From NCBI GenBank assembly GCA_034190545.1, contig JAXIOF010000027.1, forward strand, positions 1 to 53,808: 53,808 nucleotides of DNA, given 5' to 3'. A model generated the notes under the pieces. It saw nothing but the letters and a program-made list of their open reading frames with translations. It was not told where the DNA came from and did no database searches. The translations under genes were made by a program, and so were the position numbers. The DNA comes from Candidatus Afararchaeum irisae (GTDB taxonomy: Archaea > Halobacteriota > Halobacteria > Halobacteriales > Afararchaeaceae). This document shows positions 1-53,808 of the stretch, piece by piece (positions within the stretch are counted from its first letter, which is position 1; every line of letters begins with the position of its first letter).

Positions 1-1404
1 TCAGGAATAGAGTTCGACGTCTACGCGACTGTGCCGCCACAGCCTCTCTTCGACGCATTCGAGCCGCGGCGTGCCGACGACGACGAGGCTGAGAGGCTCG
101 TCGATCTTCTCTCACATCCGCGTGTCGTGGGTGTCGGAGAGACGTCTTGGATACGTTTAGTCGGACGTGAGACGCCCGCCGAGATCCTCTACGAAGCCGC
201 GAAAGAAGAACGAAAACGCGTCACAGGACACGGAGCCGGCTGTTCCGACGAGAACTACGAGGCGTTCGCGTCGGTCATAGACGACGACCACGAGGCTATC
301 TCGGGAGACGGACTCCTCGAACGTGTCGAGAACGGCGTCCACGCAGTCGGACGGTACGGATCTATACGTGACGACATCCGCGCCGTCGGGGACGCATACG
401 ACGAGGTCGGCTTCAGCCCCGAGATATCGCTCTCGACCGACGGGATGTGGCCTCGGGAGCTAGTCGAGGAGGGCTACATGGACGTCGTCGTGAGGAAGGC
501 GATAGAAGAAGGGGTCGATCCCATAGACGCGGTAAGTATGGCGACCTACGTCCCAGCGCGTTACTACGGTCTCGAAGACGTCGGAAGTCTGACCCCCGGA
601 AAGACTGCGAATATCGCGGTTCTCAACAGTCTTGAGGAGGTCGAAGTATCGACGGTTCTCTACGAGGGCGAGGTAGTCTACGACTCCGAGTCAGGGAAGG
701 CTCCGTCCCCAGAAGACGGAGACGAAGACAGAGACGAAGACTGGGAAGGACACGACTACCCCGACCGCTTCTACGACTACATAGACGTCACGACCGACGT
801 AGACGACCTGAGGGTCGACTCGGATGTCGCTGTCGACGGGGAGGTACGTGGAATAGAGTACTCGGGAGGTCTCCTGTCGGGAGAGACGGCTGTCGAGCCG
901 CGCGAGGAGGACGGCGAGTTACTCTCCGATCCCGAGAACGACGTTCTCAAGATATCCCTCTTAGACAGACATCCCGACTCCGACGGCACCGGATTCACGG
1001 GGTTTGTCACGGGATTCGGGATAGAAAAGGGGGCGGTCGCGACCACACTCACGTGGGAGACGCCGGGCGTCCTCGCCGTAGGAGCCGACGACGACGAGAC
1101 CGTGAGGGCGGTCGAGAGAATAAACGAGATCAACGGAGGCTGGGCAGTCGTACGTGACGGCGACGTGATCGCGGAGCTTCCGGCTAAGCTGGGAGGGGTC
1201 TGTTCTGACATGAGGGTTGAGGAGACCGCGAGACTTTACGGAGAGGTCGATGACGCGATAGAGAGCCTCGGAAGCGATGTCGACCGTCCTATGCTCGGAC
1301 TCCAGACGCTCGCCTTCTTCGGGGTGCCGTCTCTCAAGATGTCTTTCTCGGGATACGCAGACGTCCTATCGCGTGAGGTCGTTGGACTCGATCTCGACGA
1401 GTAG
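1..1404 (+). CDS. ade: Adenine deaminase, 3' part (5' end outside window)
   Basis: The reading frame is open from the first base, so the N-terminus (roughly 100 residues of a protein normally near 580) lies outside the window. A GTG at base 31 is internal, not the start. Adenine deaminase converts adenine to hypoxanthine and ammonia in purine salvage. Amidohydrolase landmarks are visible: GH followed by DDHE in the first third, then LSTDGMWPREL, then the C-terminal PGKTANIAVL typical of metal-dependent hydrolases. The last third fits the Ade C-terminal domain (GGWAVVRDGDV, then VPSLKMSFSG). The next gene starts 71 bases downstream on the same strand. Confidence 0.88.
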   Translation, partial: SGIEFDVYATVPPQPLFDAFEPRRADDDEAERLVDLLSHPRVVGVGETSWIRLVGRETPAEILYEAAKEERKRVTGHGAGCSDENYEAFASVIDDDHEAISGDGLLERVENGVHAVGRYGSIRDDIRAVGDAYDEVGFSPEISLSTDGMWPRELVEEGYMDVVVRKAIEEGVDPIDAVSMATYVPARYYGLEDVGSLTPGKTANIAVLNSLEEVEVSTVLYEGEVVYDSESGKAPSPEDGDEDRDEDWEGHDYPDRFYDYIDVTTDVDDLRVDSDVAVDGEVRGIEYSGGLLSGETAVEPREEDGELLSDPENDVLKISLLDRHPDSDGTGFTGFVTGFGIEKGAVATTLTWETPGVLAVGADDDETVRAVERINEINGGWAVVRDGDVIAELPAKLGGVCSDMRVEETARLYGEVDDAIESLGSDVDRPMLGLQTLAFFGVPSLKMSFSGYADVLSREVVGLDLDE

Positions 1405-1475
1405 TAGTATAATCCGAAACGTCGACTTCCTAATATGTAAGCTTAAGGGTCACGAGGGACTAACCAATCCAAGTA

Positions 1476-1940
1476 ATGAAGCCCAAGAAGGTTCTAACGG
1501 TTGCAGTCCTCGTTCTAGGCATCTCAGTTGCCTACTACTCGATGAACGCCGCGCCTGTAACGAGCGACCAGACCTACTCGTACCACGGGGGTACAGCGTG
1601 GCACTCTAACTACACCGAGGCGAAACAGATAGCACAGGAGAAGAACAAGCCCATGCTTCTCTACTTCTGGGCTACTTGGTGTACCTACTGCGAGGACTAC
1701 GACCAGAAGGTGTATACCGACGAAGATGTGAGGAACCAGCTCGAGGACTACGTCTTAGTGGGGGTCAACATGGATAGGAACGACGAGGTCACGGAACGTC
1801 TCAAACGTGAGTACGACGCCAATTACCCGCCACAGCACGTCATACTCACGCCCGACGGTGAGACTGTGACTGAAATCAACGGATACGCCAAGAAGGAGAC
1901 ATTCCTTAGGATACTCAAAAACGCTAAGAGGGAGGTCTAA
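1476..1940 (+). CDS. Membrane-anchored thioredoxin-fold protein, likely CcmG/DsbD-like reductant for cytochrome c maturation
   Basis: A 154-residue protein with an N-terminal hydrophobic anchor (about residues 5-22) and a thioredoxin fold carrying the redox motif WCTYC near residue 69, followed by a cis-proline region (YPPQHVIL). The sequence resembles the thioredoxin_7/DsbD C-terminal type. It should face the outside of the cell and reduce cysteines, most likely apocytochrome c CXXCH sites. This is inferred from its place six bases before ccmF, with ccdA (the electron supplier) nearby. A CTTAAG TATA-like element sits about 30 bases before the ATG. The exact partner cannot be read from sequence. 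Confidence 0.82.
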   Translation: MKPKKVLTVAVLVLGISVAYYSMNAAPVTSDQTYSYHGGTAWHSNYTEAKQIAQEKNKPMLLYFWATWCTYCEDYDQKVYTDEDVRNQLEDYVLVGVNMDRNDEVTERLKREYDANYPPQHVILTPDGETVTEINGYAKKETFLRILKNAKREV

Positions 1941-1946
1941 GATAAG

Positions 1947-4322
1947 ATGAAAGCTGGAAATATACTCATAGGACTCTCAGCCGTAGCCGGGATAGTCTCG
2001 ACTCTACTGCTTCTCTACGACTACGCTAAGGAGACAGAGAGATTCACGAAGGTCGTCTCGGTGCTCATACCCGTAACTTCGTTCGGTCTCGTCTCGGCAC
2101 TCGTCTACCTGACATACCAGTTCGTGACAGGCGACTATACCAACCTCTATGTCTGGGAGAACTCCGCTGACTACCTAGGTCTTTTATATAAGGTCACAGG
2201 AGTATACGCCGCGAACGAAGGTTCGATACTCCTCTGGGGAGCGATAGCCTCAGTCGTCTCAGCCTGGGCTATGGTCACGAAAGGGATTAAAGGCAAACAC
2301 AACAAGCTCGTACAGTCTATATCTGTTGGGGTCGTGGCGTACTTCGCCGGAATGTTACTCACACAGAGCCCTTTCAAGTCGATATATCAGGAGTTCCCTG
2401 ATGCACCCCAGGGTTTCGTACCGCCCGACGGAAGCGGTCTAAATCCTCTCCTCATAGATCCTTTCATAGCTATACATCCTCCCCTGATGTTCACATCTTA
2501 CTCTCTTCTCATAGTCCCGTTCGGAATAGGAACGGCACATTTCATCTCAAAGGTGCGCGGTGACGGCGGCATATTCGACGACTGGATAGGGAGTGTCATG
2601 AGATGGCTGCGAGTATCGTGGCTCTTTCTCACAGTCGCAATAACTCTCGGCGGTATCTGGTCGTACCGCGTCCTCGGATGGGGTGGATTCTGGGCATGGG
2701 ATCCCGTCGAGACCGCGATACTCGTGCCATGGCTCTTCCTCACGGCGACGATACACTCGGTGACTAACTACCGTGGAAACAGGGAGTACAGCATACTCGC
2801 TCCTGCGTCGATATCTGTAGTATTCGCTCTCACGGTCTATACGACGACAGTCGTCAGAAGCGGTGTCTTCAGGAGTGTCCACTCGTTCGCGACGGGTGGT
2901 ATTGGTATGTCGGTTCTGATACTCATGGGAGCCACGACTCTACTTGGCTTCGTGCTTCCTACGGGTTACTGGTTCCTCAAGAAGGACGAGTCGGACTCAG
3001 ACGAGACTCCGGATGAGTGGATTACACGGTCGAACATCATCCATCTCGGCGTCCTCCTATTCGGACTCCTGACTTTCGTCTCGTTCTGGGGGCTCTCGTT
3101 CCCGGTTCTGAGAGACATGGCGACGGGAATCGAGGTCAGCGTCGACAGTAAGTACTACAACCTCTGGAGCTACCCACTCATCGTAATAACGGTTCTGTTA
3201 GCGGGATTCTACATGGACTACGATGTCGAGGGCAAGAAGAAGAGCCTGATGGGGCTCGGACTCTTCTCAACTGCGACGGTAGTTGCGGCGTTGATTTCAC
3301 CTTCGAGTCAGTGGCACCTAGCCGAGACGACCGTCAACGACCAGATAGTCTACCGGAGTATAGGAAACGTCAGCGTCCTCTCTGCTGTTCCTCCCGCAGT
3401 CTATCTCTCGTTCTCAGTTGTAAAACGTCTCTTGAGTAGAATCTCGACTTCGGCGGGACGTAACCGTAAGCTCAAGGAGACGGGTATTACGGTGATACAC
3501 GTCGGAGTCGCAGTCCTCTTTGTCTCGGTGTCATTCACATACCTCTTCACAGTACAGTCGTCGGTGATAGTCGACGGAGTAAACAACATTGACGACGCCG
3601 AGATGTACAATGTCCCCGACTCTGACTACTCAATAAACGTCCTCGGATACGAGGAGACACGGACGCCGTCGGTCGAGGAGTCGGTGACCTCCCCGAGTGA
3701 GGTTCCGAGCCTCAGATCGAATGTCACTACGGTGGGCGGCACTATCACGGAAGTTAGAGAGACAGGCAACCTCTCGATGGGGCGTCTCGGTGACACCAAT
3801 GTCTGGGTCGCGATGAGGTCGCAGGGAGTCATACAGAAAGGCGACAACGCCGTAGCCCGGGGTAGAATTCTGAGAAACATACTGCCTCAAGTCGAGGCGG
3901 TCGTATTCACGAGTGCCGACAGCTATGGAACTATGGCGAATCCTCCTGAGGGTGTCGCAGAGCCGCGCGTGAGATCGAACGTCCTCAACATAGAGGTCTA
4001 TGAAAACGGCAAATACGTCGCAGCCGGAGAAGTGAGTCAGAGTACATTCACGCGGACGAGGATGACCACTAACAATGTCCTGATAGACCGCGGTCTCATG
4101 AAGGACATATACGTCATAGGATCGATAGACAGCGGAACTGCCTCGATTACTATAAAGACTATCCCCCTGACGAACCAGGTCTGGTTCGGCGTGGGTCTCC
4201 TCGTCTTAGGGATGTCGCTCGTTCTAGTCTTTGATCCGAGACACGGCTTGATTCCGGCGTTTAGAAGGAGGAAAGACAAGACCCCGAGCGGGGACAAGAA
4301 GGCACGTGCTACCGACGACTGA
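1947..4322 (+). CDS. ccmF: Cytochrome c maturation protein CcmF (heme-apocytochrome ligation), with CcmE-like insertion
   Basis: A 791-residue polytopic membrane protein of the CcmF/CcsA heme-handling family. The tryptophan-rich heme-binding motif is present as WGGFWAWDPVETA near residues 245-257, followed by the PWLFLTATIHS helix. The C-terminal end (DIYVIGSID, then a last helix) matches the usual CcmF end. Between about residues 590 and 668 lies an extra soluble segment with OB-fold character that resembles CcmE (see findings). GGAGG at 1931-1935 is a plausible ribosome binding site, and the gene is probably co-transcribed with the thioredoxin gene. It should ligate heme to apocytochrome c outside the membrane. 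Confidence 0.9.
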   Translation: MKAGNILIGLSAVAGIVSTLLLLYDYAKETERFTKVVSVLIPVTSFGLVSALVYLTYQFVTGDYTNLYVWENSADYLGLLYKVTGVYAANEGSILLWGAIASVVSAWAMVTKGIKGKHNKLVQSISVGVVAYFAGMLLTQSPFKSIYQEFPDAPQGFVPPDGSGLNPLLIDPFIAIHPPLMFTSYSLLIVPFGIGTAHFISKVRGDGGIFDDWIGSVMRWLRVSWLFLTVAITLGGIWSYRVLGWGGFWAWDPVETAILVPWLFLTATIHSVTNYRGNREYSILAPASISVVFALTVYTTTVVRSGVFRSVHSFATGGIGMSVLILMGATTLLGFVLPTGYWFLKKDESDSDETPDEWITRSNIIHLGVLLFGLLTFVSFWGLSFPVLRDMATGIEVSVDSKYYNLWSYPLIVITVLLAGFYMDYDVEGKKKSLMGLGLFSTATVVAALISPSSQWHLAETTVNDQIVYRSIGNVSVLSAVPPAVYLSFSVVKRLLSRISTSAGRNRKLKETGITVIHVGVAVLFVSVSFTYLFTVQSSVIVDGVNNIDDAEMYNVPDSDYSINVLGYEETRTPSVEESVTSPSEVPSLRSNVTTVGGTITEVRETGNLSMGRLGDTNVWVAMRSQGVIQKGDNAVARGRILRNILPQVEAVVFTSADSYGTMANPPEGVAEPRVRSNVLNIEVYENGKYVAAGEVSQSTFTRTRMTTNNVLIDRGLMKDIYVIGSIDSGTASITIKTIPLTNQVWFGVGLLVLGMSLVLVFDPRHGLIPAFRRRKDKTPSGDKKARATDD

Positions 4323-4380
4323 CAGCTACAACTGGACTAGACTGATGGAATAGAGTCGAATCGGGCTTTTCCTCACTCTT

Positions 4381-5061
4381 CTACTCTTCTAAGACGTAGC
4401 CGAAGGTCATCAAGCCCGCTAGGAAGACTATTCCGTCGTAGACGAGAAGGGTTCTTAGCCATCCGGCGTAGCTTCCACCTTCTGTGACTACCCTTGTGAG
4501 CTCTATTCCCGACAGGAGTACGGGTATCATCAGAGGTATCAGAAGTATCGGAAGAACCGTCTCACTCAGGTTCGACTTCGAGCTGAGTATCGACATCAGG
4601 ACACCTACCGACGAGAAGCCGAGAGACGCGACGACTACGACCCCGATGACGAGAGGTGACTCGGCGATCCCTATGGGGTAGTCGAGGAATATAGTCACGA
4701 GTACGAGCGAGAGGCTTCCGACTACTGTCACGAAGAGCGATGTACTCAGAACCTTACCGACGTAGATTGCCGATCTGTCTACGGGGACGAGCATTAGACC
4801 CTCTATCGCCGAGTCGGACTCCTCGACTGACGCCGAGCGCGTCATTCCGACGGTTCCCGAGAAGACGAATGCGATCCAGAGCGCGCCTCTTCCGACGCCC
4901 CCGAGGTTCTCGAAACGTCTCACGAAGGCGAAAGAGAAGACGACGACTATCAGCGACGCGAAGACGACAGACGAGTTTATCGTACTCTTAGTTCGTGACT
5001 CCAAGAGAACGTCCTTGCGTGCTACCTCGTAGACAACCCCCAAGAACTCTCTCGCGGTCAC
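4381..5061 (-). CDS. ccmB: Heme exporter permease CcmB
   Basis: A 226-residue integral membrane protein with about six hydrophobic segments. The N-terminus (ARKDVLLESRTKSTIN) and the later PILLIPLMIPVLL stretch are typical of CcmB. It is the membrane subunit that works with CcmA, and with CcmC, to release heme-loaded chaperone during cytochrome c maturation. Its ATG overlaps the ccmA stop by four bases, so the two are translationally coupled. It ends 58 bases from the ccmF stop on the opposite strand, a convergent arrangement. Confidence 0.88.
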   Translation of the reverse strand: MTAREFLGVVYEVARKDVLLESRTKSTINSSVVFASLIVVVFSFAFVRRFENLGGVGRGALWIAFVFSGTVGMTRSASVEESDSAIEGLMLVPVDRSAIYVGKVLSTSLFVTVVGSLSLVLVTIFLDYPIGIAESPLVIGVVVVASLGFSSVGVLMSILSSKSNLSETVLPILLIPLMIPVLLSGIELTRVVTEGGSYAGWLRTLLVYDGIVFLAGLMTFGYVLEE

Positions 5062-5771
5062 TCCAGACCCCCCTTCTGTATTCCGACTGACGAATGGTAG
5101 ATCGACTCGAGTTCGTCTAAGCTGTCAAACTCCGACCTGTCGACGTCACGTTTCACCCTGCCCTGATCGAGGAAGACGAGCCTGTCACAGTGGTTGTAGC
5201 CCTCCTCTAAGCTGTGTGTCGTCATAACCACTGTTCTGTCGGTGAAGTCGTCGAGTATTCCCCTCAGGGTCTCCGAAGACCTCTGGTCGAGTCCGGCGTA
5301 GGGCTCGTCTAATAGGAGTATCTCGGGGTTGTGGAGAAGAGCACGCGCGAGCGAGAGTCGTTTTCTCATACCGTGGGAGAAGCCCGAGACTACGTCGCCC
5401 CCTCTCGACGACAGACCCACGTCTTTGAGCCTCCGTCGAACCTCGCTGGGGTCGACGCCGTGGAGACGTGCGTGGAGACGCAGGTTCTCGCGCGCCGTGA
5501 ATCCGTCGTAGAGCATCGAGTCGTGGGATACGACTCCGAGCCTGCTACGTATTTCGGGCTTGTCACCCCTGACCTCTTCGCCGTCTATGTAGACGCTCCC
5601 GTCTGTCGGCACTGAGAGCGTAGCTACCATACGTAGAAGGCTCGTCTTTCCCGCACCGTTGGGACCGAAGAGACCCACCGACTCCCCCTCGTCTATCCCG
5701 AGATCGACCTTATGGACAGCCTCGAACCTCCCGTACCTCTTCGTCACCCTGTCGATCTCTATCAGAGACAT
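5058..5771 (-). CDS. ccmA: Heme exporter ATP-binding protein CcmA
   Basis: A 237-residue ABC ATPase. Walker A is GPNGAGKTS near residues 35-43, the signature region is the degenerate FSHGMRKRL near residue 131, and Walker B is ILLLDEPYAGLD near residue 150, with the switch histidine in TTHSLEE. It powers the CcmABC complex on the cytoplasmic face. It is first in a two-gene unit with ccmB and is divergent from ccdA. A TATA-like ACTTATG (minus strand, 5801-5807) lies about 33 bases before the ATG. By sequence alone it could be a generic ABC-2 ATPase; the ccm context decides. Confidence 0.88.
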   Translation of the reverse strand: MSLIEIDRVTKRYGRFEAVHKVDLGIDEGESVGLFGPNGAGKTSLLRMVATLSVPTDGSVYIDGEEVRGDKPEIRSRLGVVSHDSMLYDGFTARENLRLHARLHGVDPSEVRRRLKDVGLSSRGGDVVSGFSHGMRKRLSLARALLHNPEILLLDEPYAGLDQRSSETLRGILDDFTDRTVVMTTHSLEEGYNHCDRLVFLDQGRVKRDVDRSEFDSLDELESIYHSSVGIQKGGLE

Positions 5772-5830
5772 CTATGTAGTGTTACTTCCGGCGATCCACA
5801 CATAAGTGTGTCTCTGTCGTCTGTCGGATA

Positions 5831-5839
5831 GTATAAGTG
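5831..5839 (+). promoter_or_regulatory. TATA box of ccdA
   Basis: GTATAAGTG is centred about 27 bases before the ccdA ATG, the normal archaeal position for a leaderless transcript. A second, minus-strand TATA-like element for ccmA lies at 5801-5807, so the 90-base gap holds two divergent promoters. Confidence 0.55.
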
Positions 5840-5861
5840 TTTAAGACGCGTAGAGCCTCCG

Positions 5862-6548
5862 ATGGCTGTCTCGACTACTCTTCCGGGTATCACTGCGGCG
5901 TTCGTCGCGGGTCTACTCACGGTTCTGACACCATGCTGTATACCGATGATACCCCCGCTCCTCTCGGGAAGCGTGGGACACCGTCTCCGTCCCGTCTTCA
6001 TAGTCTCAGGGAGCGTGATCACTTTCACGGCACTCGGCGTAGCGAGCGGAACTCTCGGCTCTCTGAGTCCCGAGGCTCTACGTCTCCCGTCGATGGTTCT
6101 CATAATCGCGTTCGGAGCCGTGATGGCGGACGACGACTTCTATGCGGTCTACTCGAAGTACTCGTCACGTGTCTCGTCTTCGGCGTCACGTGCGGTCGAC
6201 TCTTTCGACTCCGACGAGCATCCTCTCGCGTCGGCATTCTTCCTCGGTCTCCTACTGGGAGCTATCTGGCTCCCGTGTGTCGGACCCGTCTTAGGAGCCG
6301 TACTCGCCTACGTCGGCACGACAGGCGACGTCGTAACTAGCGGATCGCTCCTCTTCGTATACGGCGTCGGCTTCTCAGTACCGCTTCTGGGGATAGCCTA
6401 CGGAGGCAAGACCGGAGGCAAGGCTCTCATGGAGAAACTCGACATGGGAACGACCGAGAAGATACGTCAGGCGGCAGGCTACCTACTTATCGCTACGGGA
6501 GTCGGGATACTCTTTGAGGTCGACAGACTGGTAATGTCAGTCATGTGA
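5862..6548 (+). CDS. ccdA: Cytochrome c biogenesis protein CcdA (thiol electron carrier across the membrane)
   Basis: A 228-residue membrane protein of the CcdA/DsbD transmembrane family with six hydrophobic segments. The two redox cysteines are visible in TPCCIP (residues 24-29; an extra neighbouring cysteine is present) and LPCVGP (residues 138-143). The family passes electrons from cytoplasmic thioredoxin to outward-facing thiol proteins, here probably the thioredoxin-like protein at 1476. The stop codon is followed at once by a UUCG hairpin. The gene is transcribed towards ccmC-ccmD. Confidence 0.9.
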   Translation: MAVSTTLPGITAAFVAGLLTVLTPCCIPMIPPLLSGSVGHRLRPVFIVSGSVITFTALGVASGTLGSLSPEALRLPSMVLIIAFGAVMADDDFYAVYSKYSSRVSSSASRAVDSFDSDEHPLASAFFLGLLLGAIWLPCVGPVLGAVLAYVGTTGDVVTSGSLLFVYGVGFSVPLLGIAYGGKTGGKALMEKLDMGTTEKIRQAAGYLLIATGVGILFEVDRLVMSVM

Positions 6549-6564
6549 GGACTCTTCGGAGTCC
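6549..6564 (+). terminator. UUCG-capped hairpin directly after ccdA
   Basis: GGACTC, loop TTCG, then GAGTCC: a perfect six-base-pair stem with the very stable UUCG tetraloop, starting at the base after the ccdA stop. A U-rich tail is weak (CTTAAGTAGTT follows), so it may protect or define the mRNA 3' end rather than end transcription alone. The ccmC TATA region follows directly. Confidence 0.55.
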
Positions 6565-6598
6565 TTAAGTAGTTATATTAGATACGACAGTTAGGAGA

Positions 6599-7345
6599 AT
6601 GGTATCGTCGTCATACATACTCAGCCGTCTCGTAAGACTCACGAGAGTCGTGATGTGGAGCCGGGTGGTCAAGTGGGGTGCTCTCGTCACTGGAGTAGTG
6701 TCGCTGGGCCTCGTCTTCGGCTACGCTTCGAAGACTATGTACGGCATAGAACACCAGGTAAATCTAATCGCTTACTGGCACATAGCGATGGCGTGGACAG
6801 CCGCAGTCGCCCTCTCAGTGACATTCGTGGGAAGCGTGCTCTACCTGCGTTACGGCGGGCGTTTCTGGAACAACCTAGCCCACTCGGCGGGGGAGATAGG
6901 CTTCATGTTCGCTACTCTGACACTTATCACGGGAAGCATCTGGGGACGTATAATCTGGAACTCGTGGTGGGAGTGGAGCGACGTACGTCTAGTGACCTTC
7001 CTGATAGTCTGGTTCATATACGCGGGATACCTCATAGTCTACTCCGCGAGCGAGAAGAGGAGGGGAGGCGACGGGAAGTACGCCGCGGTCTACGGCATAG
7101 TCGGCTTCGTGACCGTCCCGATATCGTACATATCGACTTCGCTGTGGACTCCAACATTCCACGAGAAGACTCTCGGTAACCCCGATGTGAGTGCCAACAT
7201 AGACCCGACGACACTCATGGTCTCGCTCGTCGCGGTGAGTCTCCTGTATGCCTACCTCATGACGGTACGTATAGACATACATGAGCTTGAGGACAGGGTC
7301 ATACTCGAAAGAGAAACGAAGAAGGTAAGATCAGACACGAGGTAG
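6599..7345 (+). CDS. ccmC: Cytochrome c maturation protein CcmC
   Basis: A 248-residue membrane protein with about six helices. The CcmC heme-handling motif is visible as SWWEWSDVR at residues 122-130, flanked by candidate heme-ligand histidines at H61 (YWHIAMAW) and H188 (TPTFHE). CcmC loads heme onto the chaperone CcmE. The ATG has TTATAT at about 6573-6578, some 25 bases upstream. It is followed seven bases later by ccmD. A start further in is possible, since residues 1-20 are poorly conserved in this family. Confidence 0.88.
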   Translation: MVSSSYILSRLVRLTRVVMWSRVVKWGALVTGVVSLGLVFGYASKTMYGIEHQVNLIAYWHIAMAWTAAVALSVTFVGSVLYLRYGGRFWNNLAHSAGEIGFMFATLTLITGSIWGRIIWNSWWEWSDVRLVTFLIVWFIYAGYLIVYSASEKRRGGDGKYAAVYGIVGFVTVPISYISTSLWTPTFHEKTLGNPDVSANIDPTTLMVSLVAVSLLYAYLMTVRIDIHELEDRVILERETKKVRSDTR

Positions 7346-7352
7346 ATAAAGT

Positions 7353-7478
7353 ATGGAGCCACTTCTACTAGTCGGATACAGCCTAATCTTCATAGGCATA
7401 TTCATCTACACCCTCTTCATGAGGAGACGTATAAAACGTCTGGAGCAGAGAGTCGCCGACCTACGTGACGACTCTTAG
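7353..7478 (+). CDS. ccmD: Small membrane protein CcmD-like
   Basis: A 41-residue protein: a single hydrophobic helix (about residues 4-22), then a basic patch MRRRIKR and a charged tail. This is the shape and place of CcmD, the small subunit that stabilises CcmC-CcmE in the heme exporter. It follows ccmC by seven bases on the same strand. The call rests on size, topology and context, because CcmD proteins share little sequence. Confidence 0.72.
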   Translation: MEPLLLVGYSLIFIGIFIYTLFMRRRIKRLEQRVADLRDDS

Positions 7479-7495
7479 GTGTTAAGTGTTAGGTG

Positions 7496-7789
7496 TCAGC
7501 TGTCGGGGACTAAGCTGTACATCACGAAGAGGAATCCGACCGTCGTAATCAGGTTGTTGACTGTTAGAAGCGACTGTGTGCGTGAGAAGTCGACGAGAAA
7601 AGCACTCACAGCCGTTCCGATCGAGGCAGCCACGATGAGTACGAAGCCGACCGAGAGGTATACCATGTCAGTCCTCTGTGTCCTGATGTAAGCCCGCACT
7701 GAGACGGCTACGAGCGACATACCCGCGGCTGCGACGGTGAGGCTGAAGACAGTGTAGAGCATCTCCAGTGTCTGCATCTTTAAGCTCAT
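7496..7789 (-). CDS. Small membrane protein, DUF7521-like
   Basis: A 97-residue protein with three hydrophobic segments and the pattern VRAYIRTQ ... YLSVGF ... VGFLFVMYSL. This resembles a haloarchaeal family (DUF7521, recalled from memory) often found beside winged-helix regulators. That is the case here: it lies 87 bases downstream of the regulator at 7877-8224 on the same strand. Function is unknown; a membrane partner or sensor for the regulator is an inference. The start is uncertain: ATG codons at 7789, 7777 and 7762 are all possible, and a TATA-like GTATAAT just upstream favours the later ones. Confidence 0.7.
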   Translation of the reverse strand: MSLKMQTLEMLYTVFSLTVAAAGMSLVAVSVRAYIRTQRTDMVYLSVGFVLIVAASIGTAVSAFLVDFSRTQSLLTVNNLITTVGFLFVMYSLVPDS

Positions 7790-7876
7790 ATTATACGTGT
7801 CTTCTACGCAAGAAAACCCTGTCGATAGTTATAAATCTGACCTCCCGGTTATCAGATGAGATAACTCGGGGTAGCG

Positions 7877-8224
7877 TCACTGACGTTTGAGGTCGTCCCA
7901 GATATCGACCAGTTTCTCCTCTGCGTCGGTTATCTCGTCCATCTCTATCGTGGGTGTTCCGTTCCCCTCGAAGAGTATACGTATCTCGTTGACCTGTGTC
8001 CTGTAGACCTTAGTACGTCTTCCCTCGTCGGAGAGAACCCTGTCTTCGAGTTCGAGGAGACCTGTGTCCTGAAGCTCCTCTATCCTGCGGTAACACGTGG
8101 CTATGGGTATGTCGAGTTCGTCGCTGAGCTCCTGGGCGGACTTGGGTCTCCGCGCCGAGTCGAGAATCTCGGGGTTGTACTTGTTCCCGAGAGCCTCCAG
8201 AACCTCAGACTCAGACGAGTCCAT
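7877..8224 (-). CDS. Winged helix-turn-helix transcriptional regulator (ArsR-like)
   Basis: A 115-residue protein whose middle is a clear winged helix: SAQELSDELDIPIATCYRRI, then EELQDTGLLELED and a wing with RRTKVYRT. A longer frame exists upstream, but the ATG at 8224 (MDSSESEV) starts the conserved part and has a TATA-like element (TATAGTTAAAA region, read on the minus strand) about 25-30 bases upstream. It precedes the DUF7521-like membrane gene, a pairing seen again at 51937-52744. Target genes cannot be read from sequence. Confidence 0.8.
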   Translation of the reverse strand: MDSSESEVLEALGNKYNPEILDSARRPKSAQELSDELDIPIATCYRRIEELQDTGLLELEDRVLSDEGRRTKVYRTQVNEIRILFEGNGTPTIEMDEITDAEEKLVDIWDDLKRQ

Positions 8225-8261
8225 TGGGTTTAGATACGTCCATATAGTTAAAACCGTGTTG

Positions 8262-8579
8262 CTATCTGTCCTCTCCGTCTCCGTAGGGATACCTCGTCGT
8301 CTCACAGCAGGTCTGACACGTCACAGCCACGCGTCCGTCGTCGACACGGACACGTGAGTTGTCGCCGTAGACGAGGAAGCTTCCGCAGCCGGGACAGACA
8401 CGTCTCTTGAGTCTCCGTGGAAGCGAGACACGACATCTCATGCCTATCTCACGCGCCCTCTCAACGTACTTGTCGGCGTACTCGCTCGCCTCATCGCAGT
8501 CGGAGTGGTATATCTCGTCGGCGAGAGAGAAGAGCCGATGTATTCTTTCCTCTGCGATTTCCTCTTCCGTCTTTGTCAC
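8262..8579 (-). CDS. rnp4: Ribonuclease P protein component 4 (Rpp21/Rpr2 family)
   Basis: About 105 residues. The N-terminal part AEERIHRLFSLADEI and YVERAREI match the helical half of archaeal Rnp4/Rpp21. The zinc ribbon follows: CPGC near the middle, then the NSRVRVDD segment, then CQTC. It is a protein subunit of RNase P, which trims tRNA 5' ends. I place the start at the GTG at 8579: it fits the family N-terminus and sits 27 bases from a TATA box. A longer version from an ATG at 8654 would overlap rdgB. Confidence 0.82.
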   Translation of the reverse strand: MTKTEEEIAEERIHRLFSLADEIYHSDCDEASEYADKYVERAREIGMRCRVSLPRRLKRRVCPGCGSFLVYGDNSRVRVDDGRVAVTCQTCCETTRYPYGDGEDR

Positions 8580-8598
8580 GTAGGAATCTAATGTCGCG

Positions 8599-8610
8599 GG
8601 AGTTATATCT
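8599..8610. promoter_or_regulatory. Shared TATA box serving rnp4 and rdgB in both directions
   Basis: The only AT-rich core in the gap, TTATAT at 8603-8608, lies about 29 bases before the rdgB ATG on the plus strand. Read as ATATAA on the minus strand, it lies about 27 bases before the proposed GTG of rnp4. Both distances fit leaderless transcription, so one TATA core may direct both genes. Confidence 0.5.
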
Positions 8611-8634
8611 GTAGCGGGACAGTTCGAATGTAGT

Positions 8635-9171
8635 ATGCTCTTCGTAACCGGCAACGAGGGAAAGGCGAGAGAGGCACAGGAGATACTCGGCGATGAAGTC
8701 GAAGTCGACAGGGTAGAGTACGACTACGCCGAGATACAGTCGGACTCCCTAGAGGAGATCGCTGTGAGAGGGGTCAAGGAGTGTTATGACGAGTTCGGGG
8801 AGGAGGTCTTCGTCGACGACTCGGGTCTCTTCGTAGAAGGTCTCGGAGGCTTCCCCGGACCGTACTCGTCGTACGTCTACTCGACACTCGGGAACGACGG
8901 AGTCCTGAAGGCGGTGGAGTCAGCAGAAGACAGGTCGGCGAGTTTTAGATGTGTGGTCGCCTACACCGACGGCGACGAAGTACGTACCTTCGAGGGACGT
9001 GTCGAGGGACGTATAACTCACGAGAAACGCGGGGACGGCGGCTTCGGATTCGACCCCATATTCGAACACGACGCCAAGACATTCGCCGAGATGTCGTCCG
9101 AGGAGAAGAACGAGGTCTCCCACCGCAGGAGGGCGTTCGAGAGGCTCGCTGACTGGTACCGCCAAGCTTAA
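8635..9171 (+). CDS. rdgB: XTP/dITP pyrophosphatase (Ham1/RdgB family)
   Basis: A 178-residue house-cleaning enzyme that hydrolyses non-canonical purine triphosphates such as dITP and XTP to monophosphates. Family motifs are present: FVTGNEGKAREA at the N-terminus, VDDSGLFVEGLGGFPGPYSS in the middle, GFGFDPIF and EKNEVSHRRRAF near the end. The length is normal for archaea. The ATG follows the TATA box by about 29 bases, with no room for a ribosome binding site, so the mRNA is probably leaderless. The rps15 gene follows 25 bases later. Confidence 0.93.
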   Translation: MLFVTGNEGKAREAQEILGDEVEVDRVEYDYAEIQSDSLEEIAVRGVKECYDEFGEEVFVDDSGLFVEGLGGFPGPYSSYVYSTLGNDGVLKAVESAEDRSASFRCVVAYTDGDEVRTFEGRVEGRITHEKRGDGGFGFDPIFEHDAKTFAEMSSEEKNEVSHRRRAFERLADWYRQA

Positions 9172-9196
9172 AGCCCGAGAACGGCTCTCTTGAAAC

Positions 9197-9667
9197 ATGG
9201 CTAGAATGCACACGAGGAAGAGAGGACAGAGCTCTTCCGACAAACCCGTAGTCGACGAGGCTCCTGAGTGGAGTGCTCAGGACGCCGACGCAGTCGAGGA
9301 ACGCGTTGTAGAGCTCGCCGAACAGGGTCTTTCGAGCGCCGAGATAGGAGTCCGTCTCAGGGACGAGGGCGTCAAGGGCAAGCCAGTCACCGACGTCAAG
9401 CTCGTCACGGGTAAGAAGATCTCCGAGATAATGGAGGAGAACGACGCCGACCCCGAGTACCCCGAGGATCTCACCAACCTGATGGCTAAGGCTGTCGGAG
9501 TGCGTGACCAGCTCGACGGCAACCCCAACGACGCCTCGAACAAGAGGGCACTCCAGAACGTCGAGAGCAAGATACACAGGCTCATCGACTACTACCAGGG
9601 CGACAAGATCCCCGAGGACTTCAAGTACAGTCCCGAGAAGGCTCGTGAGATAGTCGGAGAAGAGTAG
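9197..9667 (+). CDS. rps15: 30S ribosomal protein S15 (uS15)
   Basis: A 156-residue archaeal S15 starting MARMHTRKRGQSSS, with the archaeal N-terminal extension (helical block PEWSAQDADAVEERV) and the conserved SKIHRLIDYYQ rRNA-binding helix near the C-terminus. It binds 16S rRNA in the central domain. A GCTTAAAG TATA-like element lies about 27 bases upstream. It begins the conserved haloarchaeal run rps15, DHH nuclease, pcc1, rps3ae. Confidence 0.95.
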   Translation: MARMHTRKRGQSSSDKPVVDEAPEWSAQDADAVEERVVELAEQGLSSAEIGVRLRDEGVKGKPVTDVKLVTGKKISEIMEENDADPEYPEDLTNLMAKAVGVRDQLDGNPNDASNKRALQNVESKIHRLIDYYQGDKIPEDFKYSPEKAREIVGEE

Positions 9668-9696
9668 CTCCGGTTCTCTTCTGTTATAGGATAGCC

Positions 9697-10956
9697 GTGT
9701 CTCCTTCGCTTCTCCGAGAGAACGCACGTAAGGCAGCCGACCTGCTTCGGCGCGAGGAGTTCGTCGAGGTCGTCTCCCACAACGACGCCGACGGTCTCTC
9801 GACGGCGGGTATCGTCTGTGATCTACTCTCGCGCTGGGAGACGAGGTACCACTTCAGATGTGTCGACGACCCTGGTAGGGTCGGTTCCCACGTCTCAAAA
9901 GACGTCACGACTGTAGCGTGTGACCTCGGAGCGAGCTATCTCGACCGTCTCCCCCCCAACACCGTCGTGGTCGACCACCATCCCTCGGAGGGACGCGGTG
10001 GGTTCGGAGGAGTCTTAGTCACACCGAGAGACGAGGGGGACACCGACGACGAGGCGAGTTCGAGCTGTGGCGCACATATCGTTGCGAAGGTGTCGGGGTC
10101 GGGAGCTAAGACAGCCGACACGGCTCTCCTCGGTGCTATAGGCGACGACGTCTTGGACTCGGGATCGGATCTAGTCGAGGAAGTAATAGACGACGGCGTC
10201 GAGTCGGGTGTCATAGACGAGACAGTCGGAGCGCGCCTCGTTGGGGAGAGAGCCGACGTGGCACTAGCTTACTCGACAGATCCCTACACCGAGTACACGG
10301 GCGACATCGAGGCGGCACGTGGCTTCGTCGAAGAGCTGGGTCTTCCTATATCTGTCGCGGATATGGACGACGAGGAGTCACGACGTTTCTCGACTGCGGT
10401 CTTCCTCTTAGCTCTCAGAGAGGCGTCGAACCCCGAAACAGCAGCCGAGACAGTCGGAGAGAGGTACCGTCTCGTGGGTTCGACTGTCGAGGACGCCCAC
10501 ACCTTCGCGGCGTACGTAGAGGCGTGTGGCAAGACGGGGAACCCCGGCTTGGGTCTCTCTCTGTGTCTCGGAGACGCGACGGGTGACGTGAAGAAGGCAC
10601 GTAAGCTCTACCGCTCATTCGAGTCGAGTCTCATAGATGAGGTCGAAAACGCCGATGTCGAGGAAGAAGACGGCTCGGGACTGTGCACCGTCAGAATCTC
10701 GGGCGGATTCGACACGGGATCGGTCGCCGACGTCTTCTACAGATGGATCTCCGACTCCGAAGTAGTTGTCGTCGTCAACCCCGACGGCGAGATGAGCCTT
10801 AGGTCGGGGTCGGAGGTCGACGCAGGCAGGACACTCAGAGACTGTGCGTCAAGAGTCGGCGGCGAGGGCGGAGGACATCCCGAGAGAGGAGGGAGCGTAG
10901 TGCCGAGCGAGACGAAAGATGAGTTCATAGACTGTGTAAAGGAGGCGGTAGAGTGA
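9697..10956 (+). CDS. DHH-family phosphoesterase/exonuclease (RecJ-like)
   Basis: A 419-residue protein with DHH motifs: SHNDADGLSTAGIV at the N-terminus, VACDLGAS, VVDHHPSEG near residue 90, and a C-terminal DHHA1-type end with GGGHPERGG. Archaeal RecJ-like proteins of this type act as single-strand nucleases, some in complex with the CMG replisome (GAN). The start is a GTG 29 bases after the rps15 stop. The gene overlaps pcc1 by four bases. Its role in replication versus RNA decay cannot be told from the sequence. Confidence 0.85.
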   Translation: MSPSLLRENARKAADLLRREEFVEVVSHNDADGLSTAGIVCDLLSRWETRYHFRCVDDPGRVGSHVSKDVTTVACDLGASYLDRLPPNTVVVDHHPSEGRGGFGGVLVTPRDEGDTDDEASSSCGAHIVAKVSGSGAKTADTALLGAIGDDVLDSGSDLVEEVIDDGVESGVIDETVGARLVGERADVALAYSTDPYTEYTGDIEAARGFVEELGLPISVADMDDEESRRFSTAVFLLALREASNPETAAETVGERYRLVGSTVEDAHTFAAYVEACGKTGNPGLGLSLCLGDATGDVKKARKLYRSFESSLIDEVENADVEEEDGSGLCTVRISGGFDTGSVADVFYRWISDSEVVVVVNPDGEMSLRSGSEVDAGRTLRDCASRVGGEGGGHPERGGSVVPSETKDEFIDCVKEAVE

Positions 10957-11243
10957 AATCCAAGGTCGAGTTCGAGACATACCACGACAGCCCCGAGAAG
11001 GTCGCTCTCTCGGTGTCCCCCGACAACACAGACGAGATGGAGACCGAGGTCAACGGCTCGAAGATCGTCACACGTATAGAACGCGACAGCTTAGGCTCTC
11101 TTCTCTCGACCGCCGACGACTACGTCAGAAACATTGAGGTTGCAGCGGAGATAGTCGACCGAGACGAAGACACAGACACGAGAGGTGACTGTGACGGTGA
11201 CAACAGCGACATCGAAATCGACAGTGACAACGACAACGACTGA
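10953..11243 (+). CDS. pcc1: KEOPS complex subunit Pcc1
   Basis: A 96-residue protein. The first 70 residues fit Pcc1: a strand with FETYHDSPEKVALSVSPDN, then VTRIERDSLGSLLSTADDYVRNIEVA. Pcc1 forms dimers in KEOPS, the complex that makes the t6A modification at position 37 of tRNAs. It starts with GTG, overlapping the preceding stop as GTGA, so translation is coupled. The last 25 residues are a low-complexity acidic tail (DNSDIEIDSDNDND type) encoded by repeated GAC-rich hexamers. Confidence 0.82.
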   Translation: MKSKVEFETYHDSPEKVALSVSPDNTDEMETEVNGSKIVTRIERDSLGSLLSTADDYVRNIEVAAEIVDRDEDTDTRGDCDGDNSDIEIDSDNDND

Positions 11244-11267
11244 GTCTCCCGCCGGATATAATTCGAG

Positions 11268-11278
11268 GATTTATATGT
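11268..11278 (+). promoter_or_regulatory. TATA box of rps3ae
   Basis: ATTTATATGTG lies about 30 bases before the ATG at 11303, which supports that start over a GTG at 11279 that would overlap the promoter. Confidence 0.55.
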
Positions 11279-11302
11279 GTGCGTCCCGAGTTTCGAGTAA
11301 AG

Positions 11303-11911
11303 ATGTCAAGCAGACAGGTCTCTAAGTCAGGAAGGGGCAAGAAATGGTACGACGTACTTGCCTCCGAGGAGTTCGACAGGGAGAAGCTCGGCGAGACTCC
11401 CGCCGACGAGCCCGAGAAGATAATGGGACGTAAGGTCGAGACGACCAAGGGAGAGCTCACCGACGACATGTCGGAGAACAACACGAAGCTCAAGTTCCAG
11501 ATAACCGACATAGGCGGAGACTCGGCTTACACGAGCTTCATAGGACACGAGCTCACGCGTGACTACGTGAGGTCGCTCGTCCGCCGCGGCTCCTCGAAGA
11601 TACAGGACAACATAGTCATACGTACAGAGGACGACTACCGTGTACGTGTCCAGCCCGTTGCCTTCACTGCGATGGACGCCGACGAGTCACAGGAGAAGGC
11701 TATACGTAGCGACATGAGGGAGATAGTCGTCGAGAGCGGTGAGAACCACACCTTCGACGAGTTCATAGACGCGATGGTCACGGGACGTCTCAGTTCGGCG
11801 GTCTACAACGAGTGTAAGAAGATATATCCCCTCAGACGCGCCGAGATCATGAAGAGTAGCGTCGAAGCGACCCCCGAGGAAGTCTACGCCGAGGAAGAGC
11901 AGTCGGCTTAA
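11303..11911 (+). CDS. rps3ae: 30S ribosomal protein S3Ae (eS1)
   Basis: A 202-residue ribosomal protein with the family pattern GKKWYDVLAS, then a long basic and acidic core with RDYVRSLVRRGSSKI and the C-terminal KKIYPLRRAEI. It belongs to the platform of the archaeal small subunit. I chose the ATG at 11303 because it gives the expected SSRQVSKSGRGKKW N-terminus and places a TATA box about 30 bases upstream; an upstream GTG would add eight residues without support. Confidence 0.94.
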   Translation: MSSRQVSKSGRGKKWYDVLASEEFDREKLGETPADEPEKIMGRKVETTKGELTDDMSENNTKLKFQITDIGGDSAYTSFIGHELTRDYVRSLVRRGSSKIQDNIVIRTEDDYRVRVQPVAFTAMDADESQEKAIRSDMREIVVESGENHTFDEFIDAMVTGRLSSAVYNECKKIYPLRRAEIMKSSVEATPEEVYAEEEQSA

Positions 11912-11958
11912 TATACGGGTCTTTCTCATCCCCTCAGCTTTGAATTAAACTAAACTAA

Positions 11959-12597
11959 ATGCCTACTTCTGATGACGGGAGAGAGATAGGCGATGTGCGC
12001 CATTTCGACTTCTTCTCGCGTTTCTACGACGTCTTAGTTCCATCTGCGGACACGGATACGTTGGAGAGAGGAATCGACGAGGCAGAGAGGGGAGTCGAGA
12101 GGGTACTCGACCTCGCGGGAGGCACGGGACGTGTCGGAAGGGCTATCGTCGGCGTCGGAAGAGACGTGGTCGTCGTCGACGCTTCGAGCGGCATGGTGAG
12201 ACAGTCACCAGTTCCCGGAGTCGAGGGCGACGCTTCTCTCCTACCTTTCAAAGACTGTAGCTTCGACGCAGTCGTATGTGCCGACGCACTCCACCATATC
12301 GCCGACGTCAAGGGGGTCTTCGACGAGGTCGGTAGGGTACTACGTGAGGGAGGAGTCTTCGTCGTATCGGAGTTCGATCCCACGACCCTCAGAGGCAGAT
12401 TTCTGACGCGAGCCGAACATCTCGTGGGATTCGACTCGGTCTTCTACACCCCTGACGAGTTAGAGATAATGACCGAAGACGCCGGCATGTCGACGAGACG
12501 GATCGAGGACGGATTCAAGTACACCTTGTCCGGGGTTAACCAAACCGTAAGAGATATTAAGATACTCTATAACACGTCGTGCTATGCAGATAGATGA
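11959..12597 (+). CDS. Class I SAM-dependent methyltransferase (UbiE/MenG-like)
   Basis: A 212-residue methyltransferase. Motif I is VLDLAGGTGRVGRAI near residues 50-64, motif II VVVVDASSGMV, then DAVVCADALHHI (motif IV region) and LREGGVFVVSEFDP. The N-terminus HFDFFSRFYDVL is of the kind seen in quinone or lipid methyltransferases of the UbiE type. The substrate cannot be identified. The gene overlaps the following trmB-type regulator by 14 bases, so they are probably one unit. Confidence 0.8.
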   Translation: MPTSDDGREIGDVRHFDFFSRFYDVLVPSADTDTLERGIDEAERGVERVLDLAGGTGRVGRAIVGVGRDVVVVDASSGMVRQSPVPGVEGDASLLPFKDCSFDAVVCADALHHIADVKGVFDEVGRVLREGGVFVVSEFDPTTLRGRFLTRAEHLVGFDSVFYTPDELEIMTEDAGMSTRRIEDGFKYTLSGVNQTVRDIKILYNTSCYADR

Positions 12598-13354
12598 GGA
12601 CACCGTCGGGGATCTTCAGGAGTTCGATCTGACTAAGTACGGCGCGAGAGTCTACTACGTCCTTCTCTCCGAGGGAATATCGACCGCCGGAAACCTGTCG
12701 AAGCTCTCTGACGTCCCCCAGTCGCGTATATATGACGTCCTGTCAACTCTCGAAAGAAAAGGTCTGATACAGGTCAAGCCTTCGAGCCCGAAGAAGTACG
12801 AGCCTCTCCCAGTGAAGACAGGTCTCGACAACCGTATACGTCAGATAGAGGCGGAGTACGAGGCGAGGATACAGGAGCTCACCGAGATGGTCGAAGAGAT
12901 AGCCGACGAGTTCCCCGAGAAGGAGACACAGCCGTCGGTTTCGGGATCTGGCGTACGTATAGTCGAAGGCGAGGACGCGATAGAGGACAGGATACTTGAG
13001 ATGCTCAAGTCTGCTAAGAACGAGGTCAAGCTAGCGGGCGAGAGACCCCTATTCACTCTCAACTGTAAGGGGATGCTCCAGGAAGTCCTATCCGACTCAG
13101 TCGAACTCATGGCTCTCGGAACCTTCGAGGAGGTCTGTAAGTCGGAGATAAGTGCTGTCGGGGGCAAGATACGTCATACCGACTTCTACTACCACTATCT
13201 CCTCATAATCGACGACAAGAAGATGCTCATAATCTCGTTCGACGATGACGGTCTTCCTTTCGGTCTATACACCGAAAATCCCGACCTGATACAGACCCAT
13301 ATACACCATTACCTCGCGCTCTGGGACGAGGCAGAGGCAGAGTCGAGCGAGTAA
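12584..13354 (+). CDS. TrmB-family transcriptional regulator
   Basis: A 256-residue protein. The N-terminal winged helix (LTKYGARVYYVLLSEG, AGNLSKLSDVPQSRIYDVLS, LERKGLIQV) is followed by a coiled-coil stretch of about 40 residues (EAEYEARIQELTEMVEEI). The C-terminal half is the TrmB effector-binding domain (EDRILEMLKSAKNEVKLAG). TrmB proteins often sense sugars, though many haloarchaeal ones are untested. It overlaps the methyltransferase gene by 14 bases, and its 3' end overlaps the convergent formyltransferase gene by 46 bases. Confidence 0.87.
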   Translation: MQIDEDTVGDLQEFDLTKYGARVYYVLLSEGISTAGNLSKLSDVPQSRIYDVLSTLERKGLIQVKPSSPKKYEPLPVKTGLDNRIRQIEAEYEARIQELTEMVEEIADEFPEKETQPSVSGSGVRIVEGEDAIEDRILEMLKSAKNEVKLAGERPLFTLNCKGMLQEVLSDSVELMALGTFEEVCKSEISAVGGKIRHTDFYYHYLLIIDDKKMLIISFDDDGLPFGLYTENPDLIQTHIHHYLALWDEAEAESSE

Positions 13355-14091
13355 TGTCCGATTTCGCCGTCGATGTAGACGTCTGAGCCGTCTCTCTCGA
13401 CACGTCCGTCGGCGATAAGCTCGACGGCTTTTGCGAGGGCGGGACCGTCGCCCTCCCATTTCATCCATTCCTGGTGTGACTCGCAGTAGCTCTGGACTGC
13501 GTCGTCGGAGGCGTTCTCCATGAGGCTGTCGACAAGTTCCCTGTGTACCTCGAAACGTTTGGAGAGAGTGAGAAGAGGACCCTCGTCGACGTCTTGTGTC
13601 ACGAAATGAACCGACGAACGCGTGTACTCCTCGCCCGAGACTACGGCGTCGTAGACGGGGTCGAATCCCGTGTAGACGCGCTCGCCGTCGTCTCTAACAG
13701 TGAGGTCGGCGGGATGGACGTTTATGATAGGGTACGACGAGACTACGGGAGACGTGAGTATACGCATGTACCCCGAGAGTAGGAGGAGGTCGGCGTCGAA
13801 CTCGTCTATAATATCCGCAGTCTGACTGTCGTACTCCTCTCTTACGTCGAGGTCACGTGTGTCGGCGTCCCTCTCGGCGTAGAACTCGTCGAGGTCGTTT
13901 GTCTTTAGACGAATACCCTCGTCACGCACGAACTCGACGCCTCGAGCGTCGGGGGAGTCAGTAAAAGCGCCGACGACCTCGTACTTGTCGCCGTAGTTGG
14001 GATCGTGTCGCGCGAGATACCGGAGACCGCTCGCACCACCCGAGAAGAAGACCACGACGCGCAGACTTCTGTCTAGATCGAAGAGCGACAT
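13309..14091 (-). CDS. Formyltransferase-family protein (PurN-like, with C-terminal extension)
   Basis: A 260-residue protein with the formyltransferase fold: phosphate-binding FFSGGASGLRYL at the start, LLLSGYMRIL, then NVHPADL and SVHFVTQDVDEGP. The residues matching the catalytic Asn, His and Asp of glycinamide ribonucleotide formyltransferase are all present. About 80 extra residues follow the core. It may be the working PurN of this organism, because the PurN domain of the fusion at 44706 lacks two of these residues. Another formyl-acceptor is possible. Its 3' end overlaps trmB by 46 bases. Confidence 0.75.
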   Translation of the reverse strand: MSLFDLDRSLRVVVFFSGGASGLRYLARHDPNYGDKYEVVGAFTDSPDARGVEFVRDEGIRLKTNDLDEFYAERDADTRDLDVREEYDSQTADIIDEFDADLLLLSGYMRILTSPVVSSYPIINVHPADLTVRDDGERVYTGFDPVYDAVVSGEEYTRSSVHFVTQDVDEGPLLTLSKRFEVHRELVDSLMENASDDAVQSYCESHQEWMKWEGDGPALAKAVELIADGRVERDGSDVYIDGEIGHYSLDSASASSQSAR

Positions 14092-14134
14092 TAAGACCAG
14101 AAAAGACGTCCTCGTCTATATGTCTACCGTTAGT

Positions 14135-15100
14135 CTATCCGTGGAGACCCATGACTTCCATCTGTTCTTGGTAACGGTTACGTATGGTGACCTCGGTGAC
14201 ATTGGCGACCTCGGCGACCTCCCTCTGTGTCCTCTTCTCGTTACACAGGAGGGACGCGGCGTATATAGCGGCGGCGGCGAATCCGGTGGGCGACTTTCCG
14301 CTCAGGAGACCTTCCTCCGAGGTGGTGTCTATTATGTCGTTAGCCCTCGACTGGACTTCCTCCGGAAGCTCTAACTCGGAACAGAAACGCGGTACGTACT
14401 TCTTCGGGTCGACGGGCTCCATCTCCAAGCCGAGCTCCTGCGAGATATAACGGTACGTACGTCCGATCTCCTTTCTGTCCACACGTGATACCTGGGAGAT
14501 CTCTTCGAGTGAACGTGGAATGCCTTCCTTTCTGCACGCCGCGTAGAGAGCGCTCGTGGCTACGCCCTCTATCGAACGTCCACGTATGAGATCCTCGTTG
14601 AGAGCACGTCTGTATATGACAGAGGCGACCTCCCTCACCGACCTCGGGACTCCGAGAGCACTCGCCATCCTGTCGACCTCTGAGAGAGCGAACTGGAGAT
14701 TACGTTCGGAGGCGTCCTTCGTACGTATGCGCTCCTGCCATTTCCTCAGACGGTGCATCTGGCTTCTCTTCTCCGACGAGATAGACCTACCGTAGGCGTC
14801 CTTGTTCTTCCAGTCTATCGTCGTCGTGAGACCCTTGTCGTGCATCGTCTTCGTCGTTGGTGCTCCGACACGTGACTTCTCCTGACGTTCCTTGTGATCG
14901 AAGGCACGCCACTCGGGACCCGGATCTATCTTCTCCTCCTCGACGACGAGACCACAGTCGTTACAGACGACCTCGGCGCGTTCTGAGTTAGAGGTAAGTT
15001 CGTCGGAGCCACACTCGGGACACTGCTCCCCCTCAATCTGATCCTCCTCAGTCTCCTCGGATACTTTCTCCTGAGTCCTCTGCCTTGTTGAGTTAGCCAT
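14135..15100 (-). CDS. tfb: Transcription initiation factor TFB
   Basis: A 321-residue TFIIB homologue. The N-terminal zinc ribbon is CPECG plus CNDCG (about residues 27-48), followed by the B-finger region ([10 protein letters not shown]) and two cyclin-fold repeats (the first with [18 protein letters not shown], the second ending in [19 protein letters not shown]). It binds TBP-TATA-BRE complexes and recruits RNA polymerase. Haloarchaea usually carry several TFBs; this is one of them. The promoter holds an inverted repeat and two overlapping TATA-like elements. Confidence 0.95.
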
Positions 15101-15125
15101 ACAAAATCATATATACAGAATAAAT

Positions 15126-15148
15126 TAACCTACTTAAGGCTTAGGTTA
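15126..15148. promoter_or_regulatory. Inverted repeat in the tfb promoter
   Basis: TAACCTA, nine-base spacer, TAGGTTA: a perfect seven-base inverted repeat whose spacer itself contains the palindrome CTTAAG. It lies 26-48 bases before the tfb ATG, just upstream of TATA-like elements at about 15107-15127. This placement suits an operator or an activator site near the BRE. Confidence 0.4.
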
Positions 15149-15228
15149 TCCTCGTCTAAGAAGTACGGGACAACAGGGTTGAGAGAGGTTCCGAACTCAC
15201 TTTATATACGAGGGCGTATACTGAGGCA

Positions 15229-15828
15229 ATGGGACATATACTCGAAATCCCTCCAGGTGAGGTACGTGAGACTATGGAGGAGATGGGAGCCGACTTCACG
15301 GACGCGAAGGAAGACGAACTCTGGAGGGCGAGACACGGCGGGAGCGTCGTTGCCGCACACGAAAACGGCGTGGTAGTCTACGGCGACGTGTCTTTACTCG
15401 GCGTTCTCGAAGACGAGGGAGAGACGGGTGGTAAAGGAGTCGTGCATTTCGACGGTGCCTCTAAAGGGAACCCCGGACCCTCGTCGGCGGCATACGTGGT
15501 CTCAAGGGCGGAAGACAGCACCGTTCTTACCGAGAACGGCGAGAGGATAGGAAAGGCGACCAACAACGAAGCCGAGTACACCGCTCTCCTGATGGGTCTG
15601 AGAGAGGCGAAGAGGAGAGGCTTCGACGAAGTCGAGGCTGTCGGCGACTCACAGCTCATAGTCAAACAGGTAAGAGGTGACTGGAACTGCAACTCCGAGA
15701 ACCTCAAGCCACTCTACGATGAGGTCAGGGAGTTAGCCGACTCGTTCGACTCGTTCGAGATACGCCATGTTCCGCGCGAGACGAACGAGAGGGCGGACAG
15801 GATAGCCAATGAGGTGTTCGAGACTTGA
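15229..15828 (+). CDS. rnhA: Ribonuclease HI with N-terminal extension
   Basis: A 199-residue protein. The RNase HI catalytic domain spans about residues 70-199, with the acidic residues seen in VHFDGASKGNPGPSS, NNEAEYTALLMGL, AVGDSQLIVKQV and ETNERADRIA. It cleaves RNA in RNA-DNA hybrids. The first 65 residues form a small extra domain of the type found in haloarchaeal RnhA. CTTTATATAC lies about 25 bases before the ATG, so the mRNA is leaderless. It overlaps the next gene by four bases. Confidence 0.92.
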   Translation: MGHILEIPPGEVRETMEEMGADFTDAKEDELWRARHGGSVVAAHENGVVVYGDVSLLGVLEDEGETGGKGVVHFDGASKGNPGPSSAAYVVSRAEDSTVLTENGERIGKATNNEAEYTALLMGLREAKRRGFDEVEAVGDSQLIVKQVRGDWNCNSENLKPLYDEVRELADSFDSFEIRHVPRETNERADRIANEVFET

Positions 15829-16460
15829 CCGATGACAGCCACAGCCGCAAGGGGAAAGACAGAGACAGAGACAGAAGCGAGGGAGAGGACGAAGAAGAGA
15901 CCGAACGCGATGACTGGGTCGACGAAGTAGTCCGCCTCACTAAGATGTCTCTGACGAGTACGAGCCCTGTCTACGAGGATAGGCGCGACGAACTCGCCGC
16001 CGAGAACGGCTTCGTGGCGCGTCTCAGAGACGACGGGACTCTCGTCCTCTATCCCGATGACTGGGTTGTAGACGGTGAGGTCGACGTCGAGAGAATAGAA
16101 GATACCGACAGAGCACACGAGATATCTCTGTCGGAGAAGGGAGAAAGCTGGGAGGACGTCCACTCGTACAACTCGGACGTGATCGAAGAGCTCAGCGAGA
16201 TGGGGGAAGTAACCGAGACCGAAGTCTCGAACGCCGAGTACTTCGTAGAGTTTCTCGAGAACCACTACATCCTGCCGGTCGACGAAGTGTCACAGAAACA
16301 CGTGCGTGAGTTCCTCGAAGACTACTACCTGAGAAACGTCTGGTCGAGTCCCGATGAGGAAGAGACCGTAAAAAAGTCGGTGAGAAAGCTACTCGAAGCC
16401 GCGGGACTCAGCCCAGACGAGACTGAAGAGTATCTCCGAGACTCAGAACCAGAAAGCTGA
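15825..16460 (+). CDS. Conserved rnhA-operon protein (DUF7108-like)
   Basis: A 211-residue acidic protein starting four bases inside the rnhA stop, so co-translated with it. The first 35 residues are low complexity (KGKDRDRDRSEG, from a hexamer run). The core (SLTSTSPVYEDRRDELAAE, then ARLRDDGTLVLYPDDW) matches what I recall of the haloarchaeal rnhA operon protein family. Function is unknown. A link to RNase HI activity or R-loop removal is only an inference from position. Its 3' end overlaps the convergent PAP2 gene by 53 bases. Confidence 0.7.
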   Translation: MTDDSHSRKGKDRDRDRSEGEDEEETERDDWVDEVVRLTKMSLTSTSPVYEDRRDELAAENGFVARLRDDGTLVLYPDDWVVDGEVDVERIEDTDRAHEISLSEKGESWEDVHSYNSDVIEELSEMGEVTETEVSNAEYFVEFLENHYILPVDEVSQKHVREFLEDYYLRNVWSSPDEEETVKKSVRKLLEAAGLSPDETEEYLRDSEPES

Positions 16461-16908
16461 CACCCATTCCGAGCGCGCCGCCGACTACAACGTCGCTCAC
16501 GTGGTGTAGACCGAGGTAGACACGTGAGTAGGCTACGAGGGCAGCAAAGCCACATAGAGTGACTGTGAGACGACGGCTCCGGTAAGCAGAGTGGAAGACT
16601 GCGACCGGCGCGAACGCCGTCATCGCGTGCATTGATGGGAAAGACGCGTAGTCGTCGTCGTAGACACCGAATGGGACGTGGCTCTTCTCGGCGACCTCTA
16701 TACCCTGTCTGACGTACGGACGGGGTGCGTGAACCGCGGTCTTGAGGCTGACCGCGATAGCACCTACGAGAGCCATGGCTACTACGAAGTAGGCTGTGTG
16801 TCTCCATCTGTCTGTAAGAGTTAACACCACAGCACCTAAGAACGACACCGTGGGATAGAACGGGAAAGAGTTGAGAAGAGTCATCAGAGAGTCGAGGTAC
16901 GAGACCAT
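16408..16908 (-). CDS. PAP2-family membrane phosphatase
   Basis: A 166-residue membrane protein with the three PAP2 motifs: KTAVHAPRPY, then PSMHA in place of the usual PSGH, and SRVYLGLHHVSDVVVG with both catalytic-region histidines. About five hydrophobic helices. The family removes phosphate from lipid phosphates or isoprenoid diphosphates at the outer membrane face; the substrate here is unknown. The final 53 bases overlap the convergent rnhA-operon gene, and PSMHA is a mild departure from consensus. Confidence 0.85.
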   Translation of the reverse strand: MVSYLDSLMTLLNSFPFYPTVSFLGAVVLTLTDRWRHTAYFVVAMALVGAIAVSLKTAVHAPRPYVRQGIEVAEKSHVPFGVYDDDYASFPSMHAMTAFAPVAVFHSAYRSRRLTVTLCGFAALVAYSRVYLGLHHVSDVVVGGALGMGVSFLVLSLGDTLQSRLG

Positions 16909-16946
16909 GCCGACTCTTCGTCGCCGCTAAAGTAAAAGAAGTCGGT

Positions 16947-17327
16947 TCACTTCTTCTCGAACCTGATCTCTAAGACGCCGTTACTGTAACTCTCATCGGG
17001 ATCTGCGACGTCTACACCCGACGGAAGCCCGACAGACTCCGAGTAAGAGCCGTGGACGTTCTCGGCCCGTACCTTGAGTCTCTCGCCGTCGATCTCATAC
17101 TCCGTGTCTTCCCTTCCGAATCCGAGTAGCTCGGCGACGACTAAGAACTCGTCTTCGTACTCGCGGGACTCGACACGTGTACGAGGGACTTCGTACTCGT
17201 CCTCGGCGTCGGCACCAGCATCTCGTCTATTCTCGTTAGTCCGAGGTTCGGCTCCGCCGGTTATCTCACGGAAGAGATCGTTTATGTCTCTGATGTCGTC
17301 GGAGGAGTCTCTTGAGTCTGAGTTCAT
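16947..17327 (-). CDS. Hsp20/alpha-crystallin-type small heat shock protein
   Basis: A 126-residue protein. After a polar, disordered N-terminus of about 50 residues, the alpha-crystallin strands are seen as EYEDEFLVVAELLGF, YEIDGERLKVRAEN and NGVLEIRFEK. It probably acts as a holdase chaperone; haloarchaeal GvpH proteins look similar, but no gas vesicle genes are nearby. The ATG at 17327 is preferred to an upstream TTG because a TATATATTA element lies about 28 bases before it, giving a leaderless mRNA. Confidence 0.78.
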   Translation of the reverse strand: MNSDSRDSSDDIRDINDLFREITGGAEPRTNENRRDAGADAEDEYEVPRTRVESREYEDEFLVVAELLGFGREDTEYEIDGERLKVRAENVHGSYSESVGLPSGVDVADPDESYSNGVLEIRFEKK

Positions 17328-17422
17328 CTTACCTAACCTCAAGTAAGCACTTCTAATATATAACTCTTTGGCAGAACTTCTCTCGCCGGAAGATTGATTC
17401 AGTAAGAGTCCGTGTGTTCAAC

Positions 17423-17587
17423 ATGGTACGAGTTGACAAGGAACACCACCGATGCAACATATGTGGGGAGGACTTCGACAACGAGGCAGAGCTAGAGCGT
17501 CACATAGACAGACGTCACTCGAGGGAGGACGTCCACTGGTGGGTAGTCGCCGAGAACCCCGAGGATCTTCCCTTCGAGTCGAGTTAA
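17423..17587 (+). CDS. Small C2H2 zinc-finger protein
   Basis: A 54-residue protein, too short for most gene finders. Residues 11-32 form a single classic finger: CNIC, twelve residues, then HIDRRH (C-x2-C-x12-H-x4-H). A short acidic tail ends in PFESS. Such one-finger proteins are common in haloarchaea and may bind DNA, RNA or protein; no role can be assigned. It sits between the hsp20-type gene (divergent) and tRNA-Val. Confidence 0.7.
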   Translation: MVRVDKEHHRCNICGEDFDNEAELERHIDRRHSREDVHWWVVAENPEDLPFESS

Positions 17588-17628
17588 ATCTAAAGATACA
17601 TCAAAGGAGACCTCCAATACCCATTAGA

Positions 17629-17702
17629 GGGTTCGTGGTCTAGTCGGTTATGACACCGCCCTTACAAGGCGGAGGTCCCCGGTTCGATCCCGGGCGAACC
17701 CA
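17629..17702 (+). tRNA. tRNA-Val (anticodon TAC)
   Basis: A full cloverleaf: acceptor GGGTTCG paired with CGAACCC, anticodon stem CCGCC/GGCGG around loop CTTACAA (anticodon TAC), T arm CCCGG-TTCGATC-CCGGG, discriminator A. No intron and no encoded CCA. A motif like that after the initiator tRNA follows the gene (see findings). Confidence 0.95.
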
Positions 17703-17785
17703 CTGGGCGAACTTTTGTGAGCGAAGTGGTGTGGTATGTACGAGAGGTTCAGTTCTGAGTCTGTGTCTTAGAGTAAGTTGGTAGG

Positions 17786-18643
17786 CTACTCCGTCGCAGA
17801 TCTAACCGATGTGTCGTCTCCCCCCTCGACCACGACGACGACCTTCGGCTCATCGACCTCGTCGGGACAGTCCTCGGAGACTTCGAGGGGTACTGTCTCA
17901 CGGTCGGCGAAGACGTCCTCGATCTCACCCGTCTCGCGGTCGAGGAAAGCCTCTTGTCTGAGTGTGATGTTGTACCTCCTTGTCTCGCCCCCACCGAGGA
18001 GGAGGTCGAAGGGTGCGTCGTCTCTCACGGGCGCAGGTCTGTACTCCGACTCGGAGATGTAGACACAGCCCTCGACAGACGGTACTTCGGCGGTACGTGA
18101 CAGAGCGAACGGATTCTCGACCGTCACTGTTCCAATTACGGCTCCGTCGGTTGGTCTGAATCCGTCAGGAACATCGACTTCGTCGTCGAAGTCGTACTCG
18201 TAGGTCGGCTGTGCCCCCGTGGCGTCGAATCCGAGGAGTGCGAAGGCGACGACTAAGACGCCGCCAATCCCCGCCGCGGCTGTACGTCGGTCGACATCGA
18301 GGTATCCTCTGCTTGAGACGTAGCCGAGGACGACGAAGAGTGCCGAGGAGCCAGCGAGGAGGACGAAGACGCCGCCGTCACCGAGGTCGAAGACTGAGAG
18401 CGTGTAGGCGACGAAGACGAGGTAGGAGCCAGCCGAGAGAGAATAGAAGACTGTGTCGAGGGTCTCGACGTCGACGTATACTCCGGCGAGGAAGAAGGCG
18501 GCGAAGCCTAAGACGAGAGCCGCGGAGGTCGTCGTCGGCGATAGGTCTTCGAGTAGCTGGAATCCGAAGTAGAAAGCCGCTGCCACACCGAGGAAGACAC
18601 CGACTACGTAGAGTATCTTGACCCGGTCGATACTCGTCTCCAT
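17786..18643 (-). CDS. Multi-pass membrane protein with C-terminal extracytoplasmic domain, unknown
   Basis: A 285-residue protein. The first 145 residues hold about six hydrophobic helices. The remainder is an acidic soluble domain with beta-strand character (AVIGTVTVENPFALSRTAEV, ETRRYNITLRQ) and two cysteines (GCVYIS and EDCPDE). I do not recognise a characterised family; similar proteins probably exist in haloarchaea. Its promoter has CATAAGTAA (read on the plus strand) some 25 bases before the ATG. It is not obviously in an operon with its neighbours. Confidence 0.7.
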   Translation of the reverse strand: METSIDRVKILYVVGVFLGVAAAFYFGFQLLEDLSPTTTSAALVLGFAAFFLAGVYVDVETLDTVFYSLSAGSYLVFVAYTLSVFDLGDGGVFVLLAGSSALFVVLGYVSSRGYLDVDRRTAAAGIGGVLVVAFALLGFDATGAQPTYEYDFDDEVDVPDGFRPTDGAVIGTVTVENPFALSRTAEVPSVEGCVYISESEYRPAPVRDDAPFDLLLGGGETRRYNITLRQEAFLDRETGEIEDVFADRETVPLEVSEDCPDEVDEPKVVVVVEGGDDTSVRSATE

Positions 18644-18731
18644 GTCGGAGACTCGTACTCGTTTTACTTATGTGTGGGGAATATGGAAACTAACTTAACC
18701 GCGTTCGCCGAAGTATGGACATATCACACGG

Positions 18732-19040
18732 ATGTCAGACGAGACCGACACCGACTTACGTTTACGTAGTATAAGCGGCTCACTCAGGTACGCTTTCCGG
18801 GTGAGTGACTCTCTTCTCCTCAAGATATACGGAGTAGTCTTCGTCGGTGTCGGGGTCTTCGTCACGGTTCTCTGGCTCCTCGCGATGGTGACGTGGCTCG
18901 GACGTCTGAGCGGGATGGCTCCCGTCTCGGAGATCTGGGGGTTTCTGCCCTTCCTCGTCTTCGTCTATCTCGTCGTAATGGGCGTACTGATTCTGCCTCT
19001 CTACATCCCCATGAGAAGGTACAGAGAGACTTCGAGTTAG
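18732..19040 (+). CDS. Small two-helix membrane protein, unknown
   Basis: A 102-residue protein with a charged N-terminus (about 30 residues), two long hydrophobic segments (about 33-56 and 69-92) and a basic end (MRRYRETSS). No family is recognised. It converges on the CDP-alcohol transferase gene with a four-base overlap of stop regions. The nearest candidate promoter is weak (ACTTAACC about 40 bases upstream). Coding is supported by the uniform codon pattern and the clear membrane topology. Confidence 0.6.
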   Translation: MSDETDTDLRLRSISGSLRYAFRVSDSLLLKIYGVVFVGVGVFVTVLWLLAMVTWLGRLSGMAPVSEIWGFLPFLVFVYLVVMGVLILPLYIPMRRYRETSS

Positions 19041-19621
19041 TCTATTCCGCGCCACGTAGTCACGAACCTCTGTACTGCGGTCAGGTTTCCGACGACTGCG
19101 AAGAGTATCAGAACCCATCTCAGTACGCCTCCGAACGCGGCGTGTGCGAGACCTCCGGCGACTATCAGAGCCATACGGTCTGCGCGTCCGAGCGCGCCGC
19201 CGTACTCCCTTCCCGCGCCGACTGCGTCTGCCTGTGTTCCCATGTACGACGTCATGAAGACGCCCGTGAGAGCTAAGAGTCCAAACATCCACTCGTCGGT
19301 GCCCGCTGAGATCCCGACCACGAAGACGGCGTCGGAGTACCTGTCTAAGACGTGGTCTAAGAAGTCGCCCTTCTTACTCTCTGACCCTGACTCGCGGGCG
19401 AGTTCGCCGTCGACAAGGTCAAGGAAGCCGTTTAGTACGACGAAGAGGGAGCCACCGACGTAGCCGTAGAAGCTACCCAGAGAGAACGAGACGCCCGAAA
19501 CCACCGCCACGACGAGGGAGACGACAGAGACCTGGTTGGGCGTCATTCCGAGACCCCGGGCGGCTCTCACACCGGGTTTCACAGCCTTGTATCCGAGCGG
19601 CTTGAGGCTGTCGAGTGTCAT
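19037..19621 (-). CDS. CDP-alcohol phosphatidyltransferase family protein
   Basis: A 194-residue membrane enzyme with the family signature DGELAR, eight residues, GDFLDHVLD (D-G-x2-A-R-x8-G-x3-D-x3-D), which binds CDP and metal. It transfers a polar head group, such as inositol phosphate, serine or glycerol phosphate, to CDP-archaeol in archaeal lipid synthesis; the exact head group is not readable. The ATG overlaps the kinase stop by four bases. The order hisC, kinase, transferase is common in haloarchaea. Confidence 0.85.
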   Translation of the reverse strand: MTLDSLKPLGYKAVKPGVRAARGLGMTPNQVSVVSLVVAVVSGVSFSLGSFYGYVGGSLFVVLNGFLDLVDGELARESGSESKKGDFLDHVLDRYSDAVFVVGISAGTDEWMFGLLALTGVFMTSYMGTQADAVGAGREYGGALGRADRMALIVAGGLAHAAFGGVLRWVLILFAVVGNLTAVQRFVTTWRGID

Positions 19622-20163
19622 TCTTCCTCCCGGTCTCGGCTCATGTCTGTTCGGACGTACTCTATCCAGTCGACCACGCCTGTCTTAGACTCACGTTTCT
19701 CGACCGCCTCGGCTGCTTCTTCGACTGTCTCCTCCACAGTCTTGTCTGTCGTATCTATCTCGTAGACGTTTTCGTCCCCCTGTTCCTCGACTGCCTCTGC
19801 GAGAACGACGTCGAGAGCCTCCGACTCGGAGTTCTCAGCCAGCTTGTCTCTGTCGTATCCCCTCTCCGAGAGACGTTCCTCGAGGACGTCGGGTCTGCAT
19901 CTCAGAACTACTGTGTGGTCGACGTCTACGAGATGTGAGAGATGTCCTTCTACGAGTACGTCTTCCTCCGACTCGATCTCTTCGCGTACGGCTTCTACGT
20001 CGACCTCGGGGACACCGTACTCTTCGTCGTATCCCTGGGTGAATCCAGATCCCGACTCGACGAGGTCGGTGATAGCCAAGCCTTCTAATCCGAGTCTCTC
20101 GGCGAGTGGCTCACAAACCGTGGTCTTACCGGTTCCGGGTGTCCCGGTGAGGGCTACGCGCAT
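19618..20163 (-). CDS. Adenylate kinase family protein (AK6/Fap7-like)
   Basis: A 181-residue P-loop nucleotide kinase with ALTGTPGTGKTTVCEPLA at the N-terminus, VEGHLSHL in the middle and VVLRCRPDVLEERL. This pattern is of the AK6/Fap7 type, which in eukaryotes and archaea is linked to small-subunit maturation through eS26/uS11 as well as adenylate kinase activity. It overlaps hisC by ten bases and the CDP-alcohol transferase by four, so all three are co-translated. Confidence 0.85.
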   Translation of the reverse strand: MRVALTGTPGTGKTTVCEPLAERLGLEGLAITDLVESGSGFTQGYDEEYGVPEVDVEAVREEIESEEDVLVEGHLSHLVDVDHTVVLRCRPDVLEERLSERGYDRDKLAENSESEALDVVLAEAVEEQGDENVYEIDTTDKTVEETVEEAAEAVEKRESKTGVVDWIEYVRTDMSRDREEE

Positions 20164-21236
20164 ACTGCGTTTATCTCTCTGACAGCGCGTCTTGTCTCGT
20201 CGTCGGTTCCCACCGAGACACGTATACAGCCCGGGAGTCCGAAGCTCGTTGTGTCTCTCACGATTATACCTCTCTTCTCAAGCTCCTCAGCGACCTCTGA
20301 CGCCGACATACCCGACGGTTCAACGTCGACGAGGACGAAGTTGGCTTCCGACTCGAAGGTGGGAAGCTCTATCTCCGACGAGAGGTAGCCGCGTCCCCAT
20401 TCGACGAGATCGACTGTATCTTCGAGATGTCCGTCGTCTTCGAGGGCACCTATAGCACCGTGTAACGAGAGTGTTCCTACGGAGAAAGGGGTCGTGACCT
20501 TTCGGTACGCCGCAGCTAGCCAGTCGGGTACTACGCCGTATCCGACACGGAGTCCCGCGAGCCCGAACGCCTTCGAGAAGGTGCGTGCGACTGCTACGTC
20601 GTCCCTCTCGACAGCCTCAGGCGCGAAAGAAGGCTGGTCGGAGAACTCACCGTAAGCCTCGTCGACGAAGACTAAGCCGTCCACCTCGTCGGCTATCTCG
20701 GTTATACCGTCCTTGGTGAGGCTGGTTCCTGTCGGGTTGTTGGGTGTCGTGAGATATATTATCTTCTCACCCGAGTAAGCATCGAGTACAGCCTCTGGAG
20801 TCATCTCGAAGCCGTCTTCCTTCGAGAGAGAGAAGCTCGACTCGTTGCCCCCGAGATACCTCGCTGACATGCCGTAGTACGAGAAGCCGGGTGACGGCGT
20901 GAGTACGGAGTCGCCGTCCTCTATGACCGCACGTCCCACGGTGTCGAAGACTCCGTCGGCACCAGCCCCTAAGACGACGTTCCCTTCGGGGACACCGATG
21001 TACTCCGCAACCTTCTGCCTTAGAGTCTCGTTGAGAGCGGTCGGGTAGATGTTGGCTCCGTCGACGTTCCGACGTATCCTCTCGACCGCGGCGTCGGGTG
21101 GACCCAGCGGATTCTCGTTCGAGGCAAGCTTAGCCATCTCATCGGGCGACAGACCGTGTTCGAAGGCGACCTCATCTATCCCTTTTCCCGGGACATACTC
21201 GTCGAAGCCTGAGAGTTCCTTCAGAAGATCGCTCAT
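20154..21236 (-). CDS. hisC: Histidinol-phosphate aminotransferase
   Basis: A 360-residue PLP enzyme of aminotransferase class I/II. Seen are LASNENPLGPP at the substrate end, YLTTPNNPTGTS, FVDEAYGEFS and the PLP lysine in TFSKAFGLAGLRVGYG. It makes histidinol phosphate from imidazole acetol phosphate and glutamate in histidine synthesis. hisA and hisB lie about 9 kb away (29778-31102), so the pathway genes are scattered. It leads the three-gene unit with the kinase and CDP-alcohol transferase. Confidence 0.93.
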   Translation of the reverse strand: MSDLLKELSGFDEYVPGKGIDEVAFEHGLSPDEMAKLASNENPLGPPDAAVERIRRNVDGANIYPTALNETLRQKVAEYIGVPEGNVVLGAGADGVFDTVGRAVIEDGDSVLTPSPGFSYYGMSARYLGGNESSFSLSKEDGFEMTPEAVLDAYSGEKIIYLTTPNNPTGTSLTKDGITEIADEVDGLVFVDEAYGEFSDQPSFAPEAVERDDVAVARTFSKAFGLAGLRVGYGVVPDWLAAAYRKVTTPFSVGTLSLHGAIGALEDDGHLEDTVDLVEWGRGYLSSEIELPTFESEANFVLVDVEPSGMSASEVAEELEKRGIIVRDTTSFGLPGCIRVSVGTDDETRRAVREINAVCA

Positions 21237-21341
21237 TACTCGACTGTATCCGCCTAACGTAATGAAGCTACCGCTCCCGGGTCAGCGTCGTTTCGGTAGT
21301 CCATCAAAACCGTAATTAAGCAGTAAGACGAAGTGGGAGTG

Positions 21342-22169
21342 ATGGCAGACGGAATAGCTAATCTCAACCAAGAGCAGATTGACCGTTACTCACGTCACAT
21401 AATACTCGATCAGGTGGGGGCGGAGGGACAGTCTAAGCTTCTCAGCTCTCGCGTTCTAGTTATTGGCGCGGGAGGTCTCGGATCTCCTGTTATACAGTAC
21501 CTCGCCGCCGTCGGCGTCGGAACCATAGGTATAGTCGACGACGACGAGGTCGAGAGGTCGAACCTCCAGAGACAGGTCATACACGGAGACGACGACGTCG
21601 GGAGACCCAAGGTCGACTCGGCGGAGGACTTCGTCGCACGTCTCAACCCCGACGTCGAGGTCGAGAAGTACGAGACTAGGATAGACGAGAACAACATAGA
21701 CAACATAATAGAGAGCTTCGACTTCGTCATAGACGCCACCGACAACTTCGCGACGCGTTACCTCGTCAACGACGCGTGTACACTCGCAGACAAGCCCTTC
21801 TCACACGGTGCTATATTCAAGTTCGAGGGTCAGGTCACCTCGTTTACCGACCCCGAGGGACCGTGTTACAGATGCATGTTCCCCGAAGCTCCTCCCCCAG
21901 GCATGATGCCCAACTGTGCCGAGGCGGGAGTCATAGGCGTTCTTCCCGGGATCATAGGCGTCGTACAGGCGACAGAGGCTGTGAAGTATCTCCTCGACAT
22001 AGGTGACAGCCTCGACGGACGTATGATGTTCTACGACTCGACCGACATGTCGTTCGAAGAAGTCGAGATACACAAGGATCCCAACTGTCCCGTCTGTTCG
22101 GAGTCGCCCGAGATAACAAGCGTGAAGGACGAGGAGGTCGAGTACAGTCACGCGTGTTCGATAAACTAA
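21342..22169 (+). CDS. ubaA: E1-like SAMP-activating enzyme UbaA (ThiF/MoeB/HesA family)
   Basis: A 275-residue adenylating enzyme: RYSRHIILDQVG at the N-terminus, ATP-binding GAGGLGSPV, DDDEVERSNLQRQ, DATDNFATRYLVND, zinc cysteines CYRC and CPVC, and a candidate catalytic cysteine in NCAEAGVIG. In haloarchaea this single E1 activates SAMP proteins for protein modification, tRNA thiolation and molybdopterin synthesis. The ATG at 21342 is favoured over a GTG nine bases earlier; AATTAAGC lies about 25 bases upstream. Confidence 0.9.
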   Translation: MADGIANLNQEQIDRYSRHIILDQVGAEGQSKLLSSRVLVIGAGGLGSPVIQYLAAVGVGTIGIVDDDEVERSNLQRQVIHGDDDVGRPKVDSAEDFVARLNPDVEVEKYETRIDENNIDNIIESFDFVIDATDNFATRYLVNDACTLADKPFSHGAIFKFEGQVTSFTDPEGPCYRCMFPEAPPPGMMPNCAEAGVIGVLPGIIGVVQATEAVKYLLDIGDSLDGRMMFYDSTDMSFEEVEIHKDPNCPVCSESPEITSVKDEEVEYSHACSIN

Positions 22170-22190
22170 CTATAACCACAGGTGAAACAG

Positions 22191-22451
22191 ATGGCTATAA
22201 CTGAACCCGAAGACGGACGTTCGTACGGAATGGCAAAAGTGACCCACTGGGTCGACGAAGAAGACTTCCCGATCACCAAGGACGACTTGGAGAGCCACGC
22301 CGACGAGGATCTGATGCTGAGCTACAGAGAGTCGGTCAGATTCGGCGACGTACTCGAACGTGTCGACCAGACCGAGTTCGACGACATAGTCAGCATGTGG
22401 CAGGCACTCGGAGACGCACTCAGACAGATAGACCCCGACAGAGTCGCGTAA
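22191..22451 (+). CDS. Small acidic protein, DUF5789-like
   Basis: An 86-residue protein from the ATG at 22191 (a GTG nine bases earlier is also possible). Its pattern GRSYGMAKVTHWVDEEDFP, then ITKDDLESHADED, resembles a small haloarchaeal family I recall as DUF5789; I am not certain. No known function. It lies between ubaA and the DUF420 gene on the same strand with gaps of 21 and 4 bases, so it is probably in one transcript with them. Confidence 0.65.
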   Translation: MAITEPEDGRSYGMAKVTHWVDEEDFPITKDDLESHADEDLMLSYRESVRFGDVLERVDQTEFDDIVSMWQALGDALRQIDPDRVA

Positions 22452-22455
22452 TCCA

Positions 22456-23031
22456 ATGGCTTCTGCTAAGGAGCACGGGAGTCTCGAAAAACGGGTGTGG
22501 GGAGTCTCGTTAGTCGTATCTGTGGTCGCTGTCACCCTAATCGCGCTGTCGTCGCGGAGTATGCTTCCCGAGCCTCTCGTCCCGCCTGCACCCGACTGGC
22601 TTCTCTCGACGATACCCCACATAAATGCCGTACTCGTTCTCACCGCACTCGTGACCGTAGTGCTCGGATACAGAGCGATCCAGGACGGACGTGTCTCCGA
22701 CCACGCGAGGTACATGATGGTCACGACGGTACTCTTCTTCGTATTCCTCGCCTTCTACCTCGTGCGTCTCGCCAACCTCGGGACTACGGAGTTCGGCGGT
22801 TCGGAGTTCGTATACTCGTACGTCTACCTGCCTTTCCTCGGTATACATATGCTCCTCGCTATAATCTGTATACCTCTCGTCCTCTACGCCGCAATAATCG
22901 GAGTCTCGCTCGATGTCTCCGAGATAAGGAAGACAGCACATCCCAGAGTCGGCAGGGTAGCCACTCCACTCTGGGCGGTAAGCTTCCTCTTCGGCTTCGT
23001 CGTCTACCTCATGCTACACCACATATTCTGA
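22456..23031 (+). CDS. DUF420 membrane protein
   Basis: A 191-residue protein with five or six hydrophobic helices. Features of the DUF420 family are the PHINAVLV helix, GIHMLLAI, and the ending HPRVGRVATPLWAVS followed by VVYLML. DUF420 proteins (CtaM in Firmicutes) are linked to cytochrome c oxidase assembly, which would suit a cell with a cytochrome c maturation system. It starts four bases after the preceding stop. Confidence 0.82.
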   Translation: MASAKEHGSLEKRVWGVSLVVSVVAVTLIALSSRSMLPEPLVPPAPDWLLSTIPHINAVLVLTALVTVVLGYRAIQDGRVSDHARYMMVTTVLFFVFLAFYLVRLANLGTTEFGGSEFVYSYVYLPFLGIHMLLAIICIPLVLYAAIIGVSLDVSEIRKTAHPRVGRVATPLWAVSFLFGFVVYLMLHHIF

Positions 23032-23129
23032 TCGCCGTCTCTCTGGGTTGGAAGAAGCGGTATCCTTAAGTCGGTTACAGCCCTATTTAGCTTAGAGTAA
23101 TTCGAGACACGGCGTCGGATTCGTGCGAA

Positions 23130-23144
23130 AACAACTCAGTTGTT
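23130..23144. promoter_or_regulatory. Inverted repeat upstream of the gyrB promoter
   Basis: AACAACT-C-AGTTGTT is a perfect seven-base inverted repeat with a one-base centre. It abuts the candidate gyrB TATA element CTTAACAA at 23148-23155, which is about 24 bases before the ATG. The position, just upstream of TATA/BRE, suits a regulatory site. Confidence 0.4.
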
Positions 23145-23174
23145 CAACTTAACAAAAAAGAGGGTTCTATATAG

Positions 23175-25088
<1,914 letters not shown>

Positions 25089-25100
25089 ATATAGATACAT

Positions 25101-27587
25101 ATGTCAGAGACAGCACCAACAGAGTACGACTACCCCGAGGTAGACGCGTCCGAGATAAAGAACGTTCCCGCTGAGAGGGAGATGGAACAGTCGTACATCG
25201 ACTACGCGATGTCGGTGATAGCGGGACGTGCTCTACCCGACGTACGTGACGGTCTCAAGCCCGTCCACCGCAGGATACTCTATGCGATGCACGGCGAGGG
25301 TATCACGAGCCGTTCGGGTCACAGAAAGTCGTCTTCAGTAGTCGGAGAGACTATGGGTAACTTCCATCCCCACGGCGACTCGGCGATATACGACACACTC
25401 GTGAGAATGGCACAGGACTTCTCGATGCGTTACCCTCTCGTCGACGGACAGGGTAACTTCGGGTCTATAGACGGAGATCCAGCCGCGGCGATGCGTTACA
25501 CTGAGGCGAGGATGGCTCCGATAGCCGAGGAGCTTCTGACCGACATAGACAAGGACACCGTCAACTGGGAGTCGAACTACGACGACAGATTAGAGGAGCC
25601 AGAGGTTCTCCCCGCGGCGTTCCCCAACCTACTCGTCAACGGCTCGTCGGGAATCGCAGTCGGGATGTCGACCAACATACCTCCGCACAACTTAGGCGAG
25701 ATAGTCGACGCGACCGTCGAGCTAATAGACAATCCCGAGGCGTCGGTCGAGGATCTGATGGAACACGTCAGAGGTCCCGACTTCCCGACAGGGGGTAAGA
25801 TAGTCGGCAAGTCGCCGATACGTTCGGCGTACAAGACAGGCAGGGGAAAGGTACGTCTCCGCGGCGAGATAGAGATAGACGAAGACGAACGCCGTATCGT
25901 AATCACCGAGATACCGTACCAGGTCGACAAGTCGGATCTCGTCGAGAAGATAGCAGAGCTCGCCGATGAGGGGCGCATAGAGGGAGTCTCGGCTCTCAGA
26001 GACGAGTCCGACAGGGACGGTATACGTGTAGTCGTCGACCTCAAGAGGAACGCAGTCGCCGAGGTCGTCAAGAACCAGCTTCTCGACAACACGCGTCTCG
26101 AAACCACCTTCGGCATCATAAACCTCGCACTCGTCGACGGACAGCCACGTGTACTCGACCTCAAACAGACACTCGAAGAGTATATACATCACAGGAAGGA
26201 GGTCGTCAGAAGACGTTCTGAACACGACTTGGAGGAGGCGAAAGACCGCGCGCATATACTCGAAGGACGTCTCAGAGCGGTCGAGAACGCCGACGAGATC
26301 GTCGAGACTATACGTAACTCCGAGGACAGGGACGAGGCGAAGAACGAGATCGTCGAAAGAGGCTTCTCGGAGGAACAGGCAGACCACGTCGTACGTATGC
26401 AGTTAGGAAGCCTGACGTCGCTCGAATCCGACGAGATAGAGTCGGAGTACTCCGGCGTACAGGACGACATAGACAGGCTCGAAGCCGTCCTCGCCGACGA
26501 GTCGGAGCTTATGAGCCTCATAAAGGAGGAGCTACTCGAAATTAAGCGTGAGTACGCCGACGAGCGCAAGACACGTATAGAGACGGGGAAGGACGAGGTC
26601 ACCGACGAGGATCTCATACCCGAGAGGGACGTATTCGTAGTTCTTACACGCGACGGATACGTCAAACGTATGAGTCCAGACGAGTTCGACACACAGAGAA
26701 GGGGAGGAAAGGGTATCATAGGCGCGAAGGTCAAGGAAGACGACGGGGTAGTTGAGGCGTTCACCGCGAACACACACGACTACCTCCTCGTCTTCACCGA
26801 CTTAGGAAACGTCCACTGGCTCAAGACCTACCAGATACCCGAGATGAGCCGAACCGCGAGAGGTCGGAGCATAGTCAACCTTCTCGACCTCGAAGACGGC
26901 GAGAACGTCACAGCGGTTGAGTCGGTCGAGAGCTTCGAAGACGGAGACGCGAGTCTGTGTGCGGTCACTCGTGAGGGACGTATAAAGAGGACGTCGCTCG
27001 AAGCCTTCTCGAACCCCCGAACGGGAGGCATAATAGCCGCCGACCTCGAAGGAGACGACGTCGTAGTCGATACCTGTGTGACTGACCCCGACGTCGACGA
27101 GAGGATCGTCGTCGAGACTAGAGACGGAATGGTGATCTGTTTCGACGAGGAGGAGGTTCGTGAGATGGGCAGGAACGCACGCGGAGTTAAGGCTGTAGAC
27201 CTACAGGACGGCGACGAGGTCGTCAGCGTCTTCACGTCCGAGACCGACTGGGACGACGAGATACTCACGGTTACGACCGACGGATACGCCAAACGGACGC
27301 CACAGCCCGAGTACCGGTGTCAGAGCCGGGGAGGAAAGGGACTCATAGACATAGATATAGACGTAGACGCCGATGCCGACTCCGACAGACAGAAGGGAGT
27401 AACAGCGTCGTTCAAGATAGAAGGCAACGAGGAGATAGTAGCCGTCTCGGAGACCGGACAGGTCTTACGTACGACAGCCGACGAGGTATCTGAGGTCGGG
27501 AGGAACACACAGGGGGTCATACTCATGCGTCTTGAGGAAGACGACGGTGTTGCCTCAGTCTGTCTGATAGAGCCCGACGACGAGTAA
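25101..27587 (+). CDS. gyrA: DNA gyrase subunit A
   Basis: An 828-residue subunit. The catalytic tyrosine is in [13 protein letters not shown] (about residue 138), and [13 protein letters not shown] precedes it. The C-terminal pinwheel contains a GyrA-box ([13 protein letters not shown]), needed for negative supercoiling, and a related [10 protein letters not shown] later. Directly after the latter is a short acidic dipeptide run ([11 protein letters not shown], bases about 27346-27378) in what is probably a surface loop. It is co-transcribed with gyrB. Confidence 0.97.
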
Positions 27588-27612
27588 TAGTAAGTCGGAA
27601 CACAGCCAATCT

Positions 27613-28035
27613 ATGGACGCCAAGCGACTCAGGAAGACAGCCAAAGTCCTAACCTACGCTACCCTCGTAGTCCCATGGGTCTACTACTCGTACGGGACAG
27701 GCTACGCCGTTGTCTTCTCGTTCTTCTCGACCAACTCCTTCCGGAAATTCACCGACATATATAGCTACACGTTCGAGTACACGCACGGTAGCTTCTCGTC
27801 AGGATTCCTCTTCTGGCACGTTTCACTCATCCTCGGAGTCGCGTCCGCAGTCTCGGTGTCGAGGCGGAGATACAGGATAGGTAGCGTACTCATGGTGCTC
27901 GGCGGCGTCTCTGTCTTCCGCTTTAGCCTCGCATTCGCCGACTCGGTCTCGTACGTCGTTCCCTTCGGATCAGTCTGGATGTTCGTGACTGGTGTTCTCC
28001 TTCGTCAGATCAGACGTACGAGTAAGCCGTCCTGA
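27613..28035 (+). CDS. Membrane protein after gyrA, possibly TIGR04206-like
   Basis: A 140-residue protein with four hydrophobic segments and a basic N-terminus (MDAKRLRK). It begins VVPWVYYSYGTGYAVVF, which reminds me of the haloarchaeal TIGR04206 membrane family, but I cannot confirm this. It lies 25 bases after gyrA on the same strand. Its last 26 bases overlap the convergent small gene at 28010-28237. Function unknown. Confidence 0.65.
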   Translation: MDAKRLRKTAKVLTYATLVVPWVYYSYGTGYAVVFSFFSTNSFRKFTDIYSYTFEYTHGSFSSGFLFWHVSLILGVASAVSVSRRRYRIGSVLMVLGGVSVFRFSLAFADSVSYVVPFGSVWMFVTGVLLRQIRRTSKPS

Positions 28036-28237
28036 CAGCCTGCCGGTACGCCGTCGAACTCTCGACGAGTGAGAGGGCTCTTCTGAGATACGGCTCCGCA
28101 GAAGCGAAGACTGCGACTGCTAAGAGAACCAGAGCGACGAAGAGTAGAGCTCCTAAGACGCCTAAGACTACCGACCTGAGAGCCCTCCTCAGATCTATAT
28201 CGATACTCGGTCTCAGGCGGTCTGTGTTGAGTGGCAT
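28010..28237 (-). CDS. Small single-helix membrane protein, unknown
   Basis: A 75-residue protein with a basic N-terminus (RLRPSIDIDLRRALR), one long hydrophobic stretch (about residues 23-47) and a polar end. Codon pattern and topology support coding, and no other gene explains the stretch. It overlaps the convergent membrane gene by 26 bases. No clear promoter is visible. No family recognised. Confidence 0.5.
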   Translation of the reverse strand: MPLNTDRLRPSIDIDLRRALRSVVLGVLGALLFVALVLLAVAVFASAEPYLRRALSLVESSTAYRQAVRTAYSYV

Positions 28238-28344
28238 AAGGAGAGTTACCGTCGGAGTCTCAAGTAACTATCTGTGACGTCTGTCATACGCATACGCACG
28301 GAGAAAGACAAATTTAAGTAGTATGTCAACACTCATCACGCAGT

Positions 28345-28785
28345 ATGGGACTTGTAGTAGCACAGGCACAGATGCTTCCGGTGGGAGCCAACACACTCAA
28401 GATAGCACTCCTGGTTCTGGCTCTTCTCTCGACGGTGACGGGACTCTTTAGTTACAAGAGGATAGAGAGCGAGTACGAGGACTCAGGAGACGTGTCGCGC
28501 CAGCCCGTACATATACTCTTCAACATCCTTACGGTCGTGGGAGGTGTACTTCTGATAGTCAACCAGCCGTCGACCGACGCGGGCTGGATATTCACGATGT
28601 TCGCGACATCGGCTTTCGTGAGCGGCATATTCACATACAGGTCGATGCAGATACAGATGGACAGAGGAGACGACAAGATAGACAAGCCGAGTATGCATCT
28701 CGCGGCGGGTCTTTTCCTCGTGATGTACGCCGCGTACATGTCGCTCTGGCACATGGCGGGAATAGGCGGTCTATTCTTCGCTTAG
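28345..28785 (+). CDS. Four-helix membrane protein, unknown
   Basis: A 146-residue protein with four hydrophobic helices separated by charged loops (YKRIESEYED and DRGDDKIDK). The last two helices contain MHLAAGLFL and SLWHMAGIGG; the histidines could bind metal or heme, which is speculation. ATTTAAGTAG lies about 28 bases before the ATG, so the transcript is leaderless. No family recognised. Confidence 0.65.
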   Translation: MGLVVAQAQMLPVGANTLKIALLVLALLSTVTGLFSYKRIESEYEDSGDVSRQPVHILFNILTVVGGVLLIVNQPSTDAGWIFTMFATSAFVSGIFTYRSMQIQMDRGDDKIDKPSMHLAAGLFLVMYAAYMSLWHMAGIGGLFFA

Positions 28786-28833
28786 GACTAGCGCCGCGTT
28801 GTTTTAATAAGCTGTACCGAGTAGTATGAGGGG

Positions 28834-29736
28834 ATGTCAGAACCAGAGTCAGGGTCAGGGTCAGGGTCAGAGTCAGAATACAGGGTCGAGAAGAAGTCGG
28901 AGCTGGGTCTGAGAGAAGTCGTACGTCTCCGTCCACATCTTCTCGGAGGCTCCGCCTACATCAGATGGGACACTAAGGCAGACTCAGGTCAGCGGGCGAG
29001 CCTCGACTTCGACAGGCGACACGTGGTACTGCGTGAGCCCGTCTCAGTTCTCGGACACAGTGATGTCGTTAGGTTCGAGATAGACGAAAAGACGGCATCA
29101 CAGCTCAGGGAAGATATCGAGTCACTGCGTGACGAAGCCGAGGAAGACAGAGACGGAGACTTAGATGGGCTACAGTTCGAGGTCGCCAGACACGACTACA
29201 CAGTCGACGGGGTCGTGACTCGGAAGAAGGTGCTGGAGCCACTCGACGTCCCCGAGACAGACGACGAACACGAGAGGATAGAGGTGATACGTGAGGTAGT
29301 CGGCTGTCACGGCGATCCGTGTAACACTCCCAACTGCTTCTTAGACGCCGAGGTGGGTGAGGTTCTCAGCCTCGACGAGGTCTGGGATGCCTTCGAGAAA
29401 GAGTATCCTGACGAGATAAAGAGGGCGAGACGGAGAATCGAAAGGGAGAGAAGACGTGAGGAGAGACGCCGTCTGAGAGAGTCGATGTCGATGGAGGTCG
29501 AGGAGAAGGGAGACAGAGGCGAGGGTGACGAACACTCGTTCTATGCTGTCATAGAGGTCACTGACAGAGAGACGGGTGAGGAAGGCAGGTTCGAGGCTGT
29601 AAACACCGTGGACATCGGCTACTCAGTCGAGTCCCTCGACGACGTCTCCGACGAGTTCGAGGAGAAAGCGACCGATTACATAGAGGAGTTCTCGCCGGTT
29701 CCGACCCATTTCCGTATGTCACAGGGGGAGTCGTAG
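28834..29736 (+). CDS. Unknown protein with a Cys/His cluster and a basic coiled coil
   Basis: A 300-residue soluble protein. It starts with a Ser-Gly-Glu low-complexity stretch (SGSGSGSES) from six tandem hexamers. The middle carries a compact metal-site candidate, CHGDPCNTPNC (about residues 168-178). It is followed by a strongly charged helix rich in RRERRREERRR (about 203-220), then a domain opening FYAVIEVTDRETGEEGRF. I do not recognise the family. TTTAATAAGC lies about 28 bases before the ATG. It may bind nucleic acid, by inference from the charged helix and cysteines. Confidence 0.6.
   Translation: MSEPESGSGSGSESEYRVEKKSELGLREVVRLRPHLLGGSAYIRWDTKADSGQRASLDFDRRHVVLREPVSVLGHSDVVRFEIDEKTASQLREDIESLRDEAEEDRDGDLDGLQFEVARHDYTVDGVVTRKKVLEPLDVPETDDEHERIEVIREVVGCHGDPCNTPNCFLDAEVGEVLSLDEVWDAFEKEYPDEIKRARRRIERERRREERRRLRESMSMEVEEKGDRGEGDEHSFYAVIEVTDRETGEEGRFEAVNTVDIGYSVESLDDVSDEFEEKATDYIEEFSPVPTHFRMSQGES
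28844..28879 (+). repeat. Six tandem hexamers (CAGRGT type) inside a coding start
   Basis: CAGAGT, CAGGGT three times, CAGAGT, CAGAAT run head to tail and encode alternating Ser and Gly/Glu near the N-terminus of the protein at 28834. It looks like a replication-slippage microsatellite. Confidence 0.8.
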
Positions 29737-29777
29737 ACGAAAGAAACAGTTAAACTAGTCCCAGACGTAGTCGGGGT

Positions 29778-30485
29778 ATGGAAGTGATTCCCGCCGTAGA
29801 CATGAAAGACGGAGACTGTGTCCAGCTTGTTCAGGGCGAGGAGGGAACCGGGAAGACCTACGGCGACCCGGTCGAGGCGGCTCAGACCTGGGTCGACGCC
29901 GGAGCCGAGACGCTCCACATAGTCGATCTCGACGGTGCGATACACGGCGAGAGGAAGAACTCCGAGGAGGTCGGGCGTATAATAGACGAGACCTCGGTCG
30001 GTGTACAGGTGGGAGGGGGTATAAGATCCGTAGAAGACGCTAGGTCGTTCTTCGACGCGGGTGCCGACCGCGTCATAATGGGAACCGCCGCGGTCGAGAA
30101 CCCCGAGATAGTCGAGGAGGTCAGTGAGTACGGCGATACGATGGTCTCTCTCGACTCAAAGGGAGACGAGGTCGTAGTCGAGGGCTGGAAGGAGGGATCG
30201 GGTCTGAGTCCCGTCGAACTCGCGTCGAAGTTCGAGGAGATCGGCGCCGAGTCTATACTCTATACCGACGTCGACAGGGAGGGTCTCTTAGATGGCGTCG
30301 AGACATCCACAGTGTCGCAGATCGTCGAGGAGGTATCTATACGCGTCGTGGCGAGTGGAGGGGTTTCGAGCCTCGAAGACATTGAGGCACTCAGAGACAC
30401 AGGTGCCGACGGAGTCGTGGTAGGTACTGCACTCTACGAGCGACGTATGAGTCTTCAGGACGCAAAGGAGGCAGCGAGAGTATGA
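29778..30485 (+). CDS. hisA: ProFAR isomerase (HisA)
   Basis: A 235-residue TIM barrel. MEVIPAVDMKDGDCVQL is the classic HisA start, with the first catalytic Asp in AVDMKDG, GGGIRSVEDA at the middle phosphate site, YTDVDREGLLDG, and ASGGVSSLEDI at the second phosphate site. It isomerises ProFAR to PRFAR in histidine synthesis. GTTAAACTA is about 26 bases upstream. The stop overlaps hisB by four bases (ATGA). Confidence 0.95.
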   Translation: MEVIPAVDMKDGDCVQLVQGEEGTGKTYGDPVEAAQTWVDAGAETLHIVDLDGAIHGERKNSEEVGRIIDETSVGVQVGGGIRSVEDARSFFDAGADRVIMGTAAVENPEIVEEVSEYGDTMVSLDSKGDEVVVEGWKEGSGLSPVELASKFEEIGAESILYTDVDREGLLDGVETSTVSQIVEEVSIRVVASGGVSSLEDIEALRDTGADGVVVGTALYERRMSLQDAKEAARV

Positions 30486-31102
30486 ACCCAAGCAATCAAA
30501 CTGAGACTGAGACTCCCAGAGCCGGAAGCTTCGAGAGACAGACGAGCGAGACTTCAGTCGAGGTCAAGATAGACATCGACGGAGCCGGTGACTCCGAGAT
30601 CGACACGGGCGTGGAGTTCTTCGACCACATGCTCGAAGGCTTCTCTAAACACGGTCTCTTCGACCTCAGGGTCGAGGCGGACGGCGACCTCGAAACGGGC
30701 GACCACCACACAGTCGAGGACGTAGGTATCTGTATCGGAGAGGCTTTGGACAACGCTCTCGGCGACAAGACAGGTATCAGAAGGTTCGGAGACGCGAGAG
30801 CACCCTTGGACGAGGCTGTCTCGTCTGTCGTCGTCGACATCAGCGGACGTCCCTACTTCGCCGAGGACGTCTCCGACGACTTCGACCGCGAGAGGATAGC
30901 CGACATGTCTACTCAGATGGTGACACATTTCTTCAGGTCGCTCGCGTCGAACGCGGATCTGACACTCCACGTAGAAGCCGAAGGCGACAACGACCACCAC
31001 ATAGCCGAGTCACTCTTCAAGGCTTTCGGGCTCGCCTTAGACGAGGCTACACGTATAGACGAGAGGAAGAAAGGAGTTCCGAGTACTAAGGGAGAGCTCT
31101 AA
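30482..31102 (+). CDS. hisB: Imidazoleglycerol-phosphate dehydratase
   Basis: A 206-residue HisB. Metal-binding repeats are seen as [34 protein letters not shown], and [17 protein letters not shown] with [19 protein letters not shown]. It removes water from imidazoleglycerol phosphate. It is slightly longer than usual owing to a polar N-terminus of about 18 residues. It is co-translated with hisA, and its stop overlaps the convergent rpl40e by four bases. Confidence 0.95.
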
Positions 31103-31251
31103 GCCGACGTGTTTCTCTGCTTGTTCTTCGGACGTAGCTTCTTGTAGCCACACTTTCTGCACTGTTCGGCACCCTGTGGGTTGCGAGCGTCACATCTCAT
31201 GCATATGTCGACGTCGAGAAGACGTCTCTCTGCTTCGGGAAAGTCAGCCAT
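31099..31251 (-). CDS. rpl40e: 50S ribosomal protein L40e
   Basis: A 50-residue zinc-ribbon ribosomal protein, below usual gene-finding length. [20 protein letters not shown], then [21 protein letters not shown]: four cysteines (17, 20, 31, 34) bind zinc. It lies 30 bases downstream of tsr3 on the same strand, a common archaeal pairing, and probably shares its transcript. Confidence 0.92.
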
Positions 31252-31281
31252 ACCTCGTATTTCGAGGCGCGGAAGTTAACC

Positions 31282-31791
31282 TTAACGTTTCGCATTAAGG
31301 TACTCGTCCTGAACCTCGACGACCTCAGAGCTGTCTTCACAGTCGGAGTATCTTTCGAGAGGCTCACGGTTGAGACTCAGAAAGGTCTCTCCCCACGAGA
31401 AGTTCGAGAGTATCTGACGTGCCTCGTCGTCGTAGCCGAGTATATATAAAGCCGCAGCCACAGCCTCTGCGGTGTTGAGACGGAACGGCTTGCCGTAGTT
31501 GATGGGGTTCGCAGCGACGAGAAACGGCAGACTCCTCGACTCGTGTCTCGTGTTTCTCTCGAATATCTCCTCGGCTGACTCCCACGACGCGTCGACTGCG
31601 ACGACGGGTTTTGAGTCAGTCGGGGATAGGGCTGTCTCGGAGTAAGGATCGAGTAGAGTCCCTGTCGGTGTCTCCTCGAAGTTAGGGTGCAGAGTCACCT
31701 GTCGTTCCTTTTCGAGACGTCTCGCAGTACATTTCTTGGGGTCGTCGTCGCCCTCGTAGTAGATATCTACTCCTTTGAGAGTCGGGTTCAC
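31282..31791 (-). CDS. tsr3: rRNA aminocarboxypropyltransferase Tsr3 (DUF367)
   Basis: A 169-residue protein with the Tsr3 patterns VDASWESAEEIF, LPFLVAANPINYGKPFRL, NTAEAVAAALYILGY and FSWGETFLSLNREPLERY. Tsr3 transfers the aminocarboxypropyl group of SAM to a methylated pseudouridine in small-subunit rRNA, a late ribosome maturation step. It starts with GTG; ACGTATATGG about 30 bases upstream is the likely TATA box. It precedes rpl40e in the same unit. Confidence 0.9.
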   Translation of the reverse strand: MNPTLKGVDIYYEGDDDPKKCTARRLEKERQVTLHPNFEETPTGTLLDPYSETALSPTDSKPVVAVDASWESAEEIFERNTRHESRSLPFLVAANPINYGKPFRLNTAEAVAAALYILGYDDEARQILSNFSWGETFLSLNREPLERYSDCEDSSEVVEVQDEYLNAKR

Positions 31792-31916
31792 TGGCTGAAT
31801 GTAGAGATCCGAGAACCATATACGTACCGCGTCTTGGATTATTATCTATAATGATGGTCTTAAACTAAGTAAAGGCAGCCAGTACAGACTTATATGTCGA
31901 AGCCATAGACCCGGCT

Positions 31917-33497
31917 ATGAAGGCTTCAGATCTACTTGTGGAATGTCTTGAGGTCGAGGGCATAGAACACGTCTTCGGTCTCCCGGGGGAAGAGACCGAG
32001 GATCTACTCTTCTCTCTACGTGACTCCGACATAGAGTTCATACCCGTCCGCCACGAACAGGGTGCTGCGTTCATGGCAGACGTACACGGACGTCTCACGG
32101 GAGACGCGGGCGTCTGTCTATCGACACTTGGACCCGGAGCTACCAACCTTATAACGGGAGTCGCCGATGCACAGCTCGACAAGAGTCCCACGGTTGCTAT
32201 AACGAGTCAGGCGGGAAGGGAACGTCTCCACAAGGAGAGCCACCAGGCACTCGACATAGTCGAGATGTTCGAACCCGTCACGAAATGGAACGCACAGATC
32301 AACGACCCATCTATCATAAACGAGTCTGTGAGGAAGGCTTTCAAGCTCGCCGAGTTCGAGAAGCCGGGCGCGACACATATAGAGTTCCCAGAGGACGTCG
32401 CAGACGAGAAGGTCGGGGAGCGTCCGATGGAGCCGAGACAGCGTGTGAGACGTCCCGATCCCGACATGGCTTCAGTAGAGAGAGCCAAGAACCTCCTCGA
32501 AGACGCTGAAAGACCTCTCATAATCGCGGGAAACGGTGCTGTCAGAACCGACGCCTCCGAACGTCTCAGGACTCTCGTTGACACGACGTGTATTCCGGTC
32601 GCTGCGACCTACATGGGAAAGGGTGCGGTCTCAGACAGAAACTCGTGTTCACTCTTCACACTCGACTCGGGAGACCACGAGGAGGCTTCCGACGCCATAG
32701 CCAAGTCGGACGTCCTGATCACGGTCGGATTCGACATAGCCGAACACGACCCGGGAGACTGGAAGATAGACGACGACACCTCGATTATACATATAGACTA
32801 CGAGCCCGCCGAGGTATACGACGCCTACAACCCCGACGTCGAGATAGTCTCCGACATATCGGCGGCTATACGTGAGCTCCTCAACATGAACCTCGGCGAG
32901 TTCGACACCCAATGGTACGCCGACCTGCGCGACCACCTTCTGTCGGACGTCATGAAACAGCCCGCCGAGAGGCACGACTTGACGGTCAGAGGCGTCTTAC
33001 CCGTACTCAGAGAGATAATGGACGACGACGACGTTCTGATCTCCGACGTCGGGAGCCACAAGATGGAGATAGCACAGAACTACCCGACCTACGAGCCCAA
33101 CACGTGTATAATCTCGAACGGTCTCGCGAGCATGGGTATAGCCGTCCCGGGAGGGATCGCCGCCGACTTGGCTGTCGAATCGAACGTCGTCGCCGCGACG
33201 GGAGACGGAGGCTTCCTCATGAACTCCGCCGAGCTTGAGACCGCACAGCGTCTCGGCTGTTCGTACACAGTACTCCTGTTCAACGACAATGACTACGGTC
33301 TGATCTCCGAGAAACAGAACCGACACAGGGGCGAGGACTTCGGGACACGTATCGGAAACCCCGACTTCGTCGAGTACGCCGAGAGCTTCGGGATAGAAGC
33401 CTACCGACCCGAGAGATGGGACGACGTCGAGCCGATGATTCAGGAAGCCGTCGAGTCGGACGAGATGTCACTCGTAGAGATCAGACTCGAAGACTGA
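31917..33497 (+). CDS. Thiamine-diphosphate enzyme, acetolactate synthase-like (AlsS/IlvB type)
   Basis: A 526-residue ThDP enzyme. The N-terminal PYR domain shows EHVFGLPGEETEDL with the activating glutamate in RHEQGAAFMAD, then STLGPGATNLITGVADA. The C-terminal ThDP motif is GDGGFLMNSAELETA with NDNDYGLI. The pattern is close to catabolic acetolactate synthase (AlsS), with no regulatory-subunit gene nearby; the reaction would join two pyruvates. A related decarboxylase or synthase cannot be excluded. ACTTATATG lies about 25 bases upstream. Confidence 0.82.
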   Translation: MKASDLLVECLEVEGIEHVFGLPGEETEDLLFSLRDSDIEFIPVRHEQGAAFMADVHGRLTGDAGVCLSTLGPGATNLITGVADAQLDKSPTVAITSQAGRERLHKESHQALDIVEMFEPVTKWNAQINDPSIINESVRKAFKLAEFEKPGATHIEFPEDVADEKVGERPMEPRQRVRRPDPDMASVERAKNLLEDAERPLIIAGNGAVRTDASERLRTLVDTTCIPVAATYMGKGAVSDRNSCSLFTLDSGDHEEASDAIAKSDVLITVGFDIAEHDPGDWKIDDDTSIIHIDYEPAEVYDAYNPDVEIVSDISAAIRELLNMNLGEFDTQWYADLRDHLLSDVMKQPAERHDLTVRGVLPVLREIMDDDDVLISDVGSHKMEIAQNYPTYEPNTCIISNGLASMGIAVPGGIAADLAVESNVVAATGDGGFLMNSAELETAQRLGCSYTVLLFNDNDYGLISEKQNRHRGEDFGTRIGNPDFVEYAESFGIEAYRPERWDDVEPMIQEAVESDEMSLVEIRLED

Positions 33498-33499
33498 GA

Positions 33500-35149
33500 A
33501 TGGAGTTCAGAGAGTTCGCCGAGAAAGCCGAGAAGGTAGAGGAGCTGTCGGGCGACTACGACAAGACAGACGAGGTCGCGCGTCTCTTCGACGAATCTGA
33601 GACCGACTGTGACCTCGAAATCTCTGCGCGTTTCATACAGGGAAGAGTCTTCGCGTCTTGGGACGACACCAAGCTCGATGTCGGCAGGTCGCTCCTCTAC
33701 GACAGTCTGAGCCTCGCCACAGGCGTCACCGCCGATGAGGTCGAGGAGAAGGTTAAGGATATGGGAGACGTGGGTCTCGCAGCCGAGAGCTTCGACTACG
33801 GCGGACAGATGACACTCGGCACCACGGATCTGACTCTTGAGTACGTCCACAGACGTCTTAGTGACCTCGCCGAAGCCTCGGGTGGAGGGAGCCAGAAGAA
33901 GAAGGTACGTACACTTTCCGACCTCTTCAACGACGCGACCCCGAAGGAGGCGAAGTACATAGCACGTCTCGTAGCGGGAGAGATGAGAGTCGGTGTCTCA
34001 GAAGGTACCGTGAGGGACGCCGTAGCCGAGGCTTTCGATGTGGACGTCGACGAGGTCGAGAGAGGTCTGATGGTCACTAATGACGCCGGTGAGGTCGCAG
34101 TACGCGCGAGGGATGGAGAACTATCGGGTCTTAGGATGGAGGTGGGTAGACCCGTCAAGCCGATGCTCGCACAGGCGGGGAGCGTCGAAGACCTCATCGA
34201 GGAGGCGGGTGAGGTAGCCGTAGAGACGAAGTACGACGGCGCAAGACTCCAGATACACAGAAACAGAGACACGAAAGACGCCGAGTACAAGTACGGTTAC
34301 AGTCTCTTCTCACGTAAACTGGAGGACGTTACTGAGTCGCTTCCCGATGTCGTCGAGATACTCGAAGAAAGCATACAGGTCGACGAGAGTCTAATACTCG
34401 ACTCGGAGGTAGTCGCAGTCGAGGACGGCGAGCCACTCGCATTTCAGGAGGTTCTGAGGAGGTTCAGAAGGAAGTACGACGTAGACAGGATGACCGACGA
34501 GGTCGAGCTACAGGTCAACGTCTTCGACATACTCTACAGGGAAAACCAAGGTGAGCTAATAGATCTTCCACTGAGACAGAGATACAGCCACCTCGACGAA
34601 GTCGTCCCATGCAACTCCGCCGACCACACGGTGACCGACGACCTCGAAGAGGTCAGACGTGTCGAGAAGAAAGCACTCGACGACGGACAGGAAGGCATAA
34701 TGGTCAAAAAGCCCGGCAGCACCTACTCGCCTGGGAAGAGAGGCAAGGACTGGATAAAGGTAAAGCCAGAGCCCGAGACTCTCGATCTCATAGTCGTCGG
34801 GGGAGAGTGGGGTGAGGGGAGACGAGCCGACGAGATAGGTAGCTATCTACTCGCCGCTAAGGACGGATCGGATCTCAGAACCGTCGGCAAGGTCGCTACG
34901 GGTCTCACAGACGCCGACCTCGGACGTCTCACACAGAGGTTCGAGCCTCTCATAATCCACGAGAACGGAAAGGAGATAGAGTTCAGACCCGAGGTCGTCT
35001 TCGAGGTCGGATACGAGGAGATACAGACGTCTCCGAAGTACACGAGCGGCTACGCTCTGAGGTTCCCGAGGTTCCTGGGTGTCAGAGAGGACAAATCCGT
35101 CGACGACGCCGACACGGTCGAGAGGATAGAACGCCTGAGGGAGAACTGA
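33500..35149 (+). CDS. lig: ATP-dependent DNA ligase
   Basis: A 549-residue archaeal DNA ligase I type. The N-terminal DNA-binding domain contains EAKYIARLVAGEMRVGVSEG. The adenylation lysine is in ETKYDGARLQIH. Further motifs are LDSEVVAV, EGIMVKKPGSTYSPGKRG and DWIKVKPE, with the OB-fold at the C-terminus (RFPRFLGVREDKSVDDAD). It joins Okazaki fragments and seals repair nicks. I chose the ATG at 33500, just past the previous stop; an upstream start would add a basic, unrelated stretch overlapping that gene. Confidence 0.95.
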   Translation: MEFREFAEKAEKVEELSGDYDKTDEVARLFDESETDCDLEISARFIQGRVFASWDDTKLDVGRSLLYDSLSLATGVTADEVEEKVKDMGDVGLAAESFDYGGQMTLGTTDLTLEYVHRRLSDLAEASGGGSQKKKVRTLSDLFNDATPKEAKYIARLVAGEMRVGVSEGTVRDAVAEAFDVDVDEVERGLMVTNDAGEVAVRARDGELSGLRMEVGRPVKPMLAQAGSVEDLIEEAGEVAVETKYDGARLQIHRNRDTKDAEYKYGYSLFSRKLEDVTESLPDVVEILEESIQVDESLILDSEVVAVEDGEPLAFQEVLRRFRRKYDVDRMTDEVELQVNVFDILYRENQGELIDLPLRQRYSHLDEVVPCNSADHTVTDDLEEVRRVEKKALDDGQEGIMVKKPGSTYSPGKRGKDWIKVKPEPETLDLIVVGGEWGEGRRADEIGSYLLAAKDGSDLRTVGKVATGLTDADLGRLTQRFEPLIIHENGKEIEFRPEVVFEVGYEEIQTSPKYTSGYALRFPRFLGVREDKSVDDADTVERIERLREN

Positions 35150-35172
35150 TTCCCTCACCCAGCACTCCGTCT

Positions 35173-35427
35173 TCAGTCTTGGCTCGTGGCGTTCGCATCG
35201 ACGTACGCCGCTACGAAGACTGAGACGACTGCGGCGAATCCAAGGTACAGCGTCAGGGTTCCTCCCACAGAGCCCCATATTAGGAAGAAGACTGCGGCGG
35301 GGAGTGACTTCAGGAATGACGAAAGTACGAGACACGAGTTCCCTCTGACACAGTTCAGACCCGCGGTTCCGACTCCCGCGACTATCGGAAGGAGAGTCCC
35401 TGTGAGTCCTACGGCTAAGGATACCAT
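35173..35427 (-). CDS. Small membrane protein, unknown
   Basis: An 84-residue protein with two or three hydrophobic segments and two cysteines in GLNCVRGNSCLVL that could form a disulfide. The ATG at 35427 is chosen because ACTTATATG (minus strand, about 35450-35458) lies 27 bases before it; an ATG at 35454 would sit inside that TATA box. No family recognised. It is convergent with the ligase gene, 23 bases apart. Confidence 0.6.
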   Translation of the reverse strand: MVSLAVGLTGTLLPIVAGVGTAGLNCVRGNSCLVLSSFLKSLPAAVFFLIWGSVGGTLTLYLGFAAVVSVFVAAYVDANATSQD

Positions 35428-35492
35428 TCTGTTCTGTCTACGCGGAGGGGACATATAAGTCCGGAGATATGAACTCCACAGATTTGATTATG

Positions 35493-36455
35493 TTAGGAGA
35501 GTACACCGACTGCTTCAGGCAACGGTGTACCGAGAGCCAAGACTCCGACGACGAATCCCGCAATCGTCCCTCCGTTGAGCAAGGGGAGTCCTGCGTGGGG
35601 CTTCCCCTTCGAGACGAGGTACATCAGCGCGGCGAAGCCGACGAAAGATCCCACGATTCCTCCGAGTGCGGGATAGTTGAGAGCTATCGGAAGACCGAGG
35701 TCGCCGCCGAGGAAATGGGCACTACTCGCTATCAGAACCGAGGGGATGACGGCGTCTCCGAGACCCATGAAGAAGGCATCCCTGTCGTCTTGGCTCGTCT
35801 CGTCGTCTTCGTCTCCGTCTCCGCCTGTCCCTGTTCCCGTTGGGTCTCCCTGCTTTGACGCCTCTATGAAAGAGTAGCCGGGCTTAGTTGGGACTATGAA
35901 GAGTATCGGAAGACGCATCTCGCTGACACCCTCGGCGAGCGCGAGCATGTGTTTCGTTCTGTAGACTGCTATCGCGTCGTAGACTGCAAGGAGGACGAGA
36001 AGAACCAGGGACGGGAGTACTCCGAAGCTGATTCCGAAGAGCCCTCCTCCCGCGCCACCCATCAGAACCGCGGCGGAGTCTATGACGTACCACTCGGGGT
36101 AGAGATAGAGGAGAACTGCGACCCCCGCGCCTCCGAGTAGGGCGAACGGAAGGGGGAGTAAGACGCTGAGGGCGTAGTAAGACAGACTTCCCGCGCTGAG
36201 TAGGATGACACCTCTCAGAACCCAGTCCATGCCGTACTTCATGACAGCCAGCATGACTCCGGTGAAGACGAGTATGAATGCGATGTAGACTACCGAGTTG
36301 ATGGGATTACTCGGGTTCTGAGTAGCCTGCATTCCGGCTGCGTCGAAACGTGGCACGAGGGCGAGAGACAGTACTTCGACGCCGAGCATTAGGGCACCCA
36401 TCGAGACGTAAGGAAGGACTCCTCGTAGACGTAGACGTAGATGTCGGCGTGGCAT
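35493..36455 (-). CDS. Presenilin-like intramembrane aspartyl protease (A22 family)
   Basis: A 320-residue protein with about nine membrane helices. The two catalytic aspartates are in VYDAIAVY (YD) and FMGLGDAVIPS (GLGD); the third signature is HAGLPLLNGG, corresponding to the PAL region. Archaeal presenilin homologues (PSH) cleave membrane-spanning segments. A loop between the two aspartates is low complexity (TGTGTGGDGDEDDE). The ATG at 36455 is favoured over an upstream start in a basic, repeat-rich stretch; CATATG lies about 25 bases upstream. Confidence 0.9.
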   Translation of the reverse strand: MPRRHLRLRLRGVLPYVSMGALMLGVEVLSLALVPRFDAAGMQATQNPSNPINSVVYIAFILVFTGVMLAVMKYGMDWVLRGVILLSAGSLSYYALSVLLPLPFALLGGAGVAVLLYLYPEWYVIDSAAVLMGGAGGGLFGISFGVLPSLVLLVLLAVYDAIAVYRTKHMLALAEGVSEMRLPILFIVPTKPGYSFIEASKQGDPTGTGTGGDGDEDDETSQDDRDAFFMGLGDAVIPSVLIASSAHFLGGDLGLPIALNYPALGGIVGSFVGFAALMYLVSKGKPHAGLPLLNGGTIAGFVVGVLALGTPLPEAVGVLS

Positions 36456-36544
36456 TAGAGGAAGATACCGTCTCGGACATATGGTTCTTCTCCTTTCCCC
36501 TTTCTCACCGCAACTCTTTTGCTCGGAATCCACGTCTCGCCCGT

Positions 36545-37537
36545 ATGGGTGCTGACATAGGCAGTCTCGTCTCTAAACGTGAGATACAGGTCGAGGAAGC
36601 GAGCGGAAAGGTCGGAATGGACGCCTTCAACACCTTATACAGCTTCCTCGCCAACATAAGACAGCGCGACGGAACCCCCCTGAAGGACTCGAAGGGACGC
36701 GTGACTTCACATCTCAGCGGTCTTCTCTACAGGAACGCCAACCTATTCGAGGCAGGTATAAAGCCGTGTTACGTCTTCGACGGTGCACCGCCTCAGCTAA
36801 AGTCAGAGACCGTAGAGAAGAGGCAAGAGAGACGCGAGGAGGCAGAGGAGGCATACGAGGAGGCGAAGCAGGAGGGAGACACAGAGGAGATGTTCCGGAG
36901 GGCACAGCAGGCGACGAGTATACGTGAGGAAGAAGTCGAGACTAGCATAAAGCTTCTCGATGCCCTCAATATTCCCTGGGTAGAGGCTCCGAGCGAGGGC
37001 GAGGCACAGGCTGCGGCGATGGTCGTAGACGGCGACCTCGACTACGTCGGATCTCAGGACTACGACGCTGTGCTCTTCGGTGCTCCCGAACTCGTGAGGA
37101 ACCTCGCTGTGAGGGGAAAGGGAGACAGAGACCTGACTCCTGAGTTAGTGAGTCTCGAAGACACACTCGACTCGCTCGGGATGACACGTTCCGAGCTCAT
37201 AGAGGTCGCCATACTCGTCGGAACCGACTACAACGACGGCGTACACGGAGTCGGTCCTAAGACAGCCGTCGATCTGATACGTGACGAGGGAATGAGCATC
37301 AACGAGGCTCTCGACGAGTACGACGCCGAGATAGACTGGAAGCCGATAAAAGATCTCTATCTCGACCCCGAGGTCGAACGTGGCTACGACTTAGACTTAG
37401 ACTGGGGCGCGCCCGACGAGGAAGAGGTCGTCGACCTCCTGTGTGGCGAACACGACTTCTCGGAGGACAGGGTGAGATCCGCAGTCGGCAGAATCTCCTC
37501 GGCGGTCGAACAGAGCTCTCTCGACAGATGGACGTAA
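36545..37537 (+). CDS. fen: Flap endonuclease FEN1
   Basis: A 330-residue structure-specific nuclease. MGADIGSL is the invariant N-terminus and fixes the start at 36545. Active-site parts: GMDAFNTLYSFL, APSEGEAQAAAM, GSQDYDAVLFG, and the helix-hairpin region GTDYNDGVHGVGPKTA. The C-terminus QSSLDRWT fits a PCNA-interacting peptide (Q-x2-L-x2-W). It removes 5' flaps in Okazaki maturation, in keeping with the ligase gene 1.4 kb away. It is divergent from the presenilin-like gene. Confidence 0.95.
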   Translation: MGADIGSLVSKREIQVEEASGKVGMDAFNTLYSFLANIRQRDGTPLKDSKGRVTSHLSGLLYRNANLFEAGIKPCYVFDGAPPQLKSETVEKRQERREEAEEAYEEAKQEGDTEEMFRRAQQATSIREEEVETSIKLLDALNIPWVEAPSEGEAQAAAMVVDGDLDYVGSQDYDAVLFGAPELVRNLAVRGKGDRDLTPELVSLEDTLDSLGMTRSELIEVAILVGTDYNDGVHGVGPKTAVDLIRDEGMSINEALDEYDAEIDWKPIKDLYLDPEVERGYDLDLDWGAPDEEEVVDLLCGEHDFSEDRVRSAVGRISSAVEQSSLDRWT

Positions 37538-37579
37538 CGATGGAGTTAACTTCGAGCCCTATCTATCTTTTAAATAACT

Positions 37580-39376
37580 ATGTCGGGTCAGGATCAGACG
37601 GAAGCCGAGGGACGTACGGATCTCAGGACTCCTATAGTGAGTGTCCTGGGTCACGTCGACCACGGCAAGACTACTCTTCTCGATAAGGTACGAGGGACTG
37701 CTGTCGCTGAGGGTGAGGCGGGTGCTATAACCCAGCACATAGGGGCTACTGCGGTTCCGATAGACGTCATAGAGGGAATCTGTTCGTCGCTCATCTCGGA
37801 GGAGTTCGAGGTTCCGGGTCTCCTCTTCATAGACACGCCCGGACACCACGCATTCACGACACTGCGTTCGAGGGGTGGTGCTCTCTCGGACATCGCTATC
37901 GTAGTCGTCGACATAAACGACGGCTTCCAGCCTCAGACACTCGAAGCCCTACGGATTCTGTCGCAGTACGAGACTCCGTTCGTCCTCGCAGCCAACAAGA
38001 TAGACATGCTCCCGGGATGGGAGTCGGAGGAGGACGTGCCGTTCCAGAAGACCTACCAGAACCAGTCGGAGAAGGTACAGCAGAGACTCGACAACGCTCT
38101 CTACGAGATCATAGGCGACCTCCACGAGGAGGGATTCCACGCCGACAGATACGACAGGATAGACAACTTCAGGAGCAACATAGGAATCGTACCCATAAGC
38201 GCGCTCACGGGGGAGGGGATCGGCGACCTCTTTATGGTTCTCGTCGGACTCGCACAGACCTACCTCAAGGAGAACCTCGAACTCCACGCCGAGGGTCCCG
38301 GAGTCGGAACCGTCGTCGAGATAAAGGAGGAGAGAGGCTTCGGGACGACCGTCGACATAATACTCTACGACGGCGTCGTGAACGTCGGAGACGAGATAGT
38401 CGTCGGCGGCAAACGTGACCCGATCACGACGGAGATACGTGCTCTACTGCGTCCGAAGCCACTCGCCGAGATGAGGGAGGACGCGGGGTTCGAACAGGTC
38501 GATCAGGTAACAGCCGCAGACGGAATAAAGGTCGCAGCACCCGACCTCGACGACGCGATGGCAGGAGCGCCCATACGTGTCGTGGGAGACGACGAGACAG
38601 CCGACGAGGTCGCCGAGGAAGTGCGTGAGGAGATGGAGTCCGCCGAGATCGAGACGGGTAAGGAAGGCGTGACTATCAAAGCCGACACTCTCGGCTCTGT
38701 CGAGGCTCTCGGAAAGGCACTCTCGGAGGAGGAGATCAAGATACACAAGGCAGACGAGGGCTCTGTCACTAAGAGAGACGTCATAGACGCTGAGACCGCA
38801 GACGAGAGGAAGCACAGGGCTATACTCGCGTTCAACATAGACGTGCTCGACGAGGCGCGTGAGTACGCTCAGAACTCGCTCGTCAAGATATTCGAGGGGA
38901 AGGTCATCTACCGTCTCATAGAGGAGTACGAGGACTGGGTCGAGGGGATCGAGTCCGAACGTACCGAGAAGATGCTCGAATCCGTCGTGCGTCCCTCGAA
39001 GTTCCGTATACTCCCAGACCACGTCTTCAGACAGTCAGACCCCGCCGTCGTGGGTGTCGAGATACTCGGTGGGCATCTCGAGAAAAATATTCCGGTGGCG
39101 AAGGACGGCGACAGGGTCGGAAACGTCAAGGGAATACAGAGACAGGGTGACGACGTCGACTCCGCCGACGAGGGCGAGAGAGTCTCGGTGGCTATCGACG
39201 GTCCAACCGTTGGAAGACAGATAGACGAGGAGGACGTCCTCTACGCCGAGATTCCCGAGAAACACGCGAAGGCTCTCGAACAGGAGATGTACGACGCCCT
39301 CGAAGACTCCGAACAGGAGATACTCGACGAGTACCTCGAAGAGAAGAGACAGATCGATCCTTTCTGGGGGAAGTAG
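37580..39376 (+). CDS. infB: Translation initiation factor aIF5B (IF-2)
   Basis: A 598-residue GTPase. G1 is [16 protein letters not shown]3 is [18 protein letters not shown]4 is [10 protein letters not shown] and G5 is ISALTGEGI. Domains II-IV follow, with the long helix region and the C-terminal IF2-like barrel ([19 protein letters not shown]). The factor promotes subunit joining with initiator tRNA. TTTTAAATAAC sits just before the ATG, and the fen gene ends 42 bases upstream. Confidence 0.95.
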
Positions 39377-39440
39377 GCTTTTCGTTTTCGACGGTCACAC
39401 CAGACGCCTTTTATCCGTGTAGTGCTACTCTCGAACAAGA

Positions 39441-40097
39441 ATGTGCGACGACAGCGACCATGACCACAGCCGTGTTCACGGTCACAGTAGGACTTCCGAT
39501 CTCACCTCGTCGAATCAGAGTCGACGCCGTTTTCTCCTGAGCGTAGGTGCCACGGCGACCGCGGCGACGGCGGGCTGTCTCGGCTTAGGCGGCACCGCAG
39601 AGGCTCCCGATCCGATATCACTCGAAAGTAGAGACCATATCTGCGAGCTCTGTGGCATGGTGATACCGATGCATCCCGGTCCTATTGCCCAGATATTCTA
39701 CAAGGATCACAAGCCCGACGGTCCACCGCCGAAGGACAACCCCGCTCGTTTCTGTTCGAACTGGGAGGCGTTCAAGTACGAGTACAACCACGAGAACAGG
39801 GGATGGAACTCGACGGCTTTCTACACGACGGATTACTCGTCGGTCGACTACGAACTCTACGAAGAGGGCGACGACACGTATATTACCGCACATTTCGAGC
39901 CCGAGACCTTCGCCGACGCGACCGAGCTAACCTACCTCGTCGGCTCCGACATCAAGGGAGCGATGTCTCGCGACCTCATAGGCTTCTCCGAAAAATCCGA
40001 GGTGGAGAAGCTTCAGACCGAGTACGGCGGCGACATAATGGAGTACGGCGACGTCAGTATAGAGACAGTCGGTGTTCTGGAGAACTCGTATCGGTGA
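39441..40097 (+). CDS. NosL-like lipoprotein with Tat signal
   Basis: A 218-residue protein. A twin-arginine signal with lipobox is clear (QSRRRFLLSVG, then TAGCLGLGG), so it should be exported folded and lipid-anchored at the cysteine near residue 48. The mature part holds the NosL metal motif CELCGMVIPMHPGP and NPARFCSNWEAF. NosL binds copper and helps nitrous oxide reductase, but many haloarchaeal NosL-like proteins are not near nos genes, as here. The N-terminus is His-rich. TTTTATCC lies about 26 bases upstream. Confidence 0.85.
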   Translation: MCDDSDHDHSRVHGHSRTSDLTSSNQSRRRFLLSVGATATAATAGCLGLGGTAEAPDPISLESRDHICELCGMVIPMHPGPIAQIFYKDHKPDGPPPKDNPARFCSNWEAFKYEYNHENRGWNSTAFYTTDYSSVDYELYEEGDDTYITAHFEPETFADATELTYLVGSDIKGAMSRDLIGFSEKSEVEKLQTEYGGDIMEYGDVSIETVGVLENSYR

Positions 40098-40138
40098 TTT
40101 GTCAAAATGGGATCGTGGGTTCACTCACTTGGTTCGCT

Positions 40139-40162
40139 TACGCGCCGAGCAGGATTTGAACC
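40139..40162 (-). repeat. Duplicated 3' end of tRNA-Arg (24 bases), att-like
   Basis: The 24 bases here are identical to 40280-40303, the T-arm and acceptor 3' end of the tRNA-Arg gene plus three flanking bases. The rest of the tRNA is missing. Such partial 3' copies are left by integrases that recombine at tRNA 3' ends. Confidence 0.75.
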
Positions 40163-40190
40163 ACGGTCACTACACTCCCTGGTTCAAATC
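40153..40190. repeat. Inverted T-arm-like repeat
   Basis: GATTTGAACC (40153-40162) and GGTTCAAATC (40181-40190) are perfect inverted copies of the tRNA T-loop sequence, 18 bases apart. One belongs to the tRNA-Arg fragment; the other may be a remnant of a second tRNA 3' end on the plus strand. Confidence 0.6.
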
Positions 40191-40232
40191 TGTCGCCCCT
40201 CACTCGCTAAAAGCTCGTTCGCGCCGAGTATG

Positions 40233-40249
40233 GTCGAGCAAAGCTCGAC
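40233..40249 (-). terminator. Hairpin downstream of tRNA-Arg
   Basis: GTCGAGC-AAA-GCTCGAC, a perfect seven-base-pair stem, lies 34 bases beyond the 3' end of tRNA-Arg in its direction of transcription. It may mark the end of the tRNA transcript. Confidence 0.4.
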
Positions 40250-40282
40250 TGACTCGCCGCTCCTTTCTTTTAACTCCAATAC

Positions 40283-40357
40283 GCGCCGAGCAGGATTTGA
40301 ACCCGCGAACCTGCTGGTCCGAAGCCAGCCGCTCTGTCCAAACTGAGCTATCGGCGC
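40283..40357 (-). tRNA. tRNA-Arg (anticodon TCG)
   Basis: Reading the minus strand: acceptor GCGCCGA with TCGGCGC, D arm TAGCTCAGTTTGGACAGAGC, anticodon stem GCTGG/CCAGC around loop CTTCGGA (anticodon TCG), T loop TTCAAAT. No intron and no encoded CCA. The gene reaches base 40283 with T-arm/acceptor sequence that is duplicated at 40139. Confidence 0.93.
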
Positions 40358-40422
40358 ATCACAACTCTATACGTAAAATTCCCCGATAAGGGTTCTGGTC
40401 TGGTTGGAGGATTAGTTTAACT

Positions 40423-41616
40423 TTAGAGGAGTTTCTCTCTTAGCTCTTCTATGTATCCCGAGTTGGGGCTCAGACGGAACTCAAACTGATCGTCAGGATG
40501 TCGGTAATCGAGCAACTCTCTCCACGTGAAGTCGTTGCCGTACTTACGTGTAAATCCGGATGTAATACCTGCGAGAGCCTGTCCTCGATCCGACACGCGA
40601 AGACCGTGTTTTTGCTCTATCCTCTGGCGTATCTCCTCATTCAGGCTCCAGCCGTCTTCTTCGAGGAGGACACGTAAGAAGGCTTCCTGTAGGTCAGATA
40701 GATCCTTGAAGAAACCGTCGGGTAATTCACGTCCCTCGTCTGCGTCTCTCAGACCTCCTTTGGGGTCTATACTCCATTCTTCGAGAGCGTAATTTACTAC
40801 TCTGTCTTCTCTTTCTTCGATTTCCTCGCGTCCGAAGCTACCGTACTCCGTGAGTACCTGTTGGACTCTCAGGGTTGACGAGGCATATGCCTTCTCTCCA
40901 TCTTCCGAGGAAGTCTTTTTCTTCTCGAAGGGCAGGTCACCGTAGGAACTGTTCCAGTATCTGCTTGCGACTGTGAGATTCCCAAGCCGGTGTATGTTGT
41001 CCTCGAAGTCGTCTCTCAGACTCTCAGGTATATCCTCACGGCTTAGGTTGCGGGCGAGAATATGTTCGACCTCAAAGTCAGCCGAGAGGATGGTCTGGAG
41101 ATCGCGCTTTGGGTTCTCGCCCCAGTCTATGTCGAGACTGCGTCCGTAATGGTAGAAGAGATACTTGATGTCCCTGCTAGACATGGTTTCGTAGAACTCG
41201 GGATCACGGAGTTGACGCTCAAACCTATCGTCGTCGACGTATCTTCGAGTGATGGATCTAAGACGGTCGATCACATTTTCATACGGGTACGAGTCATCTG
41301 AATAGACCGAGTGTGCGAGACTAACGAGCTTTCCGCGTCCTGTGTCTGACCGCCTGCCGTCGACAGCGTACATACGAAAGACGAGAGTTTCACACGCTCG
41401 AACGATCTCCGCCATCTTTTCGGGATCATCATCTCCGAACCTCATCTGGGATGCCATCAGAACCGGAAGCACGTTAGCGACCCGACCGAGCGCGAGAAGA
41501 CGTCTGATACTGGAAGACAAAAATAAATAAAGATTGAATACAGTCTTCTCGGAAAACGTCGGATACGTACCCGTGTTATTCCCGGTATCCGACTTATAGG
41601 AAAAATTCATATTCAC
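40423..41616 (-). CDS. DUF1524 HNH nuclease-type protein, GmrD-like half of a split DUF262/DUF1524 pair
   Basis: A 397-residue protein. The HNH-like DUF1524 core is seen as FEVEHILARN near residue 190, then IHRLGNLTVASRYWNSSYG and LPFEKKK. The C-terminal 100 residues (EEIRQRIEQKHGL, FTWRELLDY) are a further domain of unknown role. In GmrSD-type IV restriction enzymes this half cuts DNA, often modified DNA. It starts with GTG inside the previous stop (GTGA), so translation is coupled to the DUF262 gene. It probably protects against phage; target and trigger cannot be read from sequence. Confidence 0.82.
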   Translation of the reverse strand: MNMNFSYKSDTGNNTGTYPTFSEKTVFNLYLFLSSSIRRLLALGRVANVLPVLMASQMRFGDDDPEKMAEIVRACETLVFRMYAVDGRRSDTGRGKLVSLAHSVYSDDSYPYENVIDRLRSITRRYVDDDRFERQLRDPEFYETMSSRDIKYLFYHYGRSLDIDWGENPKRDLQTILSADFEVEHILARNLSREDIPESLRDDFEDNIHRLGNLTVASRYWNSSYGDLPFEKKKTSSEDGEKAYASSTLRVQQVLTEYGSFGREEIEEREDRVVNYALEEWSIDPKGGLRDADEGRELPDGFFKDLSDLQEAFLRVLLEEDGWSLNEEIRQRIEQKHGLRVSDRGQALAGITSGFTRKYGNDFTWRELLDYRHPDDQFEFRLSPNSGYIEELREKLL

Positions 41617-42647
41617 GTTCTTTTGTCCTTCAGTATGAGCCGGGTCTCAACACCTCCGGGACGCTGTGAAGGACGGAAGAGAGAAGCAAATGCGGAAGAC
41701 GCTTCACGCAGGTTACGAGTATACTCGTCAATTTCGTCCTGTACTGCGTCGTGTTCTCCACTGCGGTACTTCTCCCTGAGACGTGACTTGAGACTGTCAA
41801 GACTGGAGAAGTACTCGTCGGGATCATACCCGTCGTAGATCCCCCAGTGGAAACGCTGTACGCTGTCCTCGGTAAACTCGCTGACTCTGTCGTGTCCATT
41901 CGTCAGTACGAAGAGTTCGTGGTAGATACTTCCGAATCTCTGTCTTATCCTCTCTTCCAACCCACCATCATCTCCCGAACGGTCGTCCATATACATCAGG
42001 AAGCTCTTCGTCTTGTCGAGAGAGGAGAGGGGCTTTCCCCGGTCGTTTAAGCTCTCGAAGACAGACGCGGCTTCTGAGGCTTCGTCTATCTCGACGACGT
42101 TGAGGGTGCAGTCGTACCTTAGCCTCTCCGAAAGATCCTTGACAGTAACGTCCTCCGGAAGACCCTCGAACTCCGACTCGAAGAAATCGCGAGCACGCTC
42201 CAGACGTTTCTGTGACGGTGTCTCGGGCTCTAAACTCGAACTCCCAAAGAGACTGTCACGGAAGAACTCCTTATCTTGATCCTGTGGCATGAGACGGGGT
42301 CGTCTGTCAACCGGGAATATGAGTCTGTCCTTTTCGACGGTCTCTGCGACTACATCGTCGTACCGTGTCGCTACGTCGAGAAGTATGAGTGCCGTCGTGA
42401 GACGTTGTTGACCGTCGACGACATCGTACCTGTTCAGGCGACGACCCCTGTCAGTTTTATACTGATCGTCGTGTCTGTCGAGTATGACATTTCCGAAGAA
42501 ATGCGTGGAGTCATCGGGGAGATAACGCAGGTCGTCGATCAGATCCTCTAACTGAGATCTCTCCCACGAGTAGCTTCTCTGATAAGAGGGAATGTCGAAG
42601 AGACCGTCTTTGAAGAGCGACGACAGTGTCTCCGTTCGCGTTTCCAT
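41613..42647 (-). CDS. DUF262 NTPase-type protein, GmrS-like half
   Basis: A 344-residue protein with the DUF262 (ParB/sulfiredoxin-like) signatures: FDIPSYQRSYSWERSQLEDL at the N-terminus, VVDGQQRLTTALILLD near residue 80, and VFESLNDRGKPLSSLDKTK near 215. In GmrSD systems this domain binds and hydrolyses nucleotide and controls the DUF1524 nuclease. Here the two domains are separate, overlapping genes. The TATA box is ATTAATAAA about 26 bases upstream (minus strand). The pair lies beside tRNA-Arg with an att-like repeat, which suggests acquired DNA. Confidence 0.85.
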   Translation of the reverse strand: METRTETLSSLFKDGLFDIPSYQRSYSWERSQLEDLIDDLRYLPDDSTHFFGNVILDRHDDQYKTDRGRRLNRYDVVDGQQRLTTALILLDVATRYDDVVAETVEKDRLIFPVDRRPRLMPQDQDKEFFRDSLFGSSSLEPETPSQKRLERARDFFESEFEGLPEDVTVKDLSERLRYDCTLNVVEIDEASEAASVFESLNDRGKPLSSLDKTKSFLMYMDDRSGDDGGLEERIRQRFGSIYHELFVLTNGHDRVSEFTEDSVQRFHWGIYDGYDPDEYFSSLDSLKSRLREKYRSGEHDAVQDEIDEYTRNLREASSAFASLFRPSQRPGGVETRLILKDKRT

Positions 42648-42696
42648 ACGAGAAGTTTACACTGTGTATTTATTAATAGTGTCCACGGATGAGAGG

Positions 42697-43140
42697 TCAA
42701 GACCTAACCAGAACAGCGACACCGCTGTCGAAGTCACGCATCTCGACCGCCGAGAGCTCGGCGCGTCCCGTGGTCACGAGTTCATCGTCGGGTCCTGTGA
42801 CCAGAACTTCATCGCGCGCCCTTATCTCGTCGTCGACGTCGGTCACGAACTTCGCGAATCCGTTTCTGCCGTCTTCGAGGTACGGAATGCTCTCGTCTCC
42901 GAATCTGACACGTAGCTTCGGCGGTTCGAAAGCCTCGTGGAGTCTCTGGGCACCCTCGAAGCTGAGTGTGAACTTTCCGTCGTTCTTGAGAGTCGCTATC
43001 CTCTCACCGCCTTCCTTGACCTGGCGTATACGTCCGCTCTTCGACGTCGTGAACTCGGAGTCGTCGGAGAAGAGGATGTCTCCCGCTTTCCTGCCGAACT
43101 GGTAGTCGGCTATCGTCTTCGCCGTCTCGAGGTTAGCCAT
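42697..43140 (-). CDS. PUA-domain protein related to the C-terminal part of archaeosine tRNA-guanine transglycosylase
   Basis: A 147-residue protein. ADYQFGRKAGDILF and TTSKSGRIRQV match the small domain that precedes PUA in archaeal TGT/ArcS proteins. The PUA part reads GFAKFVTDVDDEIRARDEVLV, then GRAELSAVEMRDFDSGVAVLV. It should bind structured RNA, perhaps tRNA or rRNA. Stand-alone versions are common in haloarchaea and their exact role is not settled. It is divergent from nnr. Confidence 0.8.
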   Translation of the reverse strand: MANLETAKTIADYQFGRKAGDILFSDDSEFTTSKSGRIRQVKEGGERIATLKNDGKFTLSFEGAQRLHEAFEPPKLRVRFGDESIPYLEDGRNGFAKFVTDVDDEIRARDEVLVTGPDDELVTTGRAELSAVEMRDFDSGVAVLVRS

Positions 43141-43232
43141 AGGTACAAGAGGTCGACGGTGTGTAATCGCTTTTTGGTTTGTCGATGGAAAGGAATACGA
43201 ACAGGAACAGGAACAGGTTTTTCGTCGTCAAG

Positions 43233-44684
43233 ATGGTTGGATTGGACATGATAACCTCGGAAAGGATGTCAGTCGTCGACGCTAACGCCGAGTACCTCGG
43301 CGTCTCAGCGGATAAGCTGATGGAGAACGCCGGAGCCGGAGTCGCACGCGCTGTCGAGAGGGTCACGATGGGGAACCCCGAGAAGGAGATCACCGTCTTC
43401 GCAGGAAAAGGAAACAACGGAGGCGACGCATTCGTCGCGGCTCGTTTCCTACAGGAGTACGACCCGAAGGTCTACCTTCTGGGTAGGTCGTCGGGTATAC
43501 ACACCGAGACTGCGCGCGACAACTACGAGGCGCTCGTCGGGAGCGGCGTGGATGTCGAGGAGGTCAGAGACTCGTCTCAGGTTCCCGATGTAGACGCCGA
43601 CGTGGTTCTCGACGGTGTTCTCGGAACAGGTGTCTCAGGCGGTCTGCGTGAACCCGTGTCTACTGCGGTCGAGGCTATCAACTCCTCAGACTCCGAGATC
43701 GTGAGTGTCGATATCCCGACAGGTGTCGACCCCGACACGGGAAAGGGGAGCGAGAGGGTCGAAGCCGACACCGTAGTTACCTTCCACGACTTCAAGCCCG
43801 CACATACCGAGATCGACGCCAACGTCGACGTAGTCGACATAGGCATACCCGACGCCGCCGAGGAGTTCGTCGGAGAAGGAGACCTCCAGTTACTCGGACG
43901 TGACCCTGACAGCCACAAGGGTGACAACGGAAAAGTACTCGTCGTCGGAGGAGGTCCCTACACCGGCGCGCCTACTCTCACAGCGACCGCGGCTCTGAGA
44001 GCGGGCTGCGACTGGGTGACTGTCGCGGCTCCCGAGTCAGTCGCCGAGACTGTACAGTCGTACTCGCCCAACCTCATAGTACGTGAGTTAGACGGCGAGA
44101 GGCTGAGTCCCGAAAACGTCGAGTACGTCTCCCAACTCGCAGACGGACACGACACCGTCGTAGTCGGACCGGGTCTGGGTGACGCCGACGAGACTGTCGA
44201 AGCAGCCGCCGAGATACTCCGAGAGGTAGAGTCAGCGGTCGTCGACGCCGACGCTATACGGTCACTGAGTCAAGTAGAGACGTCGGGGAAAGAAGTCATA
44301 GCCACCCCCCACGCCGGAGAGCTGTCGTCACTCGGGGTCGATGTACCGGATTCGTGGGAGAAGAGAAAGGACGTCGTCGAGAGATTCGCTGACAAGGAGG
44401 GTATTACGGTTCTCCTCAAGGGGCGTTACGACGTAGTCTCCGACGGTGAGACCACACGTGTCTCACGTACAGGAAACCCGGGGATGACAGTCGGAGGTAC
44501 CGGAGACGTCCTCGCGGGTGTATGTGGCTTCCTTCTTTCTGAGTTAGACAGCCTAGACGCCGCGGGAATAGGAGGCTTCGTCAACGGCAGGGCGGGAGAC
44601 CTCGCGTACGAAGACGAGGGAAACGGTCTCGTGGCGACCGACGTCGTCGAGTGCCTACCGGAGGCGATGCGACAGTATAATTAA
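43233..44684 (+). CDS. nnr: Bifunctional NAD(P)H-hydrate epimerase/dehydratase
   Basis: A 483-residue two-domain repair enzyme. The epimerase half has ITSERMSVVDANAEYLGV, KLMENAGAGVA, AGKGNNGGDAFVAARFL and DIPTGVDPDTG. The ADP-dependent dehydratase half has KVLVVGGGPYTGAPTLTA, ATPHAGELSSLG, LLKGRYDVV and GNPGMTVGGTGDVLAG. It repairs hydrated NADH and NADPH. I use the ATG at 43233; ATG codons at 43179 and 43248 are alternatives, the first adding a repeat-rich Arg/Asn stretch without support. Confidence 0.92.
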   Translation: MVGLDMITSERMSVVDANAEYLGVSADKLMENAGAGVARAVERVTMGNPEKEITVFAGKGNNGGDAFVAARFLQEYDPKVYLLGRSSGIHTETARDNYEALVGSGVDVEEVRDSSQVPDVDADVVLDGVLGTGVSGGLREPVSTAVEAINSSDSEIVSVDIPTGVDPDTGKGSERVEADTVVTFHDFKPAHTEIDANVDVVDIGIPDAAEEFVGEGDLQLLGRDPDSHKGDNGKVLVVGGGPYTGAPTLTATAALRAGCDWVTVAAPESVAETVQSYSPNLIVRELDGERLSPENVEYVSQLADGHDTVVVGPGLGDADETVEAAAEILREVESAVVDADAIRSLSQVETSGKEVIATPHAGELSSLGVDVPDSWEKRKDVVERFADKEGITVLLKGRYDVVSDGETTRVSRTGNPGMTVGGTGDVLAGVCGFLLSELDSLDAAGIGGFVNGRAGDLAYEDEGNGLVATDVVECLPEAMRQYN

Positions 44685-44705
44685 GCCTGTGGCGCAACAA
44701 CCAAC

Positions 44706-46274
44706 ATGACAGTTATAGCCGGTCTTACGTCAGGCGAAGGCGACGCCCTCTTCGACCTACTTGACCGTATAGAGTCAGGGACTCTCGACGCAGAGCTCGC
44801 GGGGGTCGTCGGTGACGGCGAAGTCGAGGCTCTCGAAACAGCACGTGAGAGAGGAATAGAGGCAGAGGCGGTTCCGAAAGACGGCGACTCGAAGGAGGAA
44901 CACGAGAGACGTATAGCCGATGTGATCGACGGCTGGGACGCCGACGTAATCGCGCTCGGCGGCTACATGCCGATACTCTCACCCTACTTCACCCAGAGGT
45001 ACGAGGGACAGATACTCAGCTCACATCCTTCTCTCCTACCCGCCTTCAACACGACACAGCCGTGGAAGGACGCCCTCGAAGCCGGAGTCGAGGTCACCGG
45101 TGTCACGGTTCATTTCGTGACCGACGAGATCGGCGAGGGTCAGATTCTGACACAGGAGCCTGTCCGCGTACGTCCCGACGACGACCCCGAGAGTCTCAGG
45201 AGACGTCTCGAAGACGCTGAGAGACGTGCGTATCCGAGGGCTGTACGTCTCTTCGACGAAGTCGAGTTCGAGGACGGAAAGGTCGTGCGTCCCAACGAGT
45301 CGGATTCGGAGTCGGGCTTCGGAGACACGATGCTCAAGTCGTGGGAGAAGGAGTCAGACCTGAGGTACGGGGAGAATCCCCATCAGGACGCCGCCTTCTA
45401 CCGTGACGAGAGCTTCGAGGGCGCGAGCATCGGAAACGCAAGACAGCTCGGCGGTAAGGAGATGTCGTACAACAACATGAACGACACAGACGCCGCGCTC
45501 TCGCTCGTACGTGAGTTCGACAGACCCGCGGCGGTCGTCGTCAAGCATACCAACCCTTGTGGAACCGCAGTCGCTGACACGGTCTCGGAGGCGTACGACA
45601 GGGCTCTCGCGACCGACGAGATGAGTGCCTTCGGCGGAATAGTTGCACTCAACAGGGAGTGTGACGCCGACACAGCCGAAGCGGTAACAGACTCCTTCAA
45701 GGAGGTCGTAGTAGCACCGTCGTACACCGACGATGCCCTGGACGAACTCAGGACAAAAGAGAGTCTGCGTATACTCGAAGTCGGCGATCTCGGGGGCGAA
45801 CGCGATGACCTCGACATAAAGAAGGTCGAGGGTGGCGTCCTCGTACAGGACAGGGACGACAGGGTCGTAACGAGGGGAGACCTTGAGATTCCGACTCAGA
45901 GGGAGCCGACCGAGGAGGAGATAGACGCGATGCTCTTCGGATACACGGTCGTCAAACACGTCAAGTCGAACGCGATAGTCCTAGCTGACACCCACGACGG
46001 CGTGAGCGAGACAGTAGGCGTAGGCGCGGGTCAGATGTCACGTGTCGACTCGGTCAGGATAGCACGCGACAAGGCGGAGAAGCCCGTCGAGGGATCGGTC
46101 TTAGCGAGCGACGCCTTCTTCCCGTTCCGTGACAACATAGACGAAGCCGCCGACGCGGGGGTCGAAGCCATAATTCAGCCCGGCGGATCGGTCAACGACG
46201 ACGAGGTCATAGAGGCTTGTGACGAACACGGCATAGCGATGGCTCTCACAGGATTCAGGTGTTTCCGCCACTGA
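44706..46274 (+). CDS. PurN-PurH fusion: formyltransferase-like domain plus AICAR transformylase domain
   Basis: A 522-residue protein. Residues 1-200 are PurN-like ([41 protein letters not shown]). Residues 210-522 are the AICAR transformylase part of PurH ([72 protein letters not shown]). The IMP cyclohydrolase part of PurH is absent, as expected in archaea. The PurN half has Ser and Gly where the catalytic Asn and Asp stand. GTATAATTAAG lies about 26 bases upstream. Confidence 0.88.
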
Positions 46275-46303
46275 CGGAGACCATTTTCGACCACCACTCT
46301 ACA

Positions 46304-46339
46304 GATGTAGTAACCCTTATATCTGTGTAGTACTACATC
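46304..46339. promoter_or_regulatory. Operator-like inverted repeats around the rhodanese TATA box
   Basis: GATGTAGTA (46304-46312) and TACTACATC (46331-46339) are perfect nine-base inverted copies flanking TTATAT (46317-46322). The second arm is also part of a perfect 12-base palindrome TGTAGTACTACA (46326-46337) lying between TATA and the likely transcription start. A repressor bound here would block initiation. Confidence 0.55.
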
Positions 46340-46345
46340 CGTAAT

Positions 46346-46708
46346 ATGAAACGTGTCGAGGACACCGAGGGAGCTACACAGAGACAACAGGACATCCCCC
46401 AGGCGTCAGCCGACGAGGCTAAGGAACTCGTCGAATCCGACGACTACTTCGTGCTCGACGTCAGGAACCCCGACGAACACGAGGAAAAGAGGATACCCGG
46501 AACAGACCGTCTGGTTCCCGTCAAGATAATCGACGGAATGGTAGACAAGATAGACGCCGACAGCCTACTCGTCTACTGCAGAAGCGGGTCGAGAAGCATG
46601 AGAGCGTGCAGACAGCTAGTCGACGGAGACTTCGACGAGGTCGTCAACCTCGACGGAGGAATAAACGGCTGGATCGACGACGGCTTCGAAGTCGAACGCG
46701 GAAGCTAA
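46346..46708 (+). CDS. Rhodanese-domain protein
   Basis: A 120-residue single rhodanese domain: [20 protein letters not shown], then the active-site loop [15 protein letters not shown] with the catalytic cysteine, then [15 protein letters not shown]. The family transfers sulfur or binds thiols; the partner is unknown. The promoter is TTATAT 27 bases before the ATG, surrounded by operator-like repeats, so expression is probably regulated. It lies 71 bases after the PurN-PurH gene. Confidence 0.87.
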
Positions 46709-46823
46709 GTCGGTCTTATTTTCTGAATTTCCACATAAATTCGGCTTAATACACGTCCGAACAACCCCTATGTAAATATTAATATATAGGCACCCATATA
46801 CTACGGAAACAGGGTGTTTAATA

Positions 46824-47366
46824 TTGTCAAATTCGGACATTACATTCGACGAGTCATTTAACAGAATGAGGGGGCTGACGGGGGAGATAGAACAGTTCCT
46901 TTCACTTATAAATACGAAGCCTAGCCTCGAAAGGGTCGACCCGGTGGAGGCTCTCGAAGAGGGATTCTCCGAGGTCAAGGGAGAGTCGACGGAGACGGAA
47001 GCGGAGGTCTCAGCCGACGGAGGTAGGGAAGACGAAGCCACCGACATACTCGCCGACAGAAGACTTCTCAAACATCTCTTCGTCTCAGTCTTCCGGTTCG
47101 CCGACAGGGAAGACAGAAGCGACGTCTCTGTCGAGATAACCGACGGCAGCCTCGTTATCCGTGACCCGGGACTCCCGTCTTCTATTCCCTCAGGAGCATG
47201 GGAGCCGGGTTATAGCTCGGGCTCAGGGGGTTCGGGTCTCGCAGTCGTGAGACAGGTCTGTGAGACACACGGCTGGGAGATATCTGACTCTGGCTCTGAC
47301 TCTGACTCCGACGTAGGTGTCCTTAGGATAGACAACCTACTCATACCGAGGATCGATCCCGAGTAG
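46824..47366 (+). CDS. Degenerate histidine-kinase-like ATPase-domain protein
   Basis: A 180-residue acidic protein. The C-terminal half resembles the HATPase domain of haloarchaeal sensor kinases: VEITDGSLVIRDPGLP (G1 box), WEPGYSSGSGGSGLAVVRQV (G2 box), ETHGWEIS. The N-box asparagine is missing (LLKHLFVSVFRFA), and no phospho-accepting histidine is seen in the short N-terminus. It is probably not an active kinase; it may bind a partner. The start is a TTG at 46824 (or ATG 46866). An Asp/Ser run (SGSDSDSDVG) lies near the end. Confidence 0.6.
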   Translation: MSNSDITFDESFNRMRGLTGEIEQFLSLINTKPSLERVDPVEALEEGFSEVKGESTETEAEVSADGGREDEATDILADRRLLKHLFVSVFRFADREDRSDVSVEITDGSLVIRDPGLPSSIPSGAWEPGYSSGSGGSGLAVVRQVCETHGWEISDSGSDSDSDVGVLRIDNLLIPRIDPE

Positions 47367-47385
47367 CAGTAGCTTCCAAAAAGAC

Positions 47386-47414
47386 TTTATACACGTACTA
47401 CTATGTCTGTAGTA
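47386..47414 (+). promoter_or_regulatory. Promoter and operator-like repeat of the candidate RNA at 47415
   Basis: TTATAC (47387-47392) is a TATA box about 25 bases before 47415. Between them are TACTAC (47396-47401) and GTAGTA (47409-47414), an inverted repeat with a seven-base spacer. It begins nine bases after the TATA start, the same offset as the TGTAGTACTACA palindrome in the rhodanese promoter. Confidence 0.5.
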
Positions 47415-47487
47415 GCACCGGTCAGTTCCCCCCATTTCCCCCACCATACCTAAGCTGAGCCGGTGTCACCCCTATCCATACGTTTTT
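47415..47487 (+). ncRNA. Candidate small RNA: hairpin presenting a C-rich loop
   Basis: No reading frame explains this stretch. From the predicted start a hairpin forms: bases 47416-47425 (CACCGGTCAG) pair with 47455-47465 (CTGAGCCGGTG), ten base pairs with one bulged G. The loop of about 29 bases carries two runs, CCCCCC and CCCCC. A TATA box sits at the right distance, and TTTTT (47483-47487) follows as a possible terminator. C-rich loops in small RNAs often pair with G-rich ribosome binding sites; that role is inference. Confidence 0.5.
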
Positions 47488-47528
47488 CCCTACACTTGTA
47501 ACCACCTTTTAATCACCTTTTAACCAAG

Positions 47529-48248
47529 TCAGTCCCTCCAGTCGTCGGCATCTCTGCTGTCACGTATCTTCCCCTTGGCGTGTCGGGGCATGGGCCAGAG
47601 CGCGAGTGCCACGGCTGCGGAGTAGACACCGAGGACTCCGAGGACTACGGCTGTTCCGGGAACACGAGAGACGGAGGCTGATTCTAAAGCAGAGACGTTC
47701 TCTGGTGTGAAGGCGGTGACCCTGAGAGCCCACGATCCGACTAAGAGTGTTAGAATAGGGAGGTAGACACGTCTGAGACGCCGTGAGAGAGCCTCGACGA
47801 AGGGTATCTTCGCCGCGGGCTCCCTCAGGTCGTCGCTCAGAAGAGTTCTCCATCTCTCGTTCTCGACGCCCTCGGGGTCTATGGCGTTCGCGAAGACGTT
47901 CTCCTCAAGCATCCTGACACGTGACCGCCAGACGTCGTAGGTTCTGTAACGGCGTGCCTCGACTACGAGGAAGACCAAGACGGCTACCACGCCTCCGAGG
48001 AGGACATAATGCGGGTTGTCGGGACTCGAAAACCCCCAGGTCAGTAGGGTCGCTGTCACGACGACAGCCCAGTTGGTCGTCCTGTCGAGACGTGATCTCC
48101 AAGCAGTCGCTCTTCCCAGCTCTCCCCTGTAGAAATGTCCCATGAGTCCGAAGAACTCGGAGGACTCCTCGGCTGCCTCGGCTCCTATCTCGCGCTCCTC
48201 GGGTGACGAGGGGTCAAAAGAGTCGGGGTCAGGGTCAGAGTCTTCCAT
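47529..48248 (-). CDS. DUF2270 membrane protein
   Basis: A 239-residue protein. The N-terminus is acidic, with FFGLMGHFYRGELGRATAWRSRLDRTTNW matching DUF2270 (motif from FFGLM to RTTNW). Four hydrophobic helices follow, with VEARRYRTYDVWRSRVRMLEENVFA between the second and third. The family is widespread in haloarchaea, with no known function. The first residues carry a short Asp-Pro repeat (SDPDPDSFDP) coded by hexamers. It is divergent from the alcohol dehydrogenase gene. Confidence 0.82.
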   Translation of the reverse strand: MEDSDPDPDSFDPSSPEEREIGAEAAEESSEFFGLMGHFYRGELGRATAWRSRLDRTTNWAVVVTATLLTWGFSSPDNPHYVLLGGVVAVLVFLVVEARRYRTYDVWRSRVRMLEENVFANAIDPEGVENERWRTLLSDDLREPAAKIPFVEALSRRLRRVYLPILTLLVGSWALRVTAFTPENVSALESASVSRVPGTAVVLGVLGVYSAAVALALWPMPRHAKGKIRDSRDADDWRD

Positions 48249-48329
48249 CCCTCCTCTAGTACGCCTTCTACTCCTTATCTCTGCCGGCGAGATGGGGAGA
48301 TTTATACTCGGTTAAGTTAACACACAATC

Positions 48330-49514
48330 ATGAGCTTCTACTACAGACATCCGAAGGTCAAGGTGTCTTTCGGAAGAGGAGAGAGGTCTTGGGCGGGAAA
48401 GCTGGCGTCGAAACACGGCGAGAGGGCACTCGTCGTCACGGGGAAGTCGGCTATGGAACGTCTCGGCTTCCTCGAGGAGCTTTACGACAGCCTTGAGGAG
48501 AACGGCGTAGAGGTCGTCCACAGTTTCAACGACATACGTCCCAATCCCGAGGTTCGCGACGCCGAGAAATGTGCTCGGTCGGTCTGGGACGACGACATAG
48601 ACGTCATAGTCGCACTCGGAGGCGGAAGCGTGATGGACACCGCGAAGGGAGTCAACGTCGCCCTGTCTAACTGGGACTCGCCCGACGAGGATCTCTGGGA
48701 GTACGTCTCTGGAGAGACGAGGATAGAAGAGTATAACCTGCCTCTCGTGGCTATAACCACGACTAGCGGAACCGGAAGCCACGTCAACACGGGCGCAGTC
48801 CTTGCCAACGACGAGATAAACGCGAAGCCCGCCTTCGGACACACCGACATGGCTCCCGACAACGCGATAGTCGACCCCGAGATAATGGATCACCTACCCC
48901 CCGAGGTCACAGCCGCGAGTGGCTTCGATGTCTTCGCACACGCGAGCGAGGGATACGTGGCGGGAGGCGAGCATCCGATCTCCGACCTGTACAGCATAGA
49001 GGCTATGGAGAAGGTCGCTAACTCACTCGTAGCCGCGGTAAATAACCCGACCGAGGAGGCGAGGGACGAGATGGCACTCGCCGACACGCTCGCCGGAGAG
49101 GCTCTCGCGTCGAACGGCACTGTTCTCAACCACGCACTCGCCCACTCGATAAGCGGACACGACCCCGATGTTGCCCACGGTCAGGCACTCGCCACGATCA
49201 CTCCCGCGGTGATACGTTACAACGTCGAGAACGGCGACGACAGGACGAGACAGAGGTACGCCGAGATAGCACGTATACTCGGAAAGGACATCGACGGCGG
49301 CGGAAGGAAGGACGCCCTCAAGGCAGCCGAAGCGGTTGAGGAGCTAAGGGCTGAGATAGGTCTCGACAGGAGGATAGACGACTTCGACGTCTCGAAGGAC
49401 GAGATAGACGATATGGTCTCGGAGGCGAAGACCTGGCTCAAGGGGGCGTGGAACCACAACCCCGTCGAAGTCACCAAGGACGACGCGAAGGCGATATACG
49501 ACGAGGCGTGGTAG
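48330..49514 (+). CDS. Iron-containing alcohol dehydrogenase
   Basis: A 394-residue group III dehydrogenase. The nucleotide site shows VALGGGSVMDTAKG, with ATPTT-like TTTSGTGSHVN following. Metal ligands lie in ASGFDVFAHASEGYVAG and LNHALAHSISGH (Asp and three His). It should oxidise an alcohol or reduce an aldehyde with NAD(P); the substrate is not readable. The stop is followed by the RPA promoter. It starts 82 bases from the divergent DUF2270 gene. Confidence 0.88.
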   Translation: MSFYYRHPKVKVSFGRGERSWAGKLASKHGERALVVTGKSAMERLGFLEELYDSLEENGVEVVHSFNDIRPNPEVRDAEKCARSVWDDDIDVIVALGGGSVMDTAKGVNVALSNWDSPDEDLWEYVSGETRIEEYNLPLVAITTTSGTGSHVNTGAVLANDEINAKPAFGHTDMAPDNAIVDPEIMDHLPPEVTAASGFDVFAHASEGYVAGGEHPISDLYSIEAMEKVANSLVAAVNNPTEEARDEMALADTLAGEALASNGTVLNHALAHSISGHDPDVAHGQALATITPAVIRYNVENGDDRTRQRYAEIARILGKDIDGGGRKDALKAAEAVEELRAEIGLDRRIDDFDVSKDEIDDMVSEAKTWLKGAWNHNPVEVTKDDAKAIYDEAW

Positions 49515-49528
49515 TCAGGGCTAGGAAA

Positions 49529-49600
49529 CTTTATTTAGTCGGAGATCCTAGACCGACTGCCTCCCAAACCGAAAAACAATCAGGAGGTCTGGAGAAAACC
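49529..49600 (+). promoter_or_regulatory. RPA promoter and leader with a possible SD-masking hairpin
   Basis: CTTTATTT (49529-49536) is the TATA box, about 65 bases before the ATG, so this mRNA has a leader, unlike most in the window. CCTCC at 49560-49564, near the expected 5' end, can pair with GGAGG at 49583-49587, the likely ribosome binding site. This could limit translation. Confidence 0.4.
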
Positions 49601-50527
49601 ATGGAAGTCAGACAGATTGCTGAGGAACTACACGACAGATTTTCAGGAGACGTGTCGGTTGACGAGATAGAGGAGAGTCTCGACAGCCTCATAAACGAGT
49701 ACCAAGTCCCCGAGGACGAGGCACGTCGGAGCGTCATAAGCAGATACTCCGACGGAGAGACGGAGACCCAGTCTCAGACAGCCGAGGTGACCAGGATAAC
49801 AGAGATCGACGAGCCCGAGGACTGGATCACAGTCGAGGTCGAGGTCGTCGACCTCTGGGAACCCACGAGCGACTCGGTAGGACAGGTGGGTCTGATTGGT
49901 GACGAGACCGGCACGATCAAGTTCACGGCGTGGGCGAAGAGCGACCTTCCCGAGTTAGACGAGGGCGAGACATATAGGCTCGAAAACGTCGTGACCGACG
50001 AGTACCAAGGACGTATGAGCGTCAAGCTCAACTCGTCGACAGAGATAGAAGAGATCGACGACGAGATAGAGGTCGGCACAGCCGAGACCGAGGTCAAGGG
50101 TGCTCTCGTCGACATACAGTCGGGAAGTGGTCTCATAAAGAGATGCCCCGTCGAGGGCTGTACGCGTGTCCTCCAGAACGGACGGTGTGCAGAACACGGA
50201 GAGGTCGACGGTGAGTTCGACCTACGTGTCAAGGGAGTCATAGACGACGGAAAAGAAGTTCACGACGTCATATTCGACAGAGAGATGACCGAAGACCTGA
50301 CAGGAATCACGATGGAAGAGGCGAAACAGAAGGCGATGGACAAACTCGACACGAGCGTTGTGACCGACGACATACATGAGATGCTCGTCGGACGGTACTT
50401 CAGGGTCAGCGGAAACGAGATAGGAAGATACCTCCTCGCTAACGACGCCGAGAAGCTCGAAGACGAGACAGATACCGACGCACTCCTTATAAGGGCGCGG
50501 TCAGTAGGAGGTGGTTCGGATGAGTGA
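49601..50527 (+). CDS. rpa: Replication protein A (single-strand DNA-binding, zinc-finger type)
   Basis: A 308-residue protein. The N-terminal helical part is like that of haloarchaeal RPA (EVRQIAEELHDRFSGD). One OB-fold follows (DWITVEVEVVDLWEP, VGQVGLIGDETGTIKF). Then comes a zinc-finger segment with CPVEGC, CAEHG and an OB-like remainder. It coats single-stranded DNA in replication and repair. The ATG at 49601 is preferred because it starts the conserved block and has GGAGG upstream. Its stop overlaps the partner gene by eight bases, the usual rpa-rpap arrangement. Confidence 0.9.
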   Translation: MEVRQIAEELHDRFSGDVSVDEIEESLDSLINEYQVPEDEARRSVISRYSDGETETQSQTAEVTRITEIDEPEDWITVEVEVVDLWEPTSDSVGQVGLIGDETGTIKFTAWAKSDLPELDEGETYRLENVVTDEYQGRMSVKLNSSTEIEEIDDEIEVGTAETEVKGALVDIQSGSGLIKRCPVEGCTRVLQNGRCAEHGEVDGEFDLRVKGVIDDGKEVHDVIFDREMTEDLTGITMEEAKQKAMDKLDTSVVTDDIHEMLVGRYFRVSGNEIGRYLLANDAEKLEDETDTDALLIRARSVGGGSDE

Positions 50528-51137
50528 GACAGAGATAAGACGTGAGGTCGCACGCCGCGTATTCGCACGTGAGTTCGGCGACGCCTCCCACACGTTCAAG
50601 GAGAGCGACGACGACCGTGCGCCGACCTACCTCCTGCTTCCGACGGGCGAGAAGGCGAACCGTGTCTTCGTCGTGGGTACTCTCACAGAGAAGGAAGACA
50701 TAGGAGAGGACTCGGAGTACTGGAGAGCGAGGGTCGTCGATCCCACCGGAACCTTCCTCGTCTACGCGGGACAGTACCAGCCCGAGGCAGTCGACGCCCT
50801 GCGTGAGATAGAGCCTCCCGAGTACGTCGCCGTCGTGGGCAAGCCCAACACCTACGAGCCCGACGACGAAGACAGTGAGACAGACGCTGGTGAATCTGAA
50901 GGTTCGCCTGCAGACGAAAACGAGAGTTCTCGGGACGTTATAACCTCGATACGCCCCGAGTCGATCAACGTCGTCGACGCCGTGACACGTGACAGATGGA
51001 TAGGCGAGACCGCCGAGAGGACTCTAGACAGGATAGAGGGCGACGGAGAAGAGAAAGAGATGGCTCGTGAGATCTACGGCGACGGCACTTCTAGGTACAC
51101 CGACGTAGTCGTAGACGCACTCGAAAGCCTCGAATAG
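50520..51137 (+). CDS. RPA-associated protein (RPAP, COG3390)
   Basis: A 205-residue protein: RREVARRVFAREFGD and LLPTGEKANRVFVVGTLTEKED at the N-terminus, VVDPTGTFLVYAGQYQPEA (OB-fold) and a middle low-complexity acidic stretch (EDSETDAGESEGS). It ends with a helical part (EKEMAREIYGDGTSRY). Haloarchaeal RPAPs bind their cognate RPA and help DNA repair. It is co-translated with rpa by an eight-base overlap. Confidence 0.9.
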   Translation: MSETEIRREVARRVFAREFGDASHTFKESDDDRAPTYLLLPTGEKANRVFVVGTLTEKEDIGEDSEYWRARVVDPTGTFLVYAGQYQPEAVDALREIEPPEYVAVVGKPNTYEPDDEDSETDAGESEGSPADENESSRDVITSIRPESINVVDAVTRDRWIGETAERTLDRIEGDGEEKEMAREIYGDGTSRYTDVVVDALESLE

Positions 51138-51158
51138 GGATATATCTTTTTCGACCTG

Positions 51159-51289
51159 ATACTCAAGGACAGAAGAACCTGAATACGGAATCGGTCTGAA
51201 AGAGAGATACCGATGCTAATTCGGATACAGTATCCAATTTTCTCAGACAGGTCTGTATTCAGTCTCTAATTATTTCTGTCCTTGAGTAT
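51159..51289. mobile_element. 131-base inverted-repeat element (MITE-like) or structured RNA
   Basis: ATACTCAAGGACAGAA (51159-51174) and TTCTGTCCTTGAGTAT (51274-51289) are perfect 16-base inverted repeats at the ends. Inner arms CTGAATAC (51179-51186) and GTATTCAG (51255-51262) also match, and the centre holds further short complements. No open frame lies inside. It fills the gap between the RPAP gene and the next regulator. Only one copy is in the window, so whether it moves cannot be judged. Confidence 0.5.
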
Positions 51290-51368
51290 GAATTTGGGTC
51301 TAACTTAGGGTCGAGTTGGTAGGTATCTCGGAAAAGAGTATTTTATACCCGAGACGTCGTACCGTACG

Positions 51369-51875
51369 ATGACCTCGACACGTTCCAGTATACAGAGCCA
51401 CATAGCCGAGAACCCGGGTGTCTACTTCAGCCAGATAGTCCGGTCTCTTGACCTCGCTCCGGGTCAGGTACAGCACCATCTCAGAAGTCTACGTGACGAC
51501 GACGACGTTATCGAGGACTCGATAAGGGGATACACGCATTACTACCCCGAGACGTACGACGGCTGGGAGAGGGAGACGCTCGCCTTCCTCAGACGTGAGA
51601 CGGTGCGTGACATACTCTTCGTAATAATCGAGGAGGAGCCCAACGCGAATCCGGTCGAAATAACAGACGAACTCGGTATAGCGAGGAGCACGCTCGAGTG
51701 GCACCTCGACAGTCTCGTCGAGAGAGACATAGTCGAGAAGAACAGGGAGATAGGCGGCGGCGTCGGTCTGAGTCTGTCACATCCCGAGAGAACCCACGAG
51801 CTTCTAGAGGAGGTCTCGCCGTCTCTGAGCGACAGACTCACTGACAGGTTCATACGTGCTTTCGACCAGATCTGA
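51369..51875 (+). CDS. Double winged-helix transcriptional regulator
   Basis: A 168-residue protein with two winged-helix units: IQSHIAENPGVYFSQIVRSL with QVQHHLRSL, then a second unit NPVEITDELGIARSTLEWHL and DSLVERDIVEKN. This two-domain layout is common in haloarchaeal regulators of the MarR/ArsR kind. ATTTTATACC lies about 25 bases before the ATG, so the transcript is leaderless. Targets are unknown. It heads towards the next regulator gene, 61 bases on. Confidence 0.8.
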   Translation: MTSTRSSIQSHIAENPGVYFSQIVRSLDLAPGQVQHHLRSLRDDDDVIEDSIRGYTHYYPETYDGWERETLAFLRRETVRDILFVIIEEEPNANPVEITDELGIARSTLEWHLDSLVERDIVEKNREIGGGVGLSLSHPERTHELLEEVSPSLSDRLTDRFIRAFDQI

Positions 51876-51936
51876 TTTCTGTGTAACTATGAATGACCGG
51901 AATTTATATGGTCTCTTCCGACACGAGTAGTAAAGG

Positions 51937-52257
51937 ATGCGCCAGCTGTTGTGGTGGATTATCGGCGGGTCGCGGGGAGGTAGGAACCGTCTGCGCATCA
52001 TACGTGCCTTACACGACCAGCCGATGAACACCAACCAGCTGTCGAACGAACTCGACCTTGACTACAAGACGGTACAGCACCATCTTGAGATGCTTGAGGA
52101 AAACGACATACTGACTACTCAAGGGGGCAACTACGGCAAGATGTACTTTCTGACCGACAGGATGAGACAGAACCTAGACATACTCGACGAGGTGGCTCGT
52201 CAGGCTGACCTCGAAAACGTAGATGTAGATGTAGATGTAGGTGATCAGGATGACTGA
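51937..52257 (+). CDS. ArsR-type winged-helix regulator
   Basis: A 106-residue protein. The DNA-binding part is RNRLRIIRALHDQPMNTNQL, SNELDLDYKTVQHHLEML, then NDILTTQGGNYGKMYFLTD. The C-terminus ends in an acidic Val-Asp run (VDVDVDVGDQDD) encoded by GTAGAT hexamers. AATTTATATGG lies about 30 bases upstream. It overlaps the following membrane gene by eight bases, so they are made together, like the pair at 7496-8224. Confidence 0.82.
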   Translation: MRQLLWWIIGGSRGGRNRLRIIRALHDQPMNTNQLSNELDLDYKTVQHHLEMLEENDILTTQGGNYGKMYFLTDRMRQNLDILDEVARQADLENVDVDVDVGDQDD

Positions 52258-52744
52258 CGACGAAGCTACGGACGCTGAGAACCACGATGACAATGATCCG
52301 GAGGAGACGGGCGACCCCGGAGGCGGCAGGACATTCACCCCTCTTACCAAGACTGCTGGGGTAGTAATAGTCTCGGTCACCGTGGCTCTCGTGATCGGGT
52401 TCGCCGTGCCCGGAATACTCGCTCCCGACGAGAAGATGAGATACGTCCCTGACTTCATAGTCCTCCTCGTCCAGATTAAGATATTCATAACCACGTTCAA
52501 TCTTCTCCTTCTCCTCGTTCTCGCGAGGTCGTACGTCAGAATCTACCGTGACCTCCCGAATAAGTACACGAGGAGTCTCATAATCCTGAGCATCTCGCTC
52601 CTCCTCTATGCGTTTACCTCCAACCCTCTCATCCAGATACTTCTCGGACTCCATCCCGAGCCCAACATAGGTGCTTTCGCGTTCCTCTCCGACTTCTTCA
52701 TCGGGATAGCGATAGTCGTCCTCTTCTACCAGAGCGAGGCTTGA
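52250..52744 (+). CDS. Multi-helix membrane protein coupled to the ArsR-type regulator
   Basis: A 164-residue protein: a polar acidic N-terminus of about 30 residues, then four hydrophobic helices. LLLVLARSYVRIYRDLPNKY in the middle and IAIVVLFYQSEA at the end recall the DUF7521-like protein at 7496. ATG at 52250 overlaps the regulator stop by eight bases. Function unknown; a membrane sensor that controls the regulator is a reasonable inference. Confidence 0.7.
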   Translation: MTDDEATDAENHDDNDPEETGDPGGGRTFTPLTKTAGVVIVSVTVALVIGFAVPGILAPDEKMRYVPDFIVLLVQIKIFITTFNLLLLLVLARSYVRIYRDLPNKYTRSLIILSISLLLYAFTSNPLIQILLGLHPEPNIGAFAFLSDFFIGIAIVVLFYQSEA

Positions 52745-52823
52745 GCTACTCGTATATCCGATCATCAGTCATTCCTTGGTACAAGTCCTTGGTCGGCTAT
52801 TTTCTTCGCTCCACTCAGAAAAG

Positions 52824-52898
52824 TAGCGGGAGGTAGATTTGAACTACCGATCTGCGGGTTATGAGCCCGCCGGAATCTCCTGGCTATCCCATCCCGCT
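52824..52898 (-). tRNA. Initiator tRNA-Met (anticodon CAT)
   Basis: On the minus strand: acceptor AGCGGGA paired with TCCCGCT, so it begins with the A1:U72 pair typical of archaeal initiators. The anticodon stem has three stacked G:C pairs (GCGGG/CCCGC) around CTCATAA, also an initiator mark. The T loop is TTCAAAT. No intron. Confidence 0.93.
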
Positions 52899-52955
52899 AC
52901 ATATCCGTATGTCGATTAGCTGTTTAAGGATTGCGGTATGGCTGGCGTATCACCT

Positions 52956-53060
52956 ACCTCGGCGTTCACGCCGAGGTTTGTCGGTGAACTTCACAAGATC
53001 TTCGATCTTGTGGATTGTGAAATCAGAGATTTCACAACTCCCGGTCTATCCACTAGACCG
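52956..53060 (-). ncRNA. Right-end hairpin cluster of the TnpB element; candidate omega (re)RNA
   Basis: Four perfect or near-perfect hairpins lie in tandem: CGGTCTA/TAGACCG at 53042-53060 (spanning the tnpB stop), a ten-base-pair stem at 53015-53037, a nine-base-pair stem at 52992-53012 and a nine-base-pair stem at 52956-52977. TnpB guide RNAs come from the tnpB 3' end and the element right end, reading into flanking DNA. The layout fits; the guide would start near 52955 and run towards the initiator tRNA gene. Confidence 0.6.
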
Positions 53061-53808
53061 TGGAAGGCGAGTACTCGCCATTCCCGTTCAACGTCCCCGA
53101 CTTGAGGGCGAGGTGATAGGTTGCCCCTCCAGAACCAGACTTGCGCCGGTTCTGGATGTATTTGTCTGCAATGTTTCGCGCCGCGTTGTAGTCGCTATGT
53201 AGCTCTTTGCCGCACTTCTGACAGGCAAAGTCGTCACCGTCACGGTTGTCTTCGTGCGTGAAGCCACACCCCGTCTCAGAACACCGTTGACTGGTGTAGG
53301 CTGGATGGACTGACTCGACGGCGATTCCTTCGCTACGGGCTTTGTACGTCGTCTGGCGTTTCAGTTCGTTGAACGCCCACTGTTGGAACTTCGAGGAGTT
53401 CGAGATGCGTTCACGGATGTTCTCTAAGTCCTCGAACACAATGGTCGTGCAGTTCTGAGAAACAGCCTCTTTGACCAGTTCCTTCGATGCTTGGTGCAAG
53501 AAGTCCTCTGACCAGTTGGAGAAGGTGTCACCGATGGACTGGATAGTGAGGTGTGCGCTTCGTGTGCCTTGCTGTTGGAGACGGGCGCGGCGGCGTTCGT
53601 ACTCGCGGCGTTTATGATTCAGCAGGTCGGCGTTCCCGATGAACGCGCCTGTGCTAGTGACTGCGAGATACCCGTCCACGTTCCGGTCTACGCCGAGAAC
53701 GGTTGATTGGTTCTCGGCTTCTCCCGACGACTCGTCGCGTTCCTTCTTGACGAAGACGTGGAGATAGTAGGTATCAGTCTGGTTGTCGTAGCGGAGTTTC
53801 GCGCCCTG
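53053..53808 (-). CDS. tnpB: TnpB (IS200/IS605-type, IS1341 group) RNA-guided nuclease, 5' end outside window
   Basis: 251 residues of the C-terminal part; the N-terminus lies beyond the window. Catalytic residues are all present: RuvC-I aspartate in LGVDRNVDGYLAV, RuvC-II glutamate in VFEDLENIRERI, zinc finger CSETGC and CQKCG, and RuvC-III aspartate in LHSDYNAARNIA. It should be an active guide-directed nuclease if full length. No tnpA is visible in the window. Codon use (more CGC, GTG) differs from the ATA/AGG-rich neighbours, suggesting recent arrival from another haloarchaeon. Confidence 0.92.
   Translation of the reverse strand, partial: QGAKLRYDNQTDTYYLHVFVKKERDESSGEAENQSTVLGVDRNVDGYLAVTSTGAFIGNADLLNHKRREYERRRARLQQQGTRSAHLTIQSIGDTFSNWSEDFLHQASKELVKEAVSQNCTTIVFEDLENIRERISNSSKFQQWAFNELKRQTTYKARSEGIAVESVHPAYTSQRCSETGCGFTHEDNRDGDDFACQKCGKELHSDYNAARNIADKYIQNRRKSGSGGATYHLALKSGTLNGNGEYSPSTV

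What the first reader, a model, noticed from the sequence alone, without database searches (positions are those of the whole stretch)
47415..47487. Candidate small RNA with a C-rich loop and its own regulated promoter
The stretch has a TATA box, a start predicted at the first stem base, a ten-base-pair stem with one bulge, a loop with runs of six and five C, and a T run afterwards, all inside a gap of 162 bases with no frame. C-rich loops bind G-rich ribosome sites in other systems. Together with the operator-like repeat this is a strong candidate for an undescribed regulatory RNA.
Basis: partly seen in the sequence, partly recalled or inferred. Interest (0 to 1): 0.62.

Follow-up and report, generated by a model that had tools for sequence, protein, structure and literature searches.

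The report
Sulfur-regulon small RNA with C-rich loop
The stretch is very probably a real gene for a small non-coding RNA: two related copies sit elsewhere in the same archaeal genome, the stem is kept by matching changes, and all three share an on/off switch with genes that handle sulfide and sulfur, which would make it a candidate RNA arm of an archaeal sulfur response.

Summary
In detail: TATA-like box 47385-47392, inverted repeat, a stem starting at the predicted start 47415, a loop with C6 and C5, and T5 at 47483-47487, all in a 162-base gap between convergent genes. The RNA strand folds well (z -4.3); the other strand does not. Two paralogues lie in the same 1.9 Mb haloarchaeal genome (C71, E 6e-16; C85, partial). 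Copies 1 and 2 keep the hairpin through three compensatory pair changes, keep the bulge and have an identical C-rich loop core. Copy 3 keeps promoter, operator and basal stem but has its C-rich stretch in the tail. The inverted repeat is a genuine operator: TACTAC-N4-GTAGTA with at most one mismatch occurs 19 times (about 2.5 expected), always between genes. Eight of the 19 sites serve sulfur or sulfide-type genes (three rhodaneses, rhodanese-MBL, DsrE2, YgaP-TM, cytochrome bd, Rieske-like), three the small RNAs. Best reading: a sibling sRNA family repressed by a TrmB/MarR-like factor of a sulfur/redox response, acting by C-rich loop pairing with G-rich mRNA starts. Transcription, inducer, regulator and targets are not shown. 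The family was not found outside this species.

The parts
47375..47392 (+). Basal promoter: BRE-like TCCAAAAA (47375-47382) and TATA-like CTTTATAC (47385-47392)
   Evidence: Sequence; TCCAAAAA and a CTTT/TTTT-A box kept at the same spacing in all three copies
47399..47414 (.). Operator TACTATGTCTGTAGTA (consensus TACTAC-N4-GTAGTA), between TATA and start
   Evidence: exact CTACTA-N6-TAGTAG occurs only at the three sRNA promoters; 19 sites with at most 1 mismatch to the 16-mer, all intergenic
47415..47487 (+). Predicted small RNA, about 73 nt
   Evidence: Fold z -4.27; paralogues; covariation; transcription not shown
47416..47425 (+). 5' stem arm CACCGGTCAG
47426..47454 (+). C-rich loop TTCCCCCCATTTCCCCCACCATACCTAAG; core 47428-47449 identical in copies 1 and 2 apart from two extra C
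47455..47465 (+). 3' stem arm CTGA-G(bulge)-CCGGTG
47466..47472 (+). TCACCCC, conserved in copies 1 and 2 just after the stem
47483..47487 (+). T5 tract, likely archaeal terminator; T4-T5 tracts also follow the C-rich part in copies 2 and 3
   Evidence: termination inferred
46331..46346 (.). Operator TACTACATCCGTAATA ending on the ATG of the rhodanese gene; a second, 2-mismatch site at 46297-46312
46346..46708 (+). Single-domain rhodanese gene, predicted leaderless, same regulon
   Evidence: Pfam PF00581 E 2e-14

Best explanation
47415-47487 encodes a non-coding small RNA, one of three siblings in this haloarchaeal genome. Its promoter is repressed by a winged-helix factor (TrmB/MarR-like) bound to TACTAC-N4-GTAGTA between TATA box and start. 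The same factor controls rhodaneses, a rhodanese-MBL fusion resembling persulfide dioxygenases, DsrE2, a YgaP-type membrane protein and cytochrome bd, so the RNA is made when the cell faces sulfide/persulfide or a related redox shift. Once made, the hairpin presents its C-rich loop, which pairs with G-rich ribosome-binding or start regions of mRNAs and lowers their translation, adding a post-transcriptional layer to the response. Shown by sequence: copies, covariation, operator and regulon. Inferred: transcription, repression, inducer, targets. Separate estimates: real sRNA gene family 0.85; shared operator with a sulfur/redox gene set 0.8; sulfide or persulfide as the signal 0.55; antisense action of the C-rich loop 0.5.
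For: Paralogues at C71:4858-4953 (E 5.8e-16) and C85, in unrelated gene contexts. Hairpin: 12 of 12 pairs kept in copies 1 and 2, three by changes on both sides and one U-G to U-A; sliding the partner by 1-3 columns drops pairing from 100% to 23-42%. Loop core identical. Exact CTACTA-N6-TAGTAG only at the three sRNA promoters. 19 sites with at most one mismatch to TACTAC-N4-GTAGTA (about 2.5 expected from base composition), all 19 between genes although about 88% is coding. Genes behind sites: rhodanese x3, rhodanese-MBL (weak Blh match), DsrE2, YgaP-TM, cydA, UPF0058 x2, Rieske-like. In E. coli the sulfide-responsive YgaV controls ygaP and cydAB (PMC9774250). Operator lies downstream of TATA at the sRNAs and most leaderless targets, the repressing position for TrmB factors (PMC4158304). 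GGGGGGAA, complement of UUCCCCCC in the loop, lies at the ribosome site of a wHTH-rhodanese gene followed by sulfide:quinone oxidoreductase, and near the start of tusA before a YeeE-type sulfur transporter.
Against: No transcript data. No homologue in 196 sampled genomes of the order by covariance model, in 394 by operator-plus-stem-start pattern or at 29 DUF2270 neighbour loci; the family may be confined to one species. Covariation rests on two sequences; the column-shuffle control was reached by 76 of 500 shuffles, as expected with two rows. No site in the genome matches an 18-base complement of the loop within 3 mismatches besides the sRNA genes. Co-folding with proposed targets is mostly not better than shuffles, though that method cannot model loop pairing. 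Target matches were picked after the fact from a sampled tenth of the genome. Copy 3 lacks the C-rich loop. Several operator sites serve genes not obviously sulfur-related.
Confidence: 0.55

Rival explanations
1. The RNA is real and regulated but acts by binding a protein with its C-rich loop (a KH-type or other single-strand binding protein), titrating it, rather than by pairing with mRNAs.
For: Identical loop core in copies 1 and 2 but no long complement in the genome; low-complexity C runs suit a protein ligand.
Against: No candidate binder identified; short G-rich matches do exist at gene starts.
Confidence: 0.2
2. The RNA regulates carbon or general redox genes: the operator belongs to a TrmB-type metabolic regulator and the sulfur genes are a side branch.
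For: TrmB of Halobacterium binds TACT-N7-8-GAGTA (PMC4158304), close to TACT-N8-AGTA here; exact TACTAC-N4-GTAGTA in other haloarchaea lies at promoters of genes that look like sugar or central-carbon genes.
Against: No sugar genes among the sites in this genome; sulfur and terminal-oxidase genes dominate.
Confidence: 0.2
3. The unit is a small dispersed DNA repeat (MITE-like) carrying a promoter, with no RNA function.
For: Three dispersed copies; hairpin-like inverted repeat.
Against: Conservation runs promoter-operator-stem-loop with no terminal repeats or target duplications seen; the stem diverged with compensation while the loop stayed fixed; the operator is used by many unrelated genes.
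Confidence: 0.05
4. Antisense or convergent-end element: the transcript matters only by running into the 3' end of the convergent DUF2270 gene.
For: Copies 1 and 2 point at the 3' end of a convergent gene.
Against: Copy 3 does not; the C-rich loop is conserved though the neighbours differ; T tracts follow each hairpin unit.
Confidence: 0.05

Closest known systems
LhrC sibling sRNAs of Listeria (PMC4132741) and C-rich sRNAs such as IsrR of Staphylococcus (PMC9410917)
   Same: Single-stranded C/UC-rich segments; regulator-controlled; LhrC occurs in several copies; targets at ribosome sites (function partly from own knowledge).
   Different: Bacterial, no sequence kinship; different regulators; target pairing not shown here.
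sRNA132 of Haloferax volcanii (PMC6560208)
   Same: Haloarchaeal intergenic sRNA with its own BRE/TATA, narrowly distributed, tied to a nutrient response.
   Different: Single copy, phosphate response, different sequence; no stated C-rich loop or shared operator.
TrmB-type operators of archaea (PMC4158304, PMC10817205)
   Same: TACT...AGTA dyad of similar spacing; downstream of TATA means repression, upstream activation.
   Different: Sugar metabolism in known cases; here sulfur and oxidase genes plus sRNAs; the regulator is unidentified.
BigR/SqrR/YgaV persulfide regulons of bacteria (PMC9774250)
   Same: Gene set: rhodanese, YgaP-type protein, persulfide dioxygenase fusion, cytochrome bd.
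   Different: ArsR-family repressors with other operators; no sRNA member noted in the passages read.

Membership tests
Any Rfam family | Match to a covariance model | tested here: not met
   No match at gathering cut-off or E up to 1
Trans-acting small regulatory RNA | Own promoter, no conserved reading frame, defined structure | tested here: met
   the 16-codon frame at 47403 starts before the predicted start and is interrupted in copies 2 and 3
Trans-acting small regulatory RNA | Discrete transcript | not testable with these tools
   Needs Northern blot or dRNA-seq
Trans-acting small regulatory RNA | Pairing with target mRNAs | tested here: inconclusive
Sibling sRNA family (LhrC/Qrr type) | Several copies with same promoter control and shared seed | tested here: met
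   copy 3 has the C-rich part in its tail
TrmB regulon | Dyad TACT-N7-8-GAGTA | tested here: inconclusive
   Dyad TACT-N8-AGTA fits in spacing, but T, not G, precedes AGTA
TrmB regulon | Control by a TrmB-family protein | not testable with these tools
   Regulator not identified; wHTH-rhodanese fusions beside cydA and SQR are candidates, but relatives of the cydA-side fusion lack the operator nearby
BigR/SqrR-type sulfide regulon | ArsR-family persulfide sensor | not tested
   No ArsR search of the genome was made

The most novel reading that the evidence does not exclude
The first sibling family of archaeal sRNAs built into a sulfide/persulfide response: a dual regulator represses the sRNAs and rhodaneses, and the RNAs' C-rich loops shut G-rich start regions of sulfide oxidation and sulfur import operons (wHTH-rhodanese-SQR, TusA-YeeE).
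Probability: 0.25. Interest if true: 0.75.

Novelty: new variant of a known kind. Interest (0 to 1): 0.58.

Why it matters
Very few archaeal sRNAs have a known regulator, signal or target. This one comes with a defined operator, a regulon pointing to a signal, and two siblings for genetic tests. It would make post-transcriptional control of archaeal sulfur and redox stress directly testable, and the operator opens a regulon that seems undescribed.

Tried and rejected
Coding peptide: the 16-codon frame starts upstream of the predicted start and is not conserved. Known RNA family: none. Homologues in other haloarchaea: weak blastn hits proved unrelated; 4 genome contigs and 3 viral hits are unrelated sequences; plasmids and phages none. 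Synteny at DUF2270 genes: none. A similar palindrome CTACTAGCTAGCTAGTAG in other genera is a separate conserved element. wHTH-rhodanese as the regulator: homologous genes elsewhere lack the operator nearby, so kept only as a candidate. OxsR: its motif is CG-rich (PMC9426492), so not it.

Full report
CHECK. The window is G000:C27 of a 1.9 Mb haloarchaeal genome (order-level kin are haloarchaea, inferred from their genes; the only genome held for its family). The RNA strand folds far better than shuffles, the other strand does not.

COPIES. A search of the same genome with the gap found C71:4858-4953 (E 5.8e-16) and C85:918-967. All three share TCCAAAAA, a TATA-like box, an inverted repeat ending just before the predicted start, and RNA beginning GCACCGG. 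Copies 1 and 2 form one hairpin: 12 pairs, three with changes on both sides, one U-G to U-A, and a one-base bulge at the same place; the loop core CCCCCCATTTCCCCCACCATAC is identical. With two sequences, the shuffle control cannot be significant; the slid controls fall to 23-42% paired. Copy 3 keeps the first seven pairs, then a second hairpin and a long C-rich tail. T4-T5 tracts follow in all three. The covariance model finds only copies 1 and 2 in this genome.

OPERATOR. CTACTA-N6-TAGTAG occurs exactly three times, at the three sRNA promoters. Looking at one-mismatch sites, all of which proved to be in promoters, led to the better consensus TACTAC-N4-GTAGTA: 2 exact and 17 one-mismatch sites, where base composition predicts about 2.5. 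All 19 are between genes although about 88% is coding. Genes behind the sites: three single-domain rhodaneses (one in this window, operator 46331-46346 touching its ATG), a rhodanese-MBL fusion, DsrE2, YgaP-type membrane protein, cytochrome bd subunit I, two UPF0058 proteins, a Rieske-like protein, small membrane proteins, a gene next to a COX1-type oxidase subunit, and a few others (RIO kinase, two long gaps). At the sRNAs and most leaderless genes the operator lies between TATA and start; at DsrE2, rhodanese-MBL and one membrane protein it lies upstream of the TATA box. Published TrmB work reads these as repressing and activating positions (PMC4158304, PMC10817205), and the dyad has TrmB-like spacing.

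SIGNAL. Rhodanese, YgaP, persulfide-dioxygenase-like fusion and cytochrome bd are the gene kinds controlled by sulfide-responsive regulators in bacteria; YgaV of E. coli controls ygaP and cydAB (PMC9774250). I infer a sulfide/persulfide or related redox signal. The regulator is unknown; two winged-helix-rhodanese fusions, one beside cydA and one ahead of a sulfide:quinone oxidoreductase, are candidates, but relatives of the first lack the operator nearby. In other haloarchaea the exact palindrome sits at promoters of genes that look like sugar and central-carbon genes (judged from protein starts, not tested), so the same type of factor may have been recruited here.

ACTION. No site in the genome matches an 18-base loop complement within three mismatches except the sRNA genes, so targets, if any, use short seeds. 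In about 184 kb sampled, perfect 8-base complements near gene starts number 8 of 50, against 0 of 51 and 3 of 60 in two controls (overlapping hits, so about five sites against two). GGGGGGAA (pairing with UUCCCCCC) appears outside the sRNA genes three times in the sample: at the ribosome site of the wHTH-rhodanese-SQR operon, near the start of tusA ahead of a YeeE-type transporter, and inside the start of a regulon gene at C67. This fits the sulfur theme but is post hoc and partly from biased sampling; co-folding is not convincing.

DISTRIBUTION. Not found in 196 genomes (model), 394 genomes (operator plus stem start) or other public collections. sRNA132 of Haloferax is likewise narrowly distributed (PMC6560208), so this does not argue against function, but leaves conservation untested.

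VERDICT. A real regulated sRNA gene family is very likely; membership in a sulfur/redox regulon is likely; the antisense mechanism is a reasonable guess.

Noticed in passing
window 46297-46346: The rhodanese gene 46346-46708 has two operator-like sites flanking its TATA box (46297, two mismatches; 46331, one mismatch).
   Followed up: partly
L079:1262-1618 and L080:990-1346: Identical rhodanese proteins with nearly identical promoters on two contigs (C59, C116) in different gene contexts; the region just upstream carries a hairpin ACCACCATTTCCCAGTGGTGGT resembling part of the sRNA loop.
   Followed up: no
L011:237-1136 and L157:304-1386: Two winged-helix plus rhodanese fusion proteins, one beside cytochrome bd, one directly before a sulfide:quinone oxidoreductase; possible sulfur-sensing regulators, with similar fusions in some other haloarchaea.
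   Followed up: partly
L039-L044: A conserved palindromic element GTTCTACTAGCTAGCTAGTAG with shared flanks recurs in several haloarchaeal genera; not identified.
   Followed up: no
L098-L124: Exact TACTAC-N4-GTAGTA lies at promoters of conserved genes in several haloarchaeal families, apparently including sugar and central-carbon genes; looks like a TrmB-type operator.
   Followed up: partly
L065:1134-1569: A long gap between two genes near glutamine synthetase holds an operator site; possibly another non-coding transcript, without a C-rich hairpin of this family.
   Followed up: partly
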